From Gammaproteobacteria bacterium (GTDB taxonomy: Bacteria > Pseudomonadota > Gammaproteobacteria > SZUA-140), in contig JAKISP010000002.1 of the NCBI GenBank assembly GCA_021648525.1, positions 1 through 64,000 on the forward strand: a DNA stretch of 64,000 nt, in the 5' to 3' direction. Below, piece by piece: positions 1 to 64,000 of this stretch (position 1 is its first letter; every line of letters begins with the position of its first letter). Position numbers and translations under genes: made by a program. The notes below the pieces were generated by a model. The model was not told the origin of the DNA and made no database searches. It saw only the letters and a list, made by a program, of their open reading frames with translations.

Positions 1-124
1 CGCGTTGGGCTTCCTCCAGCCAGCACCTCACGATGTTAACCTTGCCCTTTCGCTAACCTTCGGCTCTGCGAATACCTGGTATCAGAACTTTCATCTGACT
101 AGTTAAGTGCCATGCCCGGCACAC
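1..124 (-). mobile_element. Group IIC intron, 5' end (cut by window edge)
   Basis: Read on the minus strand from about 124 leftward, the sequence opens with the group II 5' consensus GTGYG (GTGTGCCGGGCATGG). It continues with blocks resembling domain I of the well-studied Oceanobacillus iheyensis group IIC intron as I remember it: a GATGAAAGTTC block like GGTGAGAGTCC, then GTTAGCG...GGCAAGG, then GTGAGG...CTGGAGGAAGCC. The order and spacing of these blocks match. The intron-encoded protein and the catalytic domain V would lie outside the window. The 5' end sits about 10 nt past an attC hairpin; group IIC introns are known to insert next to hairpins, including integron attC sites. The exact first base (124 or 126) is ambiguous because GTGTG can be placed twice. 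Confidence 0.75.
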
Positions 125-126
125 AC

Positions 127-216
127 GCCTTGCTCAGCGGCAGTTTAAAGTGGCACGTTTTTGCGTATGCAAAAAAAGTGACGCTTTAAACTGTCCGCTG
201 GAGCTTTTTGTTAGGC
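127..216 (-). other. attC recombination site of cassette 4
   Basis: On the minus strand this site has R'' GCCTAAC (216-210) next to the stop codon of the upstream gene. A long imperfect stem follows: CAGCGGCAGTTTAAAG (135-150) pairs with CTTTAAACTGTCCGCTG (184-200) with a single unpaired T, the extrahelical base typical of attC. The inner loop is AT-rich. The expected R' at 133-127 reads GCAAGGC, a degenerate form of GTTRRRY. The adjoining intron may explain the decay. Confidence 0.85.
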
Positions 217-219
217 TTT

Positions 220-1038
220 TTATGGCCATTTTTTCTTCCTCAAAACATATTGACGATCATCCCATATCCATTCAAGAAACTCTTGCATTTGAGGAAATGG
301 TGGCTGTGCAACACCTAAACCATAAGCTAAATGACTAAGCGTGGAAATTAAATCACGAATTGGTGAAAGCATATTAATCAGATGTAGAACTGCGTATTTA
401 ACCGCTTGATCATGTAATCCTGGTAATGCCAATGCTTCCTCTGTTGTAAGAGGCTGCTTATTCAAGCCCTGCATTATAGTTATTGATATATCGCCAATAG
501 CATTGGCAACCATTCTTGCTTGCCCGAGGATTTTGTCTCTTTGACGTTGGGTTACATCTTGCTTGAGAATTAATAGCATTATTTCACCCCAATGCTCTAA
601 GGGGTCTTTTCCGGTTTGTTGAGCACTAAGAGCATCAAGATTATGGTATCTGGTAGTTTGTGCGAAATTACTAAGTAGCGTCAAAATCTCTTGGTTTATA
701 TTATTTAATGAACTTCTATCCGGCAAGGTAACACTGTTACTAACTGATATTTTTACACACTCATCATATAGCTCAATAATGTTGTGCCCATAATTTTTTA
801 GTTGTTTTTTAGTGGGTACCGATAAATTATTATTTAGCATGTGCTGCATTATTATAATTGCCTTCATCAACCTCTCCATGCCAACTGAGAGATTTAGAAG
901 GGAAGAATAAAATGAACCCTTATTATGAACATTTGCAGCCCGAAGTTCAGTAAGCCCTAAAGAAAGACATGAGCTAATTAAATTCCCTTCCTGTTGCAGC
1001 AACAGAAATGATGGTGGGAAATTGGCACTGTGATTCAT
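220..1038 (-). CDS. Cassette 4 protein, unknown helical (HEPN-like?) protein
   Basis: This is a 272-residue protein of no family I can name. It reads as all-helical, with no signal peptide or membrane segment. A helix near residue 50 (NLSVGMERLMKAI) followed by KNYGHNIIELYD near residue 85 is reminiscent of HEPN-type helical bundles; this is only an impression. The reading frame extends 27 codons further upstream, but those codons lie inside the neighbouring attC (1047-1163), so the ATG at 1038 is the sensible start. The stop codon lies four bases from the R'' box of its own attC, as is usual in integron cassettes. The gene is AT-rich relative to the core genes of the window. Product and role are unknown. 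Confidence 0.75.
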   Translation of the reverse strand: MNHSANFPPSFLLLQQEGNLISSCLSLGLTELRAANVHNKGSFYSSLLNLSVGMERLMKAIIIMQHMLNNNLSVPTKKQLKNYGHNIIELYDECVKISVSNSVTLPDRSSLNNINQEILTLLSNFAQTTRYHNLDALSAQQTGKDPLEHWGEIMLLILKQDVTQRQRDKILGQARMVANAIGDISITIMQGLNKQPLTTEEALALPGLHDQAVKYAVLHLINMLSPIRDLISTLSHLAYGLGVAQPPFPQMQEFLEWIWDDRQYVLRKKKWP

Positions 1039-1046
1039 TTTTTTAA

Positions 1047-1163
1047 GCCTAACGCCTAAAATCAGCGGCAGTTTATAACGCATTTCTTTTGCGTAAAATT
1101 GAGCAAAGCGAATACGCAAAAAAAATGCGTTATAAATTGTCCGCTGGATTTTTCTTGTTAGGC
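1047..1163 (-). other. attC recombination site of cassette 3
   Basis: On the minus strand R'' is GCCTAAC (1163-1157), overlapping the stop codon of the 147-residue gene, and R' is GTTAGGC (1053-1047). The stem pairs CAGCGGCAGTTTATAACGC (1063-1081) with GCGTTATAAATTGTCCGCTG (1126-1145), again leaving one extra T unpaired. It closely resembles the cassette 4 attC, suggesting cassettes native to this lineage's integron. Confidence 0.92.
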
Positions 1164-1601
1164 ATACCTATCAACTAACTCAGCAACAAATGGCCATGAA
1201 TATTTACACAAATCGACATCACGATCTCTTGATGGTGATTTTTGACCGTGCATTAAGTTGCATCGAACTTGATAGACAACCATTAAGATTGATTTTAATT
1301 TAGATAAAGCACAATCAGTAGAATTAAAACTATCAATATCTCTTTGAGTATTTCTGCCGTTACCACGCATGTCTATTACAGGACGAGCCATAAAATATGC
1401 TATTTCTGTTTGGTGGTTATTCAGTAATTCTTGAGCCACCTCGATATCTACATTTGTATCGATAAAACTCTTAATTGATTTTACTTCTGTTCCTGCACCA
1501 GAATTACTATAAAGATTATTGAATCCCATCCAGCAATTATTTAAGCAATCTATAGGATCATTTTGATTTAACCCTCGTTCTAACCACTCTACAGATTTCA
1601 T
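1158..1601 (-). CDS. Cassette 3 protein, HEPN-like hypothetical
   Basis: This 147-residue soluble protein is predicted helical. Near residue 115 it carries RCNLMHG, which fits the R-x4-6-H signature of HEPN-domain proteins, and further charged residues (SPSRDRDVD) follow. HEPN proteins are often RNases or toxin components, but the family match rests on this short motif only. The gene fills its cassette almost completely: the ATG lies about 15 bases after the cassette boundary (1617-1623) and the stop codon overlaps the R'' box. An antitoxin partner is not evident in the same cassette. Confidence 0.75.
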   Translation of the reverse strand: MKSVEWLERGLNQNDPIDCLNNCWMGFNNLYSNSGAGTEVKSIKSFIDTNVDIEVAQELLNNHQTEIAYFMARPVIDMRGNGRNTQRDIDSFNSTDCALSKLKSILMVVYQVRCNLMHGQKSPSRDRDVDLCKYSWPFVAELVDRYA

Positions 1602-1616
1602 CTGGCCTCCATGTAT

Positions 1617-1673
1617 GCCTAACGCCGCAATCAGCCGCGCGTTTTTTGCGTCGGCTGGATTGCCTTGTTAGGT
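1617..1673 (-). other. attC recombination site of cassette 2
   Basis: This short attC of 57 bp has, on the minus strand, R'' ACCTAAC (1673-1667) and R' GTTAGGC (1623-1617). The arms CAGCCG and CGGCTG pair around a small loop. The R'' sequence matches the first bases of the cassette it closes (TTAGGT at 2309-2304), as it should for an intact cassette. Confidence 0.9.
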
Positions 1674-1682
1674 GATTGTTCG

Positions 1683-2258
1683 TTAAGACAACACATTAAC
1701 TTTTGCCACTGGTTCTTTGCCATTGAAAAAGGGGGATGGATTATACTTTTTCTTAAACATTCCCTTTAACATAAAGCCCAATATTTTAGGCATGTATGAA
1801 ATTGGGAACTTAGGGTGAGCATCCTTTGGCATTTCGCCAATTGAATATTTGCCAAAGGCCTTCATAGTTACAGGGCCCAGTGTTTCCATCTTTTTCTCCT
1901 CACTGACAAATTGCATTAGTTTTACTGACACTCCGACGAATGGAATCTTCGAAGAGCTCATTGTGTTAGCCAAGGGCATATTGCAACATGTGGTATGCCA
2001 CCTGTATAAACCTTTCTCCCCTAACTGCACACAACCAATTTTATCTTGACCTTCAGAAATATCCATAAACGCAGGGTAGGTCTGGAAAAGTTCAGAGCCT
2101 CCATGCTTATCTAATATTTTTTCTCCATTATTTAAATGTGAGGCAAAACTTTGGCAGTCACAACAAAGGCAATGCACATGAAAGAATGATCCTGGAACCA
2201 CATCAAGCTTACCTTTAACTGTTCCGCATAAACATTCTAATGCAACTATATTCGACAT
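1683..2258 (-). CDS. Cassette 2 protein, GFA-like / DUF6151-type zinc protein
   Basis: This 191-residue protein has the cysteine pattern of glutathione-dependent formaldehyde-activating (GFA)-fold proteins: LCGTVKG near the N-terminus, then HCLCCDCQSF around residue 29-38, and TCCNMP around residue 90-95. These would bind structural and catalytic zinc ions. The best fit I know is the GFA-like DUF6151 group; the substrate is unknown. The ATG at 2258 stands about 45 bases inside the cassette, preceded by GGAG-like bases, and the stop lies ten bases from R''. Proteins of this group are frequent integron passengers. I see no membrane segment or signal peptide. Confidence 0.85.
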   Translation of the reverse strand: MSNIVALECLCGTVKGKLDVVPGSFFHVHCLCCDCQSFASHLNNGEKILDKHGGSELFQTYPAFMDISEGQDKIGCVQLGEKGLYRWHTTCCNMPLANTMSSSKIPFVGVSVKLMQFVSEEKKMETLGPVTMKAFGKYSIGEMPKDAHPKFPISYMPKILGFMLKGMFKKKYNPSPFFNGKEPVAKVNVLS

Positions 2259-2303
2259 GTCATCTCCTCATGAAAACGCTTGTTGACGTGATATGGTCTC
2301 TCA

Positions 2304-2390
2304 ACCTAACGTTTTAGTTTAGCAGCGGCGCGTTGAACTTGCAGGAAACAAGCTACGACAACGCCCGTCTGCTGCAACGATTTGTTAGCG
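2304..2390 (-). other. attC recombination site of cassette 1
   Basis: On the minus strand R'' is CGCTAAC (2390-2384) and R' is GTTAGGT (2310-2304). The stem pairs AGCAGCGGCGCGTTG (2321-2335) with CAACGCCCGTCTGCT (2359-2373) with extrahelical bases. R'' is the exact complement of GTTAGCG found on the minus strand at 2601-2595, which marks the start of this cassette and hence the attI boundary. Confidence 0.88.
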
Positions 2391-2464
2391 CACGGCGTAC
2401 TGTTTTCACCTAAATAACCCATTGTACTTACGGCCGACTGATGTTCGCTTTTGATCTTATTCAT
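2306..2464 (-). CDS. Possible 52-residue ORF of cassette 1
   Basis: The first cassette (about 2390-2600) contains no open frame over 60 codons. The best candidate is this frame, from ATG at 2464 to TAG at 2306, which reads through the attC stem (CANKSLQQTGV, a typical translation of attC sequence). The second half is therefore probably fortuitous. It may be real with an attC-encoded tail, as seen in some cassettes, or the cassette may be ORF-less and carry an RNA or promoter. No family is recognisable. Confidence 0.2.
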   Translation of the reverse strand: MNKIKSEHQSAVSTMGYLGENSTPCANKSLQQTGVVVACFLQVQRAAAKLKR

Positions 2465-2594
2465 GCCCATGCTCTTTCACTCTTACGATTCATTTTCATG
2501 GCTAAAACGACTGCCTTCACTTGTGACCACCGATTTCTCTATTTCTGCTTCCCGTGTTTTCTGCACTGATATTTTTATGATTTCAGTTTTAAGA

Positions 2595-2826
2595 CGCTAA
2601 CAGTGTTAATAGGCAGAACAGCCATTCTGCATATTATTGACTATATCCACCCGCTAATTCTGCCTATTATGATATTGGAGGGGAAATGCAGAACAAACTG
2701 CGCAATTTAACAACAATATTCCCTTGCAACGCCTTCTGTAATTCGTGAAAATAGCATACCCATGCCTTTCTGCATATTACCAATATCCACTCAATAGGCA
2801 GAAAATAAAGAAGCAAGGCGGTTTCT
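2595..2826 (-). other. Integron attI / cassette promoter region
   Basis: This gene-free stretch lies between the integrase start and the first cassette. The cassette boundary reads GTTAGCG on the minus strand (2601-2595), so attI must lie just right of it. The region holds repeated modules: AATAGGCAGAA at 2608-2618 and 2793-2803, its inverse TTCTGCCTATT at 2658-2668, and TTCTGCATATTA followed by ATATCCAC at 2625-2650 and 2769-2790. They could be integrase-binding repeats or promoter duplications. I cannot place the cassette promoter with certainty. Confidence 0.6.
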
Positions 2827-3528
2827 ATGTCTGGAGGAAAACGCCTTGCGCGAGGCGAATTTACGCCAAAATCATCTCGTCTGATGGATCAGGTTCGTGA
2901 GACACTGCGTTATCATCATTACGCACTGCGCACAGAGCAGAGTGATGTTAGCTGGATTTTTCGATTTATCCGCTTTAATGATAAACAACACCCCAGAGAT
3001 ATGGGTAAAGAAGAAGTGGCTGCATCAACTCAAAATCAGGCACTCAATGCCATAATGTTCCTCTATCAAGGATGTACTAGATAAACCCATCGAAAGGGTT
3101 TTACCCGTACGAGCCAGGAAAAGCCAACATGTGCCGACTGTGATGAGCATCAATGAGGTCGTCACGATTTATTAAGGCAATGAAAAGGACGAACAGGCTA
3201 ATGGCTAAATTCATGTATGTGGGTGGTTTGCGGCTGATGGAGGTGGTGCGTGATGGTAAAGGCAGCAAAAGTCGCACGACTTGTTTTCCAAAACAGATTC
3301 ACGATAATTTTCATCTGTATTTTGAACAAGTGAAATCATGGTACGAGAAAGACCTTTCACAAGGCCTTTGTAATACCTACTTACCACATGCTCTTGCGCG
3401 CAAATACCCTGGCACCCACGACATGGGGATGGCAATACGCCTTCCCCGCTAACAGTCTGCCTAAAGACCCGCAGCATGCGCATGCTGTAGGTTACAATGT
3501 TGAAATTAATTTTGTACGTCAAAGGAAA
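2827..3528 (+). pseudogene. intI: Integron integrase IntI, broken
   Basis: The remains of an IntI-type tyrosine recombinase are spread over three frames. Frame one (2827-3084) gives the SAM-like N-domain (RETLRYHHYALRTEQ, IRFNDKQHP) but lacks about a dozen residues after EEVAA. The frame then shifts (VLDKPIERVLPVRARKSQ, SINEVV), and shifts again at about 3164 to give NRLMAKFMYVGGLRLMEVV, which carries the first catalytic Arg. A second deletion follows, then RDGKGSKSRTTCFP and YLPHALARKYPGTHD. A last shift near 3424 gives WQYAFPANSLPKDPQ before a stop at 3528. The H-x-x-R box and the nucleophilic Tyr are missing, so the protein is dead. It points away from the cassettes, the normal integron layout. 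Confidence 0.9.
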
Positions 3529-3531
3529 TAA

Positions 3532-3585
3532 GTGATGCGAAGGACTATCATCGCTTATGGTAGTCCGCTGAAGCTGGCGTTATGC
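3532..3585 (+). other. Half attC site at the end of the broken integrase
   Basis: On the plus strand a hairpin GGACTATCA (3542-3550) / TGGTAGTCC (3558-3566) is followed by GCTGAAGCTGGC and GTTATGC (3579-3585). This 3' half closely resembles the halves of the attC sites at 127-216 and 1047-1163 (GTCCGCTGGAGCT...GTTAGGC). No R'' is visible on the left, where the integrase remnant stops. This looks like a truncated or recombined attC that now begins a plus-strand cassette. Confidence 0.6.
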
Positions 3586-3611
3586 ATTAAAAAATAAATT
3601 GGTACTTTGGA

Positions 3612-3899
3612 ATGGCAAGAATATTTCGAGTTAAAGTTCATAAAAATTATGTAACTGAATTTGAAAAAGCATATAAAGAGTTTTCAATACCATTAGTTAA
3701 ATCACAGGAAGGTTTTGTGTCGCTATCAACTGGAAAATTGGTAATAGAAAATAATTTAGAATATGTAATGATCAGTAATTGGAAAAACCTGGGTTCTTTA
3801 CAACGCTTTGTCGGTGATGACTGGAAAAAGGCATTAATTCCAGATGGTATGGAAAAGTATATTGAAGATTGTTGGCTGCACCATTATATTACTGATTAA
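3612..3899 (+). CDS. Antibiotic biosynthesis monooxygenase (ABM)-fold protein
   Basis: This 95-residue protein fits the small dimeric alpha/beta ABM fold: an N-terminal strand (ARIFRVKVH), a central SQEGFVSLS turn, the strand YVMISNWKN and a helical end. Members of the family range from heme-degrading enzymes to quinol monooxygenases, so no substrate can be given. It starts 26 bases after the GTTATGC box of the half attC, which suggests it is a former integron passenger. It is AT-rich like the other cassette genes. The next gene follows on the same strand after 49 bases with no attC between them. Confidence 0.8.
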   Translation: MARIFRVKVHKNYVTEFEKAYKEFSIPLVKSQEGFVSLSTGKLVIENNLEYVMISNWKNLGSLQRFVGDDWKKALIPDGMEKYIEDCWLHHYITD

Positions 3900-3948
3900 A
3901 TCACATAAAAAATGTTCAAGCCGGGTTATTTTTTTGGGTCGGAGTTAA

Positions 3949-4494
3949 ATGAAATCATTTGAGATAGTAAGAAGATGGATATCCGAAGATAAATTCAGGA
4001 TTGAATGTTTGAGAAATGCTGAATCGACTGTGAGTTATGAGTGGTATTTATCAGCAGGATTTGTAAGAAATTTAGTATGGGATAAATTGCAGGGGCATAT
4101 GGAGGTAACGCCACTCAATGATATTGATCTAATATATTTTGACTCTTCAAATACTTCACCTGGCCAGGATGTTGAAATAGAAAACGAGTTGATTAAGTCA
4201 ATGCCAGCTAGTAATTGGTCTGTAAAAAACCAGGCAAGAATGTCATTAAAACATGGTCATGATCCATACAGTGGTTGTATCGAAGCCATGTCATATTGGC
4301 CAGAAATACAGACGGCAATAGCGGTTACAATTTCGAAAGGAGGCGTGGTGAGTGTTAAGTCACCATTCTCAGCCTGTGAAGTAATTAGGCTAGCGGCCAC
4401 TAAAAATCCAAAATGTACATCAAACGTATTTAAAAGCAGGGTATCAAGTAAAAAATGGCTTGAATTATGGCCGGGATTAACCATCGAATCATAA
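3949..4494 (+). CDS. Nucleotidyltransferase family protein (NTP_transf_6 / COG3575 type)
   Basis: This 181-residue soluble protein matches the NTP_transf_6 (formerly DUF925) group. The segment SAGFVRNLVWD near residue 35 acts as the G-type loop of the fold, and NDIDLIYFD near residue 60 supplies the two metal-binding Asp residues. The conserved NWSVKNQARM follows near residue 88. Members are thought to transfer nucleotides, but the acceptor is unknown. It has a GGAG ribosome site eight bases before the ATG. The reading ends where a weak attC-like pair begins (4489-4594), so this and the preceding gene may form a two-gene cassette. Confidence 0.85.
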   Translation: MKSFEIVRRWISEDKFRIECLRNAESTVSYEWYLSAGFVRNLVWDKLQGHMEVTPLNDIDLIYFDSSNTSPGQDVEIENELIKSMPASNWSVKNQARMSLKHGHDPYSGCIEAMSYWPEIQTAIAVTISKGGVVSVKSPFSACEVIRLAATKNPKCTSNVFKSRVSSKKWLELWPGLTIES

Positions 4495-4594
4495 CAAGGC
4501 GCAAATCAACAGAACCCCATCATAAAGGCGGACAATATATCCGTTTAATTACAATTTTCACTGTAGGTGTTTTAAGCCGTTCATTGCGTTAAGA
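4489..4594 (+). other. Possible degenerate attC
   Basis: TCATAAC (4489-4495) is one base from GCATAAC, the R'' expected for a cassette that begins TTATGC at 3580. GTTAAGA lies at 4588-4594. The outer arms GCGCAA and TTGCG can pair, but I cannot draw a convincing long stem. The site is reported because of the R''-to-cassette-start agreement and its position directly after a cassette-like gene. Confidence 0.35.
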
Positions 4595-4910
4595 AGTGAC
4601 CAATGCCCAAATCCCGATGCTTTTCAGGTATAGCTGTCGAGTATCCCTTTTATGGAATTTTCTGACCATTAAATCTTGCATCAAGTGCAATAAACCGACA
4701 AGTGCAATTATAGTCCTGACGGGGTGCGGGTTGATTTTATTTTTGCACATTCTGCGCCGAGAAAAACCAGATTTTCTAACAGGCAAGTTATCTTGTTGAT
4801 AATTTTCGATATTTATAAAAAATACACTGATGTAAGCGAGAAGAAAGGGTGAACAAATAGCCTTGAAGCCGCACTAGATTTATTTTTAACGAAAATTAAA
4901 GGATAAAGTT
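4595..4910. other. Gene-poor stretch between the integron remnant and an exported protein gene
   Basis: No convincing gene is present. Overlapping 65-67 codon frames on both strands have no ribosome sites and no recognisable product. The last 100 bases are AT-rich and probably hold the promoter of the gene at 4911. An AAAGGATAAAG ribosome site precedes that gene. Confidence 0.5.
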
Positions 4911-5501
4911 ATGCTGAAATTGACTAATAAAATGATTCTTCAGAAAATATTTTTGCTAATATTGCCCATGATTGTTGCATTTGGCGTCAATGCACACGAA
5001 AAACCACCGAAAGAATTTGTCCATGGTATAGAAATCAAGTTACACGGCCAGAGCTTTTATTTTGCAGGGCCTCCTGATGGTGTCAATGGCGCAACAGATG
5101 TTCCTGGGCACGAATGGCTACGTGTTGGAAAACACCGCCTGATAGGCAAGCACTATAATACAGGGCCTTTTGGCGCACCTAACTTTTGGTCTAGCGATGC
5201 AGGTGATGGCGCTTTACTCTACATTATGGATGCAGTGATCGATAGATGGACTGAGAAAAAAGCGCTGCAATATTACATGAAAGGGTTTGTTCACTACCAT
5301 ATGCTGATAAATACTAGAACTGGTGAGCCACACCGTAATAAAGTTGTGTGGTTTAAACATGTCGCAGTCAAAGATTTTACGTTTGATGGTGCTGGCCCGC
5401 TGGCTTTTGGAGGCATTGAGGCCTATTCAGTCACAGCAGGCGTTGACTATAAAATGACCCCGAACTGGGACACTCCCTACAATCCTAATCCGGCTCAATA
5501 A
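4911..5501 (+). CDS. Exported protein of unknown function
   Basis: This 196-residue protein has a clear Sec signal peptide: Lys-rich start, hydrophobic core ILLIL-type around residues 12-24, and likely cleavage after VNAHA-type residues near 29. The mature part is rich in Gly, His and aromatic residues (HGQSFYFAGPPDG, PGHEWLRVGKHRLIG, FWSSDAGDGALLY), suggesting a periplasmic beta-rich protein. Several His residues (KGFVHYHM, GHEW) could bind metal, but no known motif is evident. It stands alone: a strong hairpin terminator follows 55 bases later. I do not recognise the family. Confidence 0.8.
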   Translation: MLKLTNKMILQKIFLLILPMIVAFGVNAHEKPPKEFVHGIEIKLHGQSFYFAGPPDGVNGATDVPGHEWLRVGKHRLIGKHYNTGPFGAPNFWSSDAGDGALLYIMDAVIDRWTEKKALQYYMKGFVHYHMLINTRTGEPHRNKVVWFKHVAVKDFTFDGAGPLAFGGIEAYSVTAGVDYKMTPNWDTPYNPNPAQ

Positions 5502-5554
5502 AATAGCTTATCTAAAAAACCGTTAGCTAGCGATAGAAAATAGCTGGCTCTGTA

Positions 5555-5598
5555 AAAAAGGTAGCGGGTAATATGCAATCGTTATCCGCTACCTTTTA
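5555..5598. terminator. Bidirectional rho-independent terminator
   Basis: AAAAGGTAGCGGGTAA pairs with TTATCCGCTACCTTTT around a short loop, with A and T runs on the two flanks. It lies between two convergent genes, the exported protein and the methyltransferase, and can serve both. Confidence 0.8.
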
Positions 5599-5641
5599 CA
5601 ATCTAAATGTATTGAGGTGATATTTCCCGCCAATAAATACC

Positions 5642-6856
5642 TTACAACCGCCCACGCGCATCAAGCATTGAAAAACCTAGCAGTCCCGGCTCCACTTCTT
5701 TAGTCAGCGCGATCACCTTAAATAGCTCGCCCATCTCCTGCGGCATGGTGAGGGTCTTCACCGCCTGCGCCTGCATTACTTGCTGTTCGTGCGTTAATGC
5801 TTCTGCATTTTCGGCCAACACATCCATCAGACCGGCGCCTAATAAAAAATGTGCCTGTGAGGTATAACCAGCGACATTCATTCCTGCCTCGACTGCACTC
5901 TCGGCCAGTGAGGTAAAGTCCACATGTGCGGTGACATCCTGTAGCCCTGGCAAGATCAGTGGGTCACTATGCGCCTGGTGACGGTAATGACACATCACGG
6001 TGCCCTCTTTACGCTCAGGTATATAATATTCATGACGCGGGAAACCGTAATCAATTAACAACACCAGTCCTTGCTCCAGGATTGCCGCGACACTGCGTAC
6101 CCAATCGGTTGCAGCGAGATTGATCTCTGACACATACTCATGATCAAATTCATCTGCGCCACACGCTTTGATAATATGTGCAGCAACATCGGAAAGACGT
6201 GATTCACTCAGCGGGCCATCACACCAGGTAAAGCGCTCGCCACTCCAACTGACATATCGCTCGGTAAGATTTTCAGGGTCAAAACGCACCAGATGCACTG
6301 GCATTGCATCGAGTAATTCATTAGCCAGCACCACCCCTTTAAAACCAGTTTCCGGCAGCACATCAAGCCATATAATGCGCGCCATCAAATGCGGCAATTC
6401 CTGCTGTAGATGGGTATGCTGACGCTCACGCAGGTCTGCGCTAAGATCCAGGATAAAATAATGTTCGGGCAGACAGTCCAGTTTTTCCAGTTCGCGCAGC
6501 ACCTCACAGGCCATCGCCCCTGAACCCGCACCTACTTCAAGCACATCGCCACCACCGATTTCGTTTAACACCTGCTGACACTGTCGTGCGATGCATTGTG
6601 AAAAGAGCGGTGAAATCTCCGGTGCGGTAATAAAATCGCCAGCAGCACCAATCTTATGTGCTCCGGCACTGTAGTAGCCTAAACCGGGCGCATGTAGAAT
6701 CAGTTCCATGTAGCGAATAAAAGGGATCTTGCCACCTTGCTGCTCAATTTCATTGATGATCCGTTCCGCAAGCTGCGCGCTATGGGCAATGGTCTGCTCA
6801 TCTAGATCACCGAGTTTTAATTTTCCTGTCTCAGAATTTGGCCTGTTTCGATTCAC
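5642..6856 (-). CDS. MidA-family SAM-dependent methyltransferase (COG1565)
   Basis: This 404-residue cytoplasmic protein belongs to the DUF185/COG1565 family, whose mitochondrial member NDUFAF7 methylates an arginine of a complex I subunit. The bacterial target is not established. Visible hallmarks are PFIRYMELILHAPGLGYY near residue 45, FITAPEISPLFSQ near residue 75, the SAM motif EVGAGSGAMA near 105, LANELLDAMPVH near 175 and LLIDYGFPRHEYY near 265. The start used is GTG at 6856, with no strong ribosome site. The gene is divergent from the pteridine reductase gene, leaving about 97 bases for both promoters. Confidence 0.9.
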   Translation of the reverse strand: MNRNRPNSETGKLKLGDLDEQTIAHSAQLAERIINEIEQQGGKIPFIRYMELILHAPGLGYYSAGAHKIGAAGDFITAPEISPLFSQCIARQCQQVLNEIGGGDVLEVGAGSGAMACEVLRELEKLDCLPEHYFILDLSADLRERQHTHLQQELPHLMARIIWLDVLPETGFKGVVLANELLDAMPVHLVRFDPENLTERYVSWSGERFTWCDGPLSESRLSDVAAHIIKACGADEFDHEYVSEINLAATDWVRSVAAILEQGLVLLIDYGFPRHEYYIPERKEGTVMCHYRHQAHSDPLILPGLQDVTAHVDFTSLAESAVEAGMNVAGYTSQAHFLLGAGLMDVLAENAEALTHEQQVMQAQAVKTLTMPQEMGELFKVIALTKEVEPGLLGFSMLDARGRL

Positions 6857-6953
6857 TTTGCTTTATACTCATTAATGGTCGCGATGCTGGCAGATCAGAT
6901 GAAGGATCAGCCCTCTGCGCACCATTTTAGCAGAGATATAAACAGGGGATGCT

Positions 6954-7709
6954 GTGAGCGATAATCAAGATCAACTTTCTGGAAAAGTAGCGCTAATTAC
7001 CGGTGCCGCGCGTCGTGTTGGCGCGGCCATGGCACGCGCACTCCATCATGAAGGGATGAACCTGGCACTGCATTACCATACCTCCCATAAAGAGGCGCGT
7101 GCACTGCAAAGTGAACTCAATGAAGTGCGTGAGGAGTCGGTGGTATTGATTCAGGCGGATCTGTTGCAGACCACTAAACTAGCCGCCGTGGTTAAGGAGG
7201 CGACCGCTCGTTGGAAGCGACTCGATGTGGTAATCAACAACGCCTCAACCTTCTATCCCACGCCGATCGGTACCGTAACCGAAGATCAGTGGGATAACCT
7301 GATGGGGACCAATCTGAAGGCCCCTTTTTTTCTCTCTCAGGCCGCCGCGCGTCACCTCAGGCAGCAACACGGCTGTATCATCAATATTGTGGATATCCAT
7401 GGTGAGCGCCCACTCAAGCAGCATCCAGTCTACTGCACTGCAAAAGCAGGATTGGTGATGTTATCGAAAGCACTGGCCCGTGAACTGGGGCCAGAGATAC
7501 GGGTGAATGCAATTGCGCCGGGTGCGATCATGTGGCCAGAAAATGGCATTGATGATGTCACTAAAAAGCGCATCCTTTCGCGTACCACACTTAAACGGCA
7601 GGGTTCGCCGGAAGATATTGCGCGTGCGGCTCTATTTTTGATTCGCGATGCCGGTTATATCAGTGGACAGACCATCGCGGTAGATGGCGGGCGCTCGCTT
7701 AGCGACTAA
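6954..7709 (+). CDS. Pteridine reductase / FolM-type short-chain dehydrogenase
   Basis: This 251-residue NAD(P)H-dependent SDR has a TGAARRVG cofactor loop near residue 17; the Arg pair is typical of pteridine reductases and FolM rather than of generic SDRs. INNAS follows near 90 and the catalytic Tyr and Lys are in PVYCTAKAG near 160. It probably reduces dihydrobiopterin or dihydrofolate. Translation starts at GTG (6954) behind CAGGGGA; an ATG six bases earlier runs into a stop. It is convergent with folK, with only four bases between, placing it with the folate genes folK and folB. Confidence 0.9.
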   Translation: MSDNQDQLSGKVALITGAARRVGAAMARALHHEGMNLALHYHTSHKEARALQSELNEVREESVVLIQADLLQTTKLAAVVKEATARWKRLDVVINNASTFYPTPIGTVTEDQWDNLMGTNLKAPFFLSQAAARHLRQQHGCIINIVDIHGERPLKQHPVYCTAKAGLVMLSKALARELGPEIRVNAIAPGAIMWPENGIDDVTKKRILSRTTLKRQGSPEDIARAALFLIRDAGYISGQTIAVDGGRSLSD

Positions 7710-7713
7710 AGCG

Positions 7714-8220
7714 TTACCACTCAAACTCAATGGCGGTTAATGGCTGCCGTGCCTGATCAAACTGTTGCCACATCGCACTTAGGCTTTCATTCCTTAGCGG
7801 ATGGACTATTTCTCCCGACAGCTCCGCCAGAGGGCGCAGTACAAAGGCATTTTTCTCGATCTCATCGCGCGGCAGTTGCAGTTTACCCTGTTGCAATACC
7901 ACGTCATCATATAACAGCAGATCAATATCAAGTGTACGCGGTCCAAAACTCGACAGGGTTCGATCACGATGGTGCGCATCTTCAATCTGGCGTAGCATCA
8001 CAGCCAACGTCTCAATATCTAGCGCTGTTTCAAAACGGACGACGAGGTTATAAAAGGGATCGCCATCAAAACCGACCGCCGCACTTTCATAGACGGTCGA
8101 CATCACCACATTTTTAAAGCGCTCACACAGCGCATTCACGCCACAACGAATATTATGTTCTCGCTCAACATTGCTACCCACACCCACATGAATCAGGTGC
8201 TTAAAACTGACCGAGGACAT
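7714..8220 (-). CDS. folK: 2-amino-4-hydroxy-6-hydroxymethyldihydropteridine pyrophosphokinase (HPPK)
   Basis: HPPK transfers pyrophosphate from ATP to 6-hydroxymethyl-dihydropterin in folate synthesis. The 168-residue frame shows the family markers VGVGSNVE at the N-terminus, YESAAVGFDGDPFYNLVV, the nucleotide-binding FGPRTLDIDLLLYDD near residue 90, and LPRDEIEKNAFVLRPLAEL with the substrate-binding Arg. I use the ATG at 8220, immediately after the folB stop codon. A start eight codons earlier would overlap folB. folB and folK form a two-gene unit. Confidence 0.95.
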   Translation of the reverse strand: MSSVSFKHLIHVGVGSNVEREHNIRCGVNALCERFKNVVMSTVYESAAVGFDGDPFYNLVVRFETALDIETLAVMLRQIEDAHHRDRTLSSFGPRTLDIDLLLYDDVVLQQGKLQLPRDEIEKNAFVLRPLAELSGEIVHPLRNESLSAMWQQFDQARQPLTAIEFEW

Positions 8221-8221
8221 C

Positions 8222-8578
8222 TTAGCCCTTTTCTCCACGCTCAATGATCACACCAACACCACTGGCACCACGAATCGCACCCACTTTATCGAGCCTTACC
8301 CGTACCCAGCGCACATCAAATTCACCTAGAATAATCGCCGCCACCTGCTCTGCCAGCGTCTCGACCAACTGAAAACTACTCTCTTCCACAAAGGCGATAA
8401 TACGCTTGGAAAGCGTCTTATAATCTAGCGTATCTTCGATTGCATCGCTAGCGGCAGCTTTGCGGATGTCAGTCGCCATATCGAGGTCAAAACTGATGGT
8501 CTGTTTGATTTCTCGCTCCCAGTCAAAGATACCGATAATAGTTTCGATCTTGAGGTCACGCAGGTAGATGATGTCCAT
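8222..8578 (-). CDS. folB: Dihydroneopterin aldolase
   Basis: This 118-residue enzyme cleaves 7,8-dihydroneopterin to hydroxymethyl-dihydropterin and glycolaldehyde, the step before FolK. Recognisable parts are IIGIFDWERE near residue 15, FDLDMATDIRKAA, DYKTLSKRI around 53, FQLVETLAEQVAAIIL around 72 with the catalytic-region Glu, and a C-terminal Lys strand (RLDKVGAIRGASGVGV). Length is normal for the family. It is the first gene of a folB-folK unit and is divergent from plsY. Confidence 0.95.
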   Translation of the reverse strand: MDIIYLRDLKIETIIGIFDWEREIKQTISFDLDMATDIRKAAASDAIEDTLDYKTLSKRIIAFVEESSFQLVETLAEQVAAIILGEFDVRWVRVRLDKVGAIRGASGVGVIIERGEKG

Positions 8579-8682
8579 AAAAAAGGCCAGTATTTATAGG
8601 TGAATTTAGTGAATCCGAGGTGCTATCATACGTGTTCTTTCAGCAATCAATTCAGTTTAGCAGTATATAAACTCGTGCCACA

Positions 8683-9318
8683 ATGATCACAGCCATAATT
8701 ACCATCATCATCGCCTACCTGATCGGTTCGCTTTCCACCGCTATCATCGCCTGCAAGCTCACCGGTCTGCCCGATCCGCGCAGTGAGGGCTCTGGAAACC
8801 CAGGCGCGACCAACGTGCTGCGCTTTGGCGGTAAAAAAATCGCCGTGGTTGTGCTGCTGGGCGACCTGATAAAAGGGTTGCTACCGGTACTCGTCGTGAG
8901 TCTGATGGAGGCATCGCCGCTAATAATCGCACTCACCGGCGCTGCCGCATTCCTGGGGCACCTCTATCCAGTTTTCTTTGGTTTTAAGGGCGGCAAAGGG
9001 GTCGCAACCGCACTCGGTGTGATCCTTGCCGTCTCATGGTTGGCGGGGCTAACGGTACTCGGTGTGTGGCTGTTAGTCGCATTAACACTGCGCTATTCAT
9101 CACTCGCCGCACTCAGCGCCTCGGTAACGGCACCGCTGATCGTGTGGCTCTATCGCCCCAATATCGAGTTCCTGATTATGATGATCGGCATGAGCATTCT
9201 ATTGGTCTATCGCCACCGATCCAATATTCAGAACCTGCGGCAAGGTAAAGAGAGCAAAATCGGCGGGAAGAAAAAAGCGCCAGCTGCTAATGCAACGGAC
9301 AACGCCGCGCCAAAATAA
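8683..9318 (+). CDS. plsY: Acyl-phosphate glycerol-3-phosphate acyltransferase
   Basis: PlsY is an inner-membrane enzyme that acylates glycerol-3-phosphate from acyl-phosphate, the first step of phospholipid synthesis. This copy has 211 residues and about five membrane spans. All three active-site motifs are visible: GSGNPGATNVLR near residue 36, GHLYPVFFGFKGGKGVAT near 90-106, and a YRHRSNIQNL loop near 175. A Lys/Ala-rich tail after residue 190 is longer than in many homologues. It stands divergent from folB, as in many Gammaproteobacteria, and convergent with tsaD. Confidence 0.95.
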   Translation: MITAIITIIIAYLIGSLSTAIIACKLTGLPDPRSEGSGNPGATNVLRFGGKKIAVVVLLGDLIKGLLPVLVVSLMEASPLIIALTGAAAFLGHLYPVFFGFKGGKGVATALGVILAVSWLAGLTVLGVWLLVALTLRYSSLAALSASVTAPLIVWLYRPNIEFLIMMIGMSILLVYRHRSNIQNLRQGKESKIGGKKKAPAANATDNAAPK

Positions 9319-9377
9319 CGCTAGTCTCTATCAATCTCTGAGTGGTACGTGTACTGCTCGCACCGATTAATGATGGA

Positions 9378-10391
9378 CTATAGCGCCGTCAGCGTATCAA
9401 TTGACCAGCGCGCACGCGCTTCAAATCTCGGCGGCTCTAGCTCGCCCGCCTGCAGCCTCAGACAACCCGCATAGGCGATCATCGCGCCGTTATCAGTACA
9501 GAATTTCAACCGCGGATAAGAAACCCTGGTACGCTCCTTCACGGCCAGTGCATTCAATCGCTCACGCAGCGCACTATTCGCACTAACACCACCCGCCACT
9601 ACTAGCTGCTTGAGGCCGGTCTCCCGGATTGCGCGTTGACACTTGATCGCCAGCGTTTCAACGGCAGCGGTCTGAAAGGCAAGTGCGATATCCGCTTTAG
9701 TCTGCTCATTCATCTCATTGGCATGCAGTGTGTTCATAGCAAAAGTCTTTAGGCCACTGAAACTAAAGTCCAGTCCGGGGCGATCGGTCATCGGGCGTGG
9801 AAATTTAAAGCGGGTTGGATCACCTTTTCTGGCAGTCTGCTCTAATACTGGCCCACCGGGGTACCCAAGGTCGAGCAGCTTGGCGGTCTTATCAAACGCT
9901 TCGCCGACCGCGTCATCGAGTGACTCACCAATTATTTTGTATTGCCCAACACCTTCCACTGTAATCAACAGGGTGTGGCCACCGGATACCAGCAGCGCAA
10001 TAAATGGAAACTGCGGTGGATTCTCTTCCAGCATCGGCGCCAATAAGTGCCCTTCCAGATGATGCACACCAATCGAAGGCACCCCACAGCCCCAGGCAAG
10101 GCTACGCCCTACTGCGGCACCGACCAGCAGCGCACCGACTAGCCCAGGTCCGGCGGTGTAGGCGACTCCATCGATCTGCTCACGTGCGGTATCGGCTTGC
10201 TGCAACGCCTTACGAATCAGCGGCAATAGCCTGCGCACATGGTCACGCGAAGCCAGTTCTGGCACCACCCCGCCATATTCGGCATGCATCGCCACCTGAC
10301 TATAGAGCACATCGGACAGCAGTCCGAGCCTGGCATCGTAGACCGCCACACCGGTTTCATCACAGGAGGTTTCAATCCCAAGGACTCGCAT
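9378..10391 (-). CDS. tsaD: tRNA N6-adenosine threonylcarbamoyltransferase
   Basis: TsaD installs the threonylcarbamoyl group on A37 of ANN-decoding tRNAs, with TsaB, TsaE and TsaC. The 337-residue protein shows [15 protein letters not shown] at the N-terminus, metal-binding His residues in [12 protein letters not shown] near residue 110, the nucleotide-binding LLVSGGHT near 135, [15 protein letters not shown] near 160, and the [11 protein letters not shown] loop near 265. Length and motif order are those of the bacterial enzyme. Neighbours add no functional hint: plsY converges on it and an ABC exporter is divergent. Confidence 0.96.
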
Positions 10392-10535
10392 TAGATCACC
10401 ACTCTTTTATTCACTATCAACATAGGCCATCATTATAACCAGGCAAATCTTCAGCCGCTTTATGATTTGCCGAAAAGAGAGATATACTACGCGTTCTACA
10501 CAAATTCACTGACTAAATGGCTAATATAGATAACA

Positions 10536-11849
10536 ATGACAAACCTTGCGATCCAGATTAAAGGTCTGACCAAGATCTACCCCCCCGATAACCGCGCCGT
10601 TGATACCCTTGATCTTGAAATTAAAGAGGGTGAGATCATGGCGCTGCTCGGCCCGAATGGTGCTGGTAAAAGCACCACTATCCGCGCCGCCTCAACCCTG
10701 TGCGGCTTCGATGAAGGCAGCGTTGTAGTTGCTGGCTTCGATGTCGACACCCACTCGCTTGAGGTACGCCAGGCGATCGGCGTGGTAGCACAACAGACCG
10801 GCATCGACTATTTCCTCACCGGACGCGAAAACATGGTGCTGCAGGGACATCTCTACCGGATGAAGAAGGCAGATATCAATGACCGTGTTGCAGAACTGGC
10901 CAGCTACTTCGAGCTTGACAACAGCATCGACAATCTGGTCAGCACCTATTCCGGTGGGATGCGCAGAAAACTCGACATCGCCTGTGCGCTGATCCATCGC
11001 CCTAAGGTTTTATTCCTTGATGAACCGACCCTTGGGCTAGATATTAAAAACCGTAAAATTCTATGGACGCATATCGACAAGCTGAATAAAGAGTTTGGCC
11101 TAACGATTCTGCTAACGACTCACTACCTGGAAGAAGCAGATAATCTTTCTCACCAGGTCGCGATCATCAACAACGGTAAGGTGCAGGTTGTTGATACACC
11201 CGATGCATTGAAGAACAGTATCCATGGCGATTCCATCACCGTAACCTTTGATGATGTTGGCAAAAACGAGCAGGCATTTTTTCACTTTGCACAGCAACAA
11301 TCTTATATCAAAGGTTCAACCTGGGAAGATAACAAGCTGCATCTGTATGTTGAAGATGGCGGCGCCAACGTTGCCGCGTTAATGGCAGTCGCAGCAGACA
11401 ATAAGGCACAGATCACTAACCTGTCACTATCACGCCCAACATTAGATGATGTCTTCCTCAAATACACTGGCTCCAGCATTTCAGACACCAGGGAAGAAGA
11501 AGGCGATGAATGGTGGAAACAGTGGGCTGGCAAAGGTGGTAACACAGGTAAATGGAAAAACCAGTGGGGTGCTAACGACAGTGACGCTGAAGAGGGTGGC
11601 GAAGACCAGGCATGGAAAAATAGTGACTGGGCAAAAAACAGTGACAACAACGAAAACCTCGGCACGCAAAAAAGAGAAGAAGCACAATCGCAGCAAGATG
11701 CATGGCCATCAGGACAGCAGCAGTGGCCAGACAAAGAAGAGAGTCATAATCCCTCTGGTGAGCAAGGTTCACAGCAGTGGGATCAATCACAACAAGGTGA
11801 TTGGCAAAATAATGAATGGAACAAAAACAAAGACGGCGGAGAGAAATAA
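10536..11849 (+). CDS. ABC transporter ATP-binding protein with Trp/Gln/Asn-rich tail
   Basis: Residues 1-310 form a DrrA/NatA-like ABC ATPase: Walker A GPNGAGKST near 39, Q-loop VAQQTG near 86, signature YSGGMRRKLDIA near 140, Walker B KVLFLDEPTLGLD near 157, and switch His in LLTTHYLEEAD. From about residue 325 to 437 follows a hydrophilic low-complexity tail dominated by W, Q, N, G, D, E, K (WWKQWAGKGG, WKNQWG, WPSGQQQWPD, WQNNEWNK). I know of no such tail in the family. The permease starts three bases after its stop, so the two form one exporter; the substrate is unknown. Confidence 0.92.
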   Translation: MTNLAIQIKGLTKIYPPDNRAVDTLDLEIKEGEIMALLGPNGAGKSTTIRAASTLCGFDEGSVVVAGFDVDTHSLEVRQAIGVVAQQTGIDYFLTGRENMVLQGHLYRMKKADINDRVAELASYFELDNSIDNLVSTYSGGMRRKLDIACALIHRPKVLFLDEPTLGLDIKNRKILWTHIDKLNKEFGLTILLTTHYLEEADNLSHQVAIINNGKVQVVDTPDALKNSIHGDSITVTFDDVGKNEQAFFHFAQQQSYIKGSTWEDNKLHLYVEDGGANVAALMAVAADNKAQITNLSLSRPTLDDVFLKYTGSSISDTREEEGDEWWKQWAGKGGNTGKWKNQWGANDSDAEEGGEDQAWKNSDWAKNSDNNENLGTQKREEAQSQQDAWPSGQQQWPDKEESHNPSGEQGSQQWDQSQQGDWQNNEWNKNKDGGEK

Positions 11850-11852
11850 TCC

Positions 11853-12605
11853 ATGCTCGCAGATACATGGCACCTATTTAACAAATACATGCGCATCACC
11901 ATGCGCATGCCGATGTGGACCCTGTTCACACTGATCCAGCCACTAATCTGGCTGCTGATTTTTGGACAACTATTTAAAGACTTTGTACAACTGGGTGATG
12001 AAGACTACATGGCATTTATGGTACCCGGTATATTGGTAATGACGGTACTGTTTGGCTCTTCATGGTCCGGCGTCAGTTTATTACGTGAGATCACTGCTGG
12101 CACCATCGACAAGATGCTGGTCTCACCTGTATCACGCATCGCCATAGTACTGAGCCGCGTGTTGCATTCATCTGCACAGGTGATTGCGCAGGCATTCATT
12201 ATGTTGTTCGTTGCATGGATACTCGGCGCTTCACTCAATATGAATCCTGTCTATTTAATGCTGGCGATGTTAATTGTCTTTCTACTCGGTGTCGGTTTCG
12301 CTGCGCTCTCCAATGGCTTTGCGATTGCACTGCAACGCGAAGAGCCTCTGGTGATGATCGGCAATCTGATGACCTTGCCACTGATTTTCTTTTCGTCCGC
12401 CCTGGTACCAGAGCAATTTATGCCTGACTGGATTCAATTGATTTCAGCAATCAATCCAATCAGCTATGCAGTTGATGCCATCCGCGCCGTACTTAGCACC
12501 ACACCCGATCTAGCAGTCTTTGGAAAAGGGTTACTGGTATTAACAGTATTTGCGGGTGCATCACTAACCTGGGCGGTTACCGCATTTAATGCATTAAGAG
12601 ACTAA
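11853..12605 (+). CDS. ABC-2 type transporter permease
   Basis: This 250-residue inner-membrane protein has six predicted spans arranged as in ABC-2 permeases of the DrrB/NodJ type. Visible features are the PLIWLLIFGQLF first span near residue 30, MVPGILVMTVLFGSSW near 53, a KMLVSPVSR coupling segment near 87, and the FFSSALVPEQFMPDWIQ segment near 185 that precedes the last span. It is the partner of the preceding ATPase. Exporters of this kind move drugs, polysaccharides or lipids out of the cell; this one cannot be assigned from sequence alone. A terminator-like repeat follows at once. Confidence 0.92.
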   Translation: MLADTWHLFNKYMRITMRMPMWTLFTLIQPLIWLLIFGQLFKDFVQLGDEDYMAFMVPGILVMTVLFGSSWSGVSLLREITAGTIDKMLVSPVSRIAIVLSRVLHSSAQVIAQAFIMLFVAWILGASLNMNPVYLMLAMLIVFLLGVGFAALSNGFAIALQREEPLVMIGNLMTLPLIFFSSALVPEQFMPDWIQLISAINPISYAVDAIRAVLSTTPDLAVFGKGLLVLTVFAGASLTWAVTAFNALRD

Positions 12606-12616
12606 AATTCCTCATC

Positions 12617-12654
12617 ACTCTATAACAATATATTAATACCTATTGTTATAGAGT
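12617..12654. terminator. Bidirectional terminator overlapping a gene end
   Basis: ACTCTATAACAATA (12617-12630) pairs perfectly with TATTGTTATAGAGT (12641-12654). It lies between the convergent ABC permease gene and the TPR gene. The TAG stop codon of the TPR gene (12622-12620) lies in the left arm, so its last codons are part of the hairpin. The T run on the plus strand is short and interrupted. Confidence 0.65.
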
Positions 12655-15406
12655 TTCTTTCCGCACCCGCCAAAGAAGTACTCTGAGTTCGAAAACCTGC
12701 ATTAAATGCTTCTTGCGTTAATGTTGTGCGGATTCCTAAATTTGAAATTGTCTTAACAAAAGAATAGTTCCCAAAAAACCTCATTTTTCTGCTTATCCAA
12801 TAAGAAAAACCACTCGACAACGTATGGGCTGTTTGTCTTCTATAAGCCTGTAAGGCTGTAAATGTATCAAGGTTATTATAATTATTAAGCGAATAGGCAT
12901 AACTCATGTTAACTGAAAAACCACCTCGATACTGACGATTGAATCTCAAATTAATCCTATGATTACGGTAAGCATAATCGCTGGCTATCGCTTCTATATT
13001 TTCATTAATCAGATAGCTATAACCCACATTAATAGTCGAACGATCATCAAAGCGCTGATTAATGTCAACCCCCAGGCGATAGGACTCTGAGCTGAAAATA
13101 CTATTTGTAATCGAATCAAAGCGCGTCTGTGCAAATGAGTATGTAAATCCAGTCATGATTTTCTCTTCGGAAAAGAGATCATAAATTTTCCTGAATTTAG
13201 CTCTGGTCATCACTTCAGCAAAAACAAGGTCTGTCGTACTACTTCGCCTTTCTGTCATCAACCCTTGTGAGCTACGTTTAGTCACTCCACCAACAATAGT
13301 ATACCGTCCTGGCGTAATCGTTGCTGACAGACTATTACTTATGTTCAGGAAATCAAATTGCCCCTCATGATAGGTCGAGTATGTAGGCGATGATGTAAAA
13401 CGCAGCCGAAGACCGCTCTGAGTTTTGTACTGATAGGCTAAATTAAATGACATATCCGAACGAATTTCAGCACCTAAGCTTGTAATAGTATCATCAGCCA
13501 CAGAATTGTCATCATAACCTATGGAGTACCCCATGCTGAACGTCATCCCTTTAATTTTTTTCTCTGTTGCGAACAGCCTCGCTTTAACATCATTTGCGAG
13601 CTCTTCACTCGGATTTTCCTGTAAAATTTTACGATATTCGCTAATCGCATCTTCCTCTTGATTTAATCGTTCAAGCGTCCCCGCGAGATTCAAACGTGCA
13701 CCGAAATTTTCTGGTGAAATTCTGATTACACTTTCATATGTATCAACCGCCTTTAAAAAAGACTCTTCACGTGAATAAATAGAACCAAGGTAAAAATACG
13801 GCATCACATTATTGGGTTGATCTGCAATGATACTTTTAAATGCACGCTCCGAATCCCCTAGTTTACCATCGCTAAACAGCTTCTTTGCAATGACCATTCG
13901 AAGAGAAGCCCCTAGAGCTGCTGCTTTTACAGGGTCAACTTCAAGCATTATTGCTGTTGCATATGCAAACATGGAATCTTCATACTTATTAAGGTCATCA
14001 GCTAAAGCAGCCTTTATACTGAGAATTTTCAAGTTCCAGGGGCCATACTTGGCGGCATTTAACAAATATTTATATGCCTCTTTTTTACGGTTCTTTTGCA
14101 TATAAAATTGCGCTAATCTAAAGTACGCCTCGACATCGGTAGGATGAGTGCTAATCCTGTCTAAAAGAAACTCTTTAATAACCTCTGTTTTTTCAGTAGT
14201 ACTCATCGAATCAAATAAAGCGCCTCCATTATTCGTCTTACCACTAATATTGATTAATGCTTTATTAGCTTCAGCAGCATATTTTGTACCAGCGCCCTCA
14301 ATAATAATTTCTTCTAATAAATCGATCGCATGCCCAATTTTTTTTGTCATTGAATAAAGCCCTGCAAGCTGAATTTTTGCCTCTAAATGCCCCGGTACAA
14401 GTGCCAATACCTTTTGATATTTTTCTTCGGCCAATTCAATTCTTCCCAACGATGAAAGTGATCTTGCCATCAACATAAGAGCAGGTATGTTCTGAGCATT
14501 TAAATCAATAACATCATCTAAAATTTCCAGAGCATCCTGATGATTACCGCTAGACGCGATAAGGTTTGCTTCAATCAGCCCTAAGCGCACTCGGGCCCTC
14601 TTTCCAATTTGACTTTCAGCATCAAGCACAATGATTTTCTCAAGGCTTTCAATTGCCATCGCTATCTCTCCTCGAATTTCATAAATACTAGCGAGATTCA
14701 GATAAGCATTGACATACCGAGGGTTCAACTCAATGACTTTTTCAAATTCGAGTTTAGCCTCATCCATTTTCTTCAAAAAGAAGTACCCAAGCCCAAGGCT
14801 ATAGCGTATCAAAAAATCATTCGGATATTCTTGTGCCAAACGTGAAAATACAGGCAATGCGCTTTGAATCTTTCCGTTGCGTGCCAGCTTAGTAGCAGTC
14901 AAAAAATCCACCTTCTTGATTGCCTCCTTATAATCTGCTGAACCCGGAGTAGCCATCTCACTAATAAGCCTGTAATTCCTTATAGCATTGTCATATTCCA
15001 TTCTAAACTCATACGAATAAGCCAGAGATTTTCGAAACTTAATATTTTCAGGTGATAATATAATAGCCTGCTTTAGATACTCAACCCCTTCATGAAAACG
15101 CCCCATACGTACTAGAATTACACCTGTTTTCGCATGACCTTCAGCATTGCTCTTATCTATTGATAAAACTCGAGCCAGTAAATCAAGCGCAGCAGAAAGA
15201 TCGCCAGACTCAAATTCTCGCTGAACCTCATCCAGAATTTTAGACACTTCCACTGTATTTTTCTGCAACTGATTTTCATCATCAGCCGCATATGCTGTAT
15301 CTAACGCAGATAAAAAGATCAGCAGTATTAGTGAAGGAGCAAGTAAAAGCATTACATAACCAACATCAATAATAGATATTGATTTTGAATAACGCACGCC
15401 AGCCAC
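12620..15406 (-). CDS. TPR protein with predicted C-terminal outer-membrane barrel
   Basis: This 928-residue exported protein begins with a hydrophobic signal region (about residues 15-41, ending ...DTAYA). Residues 50-610 are a chain of tetratricopeptide repeats, for example AEGHAKTGVILVRMG, NAYLNLASIYEIRGE, PYFYLGSIYSRE. From about 625 the character changes to alternating aromatic strands (FSMGYSIGYDDN, LRLRFTSSPTYSTY, INVGYSYLIN, GFSVNMSYAYSL) and a final ITIGINILL, which suggests a beta-barrel of roughly 12-16 strands. TPR-plus-barrel outer-membrane proteins include exopolysaccharide secretins and Slam-like lipoprotein exporters, but this one is longer and I cannot assign it to either. 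It overlaps the preceding gene by 41 bases and ends the envelope operon. Confidence 0.85.
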   Translation of the reverse strand: MAGVRYSKSISIIDVGYVMLLLAPSLILLIFLSALDTAYAADDENQLQKNTVEVSKILDEVQREFESGDLSAALDLLARVLSIDKSNAEGHAKTGVILVRMGRFHEGVEYLKQAIILSPENIKFRKSLAYSYEFRMEYDNAIRNYRLISEMATPGSADYKEAIKKVDFLTATKLARNGKIQSALPVFSRLAQEYPNDFLIRYSLGLGYFFLKKMDEAKLEFEKVIELNPRYVNAYLNLASIYEIRGEIAMAIESLEKIIVLDAESQIGKRARVRLGLIEANLIASSGNHQDALEILDDVIDLNAQNIPALMLMARSLSSLGRIELAEEKYQKVLALVPGHLEAKIQLAGLYSMTKKIGHAIDLLEEIIIEGAGTKYAAEANKALINISGKTNNGGALFDSMSTTEKTEVIKEFLLDRISTHPTDVEAYFRLAQFYMQKNRKKEAYKYLLNAAKYGPWNLKILSIKAALADDLNKYEDSMFAYATAIMLEVDPVKAAALGASLRMVIAKKLFSDGKLGDSERAFKSIIADQPNNVMPYFYLGSIYSREESFLKAVDTYESVIRISPENFGARLNLAGTLERLNQEEDAISEYRKILQENPSEELANDVKARLFATEKKIKGMTFSMGYSIGYDDNSVADDTITSLGAEIRSDMSFNLAYQYKTQSGLRLRFTSSPTYSTYHEGQFDFLNISNSLSATITPGRYTIVGGVTKRSSQGLMTERRSSTTDLVFAEVMTRAKFRKIYDLFSEEKIMTGFTYSFAQTRFDSITNSIFSSESYRLGVDINQRFDDRSTINVGYSYLINENIEAIASDYAYRNHRINLRFNRQYRGGFSVNMSYAYSLNNYNNLDTFTALQAYRRQTAHTLSSGFSYWISRKMRFFGNYSFVKTISNLGIRTTLTQEAFNAGFRTQSTSLAGAERNSITIGINILL

Positions 15407-16268
15407 TCATATCAAGCTCCATCTTTTCATAACTTCCATCATCGGCTAGATAACCCAAATTTTGACTACCATCACTGGCAGCTCCTGTAGGGTACTGTAT
15501 CGATACCGTATCCTGAGGCTGGAAATCATTATTAACTTGAGCGCTTCCTAGCTGAAATTTATTCAATCCAATGACATACCCCACATCAAAACCCACAGAC
15601 AACCAATCACGCATGAAAATTTCACCACCTATCGCAGGTTGAAACATCAGATGCCCAGTCGCCTGAGTGTCAAGCTTAGTTATTCGTTTAAATGTTATAT
15701 CGCTATCAGAGGGGTCTGTGAATTCAAATACAAAGCTTTCGCGAAAATCGATATCAAAAACTTCATTTAACATCAATCGACTATAAATTTTGTATTTTTT
15801 ATGTTTCACAAACAGATCTCGACGCCAACCAATGTAATATTGTAAATATGACATGTTCGCGCGACGTTCATAGACGGTGTCGACAAGCCGCCCCTGAAAG
15901 GGCAGTGTTGTTTTCACCAGCGATGAACCACCGCCTTCCCACGAACTCAGGCCAATCACAAAATGATTTTTCTGATCGATCTCCATTTGAAACTCAAGCC
16001 CAGCTTCAGTCCCAAAACGTATTTGGGTAAGTGGGTTATCTACGCTATAACGAACCTGACGGGGGCCGTCACCATCTGAAAATAAAAGCTCACCTGTTAT
16101 TGGTAGTTTTGCTCCTAGTACTTTGTCGTTAATAAGCCCAAGATCCGGCTTATGTATCCCTAAAATGGGTGACACGCTCCAACGAACTTCGGCAGCAACC
16201 AGGCTACCTGCTATTGCAAACACAATAAAGATAATTGCCAGTAAATTTTTGATGTCTAAACTCATCAA
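15366..16268 (-). CDS. Exported outer-membrane-like protein of unknown function
   Basis: This 300-residue protein has a signal peptide at residues 1-27 (IIFIVFAIAGSLVAA). The mature part alternates polar and aromatic residues (VRWSVSPILGIHKPD, EFQMEIDQKNHFVIG, SYLQYYIGWRRDLF, KIYSRLMLNEVFD, EIFMRDWLSVGFDVGYVIGLNKF) and ends ALFKINIYY, an aromatic C-terminus typical of Bam-assembled barrels. I infer an 8-10-strand outer-membrane protein. It starts two bases from the RND gene's stop codon and overlaps the TPR gene, so all three are likely translated together. No named family is recognised. Confidence 0.75.
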   Translation of the reverse strand: MMSLDIKNLLAIIFIVFAIAGSLVAAEVRWSVSPILGIHKPDLGLINDKVLGAKLPITGELLFSDGDGPRQVRYSVDNPLTQIRFGTEAGLEFQMEIDQKNHFVIGLSSWEGGGSSLVKTTLPFQGRLVDTVYERRANMSYLQYYIGWRRDLFVKHKKYKIYSRLMLNEVFDIDFRESFVFEFTDPSDSDITFKRITKLDTQATGHLMFQPAIGGEIFMRDWLSVGFDVGYVIGLNKFQLGSAQVNNDFQPQDTVSIQYPTGAASDGSQNLGYLADDGSYEKMELDMSGWRALFKINIYY

Positions 16269-16269
16269 G

Positions 16270-18762
16270 CTAAACAGCCTTGCTTTGGCGCCCTGAATTA
16301 ATTAGTGTAAGAAATAACGGTAATAACACTAATGCAGCAATACAGCTAACAACCATATACGAACTCACAAACGCGCCAAGCTTAACATGTGGCGGAAATT
16401 GAGAGGCTAGTAACACCATAAAGCCTGCTGTAACCACTGCCGCATTGAAAACAACAGTTTTACCAACACTTCTCATCGACTCGACAATTGCATCATCATG
16501 TTTTAGTAAGTTTTTACGCTCAAGCCTGTATTTAAATAAATAATGCACAGCATAATCTACACCAACACCAATCGCTACCCCAGCAGCCAGCGCAGTGGAA
16601 ACGTCCAACGGAATACCCATGAATCCAATGCCCCCAGCAATCACCAAAGTGGTTACAGTAACCGGTAGAACTGTTAGCAATCCAAGAATCACAGAGCGGA
16701 AAAGTATGATAGCCATTATTAAAATTCCAACTTTCGATAGCAACACGGCCATCACCTGACTATCAATTAATAATTCAGCCCAGATATATGAGTTGTTTGC
16801 AGACCCCGCCAGATTAACCTTAACATCAAAGCCAGACATTTCACGGTCAACATAATCATTTACTTCAGCAATAATTTCTTTCAGGTACTGAGTCTCATCA
16901 GTTTTTATAAGAAATGAAACATTAGCCTGGCGGTAGTCATAATCAATCACTTCGTCTAATTCATCGGGACGACCAGACATAGATAACAGAAATAAAAACT
17001 CATTGATCTCAGCTTCTGTATCAGGCAATCGATCATACGCAATATCACCTGAATGAAGATTTTTATTAACGCTTTTAAGGTAATCAACAATTGAGATTGA
17101 ATCGCCCACTAACAAATGTTTTTCTACCTGCTGCTGCATACCTTCAATTTTTCTCAGTAGCTCTGGAGACTTAAGTGCACCCGGTGATTTGCCTTCAACA
17201 ACCACATTCAAAAAAATAGCACCATCCATTCGATCATTAATCAGGTCATTAGCAATAGATACATCGCTCTCTTTACTAAAGTCACTCATCCAGCTCGAAT
17301 TAACATACATTTTACTAGCACCGAATGCCGATACAATTAAAAATAGTAACGTAACGGTCAAAATAATTTTACTATTTTTCGTCGAATACTGGCCCCAGGT
17401 TGTTAGCAATCGAGCAACACCACTATCTTCATCATGCACTCTTAAGGAACGTTTCTTCTTTAAATAATCACCGACCTTTGGCTTCATCATCGTCAGGATG
17501 GCAGGCACCAGCACCACCGATAACAACCAGCAATAGGCTATTCCCAGCACTGTAAATAAACCAAAAATTTTGAATGGTGGCATTTCTGAAAATAGCAATG
17601 CCAGGAAACCAATAATCGTCGTTATTGTTGTCGTTATCAGTGGTGGTGCAAGCTGAACCATTACACCCGTCACTATTTCACTTGACTGACCATAGGGGTT
17701 CTTAAGAACATGGTCGTAGTAACGACTCATGACATGCATTGAATCACCAATCCCTACTGCTACAAGTATCACCGGTAACATAGTTGAGATGGTGTACATT
17801 GGGACATTCAAAAATGCCATCGTACCCATAGTCCAAATGACAGCACAGCTAATTACCAACATCGGAATAAGCACGCCACGCCAGGTACGATAAAAAAAGA
17901 ACAACATGACACCAAGCACAATAAATAGAAGCGGGATCATCATCTGAATATCTTTCAGTGCACTTAACCCTGAACTAACTTCGATCACCGGGCGGCCAGC
18001 CATATAAAGCATGTCGCCATTTTCATCTGCAGTGACTATTTTTTCCAGGTTATCGGGTTTCATTCCATTAGGCCACTCCCCCTTCTCGGTACTGGGCACT
18101 ACTGGTTTGCTATCATCCCATTCCCCACCATTCCATTCTGATGAATCACTCCACCCCCCACCCCAATCACTATCAAGTCCACGCTCGCTGTCTAGCATCG
18201 TCTTAATTGCCCAATACGTACTATACCTGTTAGCAATACCTTCCTTTAACTTCGCTCTGATTATGGCTATTTTGCCATCTTCTGAAATAATATTGCCAAC
18301 AAACAAATCAGCATTACGCTGAATCGTATTGCGTAGCTGATCAAAACCTTCTTTTGTCGATGGAACATCACGCATAATACGTTCCGAACCTAACGTATCA
18401 TCATCACCAACAAATGCACTTGCAGTAGCAATCGACATCACATCAATCACCCTGTTGGCCGACACACCAGGAAGGTTAGCCACCTGCTCTGTAATACGGG
18501 CAATCCTGTTCAGCGTCTCTGCGTTATATACACCCTTTTTTTCATTTGCGACTGCAATCAATATAGAGTTTTTTACACCAAAAATATCCGCCACAATCTC
18601 ATCATAAATGATAGCGTGATGACCTTTGGGTAAATAGACCCTGGCATCGGTTTCCCATTGCAGCTTATCTATCTGCATTGCACAAAATACGGTAAATAGC
18701 ATTAAAGTACCCACGATCAATTTTGGGTAGCTAACTACATATCTATATAATCTATTCCACAT
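16270..18762 (-). CDS. MMPL/RND-family transporter
   Basis: This 830-residue inner-membrane protein has two repeated units, each with one span, a large periplasmic loop and five more spans. Sterol-sensing/MMPL signatures are visible: VAVGIGDSMHVMSRYYD in the first half and AAGVAIGVGVDYAVHYLFKYR in the second, with the Asp used for proton coupling. It resembles single-chain HAE-3/MMPL exporters that move hopanoids, pigments or lipids. The first periplasmic loop contains an unusual Trp/Gly/Ser/Asp-rich insert (DWGGGWSDSSEWNGGEW, about residues 198-215). The gene lies between a DUF1302-type gene and two outer-membrane-like genes, suggesting an envelope-spanning export route. Confidence 0.92.
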   Translation of the reverse strand: MWNRLYRYVVSYPKLIVGTLMLFTVFCAMQIDKLQWETDARVYLPKGHHAIIYDEIVADIFGVKNSILIAVANEKKGVYNAETLNRIARITEQVANLPGVSANRVIDVMSIATASAFVGDDDTLGSERIMRDVPSTKEGFDQLRNTIQRNADLFVGNIISEDGKIAIIRAKLKEGIANRYSTYWAIKTMLDSERGLDSDWGGGWSDSSEWNGGEWDDSKPVVPSTEKGEWPNGMKPDNLEKIVTADENGDMLYMAGRPVIEVSSGLSALKDIQMMIPLLFIVLGVMLFFFYRTWRGVLIPMLVISCAVIWTMGTMAFLNVPMYTISTMLPVILVAVGIGDSMHVMSRYYDHVLKNPYGQSSEIVTGVMVQLAPPLITTTITTIIGFLALLFSEMPPFKIFGLFTVLGIAYCWLLSVVLVPAILTMMKPKVGDYLKKKRSLRVHDEDSGVARLLTTWGQYSTKNSKIILTVTLLFLIVSAFGASKMYVNSSWMSDFSKESDVSIANDLINDRMDGAIFLNVVVEGKSPGALKSPELLRKIEGMQQQVEKHLLVGDSISIVDYLKSVNKNLHSGDIAYDRLPDTEAEINEFLFLLSMSGRPDELDEVIDYDYRQANVSFLIKTDETQYLKEIIAEVNDYVDREMSGFDVKVNLAGSANNSYIWAELLIDSQVMAVLLSKVGILIMAIILFRSVILGLLTVLPVTVTTLVIAGGIGFMGIPLDVSTALAAGVAIGVGVDYAVHYLFKYRLERKNLLKHDDAIVESMRSVGKTVVFNAAVVTAGFMVLLASQFPPHVKLGAFVSSYMVVSCIAALVLLPLFLTLINSGRQSKAV

Positions 18763-18798
18763 AAAAAACCTTTCCTAAGCTGGCCTGGCTTCAGACCA

Positions 18799-20283
18799 TT
18801 AGAATGTATATTTAAACTCCATAAAGAGTCTTGAGTTATTACGAAAATTGCCAAAAAACTGCGCACTTTGCACACTTGTATCAGCTTGATTACCAAAGAC
18901 TCGCCCATTTTGAGCTTCAACACCTAACCTCGATGAGCGGCCATAAAATATATCCATCCCTGCACCAACCTGAAAATGGTCTGTTACATCAAAAATTATT
19001 TTAGGTTTTAGATAGCTTTCTCGCGCATTCAAGACATTAATGTATAACATCTGAAATACTGCTGATTTTTCTGGCATCGGTTTCCGTATAAAAAGAGCCA
19101 ATGAGGTGTCAAATTTATCCTGAAAGAGAACTGAATTATAATCGAGGATTATCCATTGAGAAATTGCAGGTGAGATATCCATCCCCCACTTATTAAAATC
19201 CAGTCCCAATCCCCATCGAACATGCCTTTTTTGTAAAATTCCATCTGAATCTAAAAAATTATCGCCATCAACATCTGAATCATTTTTTAACCCAAAGTAT
19301 TTATCTGGCACATACACGAACTCACCTTTAATAATATTTCCACCTAAAGGTGAAACAAATGTTGCGCCGTACATGGTTAATCGTGAGTACGTAGGGAAAA
19401 ATGTTGGCTCTATCGTGCTACTAATTTTTGATGACCTGAAGACAACAGGAAAATCATCCCATGTATACAAATAACTCAAACCAACCTCCACCCCCAGAAT
19501 TTCCTTTGTATATCTAATGCCAATTTCAGCATTTTTTAACTTACTTGCACTAGGTTTTGTAGTCGCAGGCACATTTTGTAATAATTCCCACTCAGAACCT
19601 GGAGGCGCTGGCTTATTGAACTGTAAATCAGGTATCCACAAAAACTGCCATGTATCTTCTTCACGGTAGTAATCTATTTTTGCAGTCCATAGCGGAATTC
19701 TATAATCTAAAAGATCAGGCAATATCATCTCACGAAAATCCATCGGATTAATTTCATCCGTTATTCGCATGCCTTCAAGTACCCCCCATACGACAAATTG
19801 TTTGCCCAGCCGCACATCCATGTTATCGGTAAATATATCTAGATAAAGCTCCCTTATTTCAGCCACAGGGGAGTCCTTCTCTTGCGCCAGGTTATCAACA
19901 AATACGAGCGGCTGATCTTCATCCCGCACATGTCGTGCGGATATTGTTTCATAGTCAAACAAATCATAAGCATGGTCATAATATGCCCAGGCTGATACGG
20001 TCAGTGATAAGTTTGAGCTTGCGGAGTATTGCCCGCCCAGCGACAGGATATTTCGTATTTTGGTTATCGACCTGGGTTCCTGGTAGCGATACGCAGTTTC
20101 ATTTTTCATAAAACCATTAAATGTCCAGTCATCCCAAAACCCATCAAGCAAATTGCTTTCACCTTCTGCCCTGATATTATTCGGTGCGACAAGAGACATT
20201 GCAGCTAAAAAAACCACGAGTCGTATCAAATTTTGGCGCTTAATAATCAGCCAATTCCCTCTATTGTCTTGCATTTCTTGCAT
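18799..20283 (-). CDS. DUF1302-type outer-membrane protein
   Basis: This 494-residue protein has a signal region at about 20-40 (LVVFLAAMSLVAPNNIRA). The mature part is a predicted beta-barrel with segments characteristic of the DUF1302 family: ISARHVRDED, REL-YLDIF, DVRLGKQFVVWGVLEGMRITDEINPMDFRE near residue 150-180 and DYRIPLWTAKIDYY. It ends with the aromatic strand RLFMEFKYTF. DUF1302 genes are often found beside RND transporters and LolA-like or DUF1329 genes, as here. The start overlaps the end of the preceding regulator gene by 37 bases, so the two are probably translationally coupled. Confidence 0.85.
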   Translation of the reverse strand: MQEMQDNRGNWLIIKRQNLIRLVVFLAAMSLVAPNNIRAEGESNLLDGFWDDWTFNGFMKNETAYRYQEPRSITKIRNILSLGGQYSASSNLSLTVSAWAYYDHAYDLFDYETISARHVRDEDQPLVFVDNLAQEKDSPVAEIRELYLDIFTDNMDVRLGKQFVVWGVLEGMRITDEINPMDFREMILPDLLDYRIPLWTAKIDYYREEDTWQFLWIPDLQFNKPAPPGSEWELLQNVPATTKPSASKLKNAEIGIRYTKEILGVEVGLSYLYTWDDFPVVFRSSKISSTIEPTFFPTYSRLTMYGATFVSPLGGNIIKGEFVYVPDKYFGLKNDSDVDGDNFLDSDGILQKRHVRWGLGLDFNKWGMDISPAISQWIILDYNSVLFQDKFDTSLALFIRKPMPEKSAVFQMLYINVLNARESYLKPKIIFDVTDHFQVGAGMDIFYGRSSRLGVEAQNGRVFGNQADTSVQSAQFFGNFRNNSRLFMEFKYTF

Positions 20284-20690
20284 ATAATGACGTGATTTTT
20301 TCCTGGAATAATTCCATACACAACCTCTGTGCCTTTATTTAACTTTTGGCTACAGTGCTCACATGACATTTCTTTATTTAAAGTCAAGCGATCCCATCCG
20401 ATAACATCATCAAATCCCCCCTTGTTATCCACAACTGACTCACTGGTCACCTGTGATATATCGTCAACTGTTTGATTGTCTATATAATCCGTTAAAATAT
20501 TTCTTATCAAAATAGAAACGGGAATTCGAAGTTCCTCTGCTTTTAGAATGATCTTTTCGCGGAGCTGCTTTGATACTCTTGCTCCAAGGTACTCTTGCTT
20601 TCTTTTAGCCGCTGTTGCTAATGCTTGCTGCCGCATCGAGCTCGCTCGCTCAGTCGCCATTGCCCGCATATCATCACGTCTATTTTCCAT
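20247..20690 (-). CDS. Small DNA-binding protein (RHH-like) with C-terminal zinc ribbon
   Basis: This 147-residue protein reads in three parts: a basic, Arg/Ala/Met-rich N-terminus (1-30), a segment resembling a ribbon-helix-helix fold (GARVSKQLREKIILKAEELRIPVSILIRNIL, about 36-66), and a C-terminal zinc ribbon with CEHC near 109 and CKKC near 138. It is the first gene of the operon running to 12620, and a near-perfect 28-bp palindrome lies 36 bases upstream of its ATG. I infer an autoregulating repressor of the envelope operon; the zinc ribbon could sense metal or redox. No characterised homologue comes to mind. Confidence 0.75.
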   Translation of the reverse strand: MENRRDDMRAMATERASSMRQQALATAAKRKQEYLGARVSKQLREKIILKAEELRIPVSILIRNILTDYIDNQTVDDISQVTSESVVDNKGGFDDVIGWDRLTLNKEMSCEHCSQKLNKGTEVVYGIIPGKNHVIICKKCKTIEGIG

Positions 20691-20725
20691 ACCCGCCTCC
20701 TAGTCTATTAATTAATCGCAGTATA

Positions 20726-20753
20726 ACATTGTATAACACATGTTATACAATGT
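20726..20753 (-). promoter_or_regulatory. Palindromic operator candidate before the regulator gene
   Basis: ACATTGTATAAC (20726-20737), spacer ACAT, then GTTATACAATGT (20742-20753): two perfect 12-base arms. An additional GTATAAC lies just left (20721-20727), and the core TGTTATACA recurs inside the terminator at 20782-20798. The position, 36 bases before the ATG of a ribbon-helix-helix-like protein, is what an autoregulatory operator would have. Confidence 0.7.
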
Positions 20754-20773
20754 CAATTAAGGGGGATTGCCCA

Positions 20774-20798
20774 TAAAAAAAGCCATGTTATACATGGC
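20774..20798 (-). terminator. Terminator of the LolA-like gene pair
   Basis: On the minus strand GCCATGT, loop ATA, ACATGGC is followed by a run of seven T (20781-20775). It stands 28 bases past the stop codon of the 303-residue LolA-like gene and separates that transcript from the regulator-led operon. Confidence 0.8.
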
Positions 20799-20826
20799 CT
20801 TACAGAGGAGATTTCACTAAAGTGCT

Positions 20827-21738
20827 CTATCGAGATTTCAAATTAAAACCAGACTTCATTGCTCTTTTTGAAAATTGACGCTTACTCAGGCCAGTATCAA
20901 CCCTAACATCCGACATCATAAAAACTGACTCATGTCGCTCCTGTACATCAGTCACGACAACCCGATCCCACATCCAGGCCCCTTTCACCCTCTGCCAATT
21001 AAGCAGCTGCTCTTTCAATAAAACACCCTTAACATCGTAATAAGCAATTTTCTTCACAAGGCAGTTATCCCAGCCATCATCTCCAACATCCTTCTCAATC
21101 CAGAATAATCGCTTTGAATATATCTCACCCTTTACCGTGCGGGGCGTGCTCTCTACCTTGTGCAAAGATACACCAGCAATAACCTCTTTTCCTATATAAA
21201 AATGCTCATCCTCATCAATTCCACGATAACTAACATCCTGGTATGTTAAATCCGAGTTTAAAAACCTGTCGCCAGGATCTCGAATCGTCACCCTACGAAT
21301 TTTTCGGAGCACAGGCAAATATATCCATTGTTCAGCTACTTTTTCTGACTCAGGGATATACGTAGTCCGCATAAATGCCCCCCCTTTTGAATCAGGAGGA
21401 AACGTTGAAAATAACATCATTTTCTCCAGAACCTGCCCCTCACCGTCATAATCCTTCCAAAGTCGCAAATACACGCTTTTCTTTTCATTCCCGCCAGAGT
21501 CTTTCAGCACAACCGTGAATGTCGATACCTGATCTTTACCTGCATACTTATACCCGCACTGAGACATCAACGACTTACCCGTTAGCACATCAATCTCACT
21601 TTGAGTTTCTGCTCTAACACTCCCTGTCGGGATTAAAATAAGCAGGACCACAGCAATCCAGAAGAACCGCTTAACCACCTCGCGGCCTATCAAGGCATAC
21701 GCATGGACACACAATCCAATTAGCTTCAGCCACCTCAT
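20827..21738 (-). CDS. LolA-like outer-membrane lipoprotein-sorting protein, paralogue 2
   Basis: This 303-residue exported protein has its hydrophobic segment at about 25-42 (FFWIAVVLLILIPTGSVRA). The true start may therefore be nearer residue 20 than the first ATG. The mature part matches the LolA-like family (PF17131 type): KDSGGNEKKSVYLRLWKD, FSTFPPDSKGGAFMR, WIYLPVLRKIRRVTIRDPGDRFLNSDLTYQD near 140-170. Such half-barrels carry lipids or lipoproteins across the periplasm. It lies 16 bases after its paralogue at 21755 and shares many of the same blocks. Together with the nearby RND and DUF1302 genes it suggests a lipid-transfer role. Confidence 0.88.
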   Translation of the reverse strand: MRWLKLIGLCVHAYALIGREVVKRFFWIAVVLLILIPTGSVRAETQSEIDVLTGKSLMSQCGYKYAGKDQVSTFTVVLKDSGGNEKKSVYLRLWKDYDGEGQVLEKMMLFSTFPPDSKGGAFMRTTYIPESEKVAEQWIYLPVLRKIRRVTIRDPGDRFLNSDLTYQDVSYRGIDEDEHFYIGKEVIAGVSLHKVESTPRTVKGEIYSKRLFWIEKDVGDDGWDNCLVKKIAYYDVKGVLLKEQLLNWQRVKGAWMWDRVVVTDVQERHESVFMMSDVRVDTGLSKRQFSKRAMKSGFNLKSR

Positions 21739-21754
21739 TTATTTATCATCCTTT

Positions 21755-22612
21755 TTAACCAGCCCCCTTTAGTGCCCGGGGCCCCACTCGTAAAGTTCTC
21801 GCTGAAAAAAACTCATCCTTCAGGCCAATATCAACATCAACATCACCAATAACAAATATTGAAACATTCCCTGAAATCATATTTCGAACTAATACGCGAT
21901 CCCAAACCCACGCCCCATTTACTTGCTGCCACTTATTAAACTGGACCTTAGAAAGCACTCCATCCTTTGTAAAATAGTCAATTCTCGCACTGACACAAGC
22001 ATCCCAGCTCTCACCCTTTAAATACCATTGAATGCGCTTACTATAATTACTCGGGCCAACCGGCACACTTTCAACTCGCAGGAATTCCATACCCTGCACG
22101 GACTTCACACCAAGAAATTTATGACTATCCTCAGAAAGAGCCCGCTGCCCCACATCTGCGTATGTTAAATCTGAGTTCAGAAAGCTATCACCAGGGTCTC
22201 GAATAGTCACTCTTCGTATCTTTTTTAACAGCGGCAAATATATCCACTGATCAGCCGTTTTTTCAGCCTCTGCAACATATGCAACCCGCATGAAGGCCGA
22301 GCCAACCGCATCTGGTGGATACTCTGTAAAAAGTAGCATTTTATCAAACACACCGCCCAACCCAGCATAAGCCTTCCAATAACGACGGTAGACACTACGT
22401 TTCTCTGTTCCTTGCAGGCTATTTTGCAATATCACTGTCAATCGTGAACGCTGATCATCTCCAGCACTCTTGATCCCGCAGGAAGCGACAATACCTGCCC
22501 CTGTTAACGCCTCGTCAGCCGCCTGCACCCCGTTCACAAAACAAGGAACTATCAGCAACATAAAAGCTGTCACACGAGAAAACATTCTTTTTATAAACTT
22601 ATTTCTCAACAT
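21755..22612 (-). CDS. LolA-like outer-membrane lipoprotein-sorting protein, paralogue 1
   Basis: This 285-residue exported protein has a signal peptide at about 8-31 (VTAFMLLIVPCFVNGVQA). It carries the same conserved blocks as its neighbour: IVASCGIKSAGDDQRSRL, FTEYPPDAVGSAFMRVAY, WIYLPLLKKIRRVTIRDPGDSFLNSDLTYAD around 125-155. Two divergent copies in tandem suggest either two cargoes or a heterodimer. A Cys (VASCG) shortly after the signal peptide is conserved in both copies, with a second Cys later (WDACVS here, WDNCLV in paralogue 2), so a disulfide is possible. The region between this gene and the terminator at 22678 is very AT-rich and may hold the promoter. Confidence 0.88.
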   Translation of the reverse strand: MLRNKFIKRMFSRVTAFMLLIVPCFVNGVQAADEALTGAGIVASCGIKSAGDDQRSRLTVILQNSLQGTEKRSVYRRYWKAYAGLGGVFDKMLLFTEYPPDAVGSAFMRVAYVAEAEKTADQWIYLPLLKKIRRVTIRDPGDSFLNSDLTYADVGQRALSEDSHKFLGVKSVQGMEFLRVESVPVGPSNYSKRIQWYLKGESWDACVSARIDYFTKDGVLSKVQFNKWQQVNGAWVWDRVLVRNMISGNVSIFVIGDVDVDIGLKDEFFSARTLRVGPRALKGAG

Positions 22613-22677
22613 GTCCTATCAATACACCCTCAAAAAATAAAAATAAAGCGGATCAATAAAATACTTAACTATAAAAT

Positions 22678-22704
22678 AAAAAAGGGGCCAAAGGCCCCTT
22701 TTTT
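22678..22704. terminator. Strong rho-independent terminator after the secreted-protein gene
   Basis: AAAAAAGGGGCC, loop AAA, GGCCCCTTTTTT: a perfect 12-base stem with tails on both sides. It follows the stop codon of the 334-residue secreted protein by 33 bases, so that gene is probably transcribed mainly as a single cistron. Confidence 0.92.
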
Positions 22705-22737
22705 ATCATTCCACACTCACTACTAATATAGACTAGC

Positions 22738-23742
22738 CTACAAAGCTGGCTCAACCCCAAAAGTAGTGCTATCCCATACAAATGGCGTACCCGCACCAAA
22801 TGCTGCAGTACTAGTAGAAAAAGTGCTAATTGGTGCATCTGTATCAGATAGATTATCAACACTCTGAAAGCCAAAAACAGCACTTCCAGTGCCACCCAGA
22901 TTAACGCGCTGCCCCAGCCAGGTAACCAGAACATCTTCTCCCGCAGACCAGTCCACAGAACCACCTGTTCCGGTACCTGCAGAAGGCGTTCCAAGCTCAA
23001 GTGAACCAGTACTAGTCAGAAGATCGCCACTACGCTGACGAATCACAAAACGCTGAAAATCATCACCGACGACAGTCGCACCAGGATCGCTCATACCAAC
23101 ATCCTGCAACATATCCATCCTTTTTCCTGTCTGCTCTCCAGAGGAATCAAGATTAACGTCCAACGTAAATTCATTCACAAAATCATCAGCAGTTTCTGTG
23201 GCGCCAGTAGCACCAATTGCAATACCGGTATTACTGTTATCTCTAAAGCTTTGAGTAATCTTCAAATTAGCATCATCACCGTGATCTGTTCCTTGCGCCC
23301 AGGTGCCAATTAACAGCTGAGTTGTCGACTCAAAGAGATTGCCACTTGTGTCGGCAGGGTTGAGAATCGTAGGATCATCTCTCAATCTTTGCATCGCCTT
23401 GATGCCATTATTAGCGCCCGACATCTGAATAAAGGTCATATCAGAAAAAGCAAGGCCTGACACATCTAAAGCAGTACTCGCATTTGAACTCAAAGGATCA
23501 ACAATGATTGTTTGAATAAAAGTGTTGCCACCAATCGTAACTTCCTGCTGTAAAAAACCTTCGCCAGTGACCAGAGGTACACATACAGCTCCGGCAGCAC
23601 AACCAGAAAGCGTACCTGTTGAACCTGCGTTGACTTGAATACCATCAAAACCCGGACCACCAGCCATAGCACTACCAATCGGCAACAGTGCTGCTGTCGC
23701 CCCTACCAATGCCAAACCTCTTACTATATTTCGAATCTTCAT
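22738..23742 (-). CDS. Secreted/exported protein of unknown function
   Basis: I place the start at ATG 23742 (MKIRNIVRGLALVG), behind an AGGGGG ribosome site; the frame extends 14 codons further upstream without one. The 334-residue product has a classical signal peptide (about 1-27, ending GSAMAGG). The mature protein is acidic and rich in Gly, Thr, Ser, Asp and small residues, with beta-rich stretches (ITQSFRDNSNTG, FTLDVNLDSSGEQTG, FQRFVIRQRSGDLL, DVLVTWLGQRVNLGG). It lacks a PEP-CTERM or LPXTG end. The strong ribosome site and terminator suggest abundant expression. Upstream of the RND/LolA/DUF1302 genes it could be a cargo or a surface protein; this is inference. Confidence 0.75.
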   Translation of the reverse strand: MKIRNIVRGLALVGATAALLPIGSAMAGGPGFDGIQVNAGSTGTLSGCAAGAVCVPLVTGEGFLQQEVTIGGNTFIQTIIVDPLSSNASTALDVSGLAFSDMTFIQMSGANNGIKAMQRLRDDPTILNPADTSGNLFESTTQLLIGTWAQGTDHGDDANLKITQSFRDNSNTGIAIGATGATETADDFVNEFTLDVNLDSSGEQTGKRMDMLQDVGMSDPGATVVGDDFQRFVIRQRSGDLLTSTGSLELGTPSAGTGTGGSVDWSAGEDVLVTWLGQRVNLGGTGSAVFGFQSVDNLSDTDAPISTFSTSTAAFGAGTPFVWDSTTFGVEPAL

Positions 23743-24082
23743 AAAACCCCCTGTTGTTTGGAAGCAATTGTCTTGTGTGAACACAGACCATTTCCTTAGG
23801 CCTCATTATTCACAGTTAAAACGGACAAAAGCTTCCTTCTACATCCGCACATTTAAAAACGTTTCTAAAGTTACGTAATTTATAGCAGCAGGCAAGTCAT
23901 ATGTCAAGCCTGGATCCTTCAACTGATTGGCCGCAAAATCCATAATCCCATTGATTCACAACGAGAATAAATTACACAAGGTCACTATACTATATTTAAT
24001 ACGCTGACTCTTCATACATCTATAGTATCGACCTTATCGTATGCAAACTTTAGGGGTTCTGCCATGCCCTGCTACCTTTAAA
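23743..24082. other. Intergenic region upstream of the secreted-protein gene
   Basis: No gene is seen in these 340 bases. The right part is AT-rich and featureless to me. The part next to 23742 should carry the promoter of the secreted-protein gene and contains a short palindrome TGTGTGAACACA (23775-23786). I see no terminator for the phosphatase gene that ends at 24083. Confidence 0.4.
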
Positions 24083-24700
24083 TCACACCCTGTTCACATA
24101 TATGATATTATCTTGACGCCCGCCATAATCAATAGCAGTGCGAGAGGTGTAGTCAATTCTAAGCTGGCGATATCCCGCCAACGGCATTTGCAAGGCGTCT
24201 GCCAGGGCCACTCGAATTGAGCCCACATGCGCAACCACCACAATCGTCTCGCCAACGCATGCCGACAAAATGGCGTCAAGTCCACCTTTCACTCTCGTTA
24301 ATAAATCAGTAATGGTCTCTCCACCTTCAGGTGAAAAATTCAGGGGGTCGACTTTCCAGGCCACATAACCTTCAGGGTATTTCTTTTCTACCGCATCAAA
24401 ATAAAGCCCATCCCACACACCAAATCGTCGCTCCAAAAAGGTATCACTGGTGACGATATCAAGTCCATGCTGATCAGCAATCGCTTTTGCAGTCATCTGA
24501 GTTCGCTGTGCAGGGCTGGCATAAATTGCATCAATGGCAATATCTGACAAAGAGAGTGCGACTGCCTCAGCTTGAGCCAGCCCAGCCTTATTCAAAGGCG
24601 GAGACTCAATAGCATCATCACAGTAGAGCCTATCGAGCGGAAAATCAGTCTCCCCATGCCGCACAAAAATTACCCGGGTACTTTTCTCTTTCTCTCTCAT
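24083..24700 (-). CDS. Histidine phosphatase family protein
   Basis: This 205-residue protein of the phosphoglycerate-mutase-like superfamily has the catalytic FVRHGETD near residue 12, the second Arg in YASPAQRTQMTAKAI near 62, the Glu in TFLERRFGVWDG near 90 and the second His in VVVAHVGSIRVAL near 153. All four catalytic elements are present, so it should be an active phosphatase, but substrates in this superfamily vary widely (sugar phosphates, alpha-ribazole phosphate, phosphoproteins). It lies 33 bases after nikR on the same strand and may be cotranscribed with it. Confidence 0.88.
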   Translation of the reverse strand: MREKEKSTRVIFVRHGETDFPLDRLYCDDAIESPPLNKAGLAQAEAVALSLSDIAIDAIYASPAQRTQMTAKAIADQHGLDIVTSDTFLERRFGVWDGLYFDAVEKKYPEGYVAWKVDPLNFSPEGGETITDLLTRVKGGLDAILSACVGETIVVVAHVGSIRVALADALQMPLAGYRQLRIDYTSRTAIDYGGRQDNIIYVNRV

Positions 24701-24733
24701 TATTGACGCTATTCACCCTCAATTCTTAAATAG

Positions 24734-25195
24734 TCACGTCATAGGATGGCTATGCAAATGCGGCACCCCATGACCATTATGCCCTTCCTCTGTGATATCA
24801 ACAGGAATCATTCCAAGCTTACCATGCCGGACACCACGTTCAGCCATAATTGTGCTCGCAAACTCACGAACATCTTTCACTGCCCCCCGTAATACGGCGA
24901 TTTCTAAGCAGTTATCGTGATCAAGGTGAATATGCGTATTAGTAACACTCAATTCATGACTATGATGATGAGCGCGCGTAATTCGGCTCGATAGCTCCCA
25001 CTCGTGATGATTGTATACGTAGCTCAGCGTCGCCACACAGTGGCCATCTTCCCACTTTTTCAAACGCTCATTTTCAAGGCGCTCACGAATAAGATCCCGC
25101 ATCGCTTCAGAGCGATTGGTATACCCATGACCATTGATGAATTCATCAAATTGCCCGGCAAGCCCGGACTCCAGAGACATTGTGATTCGTTCCAT
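24734..25195 (-). CDS. nikR: Nickel-responsive transcriptional regulator
   Basis: NikR is a tetrameric ribbon-helix-helix repressor that binds DNA when loaded with Ni(II). The 153-residue protein has the RHH domain at 1-50 (ITMSLESGLAGQFDEF, NRSEAMRDLIRERL) and the ACT-like metal domain at 60-135, with the nickel ligands visible in HHHSHE near 76-80, THIHLDHDNC near 87-95 and the conserved ELAVLRG-type block (EIAVLRG). The His-rich C-terminus (HNGHGVPHLHSHP) is longer than usual. No nickel transporter or hydrogenase gene lies in the window, so its targets are elsewhere. Confidence 0.95.
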   Translation of the reverse strand: MERITMSLESGLAGQFDEFINGHGYTNRSEAMRDLIRERLENERLKKWEDGHCVATLSYVYNHHEWELSSRITRAHHHSHELSVTNTHIHLDHDNCLEIAVLRGAVKDVREFASTIMAERGVRHGKLGMIPVDITEEGHNGHGVPHLHSHPMT

Positions 25196-25338
25196 CGTTC
25201 AACCCTCCATGGTTGTTATGACACATTGAAAATATCGACACAGTACGTACGATCATTAACTTAAAATTATGACGCGCGCCATCCAGCATAAATATAAAAT
25301 AAATACAATTTCACAATAAATCCTTATAAATCAAATAA

Positions 25339-25374
25339 AAAAGCCCAGATGATCATCTCATCCAGGCTTTTTTA
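25339..25374. terminator. Terminator downstream of moaE
   Basis: AAAGCCcAGATGA, loop, TCATCcAGGCTTTTTTT forms a good stem, with A and T runs on opposite sides. It can terminate the moaACDE transcript on the minus strand; no plus-strand gene ends here. Confidence 0.8.
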
Positions 25375-25404
25375 TTAAGAAGACTTAACTCCATTAATAG
25401 CAGA

Positions 25405-25875
25405 TCATGCCAATTTTTCTCGACTTTCAGCAACACCAGGATCTTTTGAGTTATGCTCCACCCAGATTTTTTTGCCTTCAGTTGTCACTTCACACTTCCA
25501 AAAGGGGGCTCGTTCTTTTAAATAGTTAATCACATAACGACAGGCATCAAACGCGGATGCACGATGAGCTGACCACACCGCTACCAGCACAATAGGGTCC
25601 GACGGGTACATATCACCCACACGGTGAACCACCAGCACATCCATCACATCCCAGCCATCCATCGCTTCCTGACAAACAGCCTCGATATGCTTTTCAGTCA
25701 TCCCAGGGTAGTGATCCAGATTCATTGCTGTGACGTCTTCACCATCATTAAAATCACGCATCGTACCCACAAAACTGACCACACCGCCATGCTTCCCTGA
25801 CTCAAGTACCTTATCTTCGTGGTGTTTGATCTCTTTATATGGGTCAAGCACATCGTGCTGAACAACGACTTTCAT
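25405..25875 (-). CDS. moaE: Molybdopterin synthase catalytic subunit
   Basis: MoaE forms the large subunit of molybdopterin synthase and converts cyclic pyranopterin monophosphate to molybdopterin with sulfur from MoaD. The 156-residue protein has GGVVSFVGTMRDFN near residue 31, LDHYPGMTEKHI near 54, VVHRVGDMYPSD near 82, WSAHRASAFDACRYVINYLKERAPFWKCE near 100-128 with the catalytic Lys residues. It is the last gene of the moaA-C-D-E row and lies three bases after moaD, as is usual for the interacting pair. Confidence 0.96.
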   Translation of the reverse strand: MKVVVQHDVLDPYKEIKHHEDKVLESGKHGGVVSFVGTMRDFNDGEDVTAMNLDHYPGMTEKHIEAVCQEAMDGWDVMDVLVVHRVGDMYPSDPIVLVAVWSAHRASAFDACRYVINYLKERAPFWKCEVTTEGKKIWVEHNSKDPGVAESREKLA

Positions 25876-25878
25876 CGC

Positions 25879-26109
25879 TTAGCCTCCAGTCACTGGTGGA
25901 AAAAAGGCCACTTCATCGCCATTCTTCAACGCCTGACTCAAATCGGTATATTCTTTATTTACTGCCACCAGAATATTACCAGGCATCGGCTCAGAAGAGA
26001 CCTGACGCCATACATCAGAGACAGTCGCCTCGCCCTCTAACGTCACTTTATCGCTGGTTCGACCCATGCGCTCACGCAAACTAGCAAAAAATTTTACGTC
26101 GATTTCCAT
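25879..26109 (-). CDS. moaD: Molybdopterin synthase sulfur-carrier subunit
   Basis: MoaD is a ubiquitin-fold sulfur carrier whose C-terminal Gly-Gly is adenylated by MoeB and thiocarboxylated. This 76-residue protein ends EVAFFPPVTGG, the exact family ending, and has the usual FFASLRERMGR start. A MoeB-like adenylyltransferase gene lies on the opposite strand at 29310, so both partners are in the window. Confidence 0.96.
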   Translation of the reverse strand: MEIDVKFFASLRERMGRTSDKVTLEGEATVSDVWRQVSSEPMPGNILVAVNKEYTDLSQALKNGDEVAFFPPVTGG

Positions 26110-26159
26110 AACTGCCTCTTAAACAAATAGTCTATTCAAATCAAAAAACTGGATGCAAT

Positions 26160-26639
26160 TTAACTACGACGCCACGAGCCTGACTTACCACCTGACTTCG
26201 AAAGCAAACCAACATCGGTAATCATCATGCCGCGATCTACCGCTTTACACATATCATAAATCGTCAAAAGTGCGACCTGTACTGCTGTCAAAGTTTCCAT
26301 TTCAACACCGGTATTGCCTTTACAACGCACAACTGCTTTACAGTAAACAGAGTTATTATCTGGTTCTGCTGTCAACTCAACATCAACAGCGGTAATCATA
26401 ATCGGATGACATAGTGGCACGAGATCCGGTGTTTTTTTCGCTCCCATAATGCCAGCAACACGCGCGATTCCTAGCACATCACCTTTTTTATGGTCGCCCG
26501 CCATAATTTTCTCAAGCGTTGCAGGCTCCATAAAGATACGCCCTTCAGCCACACCCTCACGCACCGTAATATCCTTTGCGCCCACATCCACCATATGCGC
26601 CTCACCGGCAGCATTAAAATGCGTTAGTACATCACCCAT
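26160..26639 (-). CDS. moaC: Cyclic pyranopterin monophosphate synthase
   Basis: MoaC acts with MoaA to make cyclic pyranopterin monophosphate from GTP. The 159 residues cover [18 protein letters not shown] at the N-terminus, [19 protein letters not shown] near 52 (catalytic Lys), LIPLCHPI-type PLCHPIMIT near 75, the [28 protein letters not shown] block near 110-137 and KSGGKSG at the end. It is cotranscribed with moaA (59 bases upstream) and moaD. Confidence 0.96.
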
Positions 26640-26698
26640 AATTATTCTCTCTGAAAATATTGATTAATATATCGAAAAAAGAGCGGCATCAAAGTATA

Positions 26699-27805
26699 TT
26701 AGCCGCCAATCTGCGTCATACTGGTACGACCTTTGCCAATATCAGCGACATTGATCTTCTTCTCAGTAGATTTTTTCTTGGCCTCAAAACCGTCGCGATG
26801 CTTCTCATCAAACGCCTTACGAAAAACACCAACAACATCTTCTTCGGTGCAGCCATCCTTACGCAATAACGCCTTCAAATCAAATTCATCATCAGAATAG
26901 AGGCAATTACGAATTTGCCCATCAGAAGTCACGCGAATACGAGAACAGTTGCCACACAGGCTTCGTGTAAATGCCGGAATGACCGCGATCTTACCCTCAT
27001 AGCCAGGGGCCTGAAAAATATGGTGCTCGGTACGGGTACCAGAGGCGGTTTTAATACCGGGATAGAACTTCTCAATCTGATCAACTAGATTTGCGGCGCT
27101 GGCAAAGTGCTCACCCGTCTCCCACATCTGATGCGCATCAAACGGCATAAATTCGATAAAACGCACGGTTACTCGCTGGTCCTTGGTCATCTCACAGAAA
27201 TCATGCAGCTCATCTTCATTAAAACCGCGCATCAATACAACATTAACCTTCACGGTTTTAAAACCAACATCCAGCGCACACTGGATACTCTCCAGCACCT
27301 TATCCAATCCAGGGCGGCGCGTAATGCTCTCAAATTTTTCTTCGTCCAAAGAATCAAGACTAATATTAACTCCAGTCAAACCCGCCTTTAAGAGATCCTC
27401 TGCATATTTGGGGAATAGCAGTCCATTGGTGGTCAGGTGCACAGCCTTCACGCCCGGCGTATTCGCGGTATTAGTCACAATTTCGATAATATCTTTACGC
27501 ACCAACGGCTCACCGCCAGTAAAACGAACCTTGCGAACGCCCATTTTAGCAAGCGTCTCAACCGTGCGCTGAATTTCCGGCCCGGTTAACACTGCATTTT
27601 GGTCGGGGAAATCGACACCTTCTTCCGGCATGCAATAAGTGCAGCGCAGATTACACTTCTCTGTTACCGCGATCCTGACATAGTCAAAAACACGCCCAAA
27701 ACGGTCTTCTAAAGGAGGTAGCTCGGAAGTGACCGAAGCCGTTGAAACGGCACCCGACGAGGATTCGCTATGTGATTTTTTACGGTGTAACGATTTATCC
27801 AACAC
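26699..27805 (-). CDS. moaA: GTP 3',8-cyclase (radical SAM)
   Basis: MoaA rearranges GTP to 3',8-cyclo-GTP. Visible are the radical-SAM cluster CNLRCTYC, the GGEP block (RFTGGEPLVRKD), NVSLDSL-type INISLDSL near 145, the C-terminal cluster Cys residues in LCGNCSRIRVTSDGQIRNCLY, and a GG end (TQIGG). I choose GTG at 27805, behind GGGGAG, giving 368 residues. An in-frame ATG at 27868 lies inside a regulatory palindrome and has no ribosome site. Even so the N-terminus carries about 30 extra Ser/Lys-rich residues before the usual LEDRFGRVFDY, and a Lys-rich segment near the C-terminus (KKKSTEKK) is also unusual. Confidence 0.94.
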   Translation of the reverse strand: MLDKSLHRKKSHSESSSGAVSTASVTSELPPLEDRFGRVFDYVRIAVTEKCNLRCTYCMPEEGVDFPDQNAVLTGPEIQRTVETLAKMGVRKVRFTGGEPLVRKDIIEIVTNTANTPGVKAVHLTTNGLLFPKYAEDLLKAGLTGVNISLDSLDEEKFESITRRPGLDKVLESIQCALDVGFKTVKVNVVLMRGFNEDELHDFCEMTKDQRVTVRFIEFMPFDAHQMWETGEHFASAANLVDQIEKFYPGIKTASGTRTEHHIFQAPGYEGKIAVIPAFTRSLCGNCSRIRVTSDGQIRNCLYSDDEFDLKALLRKDGCTEEDVVGVFRKAFDEKHRDGFEAKKKSTEKKINVADIGKGRTSMTQIGG

Positions 27806-27857
27806 GTCAATATTCTCCCCAAATACTACAACTGCTGCCGAACCATACAGACCAATT

Positions 27858-27882
27858 AACCCGACCATTCTAGTCGGATATG
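27858..27882 (-). promoter_or_regulatory. IscR type 1-like palindrome upstream of moaA
   Basis: On the minus strand ATATCCGACTAGAATGG followed by TCGGGTTA matches about 20 of 25 positions of the IscR type 1 consensus (ATASYYGACTRWWWYAGTCRRSTAT), including the full CCGACT...GTCGG core. It lies some 55 bases before the chosen moaA start. IscR is an Fe-S-cluster-sensing Rrf2 regulator and MoaA is a double 4Fe-4S enzyme, so the link is sensible. Which Rrf2 protein binds it is unknown. Confidence 0.55.
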
Positions 27883-28360
27883 CGCCAATTTACCACTATC
27901 CGTTAACTACTCTGCTCAATTCGATACTAAGCGTGATGTTTTTTCAGCACACCACAAATATACAAAGCGCGGCAACGTTTTTGAGAAAATCCATTTAGCT
28001 TTAATTAAAATGAAAAATAGTAGCCGAAACAAAGCTCAGCGGCCATTCAATTAGCAAGGGACAATACCAGACATCTCTGCACAGCCCAAAATACTAGCAT
28101 GAAAAACACGCCAGATTCCAACACATATATCGTCCTGCCCTAAGCAAACCTTTAATTAGTATAGAGAAAAGGCCTGTTTAGGGGTCGCCAGCAACATTCT
28201 CGATTAACCATAATTATCAGCCATTTAGCACAGACATTGCTGTGTGCCCAGTCACATTATGAACTTAATTCTAACGTCGAGCACTGCAACTAAACTGTTT
28301 TCCATGCTATCTTCAGACAATAAAAGTCCCGATAAGCAACGGATAGATAACTCAAAAATT
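27883..28360. other. Divergent intergenic region between moaA and the Kelch gene
   Basis: Apart from the palindrome at its left edge I see no gene, terminator or recognised riboswitch in this AT-rich stretch. It should contain the promoters of both divergent units. The Kelch frame is open from 28244, so the right part may be coding if an upstream start is used. Confidence 0.4.
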
Positions 28361-29293
28361 ATGAACGACATTAAATACCATCAAGGAAAGTGGGCCAGCA
28401 AACCGGCCATGGAAATTGCCCGTTCGCACGGCCCAACGGCTGCCTATAATGGCAAAATTTACGTCTTTGGCGGTGGGGGGCCTGATTTTAAAAGCCTGAA
28501 CTCCACCACCATTTATGATCCAACCCAGGACAGCTGGTCAGCGGGCAGCGAGATGCCAACCCTGCGCTCAGGTGCAATCGCGACCACCGTAGGTGACGCT
28601 ATCTATATTATTGGTGGTGGCTTTAAAAAACCCGATGGCAACTTCCAGTTCCTGCGCACCACCGAGATCTACTATCCGAAAACCGATAGCTGGGAAGCTG
28701 GGTCGGACATGTACCAGCCACACGACTACCCCGCCGGTGCACTGTATGACAATCATATTTATATCCTGGGTGGCCACCACCCTGATGCAACACTCTCTGG
28801 CCCCAAGACCGATCCAGGCTTTGATTTCTGTGAGCGCCTCAACCTCGCAACCGGCAAATGGGAAGAGCTCAAGCCACTGCCAACTCCTCGTTTTGCGCTC
28901 GATGCAGTGGTGATGGATCAAAAAATCCTCACCATGGGCGGCGTCGCCTTCACCCCCGAGGGCTTCAACAACTTTGACCACATCGAAGCCTTTGACCCCG
29001 CCAGCGGCAAATGGAGCCTCGACAGCCTCAAACTGCCGTGGACGGCCGCTGGACTGGGTTCGATCATGATTGACGACACCCCATTTATCTTTGGTGGTTA
29101 CAGCGGCGACGGCATCTGCGACCATGCAGCCTGCTATGATAAAACCAGCAAAACCTGGAATCTGCTGCCACCGATGCCCGCACCACTCGCAGCGATGGGC
29201 GTGGCACACATCGACCGCACCATTTACTTAGTCGGAGGCTGGGCGGACGATGGGCGCACCCCTCTCAACAATGTCGTTGCCTACACCTATTAA
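28361..29293 (+). CDS. Kelch-repeat protein
   Basis: From ATG 28361 this is a 310-residue protein built of about six Kelch blades, each with the GG-x(6)-Y-x(5)-W pattern: IYVFGGGG...DPTQDSW, IYIIGGGF...PKTDSWEAGS, IYILGGHH...LATGKWEEL, KILTMGG...PASGKW, TPFIFGGYS...KTSKTWNLLP, IYLVGGWA. A six-bladed propeller is expected. The frame is open to 28244 (GTG) but no ribosome site marks any start and the extra residues resemble no signal peptide, so the start is uncertain. It is followed by the MoeB-like gene 16 bases later, perhaps in one transcript. Confidence 0.85.
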   Translation: MNDIKYHQGKWASKPAMEIARSHGPTAAYNGKIYVFGGGGPDFKSLNSTTIYDPTQDSWSAGSEMPTLRSGAIATTVGDAIYIIGGGFKKPDGNFQFLRTTEIYYPKTDSWEAGSDMYQPHDYPAGALYDNHIYILGGHHPDATLSGPKTDPGFDFCERLNLATGKWEELKPLPTPRFALDAVVMDQKILTMGGVAFTPEGFNNFDHIEAFDPASGKWSLDSLKLPWTAAGLGSIMIDDTPFIFGGYSGDGICDHAACYDKTSKTWNLLPPMPAPLAAMGVAHIDRTIYLVGGWADDGRTPLNNVVAYTY

Positions 29294-29309
29294 CCACCAT
29301 AATCATAGT

Positions 29310-30071
29310 ATGGACGACCAGCAACTTGAACGCTACAGCCGCCATATTCTGCTGCCCGAGATCGACATTGCGGGACAGACGCGACTACTTCAATCAAAGG
29401 TTCTCCTGATCGGTGCGGGTGGGCTTGGCTCACCCGCCGCAATCTACCTTGCCAGCAGCGGCATCGGGCAGATCACTATCTGCGACGATGACGACGTTGA
29501 CCTCAGCAACCTACAGCGCCAGATCGCCCATAACAGCGAGCGTATCGGACAAAACAAAGCCGACTCAGCACAAATAGCACTGTACGCAATCAACCCAGAA
29601 ACTACCGTCACTCCCATAAAACAACGCTTAAAAGGCAATATGCTGCTGTCTGCCGTCAGCGATGCCGATATCGTACTTGATGCCAGTGACAATTTCCCCA
29701 CCCGCTTTAAGCTCAACGATGCCTGCGTTAAAACGCACACCCCGCTAGTCTCTGGCGCTGCGATTCGATTCTCAGGGCAGATCTGTGTGTTTCGCAACGA
29801 TGACAGCAACACCCCCTGCTACCGCTGCCTGTTTGATGAATCCACCATCGCAGACAAAGAGAATTGCGCCCAAAGCGGTGTTTTCGCCCCGCTCACCGGC
29901 ATTATCGGCAGCATGATGGCCGCTGAGACACTCAAACTACTGGTGCCATTTGGCAAACCACTCGACAGCCGGCTGCTCACCCTGAACGCTGCAACCATGG
30001 AATGGCGCAGCCTAAAACTGCAAAAAGACCCCGCTTGTCCAGCCTGCGTGAACAGTGCCCAAAACGGCTAA
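29310..30071 (+). CDS. moeB: MoeB/ThiF-type adenylyltransferase
   Basis: E1-like enzymes of this group adenylate the Gly-Gly end of MoaD or ThiS. From ATG 29310 (MDDQQLERYSRHILLPEID, the standard start) the product has 253 residues. It shows LLIGAGGLGSPAAIYLASSG near 30, DDDDVDLSNLQRQIAH near 55, DASDNFPTRFKLNDAC near 120, CYRCLF near 165 and CPAC near 243 (zinc ligands). An open frame continues 20 codons upstream into the Kelch gene but is unlikely to be used. With the moa operon 1.5 kb away, a MoeB role is more likely than ThiF; the two are hard to separate by sequence. Confidence 0.9.
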   Translation: MDDQQLERYSRHILLPEIDIAGQTRLLQSKVLLIGAGGLGSPAAIYLASSGIGQITICDDDDVDLSNLQRQIAHNSERIGQNKADSAQIALYAINPETTVTPIKQRLKGNMLLSAVSDADIVLDASDNFPTRFKLNDACVKTHTPLVSGAAIRFSGQICVFRNDDSNTPCYRCLFDESTIADKENCAQSGVFAPLTGIIGSMMAAETLKLLVPFGKPLDSRLLTLNAATMEWRSLKLQKDPACPACVNSAQNG

Positions 30072-30211
30072 AGATCCACCAATAGCACCCGAAAACCTAA
30101 AGCCAGGCCGCAGATCCGCATTCCCGTGCTTTACAAGCCCCCGGCCCAGAGGTTAGAATTCGCGGTTCGTTGTTTTAGGCTAAAACCATACCATTATAAA
30201 GAGGAAAGTAA

Positions 30212-30430
30212 ATGCCTGCTGTTCGTTTGAGAGAAAATGAGCCTTTCGAAGTGGCTGTACGTCGCTTCAAGCGCATCTGTGAAAAAACCGGGATCATCTC
30301 TGAAGTTCGTCGTCGCGAATTCTACGAAAAGCCTACCGCTGTGCGTAAACGCAAAGCTGCTGCTGCCGTTAAGAGACAACAGAAGAAGACCTATAGCGAA
30401 AAAATGCGCACCGTTCGTGCACCTTACTAA
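30212..30430 (+). CDS. rpsU: 30S ribosomal protein bS21
   Basis: This 72-residue, very basic protein begins [21 protein letters not shown] and ends in Arg/Lys-rich [15 protein letters not shown]. Length and sequence are typical of proteobacterial bS21, which assists mRNA start-site pairing on the 30S subunit. A GAGGAAAG ribosome site stands eight bases before the ATG. It opens the rpsU-yqeY-dnaG-rpoD block, an arrangement common in Proteobacteria, and its product level is normally far above that of DnaG. Confidence 0.98.
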
Positions 30431-30463
30431 ATAGCACTTATACATAGAGTAAGAACCACCACG

Positions 30464-30916
30464 ATGGATAGCACGCTAACACAGCGACTCACCGATGACA
30501 TGAAGACCGCCATGCGCAGCAAAGACGCGCAGCGGCTGGGTGTCATTCGTTTGATCCGCGCTGCGATTAAGCAGCGTGAAATCGACGAGCGCATTGAGCT
30601 GGATGACAATCAGGTGCTCGCCATTCTCGACAAGATGAACAAACAACGTCGCGACTCCATCGAACAATACACCAGAGGCGACCGCCCAGATCTCGCCGAG
30701 ATTGAACGCGCCGAGATCAAAGTCATCAAAGACTACTTGCCGCCTGCACTCAGTGAAACAGAGCTTGAAACAATGATCAGTGATGCCATTGCCAGTAGCG
30801 GTGCCAGCTCACCCAGGGATATGGGCAAAGTGATCGGCCTGTTAAAAGGTAAACTGCAGGGTCGTGCCGACATGGGTGCCGTCAGCGGACAGATCAAAGC
30901 CAAGCTTGGCGCATAA
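30464..30916 (+). CDS. GatB/YqeY domain-containing protein
   Basis: This 150-residue soluble protein of the YqeY family shares the tRNA-binding helical domain found at the C-terminus of GatB. Family features are DMKTAMRSKDAQRLGVIRLIRAAIKQREID near residue 12, LAILDKMNKQRRDSIEQY near 50, EIKVIKDYLPPALSETE near 83 and the DMGKVIGLLKGKLQGRADMGAVSG end. It likely acts on tRNA or translation, but its exact role is not established. It lies between rpsU and dnaG, the usual place in many Gammaproteobacteria. Confidence 0.95.
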   Translation: MDSTLTQRLTDDMKTAMRSKDAQRLGVIRLIRAAIKQREIDERIELDDNQVLAILDKMNKQRRDSIEQYTRGDRPDLAEIERAEIKVIKDYLPPALSETELETMISDAIASSGASSPRDMGKVIGLLKGKLQGRADMGAVSGQIKAKLGA

Positions 30917-31008
30917 AGCCTCATCCATCCCCCTGACACACCGCCGACAAATGGCAGTGCTGACAAACACTTAGACAGATAATCACGCGATACCCAAGGG
31001 GGCACACC

Positions 31009-32784
31009 GTAGCTGGCAAAATTCCACAGCAATTCATCGATAAACTGCTTGCACGCGTCGATATCGTCGATCTGATCGACGCCTCCGTGCCGTTAAAAAA
31101 AACCGGCCGTAATCACAGTGCCTGCTGCCCATTCCACGACGAAAAGACCCCCTCCTTCACCGTCAGTCAGGACAAACAGTTCTACCACTGCTTCGGCTGT
31201 GGTGCGCACGGCACCGCGATCAGTTTTTTGATGGAATATGAGCGCCTCGATTTTCTCGACGCAGTACGCGACCTCGCCGCCCACGTCGGGATGGAAATCC
31301 CACAGGGCAGCTACTCTGCCAGCAGTGCACAAAGCAACAGTAAGCCACTCTACGAGCTGATGCAGCAGGTCTCCAGTTTCTACCGTCAACAGCTCAAAGA
31401 ACACCCCAGGGGCAGCGAGGCGATCAACTACCTCAAGGCACGCAGTGTAAGTGGAGAAACAGCGGCGGAATTTGGCGTCGGCTACGCCCCGCCCGGCTGG
31501 GACACCCTGCAAAAGCACTTCGGTAACGATAATACCCAACCACTCGCCACCACCGGCATGCTAATCAAAAAAGAGAGCGGCGGTCACTACGACCGCTTTC
31601 GCGAACGCATCATGTTTCCAATCCGCGACTCACGTGGGCGCATCATCGGTTTTGGTGGCCGCGTTCTGGGCGACGATACCCCCAAATACCTCAACTCACC
31701 CGAAACCCCACTCTTCCACAAAGGCCAGGCACTTTACGGCCTGTTTGAGGCACGGCAAGCTAATCGTAATATCCAGCGCCTGCTGATCGTCGAGGGCTAC
31801 ATGGATGTAGTGATGCTGGCACAACACAACATCCGCTATGCCGTCGCCACCCTCGGCACCGCCACCACCATCGAACATTTAGAGCTGATGTTCCGCACCA
31901 CCAGCGAGGTCATCTTCTGCTTCGATGGCGACCGCGCCGGACGAGAGGCCGCCAATCGCGCCCTGGAAAACACCCTGCCCGCGATGCAAGCAGGTCGACA
32001 AGCACGCTTCCTCTTCCTGCCCGACGGCGAAGACCCTGACTCACTGGTGCAAAAAGAGGGCAAAGTAGCGCTCGAAGCACGCATTGATGCGGCCGCACCA
32101 CTCTCCACCTATCTCTACGAGCACCTCGCCAGGCAAGTCGACATGAGCAGCATCGACGGTCAGGCACGCCTGGTTGAGCTGGCACGACCCCACCTTAACA
32201 AACTACCAGCAGGCGTCTTCAAACACATGATGGTGACTCGCCTGGCGGAGATCACCCGCATGGAAGAGCGCAGCCTGAGTCGCTTGCTGGGCAACAACAA
32301 GCCCATTACCGCAAGCGCCCCGCCATCACACAACCAGAGACCGCTCGGCAATAAACAAGACAAGCAGCCATCACTGGTGCGCCAGGCAATCACACTACTA
32401 CTTAACACCCCGTCACTAGGACAACTTGAAACAGAGCCACAGCGCTTCGCCTCACTCAATGCGCCCGGCATCACACTTTTAATCGAATTACTTGAAATGT
32501 TGAGAACTAGCCCACATCTCACTACTGGCGCGGTGCTGGAGCGCTGGCGCGAGCGAGAAGAAGGTCGCTATCTAGCCAAACTAGTACAACAGGAAAACCT
32601 GGTCGACAGCGATCAGGAAGAGATATTTAGCAGCTTGCTGCAACAGCTTTACCGGCGACACGTTATCCAGCGTAAAGACATCCTTTGCAATACACAGGAG
32701 CTGACTCAACCTGAAAAAGAAGAGCTACAGCAACTATATAAATATTTAAACGAAAACCCAGCTACACGCGGCGGGGTTAAGTAA
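31009..32784 (+). CDS. dnaG: DNA primase, start codon apparently non-canonical
   Basis: DnaG makes the RNA primers for replication. The 591-residue reading has the zinc finger CCPFHDEKTPSF...FHCFGCG-type (HCFGCGAHG), the RNA-polymerase basic motif LYGLFEAR, the TOPRIM block LLIVEGYMDVVMLAQ and FCFDGDRAGREAA, and a C-terminal helicase-binding domain. The conserved N-terminus AGKIPQQFIDKLLARVDIVD is encoded in frame, yet the codon where Met belongs is GTA (31009-31011), seven bases after AAGGGGG. No ATG, GTG or TTG exists in frame between the stop at 30961 and GTG 31087, which would remove 26 conserved residues. See findings. Confidence 0.93.
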   Translation, partial: VAGKIPQQFIDKLLARVDIVDLIDASVPLKKTGRNHSACCPFHDEKTPSFTVSQDKQFYHCFGCGAHGTAISFLMEYERLDFLDAVRDLAAHVGMEIPQGSYSASSAQSNSKPLYELMQQVSSFYRQQLKEHPRGSEAINYLKARSVSGETAAEFGVGYAPPGWDTLQKHFGNDNTQPLATTGMLIKKESGGHYDRFRERIMFPIRDSRGRIIGFGGRVLGDDTPKYLNSPETPLFHKGQALYGLFEARQANRNIQRLLIVEGYMDVVMLAQHNIRYAVATLGTATTIEHLELMFRTTSEVIFCFDGDRAGREAANRALENTLPAMQAGRQARFLFLPDGEDPDSLVQKEGKVALEARIDAAAPLSTYLYEHLARQVDMSSIDGQARLVELARPHLNKLPAGVFKHMMVTRLAEITRMEERSLSRLLGNNKPITASAPPSHNQRPLGNKQDKQPSLVRQAITLLLNTPSLGQLETEPQRFASLNAPGITLLIELLEMLRTSPHLTTGAVLERWREREEGRYLAKLVQQENLVDSDQEEIFSSLLQQLYRRHVIQRKDILCNTQELTQPEKEELQQLYKYLNENPATRGGVK

Positions 32785-32899
32785 CCAAAAATAGCGCTAA
32801 AAGCAAGCTCACGGGGTTCTCAGACCCTACCAAAATAGTATAGAATAGCGGGCTATTTTTTGCTCACGCATATTGTTATGTAAGGAAGGCTCACGCCAC

Positions 32900-34705
<1,806 letters not shown>

Positions 34706-34728
34706 CCACTAGCCGCAACAAAAACAGC

Positions 34729-34757
34729 AAGGCGAAGCTAACCACTTCGCCTTTTTT
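34729..34757 (+). terminator. Terminator after rpoD
   Basis: AAGGCGAAG, loop, TTCGCCTTTTTT: an eight-base stem with a T run on the plus strand, between rpoD and the downstream tRNA gene. Confidence 0.9.
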
Positions 34758-34832
34758 GCTTTTATAACAAGAGAATGACAAAAATCAGGTGACGTAGCTT
34801 TTAGCAAAACGTTATACTGCACACCGTAATAA

Positions 34833-34909
<77 letters not shown>

Positions 34910-34916
34910 TACATAT

Positions 34917-35198
34917 TCATTCCGCCGAAACACCCTTGTCATCATCACACTTTTCAAGCTCCTGTGACTCTTCCGAAACACGGCGCACTCCAAAGATCAT
35001 CTTAGGCGGTATCCCCATCTCAAGATCAACCCCCGTGATGCGATAGTTCGAACCACGTTGCTTAAGAATCGCATTCACCTTCTCCTGCTTTTTCATCGAC
35101 ATAATAATGGTATCCGCGATCAGTTCATCGCTACTAAACTCCATCGTTTTATCCATTACTTTACCGGAAAGTTCTTTTGCTTTATTAAAAAGGGTCAT
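34917..35198 (-). CDS. Small hypothetical protein
   Basis: This 93-residue soluble protein starts at ATG 35198 (MTLFNKAKELSGKVMDKTMEF), behind GGAG at eight bases; the frame extends three codons further. It has a helical N-terminus, a middle segment (ADTIIMSMKKQEKVNAILKQRG) and a short beta-like part (YRITGVDLEMGIPPKMIFGVRRVSE) before an acidic tail. I do not recognise a family. The good ribosome site and amphipathic pattern suggest a real gene. It stands alone between the tRNA and the deaD leader. Confidence 0.6.
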   Translation of the reverse strand: MTLFNKAKELSGKVMDKTMEFSSDELIADTIIMSMKKQEKVNAILKQRGSNYRITGVDLEMGIPPKMIFGVRRVSEESQELEKCDDDKGVSAE

Positions 35199-35669
35199 GA
35201 TTAACACTCCAGGCTAATGCGGGATGATTGTTGAATTCGGCAAGTATGAACTCAGGAACAACGACTGGCCAGCCTAAAAACAATAGCATCAGGGCTAAGC
35301 TTTGGGCTAAACCCAATGGATCCCAGCTAAACTAGCAACCAGGCAATAAATGGCTTTGAGGGTTAAACGACAAAACTAAGGGTGATTTGTTTACTAGGCG
35401 CAGGACATACCCCGGGAGCGAATGAAACGATGGACCTTTTCGCACCTCGGATCGCCTACGATCATCACTTCCCCGGGGTATAGGCACCCACTCTAAAACC
35501 TCCTCATAGAGACAAGCGCACCACATACTCTCTCGCGTCGAATAAAACAGAGCAAAAACAGACAATTTAGTGTATGATTTGTCGCCTTGCTGGAATCATC
35601 CTGCAAGTTCATGCGCCCCTTCGACCTTATATTGAGGTGCACGACCCTCGAACACTACAGGTATTTACG
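35199..35669 (+). promoter_or_regulatory. Long leader region upstream of deaD
   Basis: There is no convincing gene in this 470-base stretch. A 10-base perfect inverted repeat, ATACCCCGGG (35407-35416) and CCCGGGGTAT (35472-35481), encloses 55 bases and could form a stable long hairpin. Cold-induced deaD/csdA genes characteristically have long structured 5' leaders, so this may be a regulatory RNA leader. The same region contains a 77-codon minus-strand frame, which I regard as fortuitous. In-frame ATGs upstream of 35670 lack ribosome sites. Confidence 0.45.
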
Positions 35670-37520
35670 ATGTCATCACCCTCTGAGAGCTTTGCGCAGC
35701 TGGCGCTTGCGGCCCCTATTCTTCGCGCACTGGACGATATTGGCTACGAATCACCCTCGCCGATTCAGGCGGAAAGTATTCCGCACCTGCTCGAAGGGCG
35801 CGACCTGCTGGGACAGGCGCAAACAGGAACAGGTAAGACCGCCGCATTCGCTCTGCCACTACTTAATAATATTGACCTTTCGCAGAAAAACCCGCAACTG
35901 CTGGTGTTGACACCGACTCGCGAGCTTGCGATTCAGGTAGCCGAGGCATTTCAGAGCTACGCACGCCACCTAAAGGGGTTTCATGTACTGCCAATCTACG
36001 GCGGCCAAAGCATGGACACCCAGCTACGCCAGTTAAAACGCGGTGCACATGTCATCGTTGGCACACCCGGCCGCGTGATGGATCATCTGCGTCGTAAAAC
36101 AATGTCGCTCGCTGGCCTGAAGGCACTGGTACTAGATGAAGCCGATGAGATGCTGAAGATGGGTTTTATCGATGATGTTGAATGGATTCTGGAACAGACG
36201 CCAGACACGCGTCAAATCGCGCTCTTCTCGGCCACCATGCCAGACGTGATCCGCAAGGTTGCGAATCGTTATCTGAAAAACCCAAAGATGGTCAAGATTA
36301 AATCTGAATCGACCACCGTTGATACCATTGATCAAAAATACTGGCAGGTGAGCGGGCTGCATAAGCTCGATGCGCTAACCCGCATCCTGGAGGTCGAAGA
36401 GCTCGATGCGGCAATCATCTTTGTGCGCACCAAAAACTCGACCGCTGAACTGGCACAGAAACTCGAAGCACGCGGCTATTCCTGCGCGGCACTCAGTGGC
36501 GATATCACCCAAACACTGCGTGAACGCACCGTCAATCAACTGAAAAAAGGGGTCATTGATATCATCGTTGCGACCGACGTTGCGGCGCGCGGTCTCGACG
36601 TACCGCGCATTAGTCACGTGATCAACTATGACATCCCTTATGACACAGAAGCATACGTCCATCGTATCGGCCGTACCGGTCGCGCCGGGCGCAAGGGCAC
36701 CGCAATTCTATTTGTCGCGCCACGTGAAACCCGCATGCTGCGCGCCATTGAACGCGCCACCAACAAAAAAATCGAGCGCATGCAACTGCCTTCAATTGAG
36801 GCGGTCAGCAGTAAACGTGTCACGGAGTTTAAACAGCAGATCCTCGATACCATTGAGTCTGAAGATTTAACATTTTTTAATGAAGTGCTGATGCAGATCG
36901 AAACAGAGCAGAACATCAGCCCGAATGACGTTGCTGCCGCACTAACCTACCTATTACAGAAAGAACGCCCATTGATGCCAAAAGCACAGGCAGCACCGCG
37001 AGAACGTAAAGAGCGTGATCGCGCTGCAAACAATGCAGATCGACCTCGCGAAAAGCGCGTCGCTCCTGGCTCACTCGGTAAGGCACGCCGGTTGAAAAAA
37101 CACCCTGAAGTTGAAATGGCTCGCTATCGCATTGAAGTTGGCAAGCAGCATGAAGCCTCACCAGGCGACATCGTCGGCGCCATTGCAAATGAAGCAGAGA
37201 TCGACAGCCAGTACATTGGTGATATCAAACTCTACGATGATTTCAGCACCGTCGACCTACCAGCTGACATGCCAGCCGATGTCTTTCAGCTGTTGAAGAA
37301 GGCGCGCGTACGCCAACAGGCACTCGCGATCTCGATCACCAAAGATGGCGCTTTTGGCAAAGGCGGACCAAGAAGTGGTAGCGACAAGAAACGAAAATTT
37401 GCCGATAAAAAAAACGGTGATCGCCCAAAGAAATCGGGCAAAGAAAAATTCGTCAATAAAAAGGCCGCCAGTCAGGCTAAAAAGCCAAAGGGCAAAGAGA
37501 AAATCTCGCTCTCTAAATAA
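35670..37520 (+). CDS. deaD: DEAD-box ATP-dependent RNA helicase
   Basis: DeaD (CsdA) unwinds RNA in ribosome assembly and mRNA decay, especially in the cold. From ATG 35670 (MSSPSESFAQLALAAPIL) the product has 616 residues: Q motif GYESPSPIQAE, Walker A AQTGTGKTAAFALP, PTRELAIQVAE, DEADEMLKMGF, SATMP, VATDVAARGLDVPRISHVINYDIP and HRIGRTGRAGRKG. A DbpA-type RNA-binding domain (ARYRIEVGKQH...VGAIANEAEIDSQYIGDI) occupies about residues 475-555, followed by a Lys/Ala/Gly-rich basic tail. The RNA-binding domain and tail distinguish it from RhlE/RhlB. Confidence 0.95.
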   Translation: MSSPSESFAQLALAAPILRALDDIGYESPSPIQAESIPHLLEGRDLLGQAQTGTGKTAAFALPLLNNIDLSQKNPQLLVLTPTRELAIQVAEAFQSYARHLKGFHVLPIYGGQSMDTQLRQLKRGAHVIVGTPGRVMDHLRRKTMSLAGLKALVLDEADEMLKMGFIDDVEWILEQTPDTRQIALFSATMPDVIRKVANRYLKNPKMVKIKSESTTVDTIDQKYWQVSGLHKLDALTRILEVEELDAAIIFVRTKNSTAELAQKLEARGYSCAALSGDITQTLRERTVNQLKKGVIDIIVATDVAARGLDVPRISHVINYDIPYDTEAYVHRIGRTGRAGRKGTAILFVAPRETRMLRAIERATNKKIERMQLPSIEAVSSKRVTEFKQQILDTIESEDLTFFNEVLMQIETEQNISPNDVAAALTYLLQKERPLMPKAQAAPRERKERDRAANNADRPREKRVAPGSLGKARRLKKHPEVEMARYRIEVGKQHEASPGDIVGAIANEAEIDSQYIGDIKLYDDFSTVDLPADMPADVFQLLKKARVRQQALAISITKDGAFGKGGPRSGSDKKRKFADKKNGDRPKKSGKEKFVNKKAASQAKKPKGKEKISLSK

Positions 37521-37548
37521 AGTGGCAATTCACGCTTAGAATAAAGCC

Positions 37549-37579
37549 GCTGTTCCGGTATCCTAAAAACCGGGACAGC
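37549..37579. terminator. Hairpin between convergent genes
   Basis: GCTGTtCCGGT pairs with ACCGGgACAGC around a nine-base loop, between the ends of deaD and the HDOD gene. There is no long T run, so the function as a terminator is likely but not certain. Confidence 0.55.
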
Positions 37580-37595
37580 GATCGCTTTAACCAAC

Positions 37596-38840
37596 CTACC
37601 CCCGCAACACCTTTTCTATCTCATCAATATCAGCCTGCGCCGTCTCCAGCACACGTAGCGTCATCTTTGGACCAAGCCTTCCGAGCGAAAACTTAGTGAA
37701 TGCAGGGACCTCATCGATTGCAGGGTATCTCTCCATCTGCGGTGTATCGATAAAACTATAGAGCTGAGCCAATACCACCACATCACAATAATCGGGTTTA
37801 GGGCCTTCATCACGGTACCAGTCATGCGAATCACGCACCACGTCAATCACATCCAGATCGAAATCCCAACGCCTCAGCACTTGCACTCCCACTTCGCAAC
37901 TTAACTTTTCAATCACCTGTCTCAACATTGTTTCATCTTCAACCAACTCTGGATATTTTGCCGCATAGTGAATAACAGGTAGCGTACCAATGCTGTATAC
38001 CAACCCAGCCAACATTGCGCGATCTTCATCAAGCCCTCGTCCGTGACGTGAAATTACCGCACACAATGCAGCCAGGCGCGTACTACGCTGCCACGCTTTA
38101 CGCATAAATGATTTAAGCAGTGGCGAATCACTTTCAAACAACTGCTGCAATGAACAGCCAATCACGAGATCCCGTGTCACCTGTAGCCCCATTCTAGAGA
38201 CTGCCATCTGGCAAGTCGTAATCGCCGATTTACCACGATACATAGGACTATTTGCAACCTGTACCAGACGTCCTGCCAACGGCGGGTCAGCCATCACGAT
38301 CCGCGCCACTTCAGCAACATCAGTCCCTTTGTCCTTGACCGCGGCCTGCACCTGCAGTGCAATATCAGGCAGGCTGGGGATTTTCAGCTTACTGGCCTTC
38401 GAATCGCGTTCAATATCAGTCGTCAACTGTTCAATCAACGCTGCTTCATCGAGCGGAATGTTGTCATCTATCTTATCTGGAGGCGGCGCGTCACCCAGCG
38501 CCTTTCTAACCTCATCATCACTCACACGAAAAATAACCACTCGACTAATGGCACGAATCGTCCACTGGCACGGCCTGATAAAATTAAGCGGTAATTTTGC
38601 CCTATCAGTATTCGCAACCACCACTTCATCATCACGGCCAGGTCTCGCCATAGAGACATCGCCTGACACCAGAAAAAAAGTCCAGGGCTCATTCGAACCG
38701 TAACGTGCTATCGTCTCACCCGACAACAGAGTCTCAAAATAACTATCCCGAGAAAGCCGCATCAGCTCCGCAGCTCCAAGCGTATCCAGCGGAGAAAATA
38801 CACCCATTATTTCTGGATTTACCAGATTATCCGTCTTCAT
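37596..38840 (-). CDS. HDOD-domain protein with cyclic-nucleotide-binding-like N-domain
   Basis: This 414-residue cytoplasmic protein has, at residues 1-115, a cupin-like cNMP-binding fold (LLSGETIARYGSNEPWTFFLVSGDVSMARPG). Residues 140-340 form an HDOD domain (LPSLPDIALQVQAAVKDKGTDVAEVARIVMADPPLAGRLVQVANSPMY, then LAGLVYSIGTLPVI). HDOD proteins are HD-like signalling domains that usually lack phosphodiesterase activity. The order cNMP domain plus HDOD is seen in many Gammaproteobacteria, but the ligand and target are unknown. It is convergent with deaD. Confidence 0.85.
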   Translation of the reverse strand: MKTDNLVNPEIMGVFSPLDTLGAAELMRLSRDSYFETLLSGETIARYGSNEPWTFFLVSGDVSMARPGRDDEVVVANTDRAKLPLNFIRPCQWTIRAISRVVIFRVSDDEVRKALGDAPPPDKIDDNIPLDEAALIEQLTTDIERDSKASKLKIPSLPDIALQVQAAVKDKGTDVAEVARIVMADPPLAGRLVQVANSPMYRGKSAITTCQMAVSRMGLQVTRDLVIGCSLQQLFESDSPLLKSFMRKAWQRSTRLAALCAVISRHGRGLDEDRAMLAGLVYSIGTLPVIHYAAKYPELVEDETMLRQVIEKLSCEVGVQVLRRWDFDLDVIDVVRDSHDWYRDEGPKPDYCDVVVLAQLYSFIDTPQMERYPAIDEVPAFTKFSLGRLGPKMTLRVLETAQADIDEIEKVLRG

Positions 38841-38976
38841 TTAGCGGGCCTCACGAAAAAATAAAACAAATCAACAATACCCATACTAATGACCATAGAG
38901 TTAACTGCCCACCTTATCAGCATCAGCTATTAAATGTATTTCCTTTGCCTTTTACCTTGAAACTTAATTTTAAGCT

Positions 38977-39768
38977 TTACGATATAATTAGATAACACCC
39001 AATAACAAACAGCAACAGTGCAAACCCCCTCTTCAACACGCGCACTGATAATAGATGCGTCATACGTGCGCCAAATGATGCGCATACAATACTACTTGCA
39101 ACCACACCAACCAGCGCTGGCCAATAGAGATAACCACTACTCCATTCGGGTAAACCAGCCACACTCTGACCTGCCAGCCAGTATCCCAATGCGCCAGCCA
39201 GCGCAATCGGCAACCCACATGCCGCCGAGGTCGCAATCGCCTGACGTACAGCGACACCGCACCACAGCAGAAACGGCGTAGTCATCGAGCCACCGCCAAT
39301 GCCAACCAGCGCAGAAACCACCCCAATCACACCACCAACACCAGCAAGCGCTGCACAACCAGGCAGATCACGCACTACCTCAGGTCGCAGCTCCAGTGCC
39401 ATCTGCAGCGCCACTAACAATGCAAATATCGCGAAGAGCTTCTGTAGCCAGTCGCTAGCAAACTGCCCCGCCAACAACGCACCGCACAATGCCCCCACCA
39501 TAATCCCAGCGCTCAAGCGAATAACCACCGGCCACTGCACCGCGCCACGCTGATGGTGGGTACGGATCGATGAGAGCGAGGTCACCACGATCGTCGCCAG
39601 TGAAGTCCCCAGCGCGAGGTGCATGATGATACTCGGGTCAAAACCCTGGGCTTTAAAGATAATTACCAACGCCGGTACAATAATCAGACCACCACCAATA
39701 CCAAGCATTCCTGCCAGCGTTCCCGCCACTATGCCCAGCAATAAATAATAGAGCAGCGCTTCGATCAT
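38977..39768 (-). CDS. TSUP family membrane permease (TauE/SafE type)
   Basis: This 263-residue inner-membrane protein has about eight hydrophobic spans and the typical duplicated motif GMLGIGGGLIIVPALVII at about 20 and SALVGIGGGSMTTPFLLWCGV at about 150. It belongs to the sulfite/sulfonate exporter (TauE/SafE) family, members of which move sulfite, sulfoacetate or other organosulfur anions. The substrate cannot be read from sequence. It is divergent from the NDUFA9-like gene and has no sulfur-metabolism neighbours. Confidence 0.93.
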   Translation of the reverse strand: MIEALLYYLLLGIVAGTLAGMLGIGGGLIIVPALVIIFKAQGFDPSIIMHLALGTSLATIVVTSLSSIRTHHQRGAVQWPVVIRLSAGIMVGALCGALLAGQFASDWLQKLFAIFALLVALQMALELRPEVVRDLPGCAALAGVGGVIGVVSALVGIGGGSMTTPFLLWCGVAVRQAIATSAACGLPIALAGALGYWLAGQSVAGLPEWSSGYLYWPALVGVVASSIVCASFGARMTHLLSVRVLKRGFALLLFVIGCYLIIS

Positions 39769-39882
39769 CGTTTACCCGAACCCCTCATAGAGTGCTAGAA
39801 TTCTGGGGTTCAGTATAACGCCTTTGTAAAAAAGGTCTGATCAACACGCTAACGTTAATTTTGAGACAATGGGGAAAGGCAG

Positions 39883-40863
39883 ATGTATCCAAAGGTTGCA
39901 GCCACACATAATAAAATTATCGCTGTTCTGGGGGGAACCGGCTTTGTCGGACAACATTTAGTACGCACACTCGTGGCAGCGGGTTATCAGGTGCGTGTAT
40001 TGGCACGCCACCGCGAACGTTGCCGTGAGCTACTGGTACTGCCCCGCGTGAGTGTCATCGACACCGACATCATGACCCTTTCAAACCTGCACAAACACCT
40101 CGCAGGTTGCAGCGCAGTGATCAACCTGGTCGCCGTGTTGAATGAAAATAAAAAAGGGGATTTTCAACGCCTGCATGTTGACTTGCCACGGATGATCATT
40201 GACGCCTGTGTCGCCAATAAGATTGATCGCGTGATTCACATGAGCGCGCTCAACGCCTACGCTGGCAAAGCACCCAGCCGCTACCTCACCAGCAAAGGAA
40301 AAGGGGAAGACACCATTCACACCGGTGCAGATGAAGGGATCAACATCACCAGCCTACGCCCATCCGTGATCTTTGGCTCTGGCGATAGTCTGTTTAACCG
40401 CTTCGCATCACTGCTTAAATTTGCCACGCACCTGCCACTGGCATGCCCCAATGCACGCTTTGCACCGGTCTATGTGAATGACGTGGTCGATGTCATCGTC
40501 AAATCGCTCAACGAAAAGGCGACCTTCGGCCAGCGCTATGACCTGTGCGGTCCCCGCGTCTACACCCTGCAACAGCTGGTCGAATTCACGATTAAGACCC
40601 TGGCCATTAATCGCAAGGTGATTCCGCTTGGCAATGGCACATCTAAACTATTGGCGCGTATCTTAAGCATCGCTCCGGGCAAGCCACTCACCTACGACAA
40701 CTACCTCTCTATGCAAGTCGATAGCGTTAGCAAGGAGAAATTTCCCGCCATCTTTAATATCACGCCGCAACCAATGGAAGCGCTCGTACCGCGCTACCTG
40801 ATGAACCAGAATCAACGCGGCCAGTTTGATCGTTTCCGGCTTTATGCTGGACGTGACGATTAA
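39883..40863 (+). CDS. Complex I NDUFA9-like NAD-dependent epimerase
   Basis: This 326-residue protein of the atypical short-chain dehydrogenase/epimerase superfamily binds its dinucleotide through VLGGTGFVGQHLVRTL near residue 15. Further family parts are INLVAVLNENKKGDF, HMSALNAYAGKAPSRYLTSKGKGED (active-site-region Tyr/Lys shifted) and TSLRPSVIFGSGDSLFNRFA, a strand-loop shared with mitochondrial NDUFA9. Bacterial members are often next to cca, as here (26 bases upstream of cca on the same strand). The reaction is not established; a role in quinone or lipid metabolism is possible. Confidence 0.9.
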   Translation: MYPKVAATHNKIIAVLGGTGFVGQHLVRTLVAAGYQVRVLARHRERCRELLVLPRVSVIDTDIMTLSNLHKHLAGCSAVINLVAVLNENKKGDFQRLHVDLPRMIIDACVANKIDRVIHMSALNAYAGKAPSRYLTSKGKGEDTIHTGADEGINITSLRPSVIFGSGDSLFNRFASLLKFATHLPLACPNARFAPVYVNDVVDVIVKSLNEKATFGQRYDLCGPRVYTLQQLVEFTIKTLAINRKVIPLGNGTSKLLARILSIAPGKPLTYDNYLSMQVDSVSKEKFPAIFNITPQPMEALVPRYLMNQNQRGQFDRFRLYAGRDD

Positions 40864-40889
40864 TATAGACGTCTAAGGCACCACTACAG

Positions 40890-42107
40890 ATGGAAATCTA
40901 CATGGTCGGTGGTGCCGTTCGCGACAAACTACTGGGGCTGCCCATCAAAGACCGCGACTGGGTGGTGGTGGGTGCAACCCCAGAAGAGATGCTCGCACAG
41001 GGATATACCCAGGTGGGGCAGGACTTCCCCGTCTTCCTGCACCCTGAAACCAAAGAAGAGTACGCCCTCGCACGCACCGAACGAAAAACGGCTACGGGCT
41101 ACACCGGGTTTGAAGTACATGCCTCGCCGGATGTCACCCTGGAAGAAGATCTTAAGCGTCGCGACCTCACCATCAATGCAATGGCACTCACCCTTGATGG
41201 TAATCTGGTCGACCCACTCAACAGCGTGCGTGATCTACAACAACAACTACTCCGACATGTCTCGCCTGCCTTTATTGAAGACCCCGTGCGGGTGCTACGC
41301 GTCGCGCGCTTTGCCACACGCCTGGTACCGCTGGGATTTAAAATCGCAGGTGAAACACAAGCGCTACTAAAAGAGATCGTCGCAGCAAATGAGGTGGACG
41401 CACTAGTGCCTGAACGCGTCTGGGCCGAGATTGAGCGTGCACTCAACGAACCGCGCCCCTCCACCTTTTTTACCACACTGCGTGAATGCGGCGCGCTCGC
41501 ACGCATCCTGCCAGAAGTTGATGCACTCTTCGGCGTACCCCAGCCAGAATACTACCACCCGGAAATCGATACCGGCATTCACACCATGATGGTGCTTGAT
41601 AGCGCAGCCACACTCACCAACGATCCAGAAGTTCGCTTTGCCGCACTCTGTCACGACTTGGGTAAAGGCAATACGCCACGTGACAAATGGCCCAGTCACC
41701 ACGGCCACGAGGAACGCGGCGTAAAATTAACACAAACACTCTGCAAACGAATGCGCATTCCAAAACGCTTCCAGGCACTTGCAATATTGGTCGCACGTTA
41801 TCATACACATTGCCACCGTGCTGCAGAACTACGTTCGACCACATTATTAAAGACATTAGAATCACTCGATGCCTTTCGTCGCCCCGCACGCCTTGAACAG
41901 TTCCTCACTGTCTGCAAAGCAGATTCACGCGGACGCACGGGTTATGAAACCTGCGACTATCCACAGGCAGCACTTTTTTCACTCGCCTACCGCGTGGCAA
42001 ACGCTGTTGATATTCGCGCCATCGTTGAACAGGGCCATAACGGCAAAGCACTTGCCGACAAGATTCATGCTGCTCGCGCCCGTGCAATAAAGGTCGCCAT
42101 TCAATAA
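40890..42107 (+). CDS. cca: Multifunctional CCA tRNA nucleotidyltransferase
   Basis: This enzyme builds or repairs the CCA end of tRNAs. The 405-residue class II enzyme begins [34 protein letters not shown], with the catalytic DRDW carboxylates. Further blocks are [29 protein letters not shown] and [19 protein letters not shown]-terminal HD phosphohydrolase domain ([26 protein letters not shown]) is typical of gammaproteobacterial CCA enzymes, which also show phosphatase and phosphodiesterase activity. The length is normal. Confidence 0.96.
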
Positions 42108-42230
42108 CTACTGCATGTGCATTATTAAACTTTATCAATTCGGGTGCGATATAGGTATAATCGCTCGCAAGCGGCTCACGGCCACATCAGGTCAACGAAT
42201 ATAATATCCGCCGCACCGTAAGAGAAAGAG

Positions 42231-42578
42231 ATGTCGCATAATTCCGGGAATAATCAGATTATCATTGAGGGCGTCAGCAACGACGGCAAAAAATTCCGTC
42301 CGTCAGACTGGGTTGAACGAATCTCATCCGCGCTAGCCAGCTTCGGCCCAGACCATAAATTACGCTACTCAGAACATGTACAACCCTGTATTATCAACGG
42401 CGCACGTTGCCTGATTGTTGCCAGAGGTCTAAGCCTTAACGACCCGGAAGCATTCAGCTTCATTCTACAGTTCGCGCGCAAAAATCAGCTGCGCATTCAG
42501 GAAAAACACCTGATCAAAGAGTGGGGGTACGATTTCCCTGAGGATGACGATAATAACGAATTAATCGCAAATGGCTAA
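42231..42578 (+). CDS. DUF3579 family protein
   Basis: This 115-residue soluble protein matches the DUF3579 family of Beta- and Gammaproteobacteria: IIIEGVSNDGKKFRPSDWVERISSALASFG, LRYSEHVQPCIINGARCLIV and the C-terminal NQLRIQEKHLIKEWGYDFP. The compact pattern of conserved Trp, Cys and Arg residues suggests a ligand- or nucleic-acid-binding fold, but no function is known. An AGAGAAAGAG ribosome site precedes the ATG. It stands as an apparently single gene after cca. Confidence 0.88.
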   Translation: MSHNSGNNQIIIEGVSNDGKKFRPSDWVERISSALASFGPDHKLRYSEHVQPCIINGARCLIVARGLSLNDPEAFSFILQFARKNQLRIQEKHLIKEWGYDFPEDDDNNELIANG

Positions 42579-42805
42579 GCTATTATTGCCAAATCTACCG
42601 TCCAGAGCAAATACCAGACCACTATCTGCAACCACTTGAATTCCATCAACATCCGCTAAAAATAGCTAGTCCACCCACCATTTGGGCACTGCAAACCCTT
42701 GACTGCAAGCACAGCCGCGTGACAAGCTGATCTTTCGGCGCGCCAACTTGCCGCAAGGAAAAGCCGAAAAAGACGTTTTCAACCAAACATATGGAGACCC
42801 ATAAT

Positions 42806-43051
42806 ATGTACGGAGAACGACACCAACTCACTCATGAATTCCCAGAATTGCAACACACCATCCACCAACTCAAAATCCAGGACGGCGACTTTGCATCTCT
42901 TTTAAAAGAGTACGAGCACACAGACAAAACCATTCATGTGCTTGAAAAGCAAAAACAACCTACCACAGATGCTCGCATGCTTGACCTCAAGGTGAAACGC
43001 CTAAACCTTAAAGACCAGCTGTATAGCGAATTAAGGCAGTATCACTCATAA
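42806..43051 (+). CDS. YdcH family protein (DUF465)
   Basis: This 81-residue helical protein of the DUF465/YdcH type has the conserved start YGERHQLTHEFPELQHTIHQLKIQDGDFASLLKEYEHTDKTIH and the LKVKRLNLKDQLYSEL end. I start at ATG 42806, ten bases after GGAG; the frame extends five codons upstream. The protein is predicted to be a long helical hairpin. Its function is unknown; expression is often stress-related in relatives. Confidence 0.88.
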   Translation: MYGERHQLTHEFPELQHTIHQLKIQDGDFASLLKEYEHTDKTIHVLEKQKQPTTDARMLDLKVKRLNLKDQLYSELRQYHS

Positions 43052-43105
43052 CCGCTCAAGTCATTCGGCCAGGAAAAACTGTAGATTCATATTTAGCCCA
43101 CATCT

Positions 43106-43137
43106 GCCACTAACTCAAGGAAGCATGAGTTAGTGGC
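43106..43137. terminator. 12-bp perfect hairpin between convergent genes
   Basis: GCCACTAACTCA and TGAGTTAGTGGC pair perfectly around an eight-base loop. It lies between the ends of the DUF465 gene and murU. No T run follows on either strand, so it may be a rho-aided or mRNA-protecting hairpin. Confidence 0.5.
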
Positions 43138-43163
43138 GGGGTTCACGTATCAACGAAAGTTTC

Positions 43164-43832
<669 letters not shown>

Positions 43833-43927
43833 CTATTTTAAGGTAACCAAATTACAAAAGAGAGGCGCTCTCTTTTGACTATATCGACACAACGACACAG
43901 ATTTCAGCAGTGAACTCAGACAGAGCT

Positions 43928-44785
43928 TCACTGTCGAATTTGATAGCCCTCATTCTGATCATCGCGACGAAAGAGATTATGGTCGGCCAAATATTCTTGA
44001 TAGCCACCACCATCCCAATAAGTGTACACCCCACCACTGCCACTCTGATCCGGGCCATCAGTGTACGTATATTGCCCGCCACTTACCGTTTGCTTAACCT
44101 GAGACTTATCGCTAAAGAAGCCCGGAATGATATTATTATCATAATCACCAGTAATACCCTCATTATCTTTCAATAATTTAAGCCTGTTTGAAACAACCCC
44201 AGGAGTATCAATCGTGCCATAATCAATCATCCTCATATCGATCTGAAAATCCATTCTCACATCAGCATTGACGACCAACTGGGTAATCAATGGCTTGAAC
44301 AGAAGAGTGTCTTTCAAAAACCACTGAGTCATCTCCTCATCCCTGACCATATTTCTCATCACCACCCGATTAGGGTTACCTGAGCCACTCCCGTTAGCTA
44401 AGCCTCCACGACTATTACTGGCTGATCTTGGAAATGGGTCATAGTTACCACTCGCCTGGTAACAGCAACCACTCGCCTCAATATAAACTTCCTGAGCAAA
44501 ATCGCTATTTGGGTCACCAATAATGCTGTGATAGTAACGAACGCCATCAACGTAAACCACCTCCTGAAGAAATGGAGTTGGATCAAAATAAGCCCCCGTA
44601 TTACCGCCAAAAGCACAGCGAGAATCACTACTAGCACGATTACAATCGATAGTAAGATCCTGATTCTCAGCCTCATTAACAAAGCCAAACTGAAAATGAA
44701 CATCAGCCAGCGCGCCCAAGGGGATAACTACACACCAAGTTCCAGCTACAACAAGCAACATGCCTCTAAAGGCTTTTTTTAACAT
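43928..44785 (-). CDS. Exported protein of unknown function
   Basis: The start is placed at ATG 44785 (MLKKAFRGMLLVVAG); the frame extends 12 codons upstream. A signal peptide covers about residues 1-28 (ending GALA). The 285-residue product has four Cys residues in pairs (TIDCNRASSDSRC, ASGCCYQASG), a Ser/Gly/Asn-rich stretch (RSASNSRGGLANGSGSGNPN) and a repetitive Tyr/Gly/Asp-rich C-terminal part (GGQYTYTDGPDQSGSGGVYTYWDGGG). It looks like a periplasmic or surface protein. No family is recognised. It is AT-rich upstream (44822-45050 holds nothing else I can identify). Confidence 0.78.
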   Translation of the reverse strand: MLKKAFRGMLLVVAGTWCVVIPLGALADVHFQFGFVNEAENQDLTIDCNRASSDSRCAFGGNTGAYFDPTPFLQEVVYVDGVRYYHSIIGDPNSDFAQEVYIEASGCCYQASGNYDPFPRSASNSRGGLANGSGSGNPNRVVMRNMVRDEEMTQWFLKDTLLFKPLITQLVVNADVRMDFQIDMRMIDYGTIDTPGVVSNRLKLLKDNEGITGDYDNNIIPGFFSDKSQVKQTVSGGQYTYTDGPDQSGSGGVYTYWDGGGYQEYLADHNLFRRDDQNEGYQIRQ

Positions 44786-45053
44786 GACACCATCCACCCT
44801 CGAACACTTCAAAATCATCAATCAATCTTTTATTCTGCCCAAAGATTCTAAACACAAAGCCTATACGCTTGTCAATTCAAAACAATACTGTAAATCAAAT
44901 AAAACTTAATATTATCAATATATTATCAAAGCAAAAGGAATTCAGGCCAGAAAAATGACGCCTTTTTAAGAATAAATCACATATGTAACACCATGTTATT
45001 AATGCGATTTTAAGAAGGGAAATTCAATCGGAAAACTTATCAATCAATTAATG

Positions 45054-46079
45054 CTATTCTGATTTTTGGGCACGCTCAAATAATGCATTCACCGCATCTC
45101 GAGGCGAACATCCTTCGTACAGGACGCGATACACCTGCTCTGCAATTGGCATCTCAACGCCACACTGACGCGCCAGCAACAACACCTCCCGAACCGTTTG
45201 TACACCTTCAACCGCCTGGCCAATCGATTGCAATGCCTGTTCTAACGTATCACCCCGAGCAAGCGCAAGCCCCATACGGCGATTACGTGATTGATTATCA
45301 GTACAGGTCAATACCAGGTCACCAAGGCCAGCCAAACCAGTAAAGGTATCTACCTGCCCACCCAGTTCAACTCCCAGGCGAGTAATTTCAGCTAAACCTC
45401 GCGTGATTAATGCCGCGCGTGCATTCGCGCCAAACCCAAGCCCATCAGAAATGCCAGCTGCGATTGCCAGCACGTTTTTAACCGCCCCCCCCACCTCAAC
45501 ACCCACCACATCATTTGAGCGATAAGCACGAAGGCAATCATTGCTCAGCGCATCAGAAAGATCCTGAGAAAATTGAGAATCACCCGAAGCGACTGTTAGC
45601 GCCGTCGGCAAACCAGCCGCAACTTCATGCGCAAAACTAGGCCCCGACACAACCGCAAACGGAACCTCATCACCACAGATTTCTGCGGCAACCTGGTGCA
45701 ATAATTTACCACTTCCAGGATCAAACCCTTTTGTGGCCCATGAAAGCCTTGCATCAGCCCCCATCATAGGCCGACACAATGCCAGTACGGAGCGAAATGC
45801 CTCACTTGGAACGACGACCATAATATCATCACAGATCTCCAGCACTTGCCTTAGATCAGCATTAACACTCAGACGATCAGGAAACTGAATATCAGGAAGA
45901 AAAGCAACATTACAGCGCTGCTCCTGCATCAGCGCAACTTGAGCAACTTCATGACTCCATAAAACCACATCACGCCCATTGCGAGCGATCAATATCGCTA
46001 GCGCGCTCCCCCACGAACCAGCACCTAACAACGCTATTGGTAACTGAGCATGAGGCACCTTCTCTCCGTCCAACATCAA
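45054..46079 (-). CDS. gpsA: Glycerol-3-phosphate dehydrogenase [NAD(P)+]
   Basis: GpsA reduces dihydroxyacetone phosphate to sn-glycerol-3-phosphate for phospholipid synthesis, supplying the substrate for PlsY at 8683. The 341-residue protein has the NAD-binding ALLGAGSWGSALA near 20, WATKGFDPGSGKL, VSGPSFAHEVAAGLPTALTVAS, catalytic-region GGAVKNVLAIAAGISDGLGFGANARAALITRGLAEI near 200 and GLAGLGDLVLTCTDNQSRNRRMG near 250. It follows secB on the same strand after 21 bases, the usual proteobacterial order. Confidence 0.96.
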   Translation of the reverse strand: MMLDGEKVPHAQLPIALLGAGSWGSALAILIARNGRDVVLWSHEVAQVALMQEQRCNVAFLPDIQFPDRLSVNADLRQVLEICDDIMVVVPSEAFRSVLALCRPMMGADARLSWATKGFDPGSGKLLHQVAAEICGDEVPFAVVSGPSFAHEVAAGLPTALTVASGDSQFSQDLSDALSNDCLRAYRSNDVVGVEVGGAVKNVLAIAAGISDGLGFGANARAALITRGLAEITRLGVELGGQVDTFTGLAGLGDLVLTCTDNQSRNRRMGLALARGDTLEQALQSIGQAVEGVQTVREVLLLARQCGVEMPIAEQVYRVLYEGCSPRDAVNALFERAQKSE

Positions 46080-46100
46080 ATTTCCTCAGGCCACACTAAA

Positions 46101-46601
46101 TCAATGCGACACTGACTCCTCTCCAATCTCTTCCTGTTGTTTGCGCTGTTGCTGTGCATATTCAGCAAATAAGGCATCGAAATTAACTGGGGATAACAGC
46201 AACTGCGGAAAACCACCTCGTGTCACCAGATCAGAAATTGCCTCGCGAGCAAATGGAAATAGAATATTTGGGCAGACACTGCCAACAATAGCGGGTAATT
46301 CTTTTGGATCATAACCCGCAATATTAAAGATTCCACACTGCTGAACTTCAACGAGATAAGCCGTCTTATCACCAATTTTTGCGGTCACGGTCACCGACAG
46401 CATCACCTCGTGGACCCCCTCTCCCAGCACAACCGCTTTATTGCCAAGCTGCATATTGGTTTCAGGCTCCCATTTTTCCTGAAAAATTAGCGGGGTATTC
46501 GGCGTTTCAAAAGAGATATCTCGCATATAAACTTTCTGTATCGAAAACTGCTTTCCACCTGCGGCAGCTACCTGCTCTTTTTTTTCATCTACTTCTGACA
46601 T
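46101..46601 (-). CDS. secB: Protein-export chaperone SecB
   Basis: SecB is a tetrameric cytoplasmic chaperone that holds preproteins for SecA. The 166 residues include FSIQKVYMRDISFETPNTP near 20, EVMLSVTVTAKIGDKTAYLVEVQQCGIF near 65-95, PAIVGSVCPNILFPFAREAISDLVTRGGFPQLLLSPVNFDALF near 105-150 and an acidic/His tail. All conserved blocks are present. It lies between gpsA and a rhodanese gene. Confidence 0.97.
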   Translation of the reverse strand: MSEVDEKKEQVAAAGGKQFSIQKVYMRDISFETPNTPLIFQEKWEPETNMQLGNKAVVLGEGVHEVMLSVTVTAKIGDKTAYLVEVQQCGIFNIAGYDPKELPAIVGSVCPNILFPFAREAISDLVTRGGFPQLLLSPVNFDALFAEYAQQQRKQQEEIGEESVSH

Positions 46602-46682
46602 TCTTCACCACCGATTAACAATAATTAGCTTTCACTCAATAGAAAACAAGCAAGACAAACGCCCACATCAAGATAAATACAA

Positions 46683-47111
46683 TTACGACTCGACACTTAA
46701 TGGAAAATTAGCGCTTTTCCAGGTTAATAAACCACCCGATAGTTTATAAACCGATGCAAAACCCTGCTTCTGCAAAATAGCACCGGCACGCGCAGACTGC
46801 TGACCTGCCTCGCAATAAACCACTAACGGACTCTCTTTCAAACTTTCCAGTTCATGCAGACGCTCTTCCAGCAGACCAAAAGGGATATGCTTTGCATTAA
46901 GAATATGCCCTTTCTCAAAATCGCTATTATCACGCACATCCAGCACGATCGCATCATCACGATTAATCAGCTGCACAACCTCATTAGGCTTAACTTCTTT
47001 AAAACCCAATAACCTGGGACGAATCATATTCACCCCCAACAGCGTTAGCACAATGACCAGCGCCAAAAATAAAAGCCAATTATTTACAATAAACTCAAAA
47101 AATTGCTGCAT
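46683..47111 (-). CDS. Membrane-anchored rhodanese-like protein (YibN type)
   Basis: This 142-residue protein starts at ATG 47111 (MQQFFEFIVNNWLLFLALVIVLTLLG) with one N-terminal membrane span at about 9-28. It is followed by a rhodanese domain with the active-site Cys in LVVYCEAGQQSARAG near 102 and the substrate-loop pattern DVRDNSDFEKGHILNAKHIP near 60. The domain should face the cytoplasm. The frame runs 16 codons further but without a ribosome site. YibN-type genes next to secB are common in Gammaproteobacteria; the sulfur acceptor is unknown. Confidence 0.92.
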   Translation of the reverse strand: MQQFFEFIVNNWLLFLALVIVLTLLGVNMIRPRLLGFKEVKPNEVVQLINRDDAIVLDVRDNSDFEKGHILNAKHIPFGLLEERLHELESLKESPLVVYCEAGQQSARAGAILQKQGFASVYKLSGGLLTWKSANFPLSVES

Positions 47112-47281
47112 ATTATCACCACTCAACCATGTGCCACAGCGCAAATATCGCCAACACACAATTTATAGATATCAAGAACATCAGGACAAACTAAAAGCAC
47201 GCAGTCTAGCCCATCTACTGTAGAATTTCAGCGAGAAAGTGCAATCAGACGATTAAACATTAACTAGACCTACATACTGTA

Positions 47282-47419
47282 GAGAGACCTTTACACGATT
47301 GTTTTTTTGCCCTATGGCTGCGTTAAAAACGTACTCAATCAGTCATTTATAGCGATAAACTCCCTCAATTTCGCGCACCTTTTCCTTGCCAGCCCCTCAG
47401 GCTTGAGCAAAGACCTCTC
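47282..47419. repeat. MITE-like inverted-repeat element 1
   Basis: The terminal inverted repeats GAGAGACCTTTAC (from 47282) and, read inward from 47419, GAGAGGTCTTTGC match at most positions. The 138-base interior contains GCTGCGTTAAAAACG and, on the other strand, GCAAGGAAAAGGTG...GAGTTTA...TAAATGA. It lies in the otherwise gene-free 356-base gap between the rhodanese gene and the ArsR gene. It has no coding capacity and no clear target duplication. Confidence 0.5.
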
Positions 47420-47467
47420 AAGTACTATTTTTCAATCGATCAAACCAACCAAACAGGATGCGGCCAG

Positions 47468-47782
47468 TTAGTCATTACAGGTCACCTCCCGCATCAGGCC
47501 AAACAGTGTAATCATGCGACTATCGCAAAGTTGATACAATACACGATTACCATCTTTTCTTGCCTTAATAATCCCCTTACCTTTCATTATAGAAAGATGC
47601 TGTGAAATATTGCTTTGCGAAGCACCTGTTGCGACAACAATGTCTTGCACAGCAACCTCCCCATTTCCATCCAGCATACAAAGAACCTTCAACCTAAGCG
47701 GATGCGACAGAGCCTTGAACACCATTGATGTCTGTTCAAGGTACTGGTCATCGACTCGCCCAACTTCTTTTCCCCTCCCCAT
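47468..47782 (-). CDS. ArsR/SmtB-family transcriptional regulator
   Basis: This 104-residue winged-helix repressor has VFKALSHPLRLKVLCMLDGNGEVAVQDIVVATGASQSNISQHLSIMKGKGIIKARKDGNRVLYQL, covering the whole DNA-binding core. The metal-binding CVC box of helix 3 is absent (the segment reads GEVAVQDIV), so it is probably not a classical arsenic or cadmium sensor; a Cys close to the C-terminus (EVTCND) is the notable thiol. Related thiol-based members sense persulfides. It is divergent from gpmI and close to a rhodanese gene, so a sulfur-related signal is conceivable. Confidence 0.9.
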   Translation of the reverse strand: MGRGKEVGRVDDQYLEQTSMVFKALSHPLRLKVLCMLDGNGEVAVQDIVVATGASQSNISQHLSIMKGKGIIKARKDGNRVLYQLCDSRMITLFGLMREVTCND

Positions 47783-48086
47783 GGCGATTCAACCCTTAAC
47801 CGGTTATAATTTATTATTAATAATCCGAATAAAATCATTAGAAATTGCCGTTTTTTTCAACAAATTCAGCTTAAATTGAGCACACCAAATCAGCCAAAAA
47901 AGCCCAACTTCAATGACTGAATTCGCAACACTCAAAGAAAAACCTCAACGGACGACATAATAGCAACACCTAAAGTCAATCAAGCACAGCAAGCCTGCTA
48001 TCAACTTAAATATTATAACGAATAACTAAATCTCATAACGTAGGGTTTTTCCTACAAAATAAACCAGTAAGGACTTCGCCTTAAAG

Positions 48087-49649
48087 ATGAATTCCCCAGA
48101 AGAATCAATAAACTACAAGCCAACCACACTAATCATCCTTGATGGCTGGGGTGTAAGCGAAAAAACTGATCATAATGCGATCTACCATGCAAAAAAACCG
48201 AACTGGGACAAGCTGTGGGAAAAAAACCCGCATACGCTAATTCACGGCTCGGGTAGTGAAGTTGGCCTTCCAGCCAATCAAATGGGCAATTCAGAAGTTG
48301 GCCACCTTAATCTCGGTGCTGGACGCGTGGTTAATCAGGAATTAACCCGCATTGATAAAGCGATCAAAGATGGCAGTTTCTTCGAAAACAGAGTCCTCGT
48401 TAACGCCATTGACGAGGCAATCTCAAATAATAAAGCAGTGCATATAATGGGATTGCTTTCGACTGGCGGCGTTCACAGTCACACGTCACAAATCAAGGCC
48501 TCTCTCACACTCGCCATACAGCGAGGCGCGAAGAAGGTCTACCTACATGCCTTTCTTGATGGGCGCGACACGCCCCCAAAAAGTGCCTCGCCCTGGCTGA
48601 CAGAGATAGATGCACTTTTTGCCGAACACAAACACCCAGGGCGAATTGCCAGTATCATCGGCCGTTTTTTTGCGCTCGATCGTGACAATCGCTGGGAGCG
48701 CATTCAATCAGCCTATGAATTGATGACCCAGGGCAAGTCTGCCTTTCAGGCCACCAGCGCACTTGACGGCTTAGATGCCGCCTATCAACGTAATGAGACA
48801 GATGAATTTGTGCAGGCCACCAGCATCACCCCAGATGGGGAAGATGAGGCTTGTGTTGAACCTGGCGACACGATGATCTTCATGAATTTTCGCGCAGACC
48901 GAGCACGCCAGATCTCCCAGGCCTTTGCCGAGCCAGAATTCACCGGTTTTGCCATCAAGGAGCGACCAGAACTCGGCGCTTACATTAGCCTTACTGAGTA
49001 CAAAAAAAGCCTGGAAACCGATATCGCATTCCCCGCCATTCGCATGAAAAATGTTTTTGGCGAGTATATTTCAAACCTGGGACTGCAACAATTACGTATT
49101 TCAGAGACCGAAAAATATGCCCACGTCACCTTCTTCTTTAATGGCGGCGAAGAACGTGCCTTTGACGGTGAAGAACGTATTTTGATCGAATCTCCCAAGG
49201 TGAAAACATACGACCTACAACCCGAAATGAGCGCGGCAGAATTAACCGACAAACTAGTCAATGCGATTGCTAGTGGGAAATTCGACACCATTATCTGTAA
49301 CTATGCCAACCCCGATATGGTCGGCCACACTGGCAACCTTAAGGCCTGTATTAAGGCAATCGAAACCATCGACTCCTGCTTGGCACGCGTTCACGAAGCA
49401 ATCACCGCCGCTGGTGGCGAACTGCTAATCACTGCTGATCACGGCAACGCAGAAAAAATGCGCGATGATAAAACTGGCCAGGCTCATACAGCACATACAG
49501 CCAATCCAGTGCCCCTCCTCTATATCGGTCGCGCTGCGGAAATCTCAGAAGGTGGTAGCCTCTCAGACATTGCCCCTACCATGCTCTATTTAATGGGATT
49601 AGAGCAACCCGCTGAAATGACCGGCCGCTCACTGCTGAAGTTAAAGTAG
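48087..49649 (+). CDS. gpmI: 2,3-bisphosphoglycerate-independent phosphoglycerate mutase
   Basis: This manganese enzyme of lower glycolysis interconverts 3- and 2-phosphoglycerate. The 520-residue protein has [18 protein letters not shown] (metal Asp) near 13, the catalytic Ser in [17 protein letters not shown] near 70, [39 protein letters not shown] and [13 protein letters not shown] with the second metal site. Length is normal. It is followed by envC and ctpA, the common gpmI-envC-ctpA order. Confidence 0.96.
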
Positions 49650-49698
49650 CAAGTGTAGTATTTTGATACTTCGTCTCTTTCAGGGCATGAGATAACAG

Positions 49699-50886
49699 GT
49701 GCTGAAATCACAGCCAACAAGCATTTTCCTAAGCATTACGAGCATCATGCTCGTAATGCTTCTTTTACTGTTAACTGCCAACACCTCTCTGTTTGCCAAT
49801 GATAATGAACCATCGAAAGAGGCAAAACTGCTGCATTTAAAAAAGCAGATCCGTGACGTTCGTGCAACACTGACAAAATCCACTAGCCAAAAGAATCAAC
49901 TACAACGAAAACTGCAAAAAAGCGAAACGACCATCGGTAATATCAGCCGATCACTATCAAAACTCGCCAAACAACTGAAACAACAAAAACGTAATCTGCG
50001 CAATCGCCAGCAAGAGAAAAAACAAAAATCACGTGAATTAGCACGACAACAACAACTGCTGGCACAGCAGATCCGCGCCAGCTACGCGATGGGTAATCAG
50101 GGCTACGTTAAATTACTCCTCAACCAGGAAGACCCTGCCGCGATTGGCCGCACCCTCATCTATTACGATTATCTGAACCAGTCTCGCACACAAAATATCA
50201 AGGCGATCGATCAACACATCGCAGCGCTCTCGCGCATCGAAACCGATATTCAACGCAAGCAGCAGAAAATTACAGCAGTTCAACAACAGCGCAAAAAAGA
50301 GAAAGGTGCGCTAGAGAAACAACAGCGCTCACGAAAGGCGATCCTTTCCAGCATACAGAAAGATATCAAGCATCAATCACAACGGCTGGTCCAGCTCGAA
50401 CAGGCCCGCAAAGATCTCCAGTGGTTATTAAAATCACTTAGTGAAGCCCTTGCGGATATTCCACCTGATGTCGGCAATATCAAACAGTTCAGCCAACTCA
50501 AAGGTAAACTCCTGCGCCCAACCCAAGGTAAGGTTAACAATCGCTTTGGCAAACGACGCAAAGACGGCAGCGGGATCAAATGGCAAGGGATCACTATCAA
50601 GGCCAAAACAGGCACCCAGGTCAATGCCGTTCATCACGGTAGAGTTGCCTTTTCCGACTGGCTACGTGGCTTTGGTTTACTGGTTATCCTCGACCATGGT
50701 GATGGCTACATGAGCCTTTACGGGCACAATGAAAGCCTATATAAAGATGCCGGCGAATGGGTTGAAAGCGGCGAGACCATCGCTACGGTTGGCGAGAGTG
50801 GTGGCCAAAGCGACTCAGGGCTCTATTTCGAAATTCGCAAAAACGGCAAACCACAAAACCCTCGACCATGGCTGGCACGCAAATAG
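49699..50886 (+). CDS. envC: Murein hydrolase activator EnvC-like protein
   Basis: This 395-residue exported protein has an N-terminal signal segment at about 10-33, a long Lys/Gln/Arg-rich coiled coil (about 45-275) and a C-terminal LytM/M23 domain (about 285-395) with NNRFGKRR, GLLVILDHGDGYMSLYGHNESLY and GESGGQSDSGLYFEIRKNG. Parts of the zinc motif (first His and Asp, HxH) are altered, as in EnvC, which activates amidases AmiA/B at the septum instead of cleaving peptidoglycan itself. The start is GTG 49699. Confidence 0.93.
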   Translation: MLKSQPTSIFLSITSIMLVMLLLLLTANTSLFANDNEPSKEAKLLHLKKQIRDVRATLTKSTSQKNQLQRKLQKSETTIGNISRSLSKLAKQLKQQKRNLRNRQQEKKQKSRELARQQQLLAQQIRASYAMGNQGYVKLLLNQEDPAAIGRTLIYYDYLNQSRTQNIKAIDQHIAALSRIETDIQRKQQKITAVQQQRKKEKGALEKQQRSRKAILSSIQKDIKHQSQRLVQLEQARKDLQWLLKSLSEALADIPPDVGNIKQFSQLKGKLLRPTQGKVNNRFGKRRKDGSGIKWQGITIKAKTGTQVNAVHHGRVAFSDWLRGFGLLVILDHGDGYMSLYGHNESLYKDAGEWVESGETIATVGESGGQSDSGLYFEIRKNGKPQNPRPWLARK

Positions 50887-50987
50887 CCGGATATTAGCAA
50901 CGACGGAAATATGGCGAAAATAGTGGTTTCTGATAAAGTTACCTCTGTGGACGCCGAAACCAAATTTATATGGAGTGGAACACATCA

Positions 50988-52292
50988 ATGCTATCTCAAT
51001 CACGTAATGTCCTGTTAGTGCTAATGGGGCTGGTACTAGGCTTTTTCCTGACCATCGGTCAACATGTATTGGCAGAGCGCGACGATAACAATGCCCTTCC
51101 ACTCGAAGAACTACGCGCCTTCACCGAAGTCTTCGCCAACATCAAAAATAACTATGTAGAAGATGTTAGCGACAAAGAGCTGCTGGAAAATGCCATTCGC
51201 GGTATGCTTTCAGGATTAGACCCACATTCATCCTATCTTGATACTGATGCCTACAAAGAACTACAGGTTGGCACCTCTGGCGAATTTGGCGGCCTTGGTA
51301 TCGAGGTCAGCATGGAAGATGGCTTTGTAAAAGTAGTATCCCCCATTGATGATACTCCCGCTGATGCCGCTGGTATCAAAACAGGAGACCTCATCATCCG
51401 ACTCGATGACACTCCCGTAAAAGGGCTCACACTGCGCGAAGCCGTCAATCTCATGCGCGGCAAACCGGGTAGCGACATTTTACTCACGATCGTTCGTGAT
51501 GGCACTGATAGACCACTGAAAATCACCATCACCCGTGACATCATTCAAGTTAAGAGCGTTAAGTACGAAAGCCTCGAGCCAGGTTTTGGTTACGTACGCA
51601 TTACTCAGTTTCAATCTCACACCGGTAGCGACCTTAAAGAAGCAATCAACGAATTAAAGAAAGAGAACAATGGCGCGCTTAATGGCTTGATTCTTGACCT
51701 GCGTAACAACCCCGGCGGCGTATTAAACGCAGCATTCGAAGTGTCCGATGCCTTCCTGGAGCGGGGCATGATCGTCTACACTGAAGGGCGCATTAATGAC
51801 TCTGCCCTTGAATTCAAGGCCACACCTGATGACAGCCTCGAAGGGGCACCGCTTATCGTACTGATTAACAGTGGCTCAGCTTCTGCGTCAGAAATTGTCG
51901 CGGGTGCACTGCAAGACCACAAACGCGCTGTCATCATGGGAAGCAAATCATTTGGCAAAGGCTCGGTGCAAACAATCCTGCCGATGAACAACGGCGCAGC
52001 ACTTAAACTCACAACGGCTCGCTACTTCACTCCTGCAGGTCGCTCGATTCAGGCAGAAGGTATCGTGCCGGACATTCCTCTTGATCGAATCAATCTAACT
52101 GCCGCAAACGAACCTGAATTTGCACCCGTAACTGAAGCAGATCTTGCTGGCCACTTGGACAGCGACCAGGAGAGCAGCGAAACTGATGCGGCTAATATTG
52201 ATCAACAAGAGGAAAAACATCGCGTCGACCAGGACTACCAGCTCTACGAAGCACTCAATCTGCTAAAAGGGCTGCACATCCTCACTAAATAA
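50988..52292 (+). CDS. ctpA: Carboxy-terminal processing protease (S41)
   Basis: This is a periplasmic serine protease of 434 residues with an N-terminal membrane anchor (VLLVLMGLVLGFFLTIG). The start is ATG 50988, after a GGAG at suitable distance; the frame extends six codons upstream. A PDZ domain (FGGLGIEVSMEDGFVKVVSPIDDTPA) covers about 85-165. The catalytic Ser lies in NSGSASASEIVAGALQDH near 290 and the Lys in GSKSFGKGSVQTIL near 315. An acidic Gln/Asp-rich C-terminus follows. It matches CtpA-type enzymes that trim peptidoglycan hydrolases. Confidence 0.94.
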   Translation: MLSQSRNVLLVLMGLVLGFFLTIGQHVLAERDDNNALPLEELRAFTEVFANIKNNYVEDVSDKELLENAIRGMLSGLDPHSSYLDTDAYKELQVGTSGEFGGLGIEVSMEDGFVKVVSPIDDTPADAAGIKTGDLIIRLDDTPVKGLTLREAVNLMRGKPGSDILLTIVRDGTDRPLKITITRDIIQVKSVKYESLEPGFGYVRITQFQSHTGSDLKEAINELKKENNGALNGLILDLRNNPGGVLNAAFEVSDAFLERGMIVYTEGRINDSALEFKATPDDSLEGAPLIVLINSGSASASEIVAGALQDHKRAVIMGSKSFGKGSVQTILPMNNGAALKLTTARYFTPAGRSIQAEGIVPDIPLDRINLTAANEPEFAPVTEADLAGHLDSDQESSETDAANIDQQEEKHRVDQDYQLYEALNLLKGLHILTK

Positions 52293-52322
52293 TAGTGAAC
52301 AACTAAAAAATCGACATCAACT

Positions 52323-53210
52323 ATGACTCTACGCCTGACACTCACGCTGCTGCTTGTTATCAGCACCATCAAACCGGGGCTAGCGAGCGATGCAAAGTTC
52401 GGCTTTGAGCGCCCGTCCCCCACTAACACCCAACAACCGCTGCCTGCTGTCAGTATTATCATTGACGACCTTGGCGAACAGCTCGCACTCGGTGAACGCG
52501 CCATTGCACTGCCCGGTGAAATCACCTATGCATTCCTGCCACATACCAGCCATGCCGTTCATCTGGCTGAGTTGGCACACCAGCAAAACAGAGAAGTGAT
52601 GATCCACATACCGATGCAACCGGTCGGCGATAACAGCCTGGGTAAAGGTGGGCTCACACTCGACATGTCACAACAAAACTTCATTGCAACATTGAAAGAC
52701 AATCTAAATGCAATTCCCCATATCAGCGGCATTAACAATCATATGGGCAGTCTACTAACCCAACACCCAGGCAAGATGGCCTGGCTAATGCAAACACTCA
52801 GTGAAGAGCATGATGATCTGTTTTTTGTCGATAGTCGCACCACTGAGCACACAGTCGCCTATATCATCGCAGCCGAATTTGAGATCCCAAGAATAAACCG
52901 CAATGTATTCCTTGATAACATCCGCACTGAAAAAGAGATCGGCATACAGTTTAAGCGACTACTCGCCCTTGCAAAACGTCACGGCACCGCCGTTGCCATT
53001 GGCCACCCCTATCCAGAGACCCTCAAGTTTCTCGAGCAGATGCTACCCGCACTTCAACAACAGGGTATCGAGCTAATCAAAACCTCAAGCCTCATCAAGC
53101 GTAAACACCTACTCGAGACCACTATCCTGGACACCATGCTCGCAGCAAAAGAGAGTCACAACAAAATGGGATTACCTCATGCCGCTGAATCGCGCTCGCT
53201 CATCCAATGA
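52323..53210 (+). CDS. Divergent polysaccharide deacetylase family protein (YibQ type)
   Basis: This 295-residue exported protein has a signal peptide at 1-22. The NodB-like barrel starts PAVSIIIDDLGEQLALGERAIALP near 43, with EVMIHIPMQP near 92 and NNHMGSLLTQ near 138. FFVDSRTTEHTVAYIIA near 172, RNVFLDN near 195 and GTAVAIGHPYPETLKFL near 220 complete the family's usual pattern. The family (DUF610/YibQ) resembles deacetylases, but activity is unproven. It is the last gene of the gpmI-envC-ctpA row. Confidence 0.92.
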   Translation: MTLRLTLTLLLVISTIKPGLASDAKFGFERPSPTNTQQPLPAVSIIIDDLGEQLALGERAIALPGEITYAFLPHTSHAVHLAELAHQQNREVMIHIPMQPVGDNSLGKGGLTLDMSQQNFIATLKDNLNAIPHISGINNHMGSLLTQHPGKMAWLMQTLSEEHDDLFFVDSRTTEHTVAYIIAAEFEIPRINRNVFLDNIRTEKEIGIQFKRLLALAKRHGTAVAIGHPYPETLKFLEQMLPALQQQGIELIKTSSLIKRKHLLETTILDTMLAAKESHNKMGLPHAAESRSLIQ

Positions 53211-53419
53211 ACAGGGGTGACAGCACTCGATCTGTCAGCGCAGAACATGAAGCACTCAAGGCACATCGCGGTGGTCATTGCCAGGCAATATCCTCACCAC
53301 AAAAAAGATGCACATCACGATGGGGTTTTATGGACATGTACATACTGAATTGTTTACTCGGGAAAATACATAGCGAGGCTGAAACAGAAAATTCGAGTTA
53401 GTGAATATGGTCGCTTGCT

Positions 53420-55069
53420 TTAATTACGACGCTCGTCTCGCGGCCATGAAAACAGCAGCACAATAATACCAATGCCTGCCAGTATCCAGGAGACCATCGA
53501 AGCACTACCTGATCCTGATAGTATTGCCGCACTGACAATCAACGCACTACCCACAATTGCGGCATACAGACGTCGGTTTGAATCCAGCAACGTGCGCTCA
53601 ATTTTACGTAGCTCTTTCGACTGCCACTCAACCTTCAACTCACCGTCGCGCGCCTGCTGTAAAACATCATGCAGCAACACCGGCATTTCAGGTAGCCGAT
53701 CCAGCCACAGAGGTACATTGCGTTTCATCGAACTGACAAAGGCACGGCCACCAATATTTTCATCCATCCAACGCTCCAGAAATGGTTTTGCTGTCTGCCA
53801 CAGGTCTAACTCAGGATAGAGCTGCCGTCCCAGTCCTTCAATGTTCAACAGCGTCTTTTGCAACAGTACCAACTGTGGTTGCACTTCCATATTAAAGCGG
53901 CGTGCGGTTTGAAACAGGCGCAACAGCAGTCTTCCAAACGAAATATCTTTCAGCGGTCGTTCAAATATCGGTTCACATACGCTGCGAATCGCCGACTCAA
54001 ATTCATCAACACGCGTCCCCTTCGGCACCCATTCAGACTGTACGTGAAGCTCTGCAACACGACGATAATCACGATTAAAAAAAGCCAGGAAATTCTCTGC
54101 GAGGTAATGCTGATCATCCGGACTCAACGTTCCCATGATACCAAAGTCGATTGCGATGTACTGCCCTTCTGCAGAAACAAAAATATTTCCAGGATGCATA
54201 TCCGCATGAAAAAAATTGTGTTTAAAGACCTGGGTAAAAAAGATCTCCACACCCGTTTCGGATAGTTTTTTAAGATCAACACCTTGTCGGCGCAGTTCAT
54301 CGATATCACTAATCGGCGTACCAAAAATACGCTCCATCACCATCACATTACGGCGCGTCTGTGGCCAGTAAATTTCGGGCACGTAGAGCAGGTCACTGCC
54401 CTCAAAATTCCGCCGAAGCTGCGAAGCGCTCGCCGCCTCTTTCATCAGGTCTAGTTCGTCATAGATGGTTTTTTCATACTCCGCCACCACTTCAAGCGGG
54501 CGCAAGCGTCGCCCCTCTGACCAGTAACGTTCAACCATTTCGGCCATAATATAAAGTAGACCAAGATCACGCTTGATGGTTTTTTTGATTCCGGGGCGCA
54601 CTACTTTAACAATCACCTCAGTGCCATCAAGCAGTGTTGCCACATGGACCTGTGCGATCGATGCAGAGGCTAGTGGGGTTTCATCAAACGATAAAAAAAC
54701 TTTATTCAGTGGCTGGCCATAAGCTGCTTCGATAATACGGCGCGCTTCACTACCAAGAAATGGTGGCACGTTGTCCTGCAGTTTTGCCAGTTCATCCGCA
54801 ATTTCATCCGGCAACAGATCTTTACGTGTGGAGAGGATTTGACCAAGCTTTACAAAAATCGGACCCAGGTCTTCCAACGTACGACGCATACGCACGGGGT
54901 GCGGTACACGCACATGACGGCGGCCAAACCAGTTCCACGGTAACAGATACAACAAAAAGCGGAACGGACGAAACAGGTGCATCTCCAGCACCACCTCATC
55001 CAGGCCATGTTTCACTAAAATACGATTGATATACAGCAGTCGGAACAGCTGACTGGGTTTAATCATCAC
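53420..55069 (-). CDS. ubiB: Ubiquinone biosynthesis protein UbiB (ABC1/ADCK-like)
   Basis: UbiB is an atypical kinase-fold ATPase needed for ubiquinone synthesis and anchored in the inner membrane. The 549 residues have the KxGQ block [32 protein letters not shown] near 75, the Ala-rich loop replacement [27 protein letters not shown] near 140 and [14 protein letters not shown]...IAIDFGIMG near 285-310. Two C-terminal membrane spans lie near 500-540. Its start overlaps the ubiJ stop by four bases. Confidence 0.96.
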
Positions 55070-55695
55070 TCAACAGCGCCTCGCTGTGTTAACAGGCGTT
55101 GCACACGCGCCGCCATCCGATCCACATCACTTCGCAGTGTATCAACCGCTTCCAGAAATGGCCCGACCTCTTCACAATGCGGTAACAAACGACTCTCCTC
55201 TTGCAGATATTCACTCACATCCCGCTCTACCGTGCTACGTGTCTGTGTCGCCCAGTCGGCTGCGCCGCGCACCACGTTACCCATTTTATGCCCAACCACA
55301 TCACCCACCAGCGTTGCTATCTGCTCTTCCCAATCAAGATCAAGATCGTTCATGATGTCGTGGATATGCTGTCCGGTTTCAGTATCACCCACAATCTCAA
55401 CATCACCTGAAAACAGCACCTTCTGTTGATCACCACCCAGCCCCATGCGCATCATCGATAGTGGCGCACCGCGCAGCCACACATCAACCTCACCATCAAA
55501 TTCAGCACGTAATCGTAGACCAATACTATCTGGCAACAGATAAAGTTTCAGATTCAAACCCAATAGCTCAATTCCAATCACCTTACCAGTGAGCACACGC
55601 ACCCGTTGCAATGCATCAGGGTCAAACTGAAGACAATGATTGATAGCCGCTTCAAGTGCGGAAAGCGATGCTGTTTTGATCGATAATGTGATAGT
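55066..55695 (-). CDS. ubiJ: Ubiquinone biosynthesis accessory protein UbiJ (SCP2 domain)
   Basis: UbiJ is the lipid-binding SCP2-domain scaffold of the soluble Ubi complex. I take ATG 55695 ([20 protein letters not shown]) as start, 28 bases after the ubiE stop; a longer frame reaches into ubiE. The 209-residue product has an SCP2 fold (about 20-110, [41 protein letters not shown]) and a helical C-terminal part ending in a coiled coil ([13 protein letters not shown]). It lies between ubiE and ubiB, the typical order. Confidence 0.94.
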
Positions 55696-55723
55696 CATAT
55701 AACTAAACCCTAAATCAACAGCC

Positions 55724-56488
55724 TCAAAATTTATACCCTTTATGCAGTGCCACAATGCCGCCGCTCATATTCATATACTCACAGCGTTCAAAACCGGCAC
55801 CCTGCATCATCCCCTTCAACGTCTCTTGATCAGGGTGCATACGAATTGATTCAGCAAGATAACGGTAGCTATCTTCATCGTTAGCAATCCACTTCCCCAT
55901 CAACGGTAATAACTTAAACGAGTAAGTATCATAAACCGGCTTCAGCGCTTCCATCGGTTTAGAGAATTCCAGCACCATCAAGCGCCCACCGGGCTTTAAC
56001 ACGCGATAGATCGATGCCAGCGCCGCATCTTTATCGGTCACGTTACGCAGACCAAATGAGATGCTGGCAAAGTTAAAATAGTTATCGGCAAAAGGTAGCG
56101 CTTCGGCATTCGCCTGCACATACTCGATGTTTCCGACGATGCCGCGATCGGTCAGGCGCTCACGCCCCACCTTTAGCATATTGGGATTGATGTCTGATGC
56201 CACCACTTTGCCCTGTAGTCCCACCATCTTTGAAAAACGTGCCGCAAGATCACCGGTACCCGACGCAAGATCCAGCACCTTATGGCCAGGGCGAACGCCA
56301 CTGGTATCGAGCGCGATTTTTTTCCAGAGTCGGTGCACACCCATCGACATCACATCGTTCATGATATCGTAATTTTTGGCAACCGAATCAAATACGCCAG
56401 CAACGCGTTTCACTTTCTCTTTTACATCAACCTGCTCATACCCAAAATGAGTCGTATCATCTGAGGCAGCGGATTGTTTATTGGTCAT
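55724..56488 (-). CDS. ubiE: Ubiquinone/menaquinone C-methyltransferase
   Basis: UbiE methylates the quinone ring carbon using SAM. The 254-residue protein has [43 protein letters not shown] at the N-terminus, the SAM motif [15 protein letters not shown] near 70, [27 protein letters not shown] near 122 and [14 protein letters not shown] near 143. All family-specific blocks are present. It is preceded by a DUF971 gene (four-base overlap) and followed by ubiJ and ubiB. Confidence 0.97.
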
Positions 56489-56868
56489 GCGTCACCTTCT
56501 GCAACAATACGTTGATGCCCTGCATCAGTAAGACGTTGTAGATATGACTGCCACATCGCTTCTTGATTTTGCCCAATTCGATAGAGAAATTCCCACGAAA
56601 AGAGCCCTGTGTTATGACCATCATCAAAATGCAATTTCACCGCGTAAGCTCCGATTGGCTCAATTTCTTTGATATTAACCCGTTCTTTACCCACCTGCAG
56701 TGTCTCTTGCCCCACGCCATGCCCCTGTACCTCCGCCGATGGCGAATGTACACGCAGAAATTCACACGGCAGGCGAAACTCTGCGCCATTATCAAAAATC
56801 ACTTCCAGTACCCGTGACTTCTGGTGCAGACGAATATCAGTCGGGCGATGTTTTTTTTGTACTGCCAT
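56485..56868 (-). CDS. DUF971 domain protein
   Basis: This 127-residue protein consists of the N-terminal domain of gamma-butyrobetaine hydroxylases (DUF971): [39 protein letters not shown] near 18-56, [30 protein letters not shown] near 75-105. Stand-alone members occur next to hslU or ubiE in many Proteobacteria and may be involved in iron-sulfur metabolism; the role is not settled. It overlaps the ubiE start by four bases, so the two are probably coupled. Confidence 0.92.
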
Positions 56869-56911
56869 TTATTTCAATACTCCTAACATACTGCATGGTG
56901 GCAAATAGGTA

Positions 56912-57053
56912 GTAACTGTTCAGATTGCTTCTGAAACTTGTCAGTTTTTCTATGCCCTTTGGGTGCAAGGCGAAAAATATGAGTTTACAGATGTGTAAAT
57001 GATCATTTTTCAACACAGAAATAACAGATTTCAGGAGTGAGCTGAATAGTTAC
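56912..57053. repeat. MITE-like inverted-repeat element 2
   Basis: The ends GTAACTGTTCAGATTGCTTCTGAAA (56912 onward) and, inward from 57053, GTAACTATTCAGCTCACTCCTGAAA agree at about 19 of 25 positions. The 142-base element contains GTGCAAGGCGAAAAATATGAGTTTACAGATGTGTAAATGA and TTTTTCAACACAG, a core layout like that of the element at 47282. It lies between the DUF971 gene and hslU and has no coding capacity. Confidence 0.7.
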
Positions 57054-57059
57054 CAACAA

Positions 57060-58403
57060 TTAAAGGATGTAACGGCTTAGATCTTCATCCTCAACCAACT
57101 TACCAAGATGCAATTCAACATAATCGACATCAATCGTCACGCTAGTACCAGAAAGATCCGATGCCTCATAAGATAGCTTTTCAAGCAGACGTTCCAACAC
57201 CGTATGCAAACGACGCGCACCGATATTTTCAGTTCGCTCATTCACCTGCCATGCCACTTCCGCCACGCGCGCAATTCCATCAGTAGTAAATTCAATACTC
57301 AACCCCTCTGCTTCAAGCAGCGCGTTGTATTGCTCCGTTAACGATGCATTGGGCTCAGTCAGAATACGCACAAAATCACCGACCGATAGCGCACTCAATT
57401 CAACACGAATCGGTAGACGTCCCTGCAGTTCAGGCACAAGATCAGAAGGCTTGGCAAGATGAAAGGCACCGGAGGCGATAAACAGAATGTGATCTGTTTT
57501 GATCATGCCAAACTTGGTCGAAACGGTACAACCTTCAACCAACGGCAGTAGATCACGCTGCACCCCTTCACGCGAGACATCTGCCCCACCGCTGCCACCG
57601 CTATCACTGCGTTTGGTGATTTTATCGATCTCATCAATAAAGACGATCCCATGCTGCTCGGCACGCTCTAGCGCTGCTGCCTTAATACCCTCTTCATCCA
57701 GCAGCTTAGCCGCCTCTTCTTCACGCAACACGTTAAATGCTTCACGAATTGGCAGGCGCTGTTTCTTAGTGCGCTGGTTACCCATGTTTTGAAACAACCC
57801 CTGCAGTTGGCTGCTCATATCTTCCATACCGGGCGGGGCCATAATCTCAACCCCGGCGGCACCCATGCTGACTTCGATTTCAATCTCTTTATCATCGAGG
57901 TCACCTTCACGCAATTTTTTACGAAATTTCTGGCGTGTCGCTGAACTCCCCTCGGTGCGACTCACTGAACCATCAGCACCACGTGCAGGCGGCAATAGAA
58001 TATCAAGGATACGCTCCTCCGCCGCATCTTCTGCACGATGTTTCATCTTCTTCATTTCAGTTTCGCGCGTCAGTTTAATCGATACTTCAACCAGATCTCG
58101 GATAATCGATTCAACATCACGCCCAACATAACCGACCTCAGTAAATTTGGTCGCTTCGACTTTGATAAACGGCGCATTCGCCAGCCTTGCAAGGCGACGC
58201 GCAATCTCGGTTTTACCCACACCGGTCGGGCCAATCATTAAAATATTTTTCGGCGTTACTTCGTTGCGCAGCTCTTCATTACTGATCTGCGCACGGCGCC
58301 AGCGATTTCTCAGCGCAATTGCCACTGCTCGCTTCGCATCGTTTTGACCAATGATATGTTTGTCCAGTTCCTGGACGATCTCTCTGGGTGTCATTTCAGA
58401 CAT
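57060..58403 (-). CDS. hslU: HslUV protease ATPase subunit
   Basis: HslU is the AAA+ unfoldase of the HslUV protease. The 447-residue protein has [34 protein letters not shown], Walker [18 protein letters not shown] near 57, [17 protein letters not shown] near 90, a variable I domain (about 110-240), Walker [12 protein letters not shown] near 252, sensor 2 [17 protein letters not shown] near 392 and the C-terminal DLSRYIL that inserts into HslV. It lies 48 bases after hslV on the same strand. Confidence 0.97.
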
Positions 58404-58451
58404 CAGTTTCTATTCTCGCTAGTAATTAATAGTGACGCGACAGTCTATCGA

Positions 58452-58994
58452 CTAATCAGCATCCAACTCTTCAATGGTGAGATTGCTATTAGTAAAGACA
58501 CAAATGTCAGCAGCAATCCCCAATCCCTTTTCAACGATGGTACGCGCATCATGCTCGCTGTTTTCCAGCAGTGCACGCGCCGCCGCCTGCGCAAATGGCC
58601 CACCAGAGCCGATCGCCATCAGGCTGTTTTCAGGCTCAATCACATCACCATTACCCGTGATGATCAGCGAGGTCTCCTTATCTGCAACAACCAGTAGCGC
58701 CTCAAGGCGGCGCAGCATACGATCAGTACGCCAGTCCTTTGCCAGCTCCACCGCAGAACGGGTCAGATTACCGGAATGTTTTTCCAGCTTCGCCTCAAAG
58801 CGCTCAAACAGGGTAAAGGCATCTGCCGTACCACCTGCAAAACCGGCGATCACACGCCCATCATAGAGACGACGTACTTTACGCGCATTGCCCTTCATCA
58901 CCGTATTGCCCATCGACACCTGGCCATCGCCACCGACAACAACCTTGCCGTTGCGACGCACCGATAAAATAGTGGTTCCGCGAAATTGCTCCAA
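58452..58994 (-). CDS. hslV: HslUV protease peptidase subunit
   Basis: This 180-residue threonine protease related to the proteasome beta subunit becomes active by cleavage before the Thr of [40 protein letters not shown]. Further blocks are [43 protein letters not shown] and [16 protein letters not shown]. HslV and HslU form one operon. Confidence 0.97.
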
Positions 58995-59164
58995 AACTAA
59001 AAACTCCCGAAAATTACGCTACCCGTGACCAACCACGAAGAATTTGAACCTGAGATTGTACACCATCTCTGATCCAGCGAGAAAACTGGAAAAATAGGCA
59101 AGATAACCATATTTTCGAGAGATTATGAGATAAGTAGTCACCCGATGGACACATGTGCCACACC

Positions 59165-60106
59165 CTACTTATCACCCAGACCTGACTTCTTTTTCGCCCG
59201 CGGATGTGCTGAATCATAGACCTTCGCGAGGTGCTGAAAATCAAGATGAGTATAGATCTGCGTAGTGCTGATATCCGCATGACCGAGCAGTTCCTGCACC
59301 GCACGCAGATCACCACTCGACTCCAGCATGTGGCTGGCAAAGCTATGGCGTAGCATGTGCGGATGAAGCGTTTCAGGCAGACCACGCTGTATCGCCCATT
59401 CTCGCAAGCGCAACTGGATTGCTCGGTGCCCCAGTCGACGCCCCGTTTTACCCACAAATAACGCAGGATTATCGACATCAACCAATCCAGCGCGACATTG
59501 CAACCACTTATCCAGCGCCGCAAGCGCATATCGGCCAACCGGCACAATCCGAGTTTTTCTACCCTTACCAGTGATACGTACCACTGCATCGCGTTGATCA
59601 ATATCATTTATATCCAATCCAGCCAGTTCCGCCAGGCGCAGGCCCGATGAGTAGATTAGCTCCATCATGGTGCGATCACGCAGTGCCAGCGGCTCCATTT
59701 CATCAACATTCAGCAGCTGACTCACCTGATCGACATCCAGCGTCCTGGGCAGTTTTCGCGCTGTTTTTGGCGCACTCACCCCCAGCACCGGGTTGTTTTT
59801 CACCACCCCTTCGCGCAACAGGTAATTAAAGAGCGTACGCAGCGCTGACAGCAGCCGTTGCAGGCTACGCCCACCAAGGCCACGGCGGTGCAGCTGCGCC
59901 ACCACTGCGCGTACGTGGTGCACATCGAGCCATTGCCAACCATCAATATCCTGCTCATGGCAATAACAGACCACCTTTTGCAGGTCGCGCCGATAGCTTT
60001 CCAGTGTCAGCGGCGAGAGACGGCGTTCATTTTTCAGATAATCAAAAAAGGCCTCACCCCCGTCAAACAGGGGGTAGGCCTTTGGGTGTTCAATCTTGCC
60101 TGTCAT
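59165..60106 (-). CDS. xerC: Tyrosine recombinase XerC
   Basis: XerC with XerD resolves chromosome dimers at dif. The 313-residue protein has the N-terminal SAM-like domain (FFDYLKNERRLSPLTLESYRRDLQKVVCYC) and the catalytic set: Arg in IYSSGLRLAELAGLD near 150, Lys in VRITGKGRKTRIVPVG near 172, HPHMLRHSFASHMLESSGDLRAVQELLGHADISTTQIYTHLDF near 240-283 with His, Arg, His and the nucleophilic Tyr. Its chromosomal neighbours DUF484 and dapF are the usual ones, so it is the housekeeping enzyme. It is intact, unlike the integron integrase. Confidence 0.96.
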   Translation of the reverse strand: MTGKIEHPKAYPLFDGGEAFFDYLKNERRLSPLTLESYRRDLQKVVCYCHEQDIDGWQWLDVHHVRAVVAQLHRRGLGGRSLQRLLSALRTLFNYLLREGVVKNNPVLGVSAPKTARKLPRTLDVDQVSQLLNVDEMEPLALRDRTMMELIYSSGLRLAELAGLDINDIDQRDAVVRITGKGRKTRIVPVGRYALAALDKWLQCRAGLVDVDNPALFVGKTGRRLGHRAIQLRLREWAIQRGLPETLHPHMLRHSFASHMLESSGDLRAVQELLGHADISTTQIYTHLDFQHLAKVYDSAHPRAKKKSGLGDK

Positions 60107-60115
60107 TTAAAGCCG

Positions 60116-60874
60116 CTAAACATCTTCTCCAGCAGCCAGGTGCGGACTCAGTTTACGGGTGACCAACGCACCCAGGTATTTAAGGAACACCGTACCCACT
60201 CCCGCACAAAAACGCCCAGCGTCTTTACTACCAATCGCCAGTACACCTAGCGACACGCCAGTACTGTCACCTTTATTAGCCATCACCAATGGTAACTGCG
60301 CCACAGAACGAATACCACGCTCTTTTGCATCATCAAACAGACCGGCCAACTCCGCATCGGTTAACACCCCACAGGCAGGCTCACCACCTTTGCTCAGGTT
60401 ACCCATTTTTTTAAATTGCTCGTCTTCTCGAGAGATAAATCTCACCTGCAGATCACCAATTTGATCACTCTCCAGTGAAAGCGATGCCGGATCAGCAAAC
60501 AGGCACAAGGTCACACCGTCGGCATTAAAGTCACCCTTAAGGCTCTGCTGGATTAGCGTCAACAGCGGTTCCAGTTCGTTGGTCTCCAACAACGCCAACA
60601 CCAGTTTTTGCAGCTTCACCATCAACACATCATTCACTCGTGCCACATCCACCAGCTCAGCCAACTGCTGTTGATAGCCACCATTCTGCTCACGCAAGAT
60701 GGCCACCTGCCGTTCGATCAACGAGACTGAAGCGCCAGTGGTATGCGTCACAATCATTTTCGCCAGCAGGTCATCGCGGTCATTAAAAAACTCAGGGTTA
60801 GCGACCAGGTAGCCCACCACCGCTTTATCATTAATGGTAGGAATTTCGGTATCCTGATTTTGCTGCACACTCAT
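60116..60874 (-). CDS. DUF484 family protein (GAF-like)
   Basis: This 252-residue soluble protein of the DUF484 family has KAVVGYLVANPEFFNDRDDLLAKMIVTHTTGASVSLIERQVAILREQN near 18-65, a helical N-terminal part and a GAF-like C-terminal domain with VSLGVLAIGSKDAGRFCAGVGTVFLKYLGALV near 210. The function is not known. The gene overlaps dapF by four bases and precedes xerC by nine, the standard dapF-DUF484-xerC order. Confidence 0.94.
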   Translation of the reverse strand: MSVQQNQDTEIPTINDKAVVGYLVANPEFFNDRDDLLAKMIVTHTTGASVSLIERQVAILREQNGGYQQQLAELVDVARVNDVLMVKLQKLVLALLETNELEPLLTLIQQSLKGDFNADGVTLCLFADPASLSLESDQIGDLQVRFISREDEQFKKMGNLSKGGEPACGVLTDAELAGLFDDAKERGIRSVAQLPLVMANKGDSTGVSLGVLAIGSKDAGRFCAGVGTVFLKYLGALVTRKLSPHLAAGEDV

Positions 60875-61698
60875 AATTCGATTGTTCCTTCATATACATG
60901 GGTGGCGGGACCTGTCATCCGCACCGAACTGTCATCACCCGCCCATCTGACCCAAAGCGAACCGCCGGGCAGATCGACCAGTACCTCATCTTCTAATACC
61001 TCCCAACGACGCCCAATCGCGACCGCTGCACAGGCACCCGTGCCACAGGCCAGCGTTTCACCCGCACCACGCTCAAACACCCGTAGGCGAATGTGGCGCG
61101 AATCGACCACCTCCATAAAACCTACATTAACACGCTCAGGAAATTTTGCATGCGCCTCAATCTGCGGTCCGAGGCGCGCTACCGGCGCATCATCAATCGA
61201 CGCCACCTGCAGCACCGCATGTGGGTTACCCATCGACACCGCGCCGATCTCGTACACCGCATCATTGATATCAATCATATAGCGCGGCGCTTCTGCATCC
61301 GCAATAAATGGGATTTCAATAGGCACAAACTGTGGCCGTCCCATATCGACTGTCACCTGGCCATTATTTTCCATGGTCAGCTGGATAATCCCGCCAGAGA
61401 CCTCAACCGGTATCTGCGTTTTTTTACTCAGATCATGTTCGCGCACATAGCGGGCAAAACAACGCGCGCCATTGCCACACTGCCCCACTTCACCGCCATC
61501 GGCATTAAAGATGCGATAACGGAAGTCCGCTTCCTTAGATTGCGCCGCTTCCACCAGCAATAGCTGGTCACAGCCCACCCCAATGTGGCGATCGGCAATA
61601 AAACGAATCTGTGCCGTAGACAACGTAATATCCTGGTTGATCGCATCGATCACCACGAAGTCGTTACCCAGCCCATGCATTTTACTAAATTTGATCAC
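60871..61698 (-). CDS. dapF: Diaminopimelate epimerase
   Basis: DapF converts LL- to meso-diaminopimelate for lysine and peptidoglycan synthesis, using two Cys residues as acid and base. The 275-residue protein has KMHGLGNDFVVIDAI at the N-terminus, the first catalytic Cys in GGEVGQCGNGARCFARY near 73, VDMGRPQF, ISMGNPHAV-type SMGNPHAVLQV near 160, and the second Cys in ETLACGTGACAAV near 220. It is the first gene of the dapF-DUF484-xerC row. Confidence 0.97.
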   Translation of the reverse strand: MIKFSKMHGLGNDFVVIDAINQDITLSTAQIRFIADRHIGVGCDQLLLVEAAQSKEADFRYRIFNADGGEVGQCGNGARCFARYVREHDLSKKTQIPVEVSGGIIQLTMENNGQVTVDMGRPQFVPIEIPFIADAEAPRYMIDINDAVYEIGAVSMGNPHAVLQVASIDDAPVARLGPQIEAHAKFPERVNVGFMEVVDSRHIRLRVFERGAGETLACGTGACAAVAIGRRWEVLEDEVLVDLPGGSLWVRWAGDDSSVRMTGPATHVYEGTIEL

Positions 61699-61841
61699 GT
61701 TTTTCCGTGCACCTTTAATATTTTTTCCGAGTACACCCTCAAGTATACCCTTAAGAACAGACTGTTTAAATCATTTACCAAAACACGCTCATAATGCCAA
61801 TAACGCTAACTCAATCTCTACTAAGCATTTATAATCCAGCC

Positions 61842-62579
61842 ATGACCCATACCATCGAACCCATCGGCACCGTTCATTCTTGTTTCAAAGAGCTATTTGG
61901 CATCCCGCGCCAACCTGGATTGGTAAAGGCTGCTCGCGGCTGGATTGAGTTTTATCCACCATATAACCGCGCTGAGGCATTCAACGGGCTAGAGGGAATG
62001 TCGCATCTGTGGATCATATTCCTGTTTCATAAGAGTCTTCACAACGAGATGAGCCTGACGGTACGACCACCGCGTAAAGAGGGAAAGCGGATGGGAGTGT
62101 TCGCGACACGCGCACCGAACCGGCCAAACCAGCTTGGTCAATCGGTAGTTGAACTCGAACGGGTTGAGACACGTCATGGAAAAACCACACTATATATAAA
62201 AGGACTCGACCTGATAGAGGGAACACCCGTGATCGACATCAAGCCCTACATTCCTTATGTCGATTCAATCCCAGATGCCCACGGCGGCTTTGCTCACCTT
62301 GCACCAGAACAACGATTGCAGGTTAGCTTTAGTGACAAGGCCAGTCAACAGGTCGACTTATTTGAAAAACAACACCCGCAACTGCGCCAGTTGATCTCAG
62401 ATATTCTGCAATACGACCCTCGTCCTGTTTATGTGCGTAAACTTGCCCATAAAAAACAGTTTGGCTTTTTTCTTTATGATTTAGATGTAAAGGTTGAGAT
62501 TATGGATAAAGGAGCGGTGCAAGTCTCCAATGTTGTATTTTCTGCACAGGGGACAGAGCACCCTTACTCCGACCCCTAG
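61842..62579 (+). CDS. trmO: tRNA (N6-threonylcarbamoyladenosine-N6)-methyltransferase TrmO
   Basis: TrmO adds a methyl group to the t6A37 made by TsaD and partners. From ATG 61842 (MTHTIEPIGTVHSCFKELFGIPRQPGL) the product has 245 residues; the frame is open 16 codons further upstream without reason. It has RAEAFNGLEGMSHLWIIFLFHK near 45, the RMGVFATRAPNRPNQLGQSVVELERVE block near 85-110, LDLIEGTPVIDIKPYIPYVDSI near 122 and a C-terminal TrmO-specific domain (DPRPVYVRKLAHKKQFGFFLYDLDVKVEI). It is divergent from dapF. Confidence 0.93.
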   Translation: MTHTIEPIGTVHSCFKELFGIPRQPGLVKAARGWIEFYPPYNRAEAFNGLEGMSHLWIIFLFHKSLHNEMSLTVRPPRKEGKRMGVFATRAPNRPNQLGQSVVELERVETRHGKTTLYIKGLDLIEGTPVIDIKPYIPYVDSIPDAHGGFAHLAPEQRLQVSFSDKASQQVDLFEKQHPQLRQLISDILQYDPRPVYVRKLAHKKQFGFFLYDLDVKVEIMDKGAVQVSNVVFSAQGTEHPYSDP

Positions 62580-62591
62580 CACATCAACACA

Positions 62592-63425
62592 TCAAGCTTT
62601 CCAGTCAGGTACAACACCCTCTTCCATCGTTTCGCTATTTTCATTATAAATAAGCACTGTATCCGCGCTGATCATCTTAGGATCCGCCACTGTCAACGCA
62701 TATTCACCCACCAACGTACCATCGCCATGAATCGTATTGGCAGGTGTATAGAGGGCATAATTAAATGGAATTTGAAACGCGGTAAAGTTAAATTCATCTG
62801 CTGAGATTCGCTTTCCAATCACAATATATCCGCCGCACTTTTCGGAGGTTGGAATGTGCAAATGCGGAAAGTCATGCGTCTCTATAAAGACCCCACCGCC
62901 ACCATGAAGCTTCATCAGAAATTCTTTTTTATAATTCTCTTTATAATCGTACTTCATTAATGCAATATCACATTTATCTGTGGTGATCATCAGCTCATGG
63001 TTGTTTTCAATCAGCTCAAGTCCGTAGTACTTCACGTTTTCTTTGGTCGCCAGGACTGTCGGAATATTAAACCCATCCGGTACAAGCAATGCACCCAAAC
63101 CACTAAATACGTTCGCACTTGAACCGGCAATCACCTTGATTCCTTTTTCTCTGGCCTCTTTAGCGGTATACCATGCTGCCTTAACATTCACCATTTTCGG
63201 TGTCATATCACCCGGTTCAATACCCCTTTCTGAGGCCACATCAATCTTCCAGCAAGAGATGCCCTCCTCAATAAACGCCATACCAGCATCAGTCGTCATA
63301 GCCGTAACACTTTTATCCGGCTTCCCATCTTTCACCGCATAACGCGTGATATCAACACTCTTTAGTATTTCATCGGTTTTTTCTGTTTGTTTAAAGTACA
63401 CAGGAAAATCAAACTTTTCACTCAT
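62592..63425 (-). CDS. Hypothetical protein, cupin-like character
   Basis: I do not recognise this family. ATG 63425 (MSEKFDFPVYFKQTEKTDE) lies behind AGAGGAAAG; the frame extends 16 codons upstream. The 277-residue product is soluble. It contains KVIAGSSANVFSGLGALLVPDGFNIPTVLATKENVKYYGLELIENNHELMITTDKCDI and a region rich in possible metal ligands: LHGGGGVFIETHDFPHLHIPTSEKCGGYIVIGKR near 165-200, then YTPANTIHGDGTLVG near 223. The His/Glu spacing is reminiscent of cupin barrels. It is convergent with trmO. Confidence 0.75.
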   Translation of the reverse strand: MSEKFDFPVYFKQTEKTDEILKSVDITRYAVKDGKPDKSVTAMTTDAGMAFIEEGISCWKIDVASERGIEPGDMTPKMVNVKAAWYTAKEAREKGIKVIAGSSANVFSGLGALLVPDGFNIPTVLATKENVKYYGLELIENNHELMITTDKCDIALMKYDYKENYKKEFLMKLHGGGGVFIETHDFPHLHIPTSEKCGGYIVIGKRISADEFNFTAFQIPFNYALYTPANTIHGDGTLVGEYALTVADPKMISADTVLIYNENSETMEEGVVPDWKA

Positions 63426-63562
63426 AGGGTCTTTCCTCTTAAATGCTAGACGCTGGAACATTATGCAAATCAAATACAGCTCACTGTGCTATGATTCCTG
63501 TCACGGAAAAATAGCCATACTCTGATATCTTGCAAAACGATTTAATTGCAGTCGAGACGAAC

Positions 63563-64000
63563 ATGCGTGACATAAATAAAATGGAACCGGATGATTCCGT
63601 CTATAAAGTACTACTGGAATCGACAAATGCAATCCCATGGAAGATCGACTGGCAGAGCAAAAAGTTTACTTATATTGGCCCTCAAATCGAATCCCTACTA
63701 GGGTGGTCAGCATCAAGCTGGGATAGCATTGAAGACTGGGTTGAACGCATGCACCCAGATGACAGAGAGTCTGTCGTGAATTTTTGCGTTGCTCAATCCC
63801 AGGCTGGCTGTGATCATGAAGCAGATTACCGCGCACTCACAAAAAATGGCGGCTACATCTGGATCCGTGACGTTGTCCATGTCATTCGAAAAAATGGCAA
63901 AATTGAATCATTAATCGGCTTCATGTTTGACATCAGCAAACGAAAACAAACAGAACATAAATTACTCCGACTACAAAAAGAACTGGAAGAGTTCTCATTC
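63563..64000 (+). CDS. PAS-domain protein (N-terminal part, cut by window edge)
   Basis: An open frame from ATG 63563 reads to the window end (146 codons). Residues 10-130 form a PAS fold of the PAS_3 type: LLESTNAIPWKIDWQSKKFTYIGPQIESLLGWSASSWDSIEDWVERMHPDDRESVV, YRALTKNGGYIWIRDVVHVIRKNGKIESLIGFMFDISKRK. A helical linker (EHKLLRLQKELEEFSF) starts before the edge. The output domain, perhaps a histidine kinase or a GGDEF domain, is out of sight. Confidence 0.85.
   Translation, partial: MRDINKMEPDDSVYKVLLESTNAIPWKIDWQSKKFTYIGPQIESLLGWSASSWDSIEDWVERMHPDDRESVVNFCVAQSQAGCDHEADYRALTKNGGYIWIRDVVHVIRKNGKIESLIGFMFDISKRKQTEHKLLRLQKELEEFSF

Follow-up and report, generated by a model that had tools for sequence, protein, structure and literature searches.

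Hydrophobic molecules pass over the Gram-negative periplasm and outer membrane by RND/LolA-type systems, and most HAE3 cassettes have no known substrate or exit. AmeABCD of Castellaniella defragrans, which combines an HAE3 RND protein with DUF1302, DUF1329/LolA and YCF48-like proteins, confers tolerance of hydrophobic compounds (PMC6394551), and the export of mycobacterial PDIM requires MmpL7, DrrA/B/C and LppX, each of them (PMC11539658). In Thalassolituus, TOL_3187 and TOL_3188 encode an MMPL protein with a LolA-like domain and a porin-like protein and are induced on a C28 alkane (PMC6304351). In the locus described here a whole set of parts is linked in nature. It includes candidate exits and an ABC partner, as well as a regulator with its candidate operator and a secreted protein family that is nearly exclusive to genomes with the set, and how RND/LolA-type systems achieve this crossing can thereby be tested gene by gene. 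We found no described precedent for the gene combination in the literature.

A ten-gene cluster spanning both membranes

The window analysed is a 64,000-nucleotide stretch of a gammaproteobacterial genome (contig JAKISP010000002.1, positions 1 to 64,000). An original prediction, made from the sequence, had placed eight envelope genes on one strand at 12620-23742. All eight are present there on the minus strand, transcribed in the order SEC, LolA2, LolA1, REG, DUF1302, MMPL, OMP and TPR-barrel (Table 1), and the unit is real; family matches support the two LolA-like carriers and the DUF1302, MMPL and TPR proteins. The eight genes form a conserved unit, but the predicted extent was too short, as the locus continues past 12620 into a convergent ABC-2 exporter pair (10536-12605). 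It is a ten-gene cluster that includes this pair and spans both cell membranes. The ABC pair, the Trp-rich segments, the operator and the distribution of the SEC family described below were absent from the earlier reading.

Table 1. Features of the locus, with positions in the window.
Feature	Position	Strand	Details
SEC, secreted beta-rich protein	22738..23742	-	signal peptide and two invariant Cys
Terminator-like hairpin (Rho-independent type) after SEC	22675..22707	-	15-pair stem, T-rich tail
LolA2, LolA_like periplasmic carrier	21755..22612	-	PF17131, E=8e-33
LolA1, LolA_like periplasmic carrier	20827..21738	-	PF17131, E=2e-37
REG operon promoter	20728..20756	-	TTGACA-17-TACAAT
Operator candidate	20730..20749	no strand	perfect inverted repeat TGTATAAC-ACAT-GTTATACA; overlaps -10 box, within REG promoter
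REG, ribbon-helix-helix core and zinc ribbon	20247..20690	-	C-terminal CxxC..CxxC zinc ribbon
DUF1302-type outer-membrane barrel protein	18799..20283	-	PF06980, 2.3e-16, over cut-off
MMPL, HAE3-like RND pump	16270..18762	-	MMPL (Pfam), 2e-33
OMP, outer-membrane-like beta protein	15366..16268	-	about 300 aa
TPR-barrel, TPR solenoid and C-terminal 14-stranded beta barrel	12620..15406	-	TPR repeats; model
ABC-2 permease, DrrB-like	11853..12605	+	convergent with operon
ABC ATPase, DrrA-like	10536..11849	+	Trp-rich C-terminal tail

The regulator had been described as leading all eight genes. REG is instead the fourth gene and heads a tight five-gene unit. SEC and the LolA pair are probably separate transcription units, because a strong terminator-like hairpin (22707-22675) follows SEC and a further hairpin (20801-20779) and the promoter precede REG. 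A conserved operator candidate (TGTATAAC-n-GTTATACA) sits inside REG's own promoter and was found upstream of REG in 19 of 33 cases versus 1 of 405 other genes. REG is a probable autoregulator: it would bind this operator and presumably repress its own five-gene operon, and repression might be lifted by a signal, perhaps a metal or a ligand.

The MMPL protein clearly exceeds the Pfam cut-off for the MMPL family, and its best NCBIfam match is HAE3 (TIGR00921, 3.6e-70) at 237 bits, with a curated cut-off of 352 bits. It retains the proton-relay Asp residues in both TM4 (GIGD) and TM10 (GVD); the TM10 residue is present in 41/41 MMPLs and the TM4 residue in 32 of the 33 matched by pattern. All MMPLs have a Trp-rich periplasmic insert, which in the window protein lies in loop 1 at about residues 200-240, and all partner ABC ATPases end in a Trp-rich tail, at about residues 320-437 in the window ATPase; insert length and tail length showed no correlation.

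Both carriers match PF17131 strongly, and the DUF1329 match is over the cut-off in LolA1 and at the cut-off in LolA2; LolA1 has relatives with solved structures (9tp6, 3bk5, 4z48). A lipoprotein (Lol) export route, offered as one option by the original prediction, was rejected, as the carriers belong to PF17131 rather than to classical LolA and the locus holds no LolCDE- or LolB-like part. The OMP of the window had no family match, some of its homologs weakly match OMP_b-brl, and profile searches of the PDB gave nothing useful for SEC, OMP or the barrel.

Conservation and co-occurrence of the parts

The order SEC–LolA–REG–DUF1302–MMPL–OMP–TPR-barrel recurs across 51 distinct loci. Within these, OMP adjoins TPR in 44, DUF1302 adjoins MMPL in 41, MMPL adjoins OMP in 39 and REG adjoins DUF1302 in 33, while TPR and ABC genes are convergent neighbours in 27; the adjacency of the parts is far above chance. 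Co-occurrence was counted in one common set of 370 gammaproteobacterial genomes. The same 28 of them carry both OMP and the ABC permease; MMPL is present in 27 of those 28, as is the TPR barrel, and the SEC family is likewise found in 28 genomes, 27 of which belong to the OMP/ABC permease set. OMP is diagnostic of the system. Scattered homologs and a TPR protein lacking a barrel had been named in advance as observations that would count against the prediction. The parts recur in order across the 51 loci and co-occur within the set of 370 genomes, and the AlphaFold2 model of the TPR protein (mean pLDDT 85.6) does contain a barrel, with a TPR solenoid followed by 14 strands, so neither observation was made. 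A fold search with this model gave only TPR-type proteins as top matches.

The carrier genomes all fall within nine families, in which presence is near-universal, and common descent therefore contributes to the co-occurrence. Because of this restriction, and because the distances of the locus parts track those of tsaD, a flanking gene, co-occurrence is limited as independent evidence. The same two patterns, together with the partial synteny of flanking genes, are what would be expected if the genes were weakly linked neighbours that slow rearrangement has left side by side in a single lineage, with no joint function. This explanation appears very unlikely, given that the unit is kept even though its upstream flanks (nikR/moaE or ccm genes) differ wholly from group to group, that genes within the unit overlap, that they form a common operator-controlled operon and that genes relocated to second loci still pair OMP with TPR or DUF1302. 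MMPL is found elsewhere in genomes that lack it at the main locus. In a sizeable group of Gammaproteobacteria, most of them uncultured, the locus seems to be a core trait of the envelope.

Candidate substrates and routes

With a probability of about 0.52, we read the locus as a trans-envelope exporter of a hydrophobic molecule, either a lipid or a lipid-like and possibly O-methylated metabolite. In this scheme two inner-membrane transporters, the ABC pair of DrrAB type and the proton-driven pump (MMPL/HAE3), would draw the molecule out of the inner membrane. The LolA-like proteins would then shield it across the periplasm, and the DUF1302 barrel, OMP and the 14-stranded barrel of the TPR protein would insert it into the outer membrane or pass it beyond. 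Outside the cell, SEC-family proteins may bind it, coat it or be exported along with it. We infer the substrate class, the direction, each transport step and the role of SEC. The predicted lipid route is supported as a set of parts, since a pump in the inner membrane, carriers in the periplasm and barrels in the outer membrane are conserved as one set, but a lipid or other hydrophobe as substrate is a best guess from composition. No biosynthetic gene lies within the locus in the window, as had been claimed, but the claim does not extend to relatives, eight of whose locus records carry an O-methyltransferase gene between SEC and LolA, with a remnant in two more. This gene hints at an O-methylated substrate.

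The SEC family, of which the window protein is the founding member, is almost confined to genomes with this machine. That a protein family is among the closest co-occurring partners is not predicted for a pure lipid exporter. The window SEC had no family match, and its structural model is beta-rich and of low confidence (63) with no match in a fold search, so the role of SEC is not readable from its fold.

The main alternative, which we consider somewhat unlikely, is that the TPR barrel and OMP move SEC-family proteins over the outer membrane much as type XI (Slam/DUF560) systems do, with the lipid-type parts serving to modify, anchor or energise. SEC, OMP and the TPR barrel share 27/370 genomes. 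L133 and L134 contain little beyond SEC, OMP and TPR, and other loci hold DUF1302, OMP and TPR without an adjoining MMPL; the lipid pump is therefore locally separable, which counts against the hydrophobe reading. There are also several SEC paralogs per genome, including proteins with two SEC domains, and the TPR protein shares with type XI proteins an N-terminal TPR domain and 14 strands (PMC8406197). However, the Slam-family match is weak: PF04575 scored 15.4 bits in the window protein (cut-off 22) and matched 3/15 TPR-barrel members (E up to 1, best 1.5e-4), and BBP2_2 matched 5/15. The low-confidence SEC model has no clear C-terminal eight-stranded barrel, GlyGly-CTERM-like tails on some SEC-domain proteins point to another route, one genome (G300) has SEC genes but lacks the machine, unless this reflects an assembly gap, and secretion of this kind would have no need of MMPL or the ABC pair. 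Membership in the Slam/type XI family was rejected on the PF04575 score and is kept as a working analogy. BcsC forms a barrel of 16 strands. Polysaccharide export of the PgaA/BcsC type was also rejected, as the TPR protein forms a 14-stranded and not a 16-stranded barrel, the contrast that distinguishes Slam from PgaA (PMC8406197), and the locus holds no synthase.

Alternatively, the locus might be an AmeABCD-like pump that removes toxic hydrophobic compounds of outside origin and exports no product of its own. The core families are the same as those of AmeABCD, whose deletion reduces monoterpene tolerance (PMC6394551), and a regulator whose operator lies within the promoter hints at an inducible system. 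Nevertheless, we consider this quite unlikely, since a separate AmeABCD-like cassette apparently exists in the same genome (C31:45-52 kb), and near-universal presence in nine families together with an extracellular protein family would be unusual for an optional efflux pump. AmeABCD relatives can also serve in efflux, which counts against export of an own product.

An extended form of the hydrophobe-export reading, which must be considered unlikely, is that the ABC exporter and the RND pump are tied by matching Trp-rich disordered segments, one on each face of the inner membrane, and feed the LolA-like carriers and the 14-stranded TPR barrel, so as to deliver a lipid and dedicated SEC-domain proteins to the surface. 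This would be a new kind of trans-envelope machine.

Comparison with described export systems

Type XI proteins (Slam/DUF560, PF04575; PMC8406197) resemble the TPR-barrel protein in having an N-terminal TPR domain, a 14-stranded barrel and a nearby secreted-protein gene, whereas the protein here contains 500-600 residues of TPR, scores below the PF04575 cut-off and has a partner, SEC, with no match to a TbpBBD-type domain. The BstABC sterol transporters of Methylococcus (PMC10942540) and HpnN likewise join an RND inner-membrane protein to periplasmic and outer-membrane-associated partners and handle a polycyclic lipid, but BstB is of the phosphonate-binding type, BstC is a helical TPR-like lipid binder, and no LolA-like, DUF1302 or ABC parts are named. 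TOL_3187/TOL_3188 share the module of MMPL, LolA-like and outer-membrane proteins but no REG, TPR barrel, SEC or ABC pair is reported for them. Simpler paralogous cassettes that resemble them (C32, C44 and C59) occur in the same genome as the locus.

Like AmeABCD, the locus unites an RND protein, here HAE3-like, a DUF1302 protein and a LolA-superfamily periplasmic protein in one cassette. It differs from Ame as described by adding the TPR barrel, OMP, SEC, the zinc-ribbon ribbon-helix-helix regulator and the ABC pair, and no counterpart of the YCF48-like AmeC was found in the locus unit. As in mycobacterial PDIM export (PMC11539658, PMC8427324), where the trio handles one hydrophobic product, an MMPL-type RND protein, a DrrA/DrrB-type ABC exporter and a LolA-fold carrier are linked, a likeness that holds at the family level only. 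The PDIM set belongs to another phylum and another envelope and has no comparable outer-membrane barrels, the proton relay whose Asp residues are kept here is reportedly missing from MmpL7, and the PDIM genes adjoin biosynthetic genes, whereas this locus lacks polyketide or lipid synthesis genes and only the O-methyltransferase occurs in relatives. The composition of the locus is best read as resembling that of PDIM export and AmeABCD, to which it adds further outer-membrane parts and a secreted protein family of its own.

Gene organisation and conservation

All eight genes of the original prediction lie on the minus strand at the positions it had given, but its list missed a convergent pair, an ABC-2 permease and an ABC ATPase, after the TPR gene. 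The genes from REG to the TPR-barrel gene overlap or are separated by gaps of a few tens of bases, a strong terminator-like hairpin follows SEC and a promoter (TTGACA-17-TACAAT) lies upstream of REG, so the eight genes likely form three transcription units: SEC, the LolA pair and REG-DUF1302-MMPL-OMP-TPR. The regulator, originally placed at the head of the whole locus, would lead only the last of these. Family profile searches returned no match for SEC or OMP of the window, and 4 of 21 OMP homologs gave a weak OMP_b-brl match. The best NCBIfam match of MMPL, HAE3, scored below the family cut-off.

Features of the envelope locus and its convergent ABC pair
Feature	Position	Strand	Transcription order	Family or description
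SEC	22738-23742	minus	1	
LolA2	21755-22612	minus	2	Pfam LolA_like, 8e-33
LolA1	20827-21738	minus	3	Pfam LolA_like, 2e-37
Inverted repeat, window copy	20730-20749			between and over promoter boxes
REG	20247-20690	minus	4	ribbon-helix-helix-like core and zinc ribbon
DUF1302	18799-20283	minus	5	Pfam DUF1302, 2e-16
MMPL	16270-18762	minus	6	Pfam MMPL, 2e-33
OMP	15366-16268	minus	7	
TPR-barrel protein	12620-15406	minus	8	Pfam TPR repeats
ABC-2 permease	11853-12605	convergent with TPR gene		DrrB-like (family match)
ABC ATPase	10536-11849	convergent with TPR gene		DrrA-like (family match)

A scan with the DUF1302 protein as query recovered 27 loci, all from gammaproteobacterial bins (Thiotrichaceae, Chromatiaceae, Ectothiorhodospiraceae or unclassified; one labelled just 'Proteobacteria'). 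With loci cut out of the searched genomes these make 51 distinct loci, which preserve the same-order adjacencies OMP-TPR (44), DUF1302-MMPL (41), MMPL-OMP (39) and REG-DUF1302 (33); the TPR gene adjoins the ABC pair in 27. The unit itself is retained although its upstream flank varies by group, carrying either nikR with moaE or genes for cytochrome c maturation. The eight-gene set is a conserved unit. In two loci an inserted FmdE-family gene, whose product has a C-terminal zinc finger, separates the TPR gene from the ABC pair (L110:5279-5917, L111:5218-5856). A second locus type (L125, L049, L051, L066, L135) has SEC upstream of OMP and, in some cases, also a TPR barrel; several have SBBP beta-propeller proteins and a distant SEC-like protein downstream of OMP.

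Co-occurrence and regulation

We counted all parts in one set of 370 genomes. OMP is present in 28, and close ABC permease orthologs (at least 57% identity and at least 289 bits; next best 135 bits) occur in exactly these 28. MMPL orthologs (at least 650 bits; next best 368) are found in all OMP genomes except G297, and TPR barrels (E 3e-37 or better) in all except the fragmented G095. In the genomes tested, where the main locus lacks MMPL the ortholog is at a second locus. SEC-family proteins also occur in 28 genomes, 27 of them shared with OMP; in the odd one, G300, searches found OMP, TPR, ABC, MMPL and a close DUF1302 ortholog all absent together, either by joint loss or through an assembly gap. 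Naive overlap probabilities are ~1e-38 or lower, but all carriers fall within nine families and distances of the system parts track those of the neighbouring gene tsaD. The system thus resembles a trait inherited vertically within a clade, and the counts are therefore not independent. Given tsaD, MMPL and TPR distances retain a partial correlation of 0.70, a weak hint that the two proteins may be in contact.

LolA_like genes also lie beyond tsaD, near the system, in three loci (L105, L106, L109), and a lone one adjoins lnt (apolipoprotein N-acyltransferase) and corC 14 kb beyond the window end (L071:13983-17305; G000:C53:77983-81305 in the window's own genome).

The core of REG is conserved, with weak CopG/Arc-type matches, and its zinc ribbon has the form CxxC...CxxC. 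When the regions upstream of REG were aligned, an inverted repeat with variable arm spacing (3-14) proved to be conserved, TGTATAAC-n-GTTATACA. Scored at 14 or more of 16 matched positions, it precedes 19 of 33 REG genes but a single one among 405 unrelated genes, and all 29 ABC permease genes lack it. Allowing up to three mismatches, the window holds two matches (0.21 expected), of which only the tabulated copy is perfect. Autoregulation of REG through this candidate operator would be the natural reading.

Proposed export model and its alternatives

Our best reading, held at a probability of about 0.5, is that the locus exports a hydrophobic molecule. The ABC pair and MMPL would handle it at the inner membrane, the LolA-like proteins would carry it, DUF1302, OMP and the TPR barrel would serve the outer side, and SEC would be the exporter's external partner. 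The relay Asp of MMPL is kept in TM10 of 41/41 and TM4 of 32/33 scorable sequences. An O-methyltransferase gene (PF08100/PF00891) lies between SEC and LolA in eight locus records of relatives, and its last ~25 codons persist in two more; because of this gene, the substrate may, on weak indication, be an O-methylated small hydrophobe. A homolog (41-43% identity) occurs elsewhere in most genomes tested, including the window's own.

The window's own genome (G000) has four paralogous MMPL cassettes (L067-L070: C32:51.0-55.5 kb, C44:42-46 kb, C59:22-26 kb and C31:45-52 kb), three with MMPL, LolA-like and DUF1302-like genes and one AmeABCD-like. None contains the Trp-rich insert, OMP, the TPR barrel or REG. 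That the locus is instead a detoxification pump is rather improbable, since the AmeABCD-like cassette exists separately at C31.

The Trp-rich insert lies ahead of TM2, in the first periplasmic loop of MMPL, in 49/49 records. All ATPases from the convergent pair bear a C-terminal tail of like composition (mainly W, G, Q, N, D, E, K, S and A; Trp 8-9%; other hydrophobic residues scarce). W-x-G-N-x-W-type motifs occur in both proteins and in 0/487 other ORFs, and comparable Trp density was not seen in MMPL paralogs of the same genome. The predicted topology places the MMPL segment in the periplasm and the ATPase tail in the cytoplasm. These matching low-complexity segments are kept in all homologs, and a WQGNEWV-type repeat is common to both proteins, in different species.

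The barrel originally proposed for the TPR protein is present in its structural model (mean pLDDT 85.6), in which a long TPR solenoid spans residues ~43-618 and 14 strands form a C-terminal barrel. Barrel family matches are mixed among 15 members (BBP2_2 in five, Slam-type PF04575 in three), and that of the window protein is below cut-off. The main rival to hydrophobe export, a doubtful one, is that this barrel might secrete SEC-family proteins in a type XI-like manner (PMC8406197).

SEC, the secreted protein, is the most telling part of the system. Two cysteines are invariant across its family, which also shares a Gly-Phe-x-Gln core, and machine-bearing genomes have up to seven matches each. 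Some members hold two SEC domains within 650-750 residues; in other proteins a SEC-like N-terminus precedes domains of the beta-propeller or choice-of-anchor type, and the chain ends in a GlyGly-CTERM-like tail (e.g. L163:5364-7940, L175:4678-6393). Such arrangements suggest that SEC is a mobile module of extracellular proteins. The SEC model is beta-rich, and at its low confidence (mean pLDDT 63) matched no solved fold. These traits make SEC a probable extracellular module associated with the machine, either its cargo or its partner. A second copy in the window's genome (G000:C57; L178:7615-8067) has 150 residues, spans just the family's N-terminal third and is perhaps a broken gene.

Comparison with known systems

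The part families are known, and two known systems have sub-sets of the locus. In the open-access papers searched we found no description of the whole gene set, the SEC family, the operator or the Trp-rich segments, although absence there is no proof. The lipid carrier LppX has a LolA-like fold. Export of PDIM in mycobacteria requires MmpL7, DrrABC and LppX (PMC11539658), at family level the same composition as this locus. AmeABCD, which combines HAE3, DUF1302 and LolA, likewise has a sub-set in common with it (PMC6394551).
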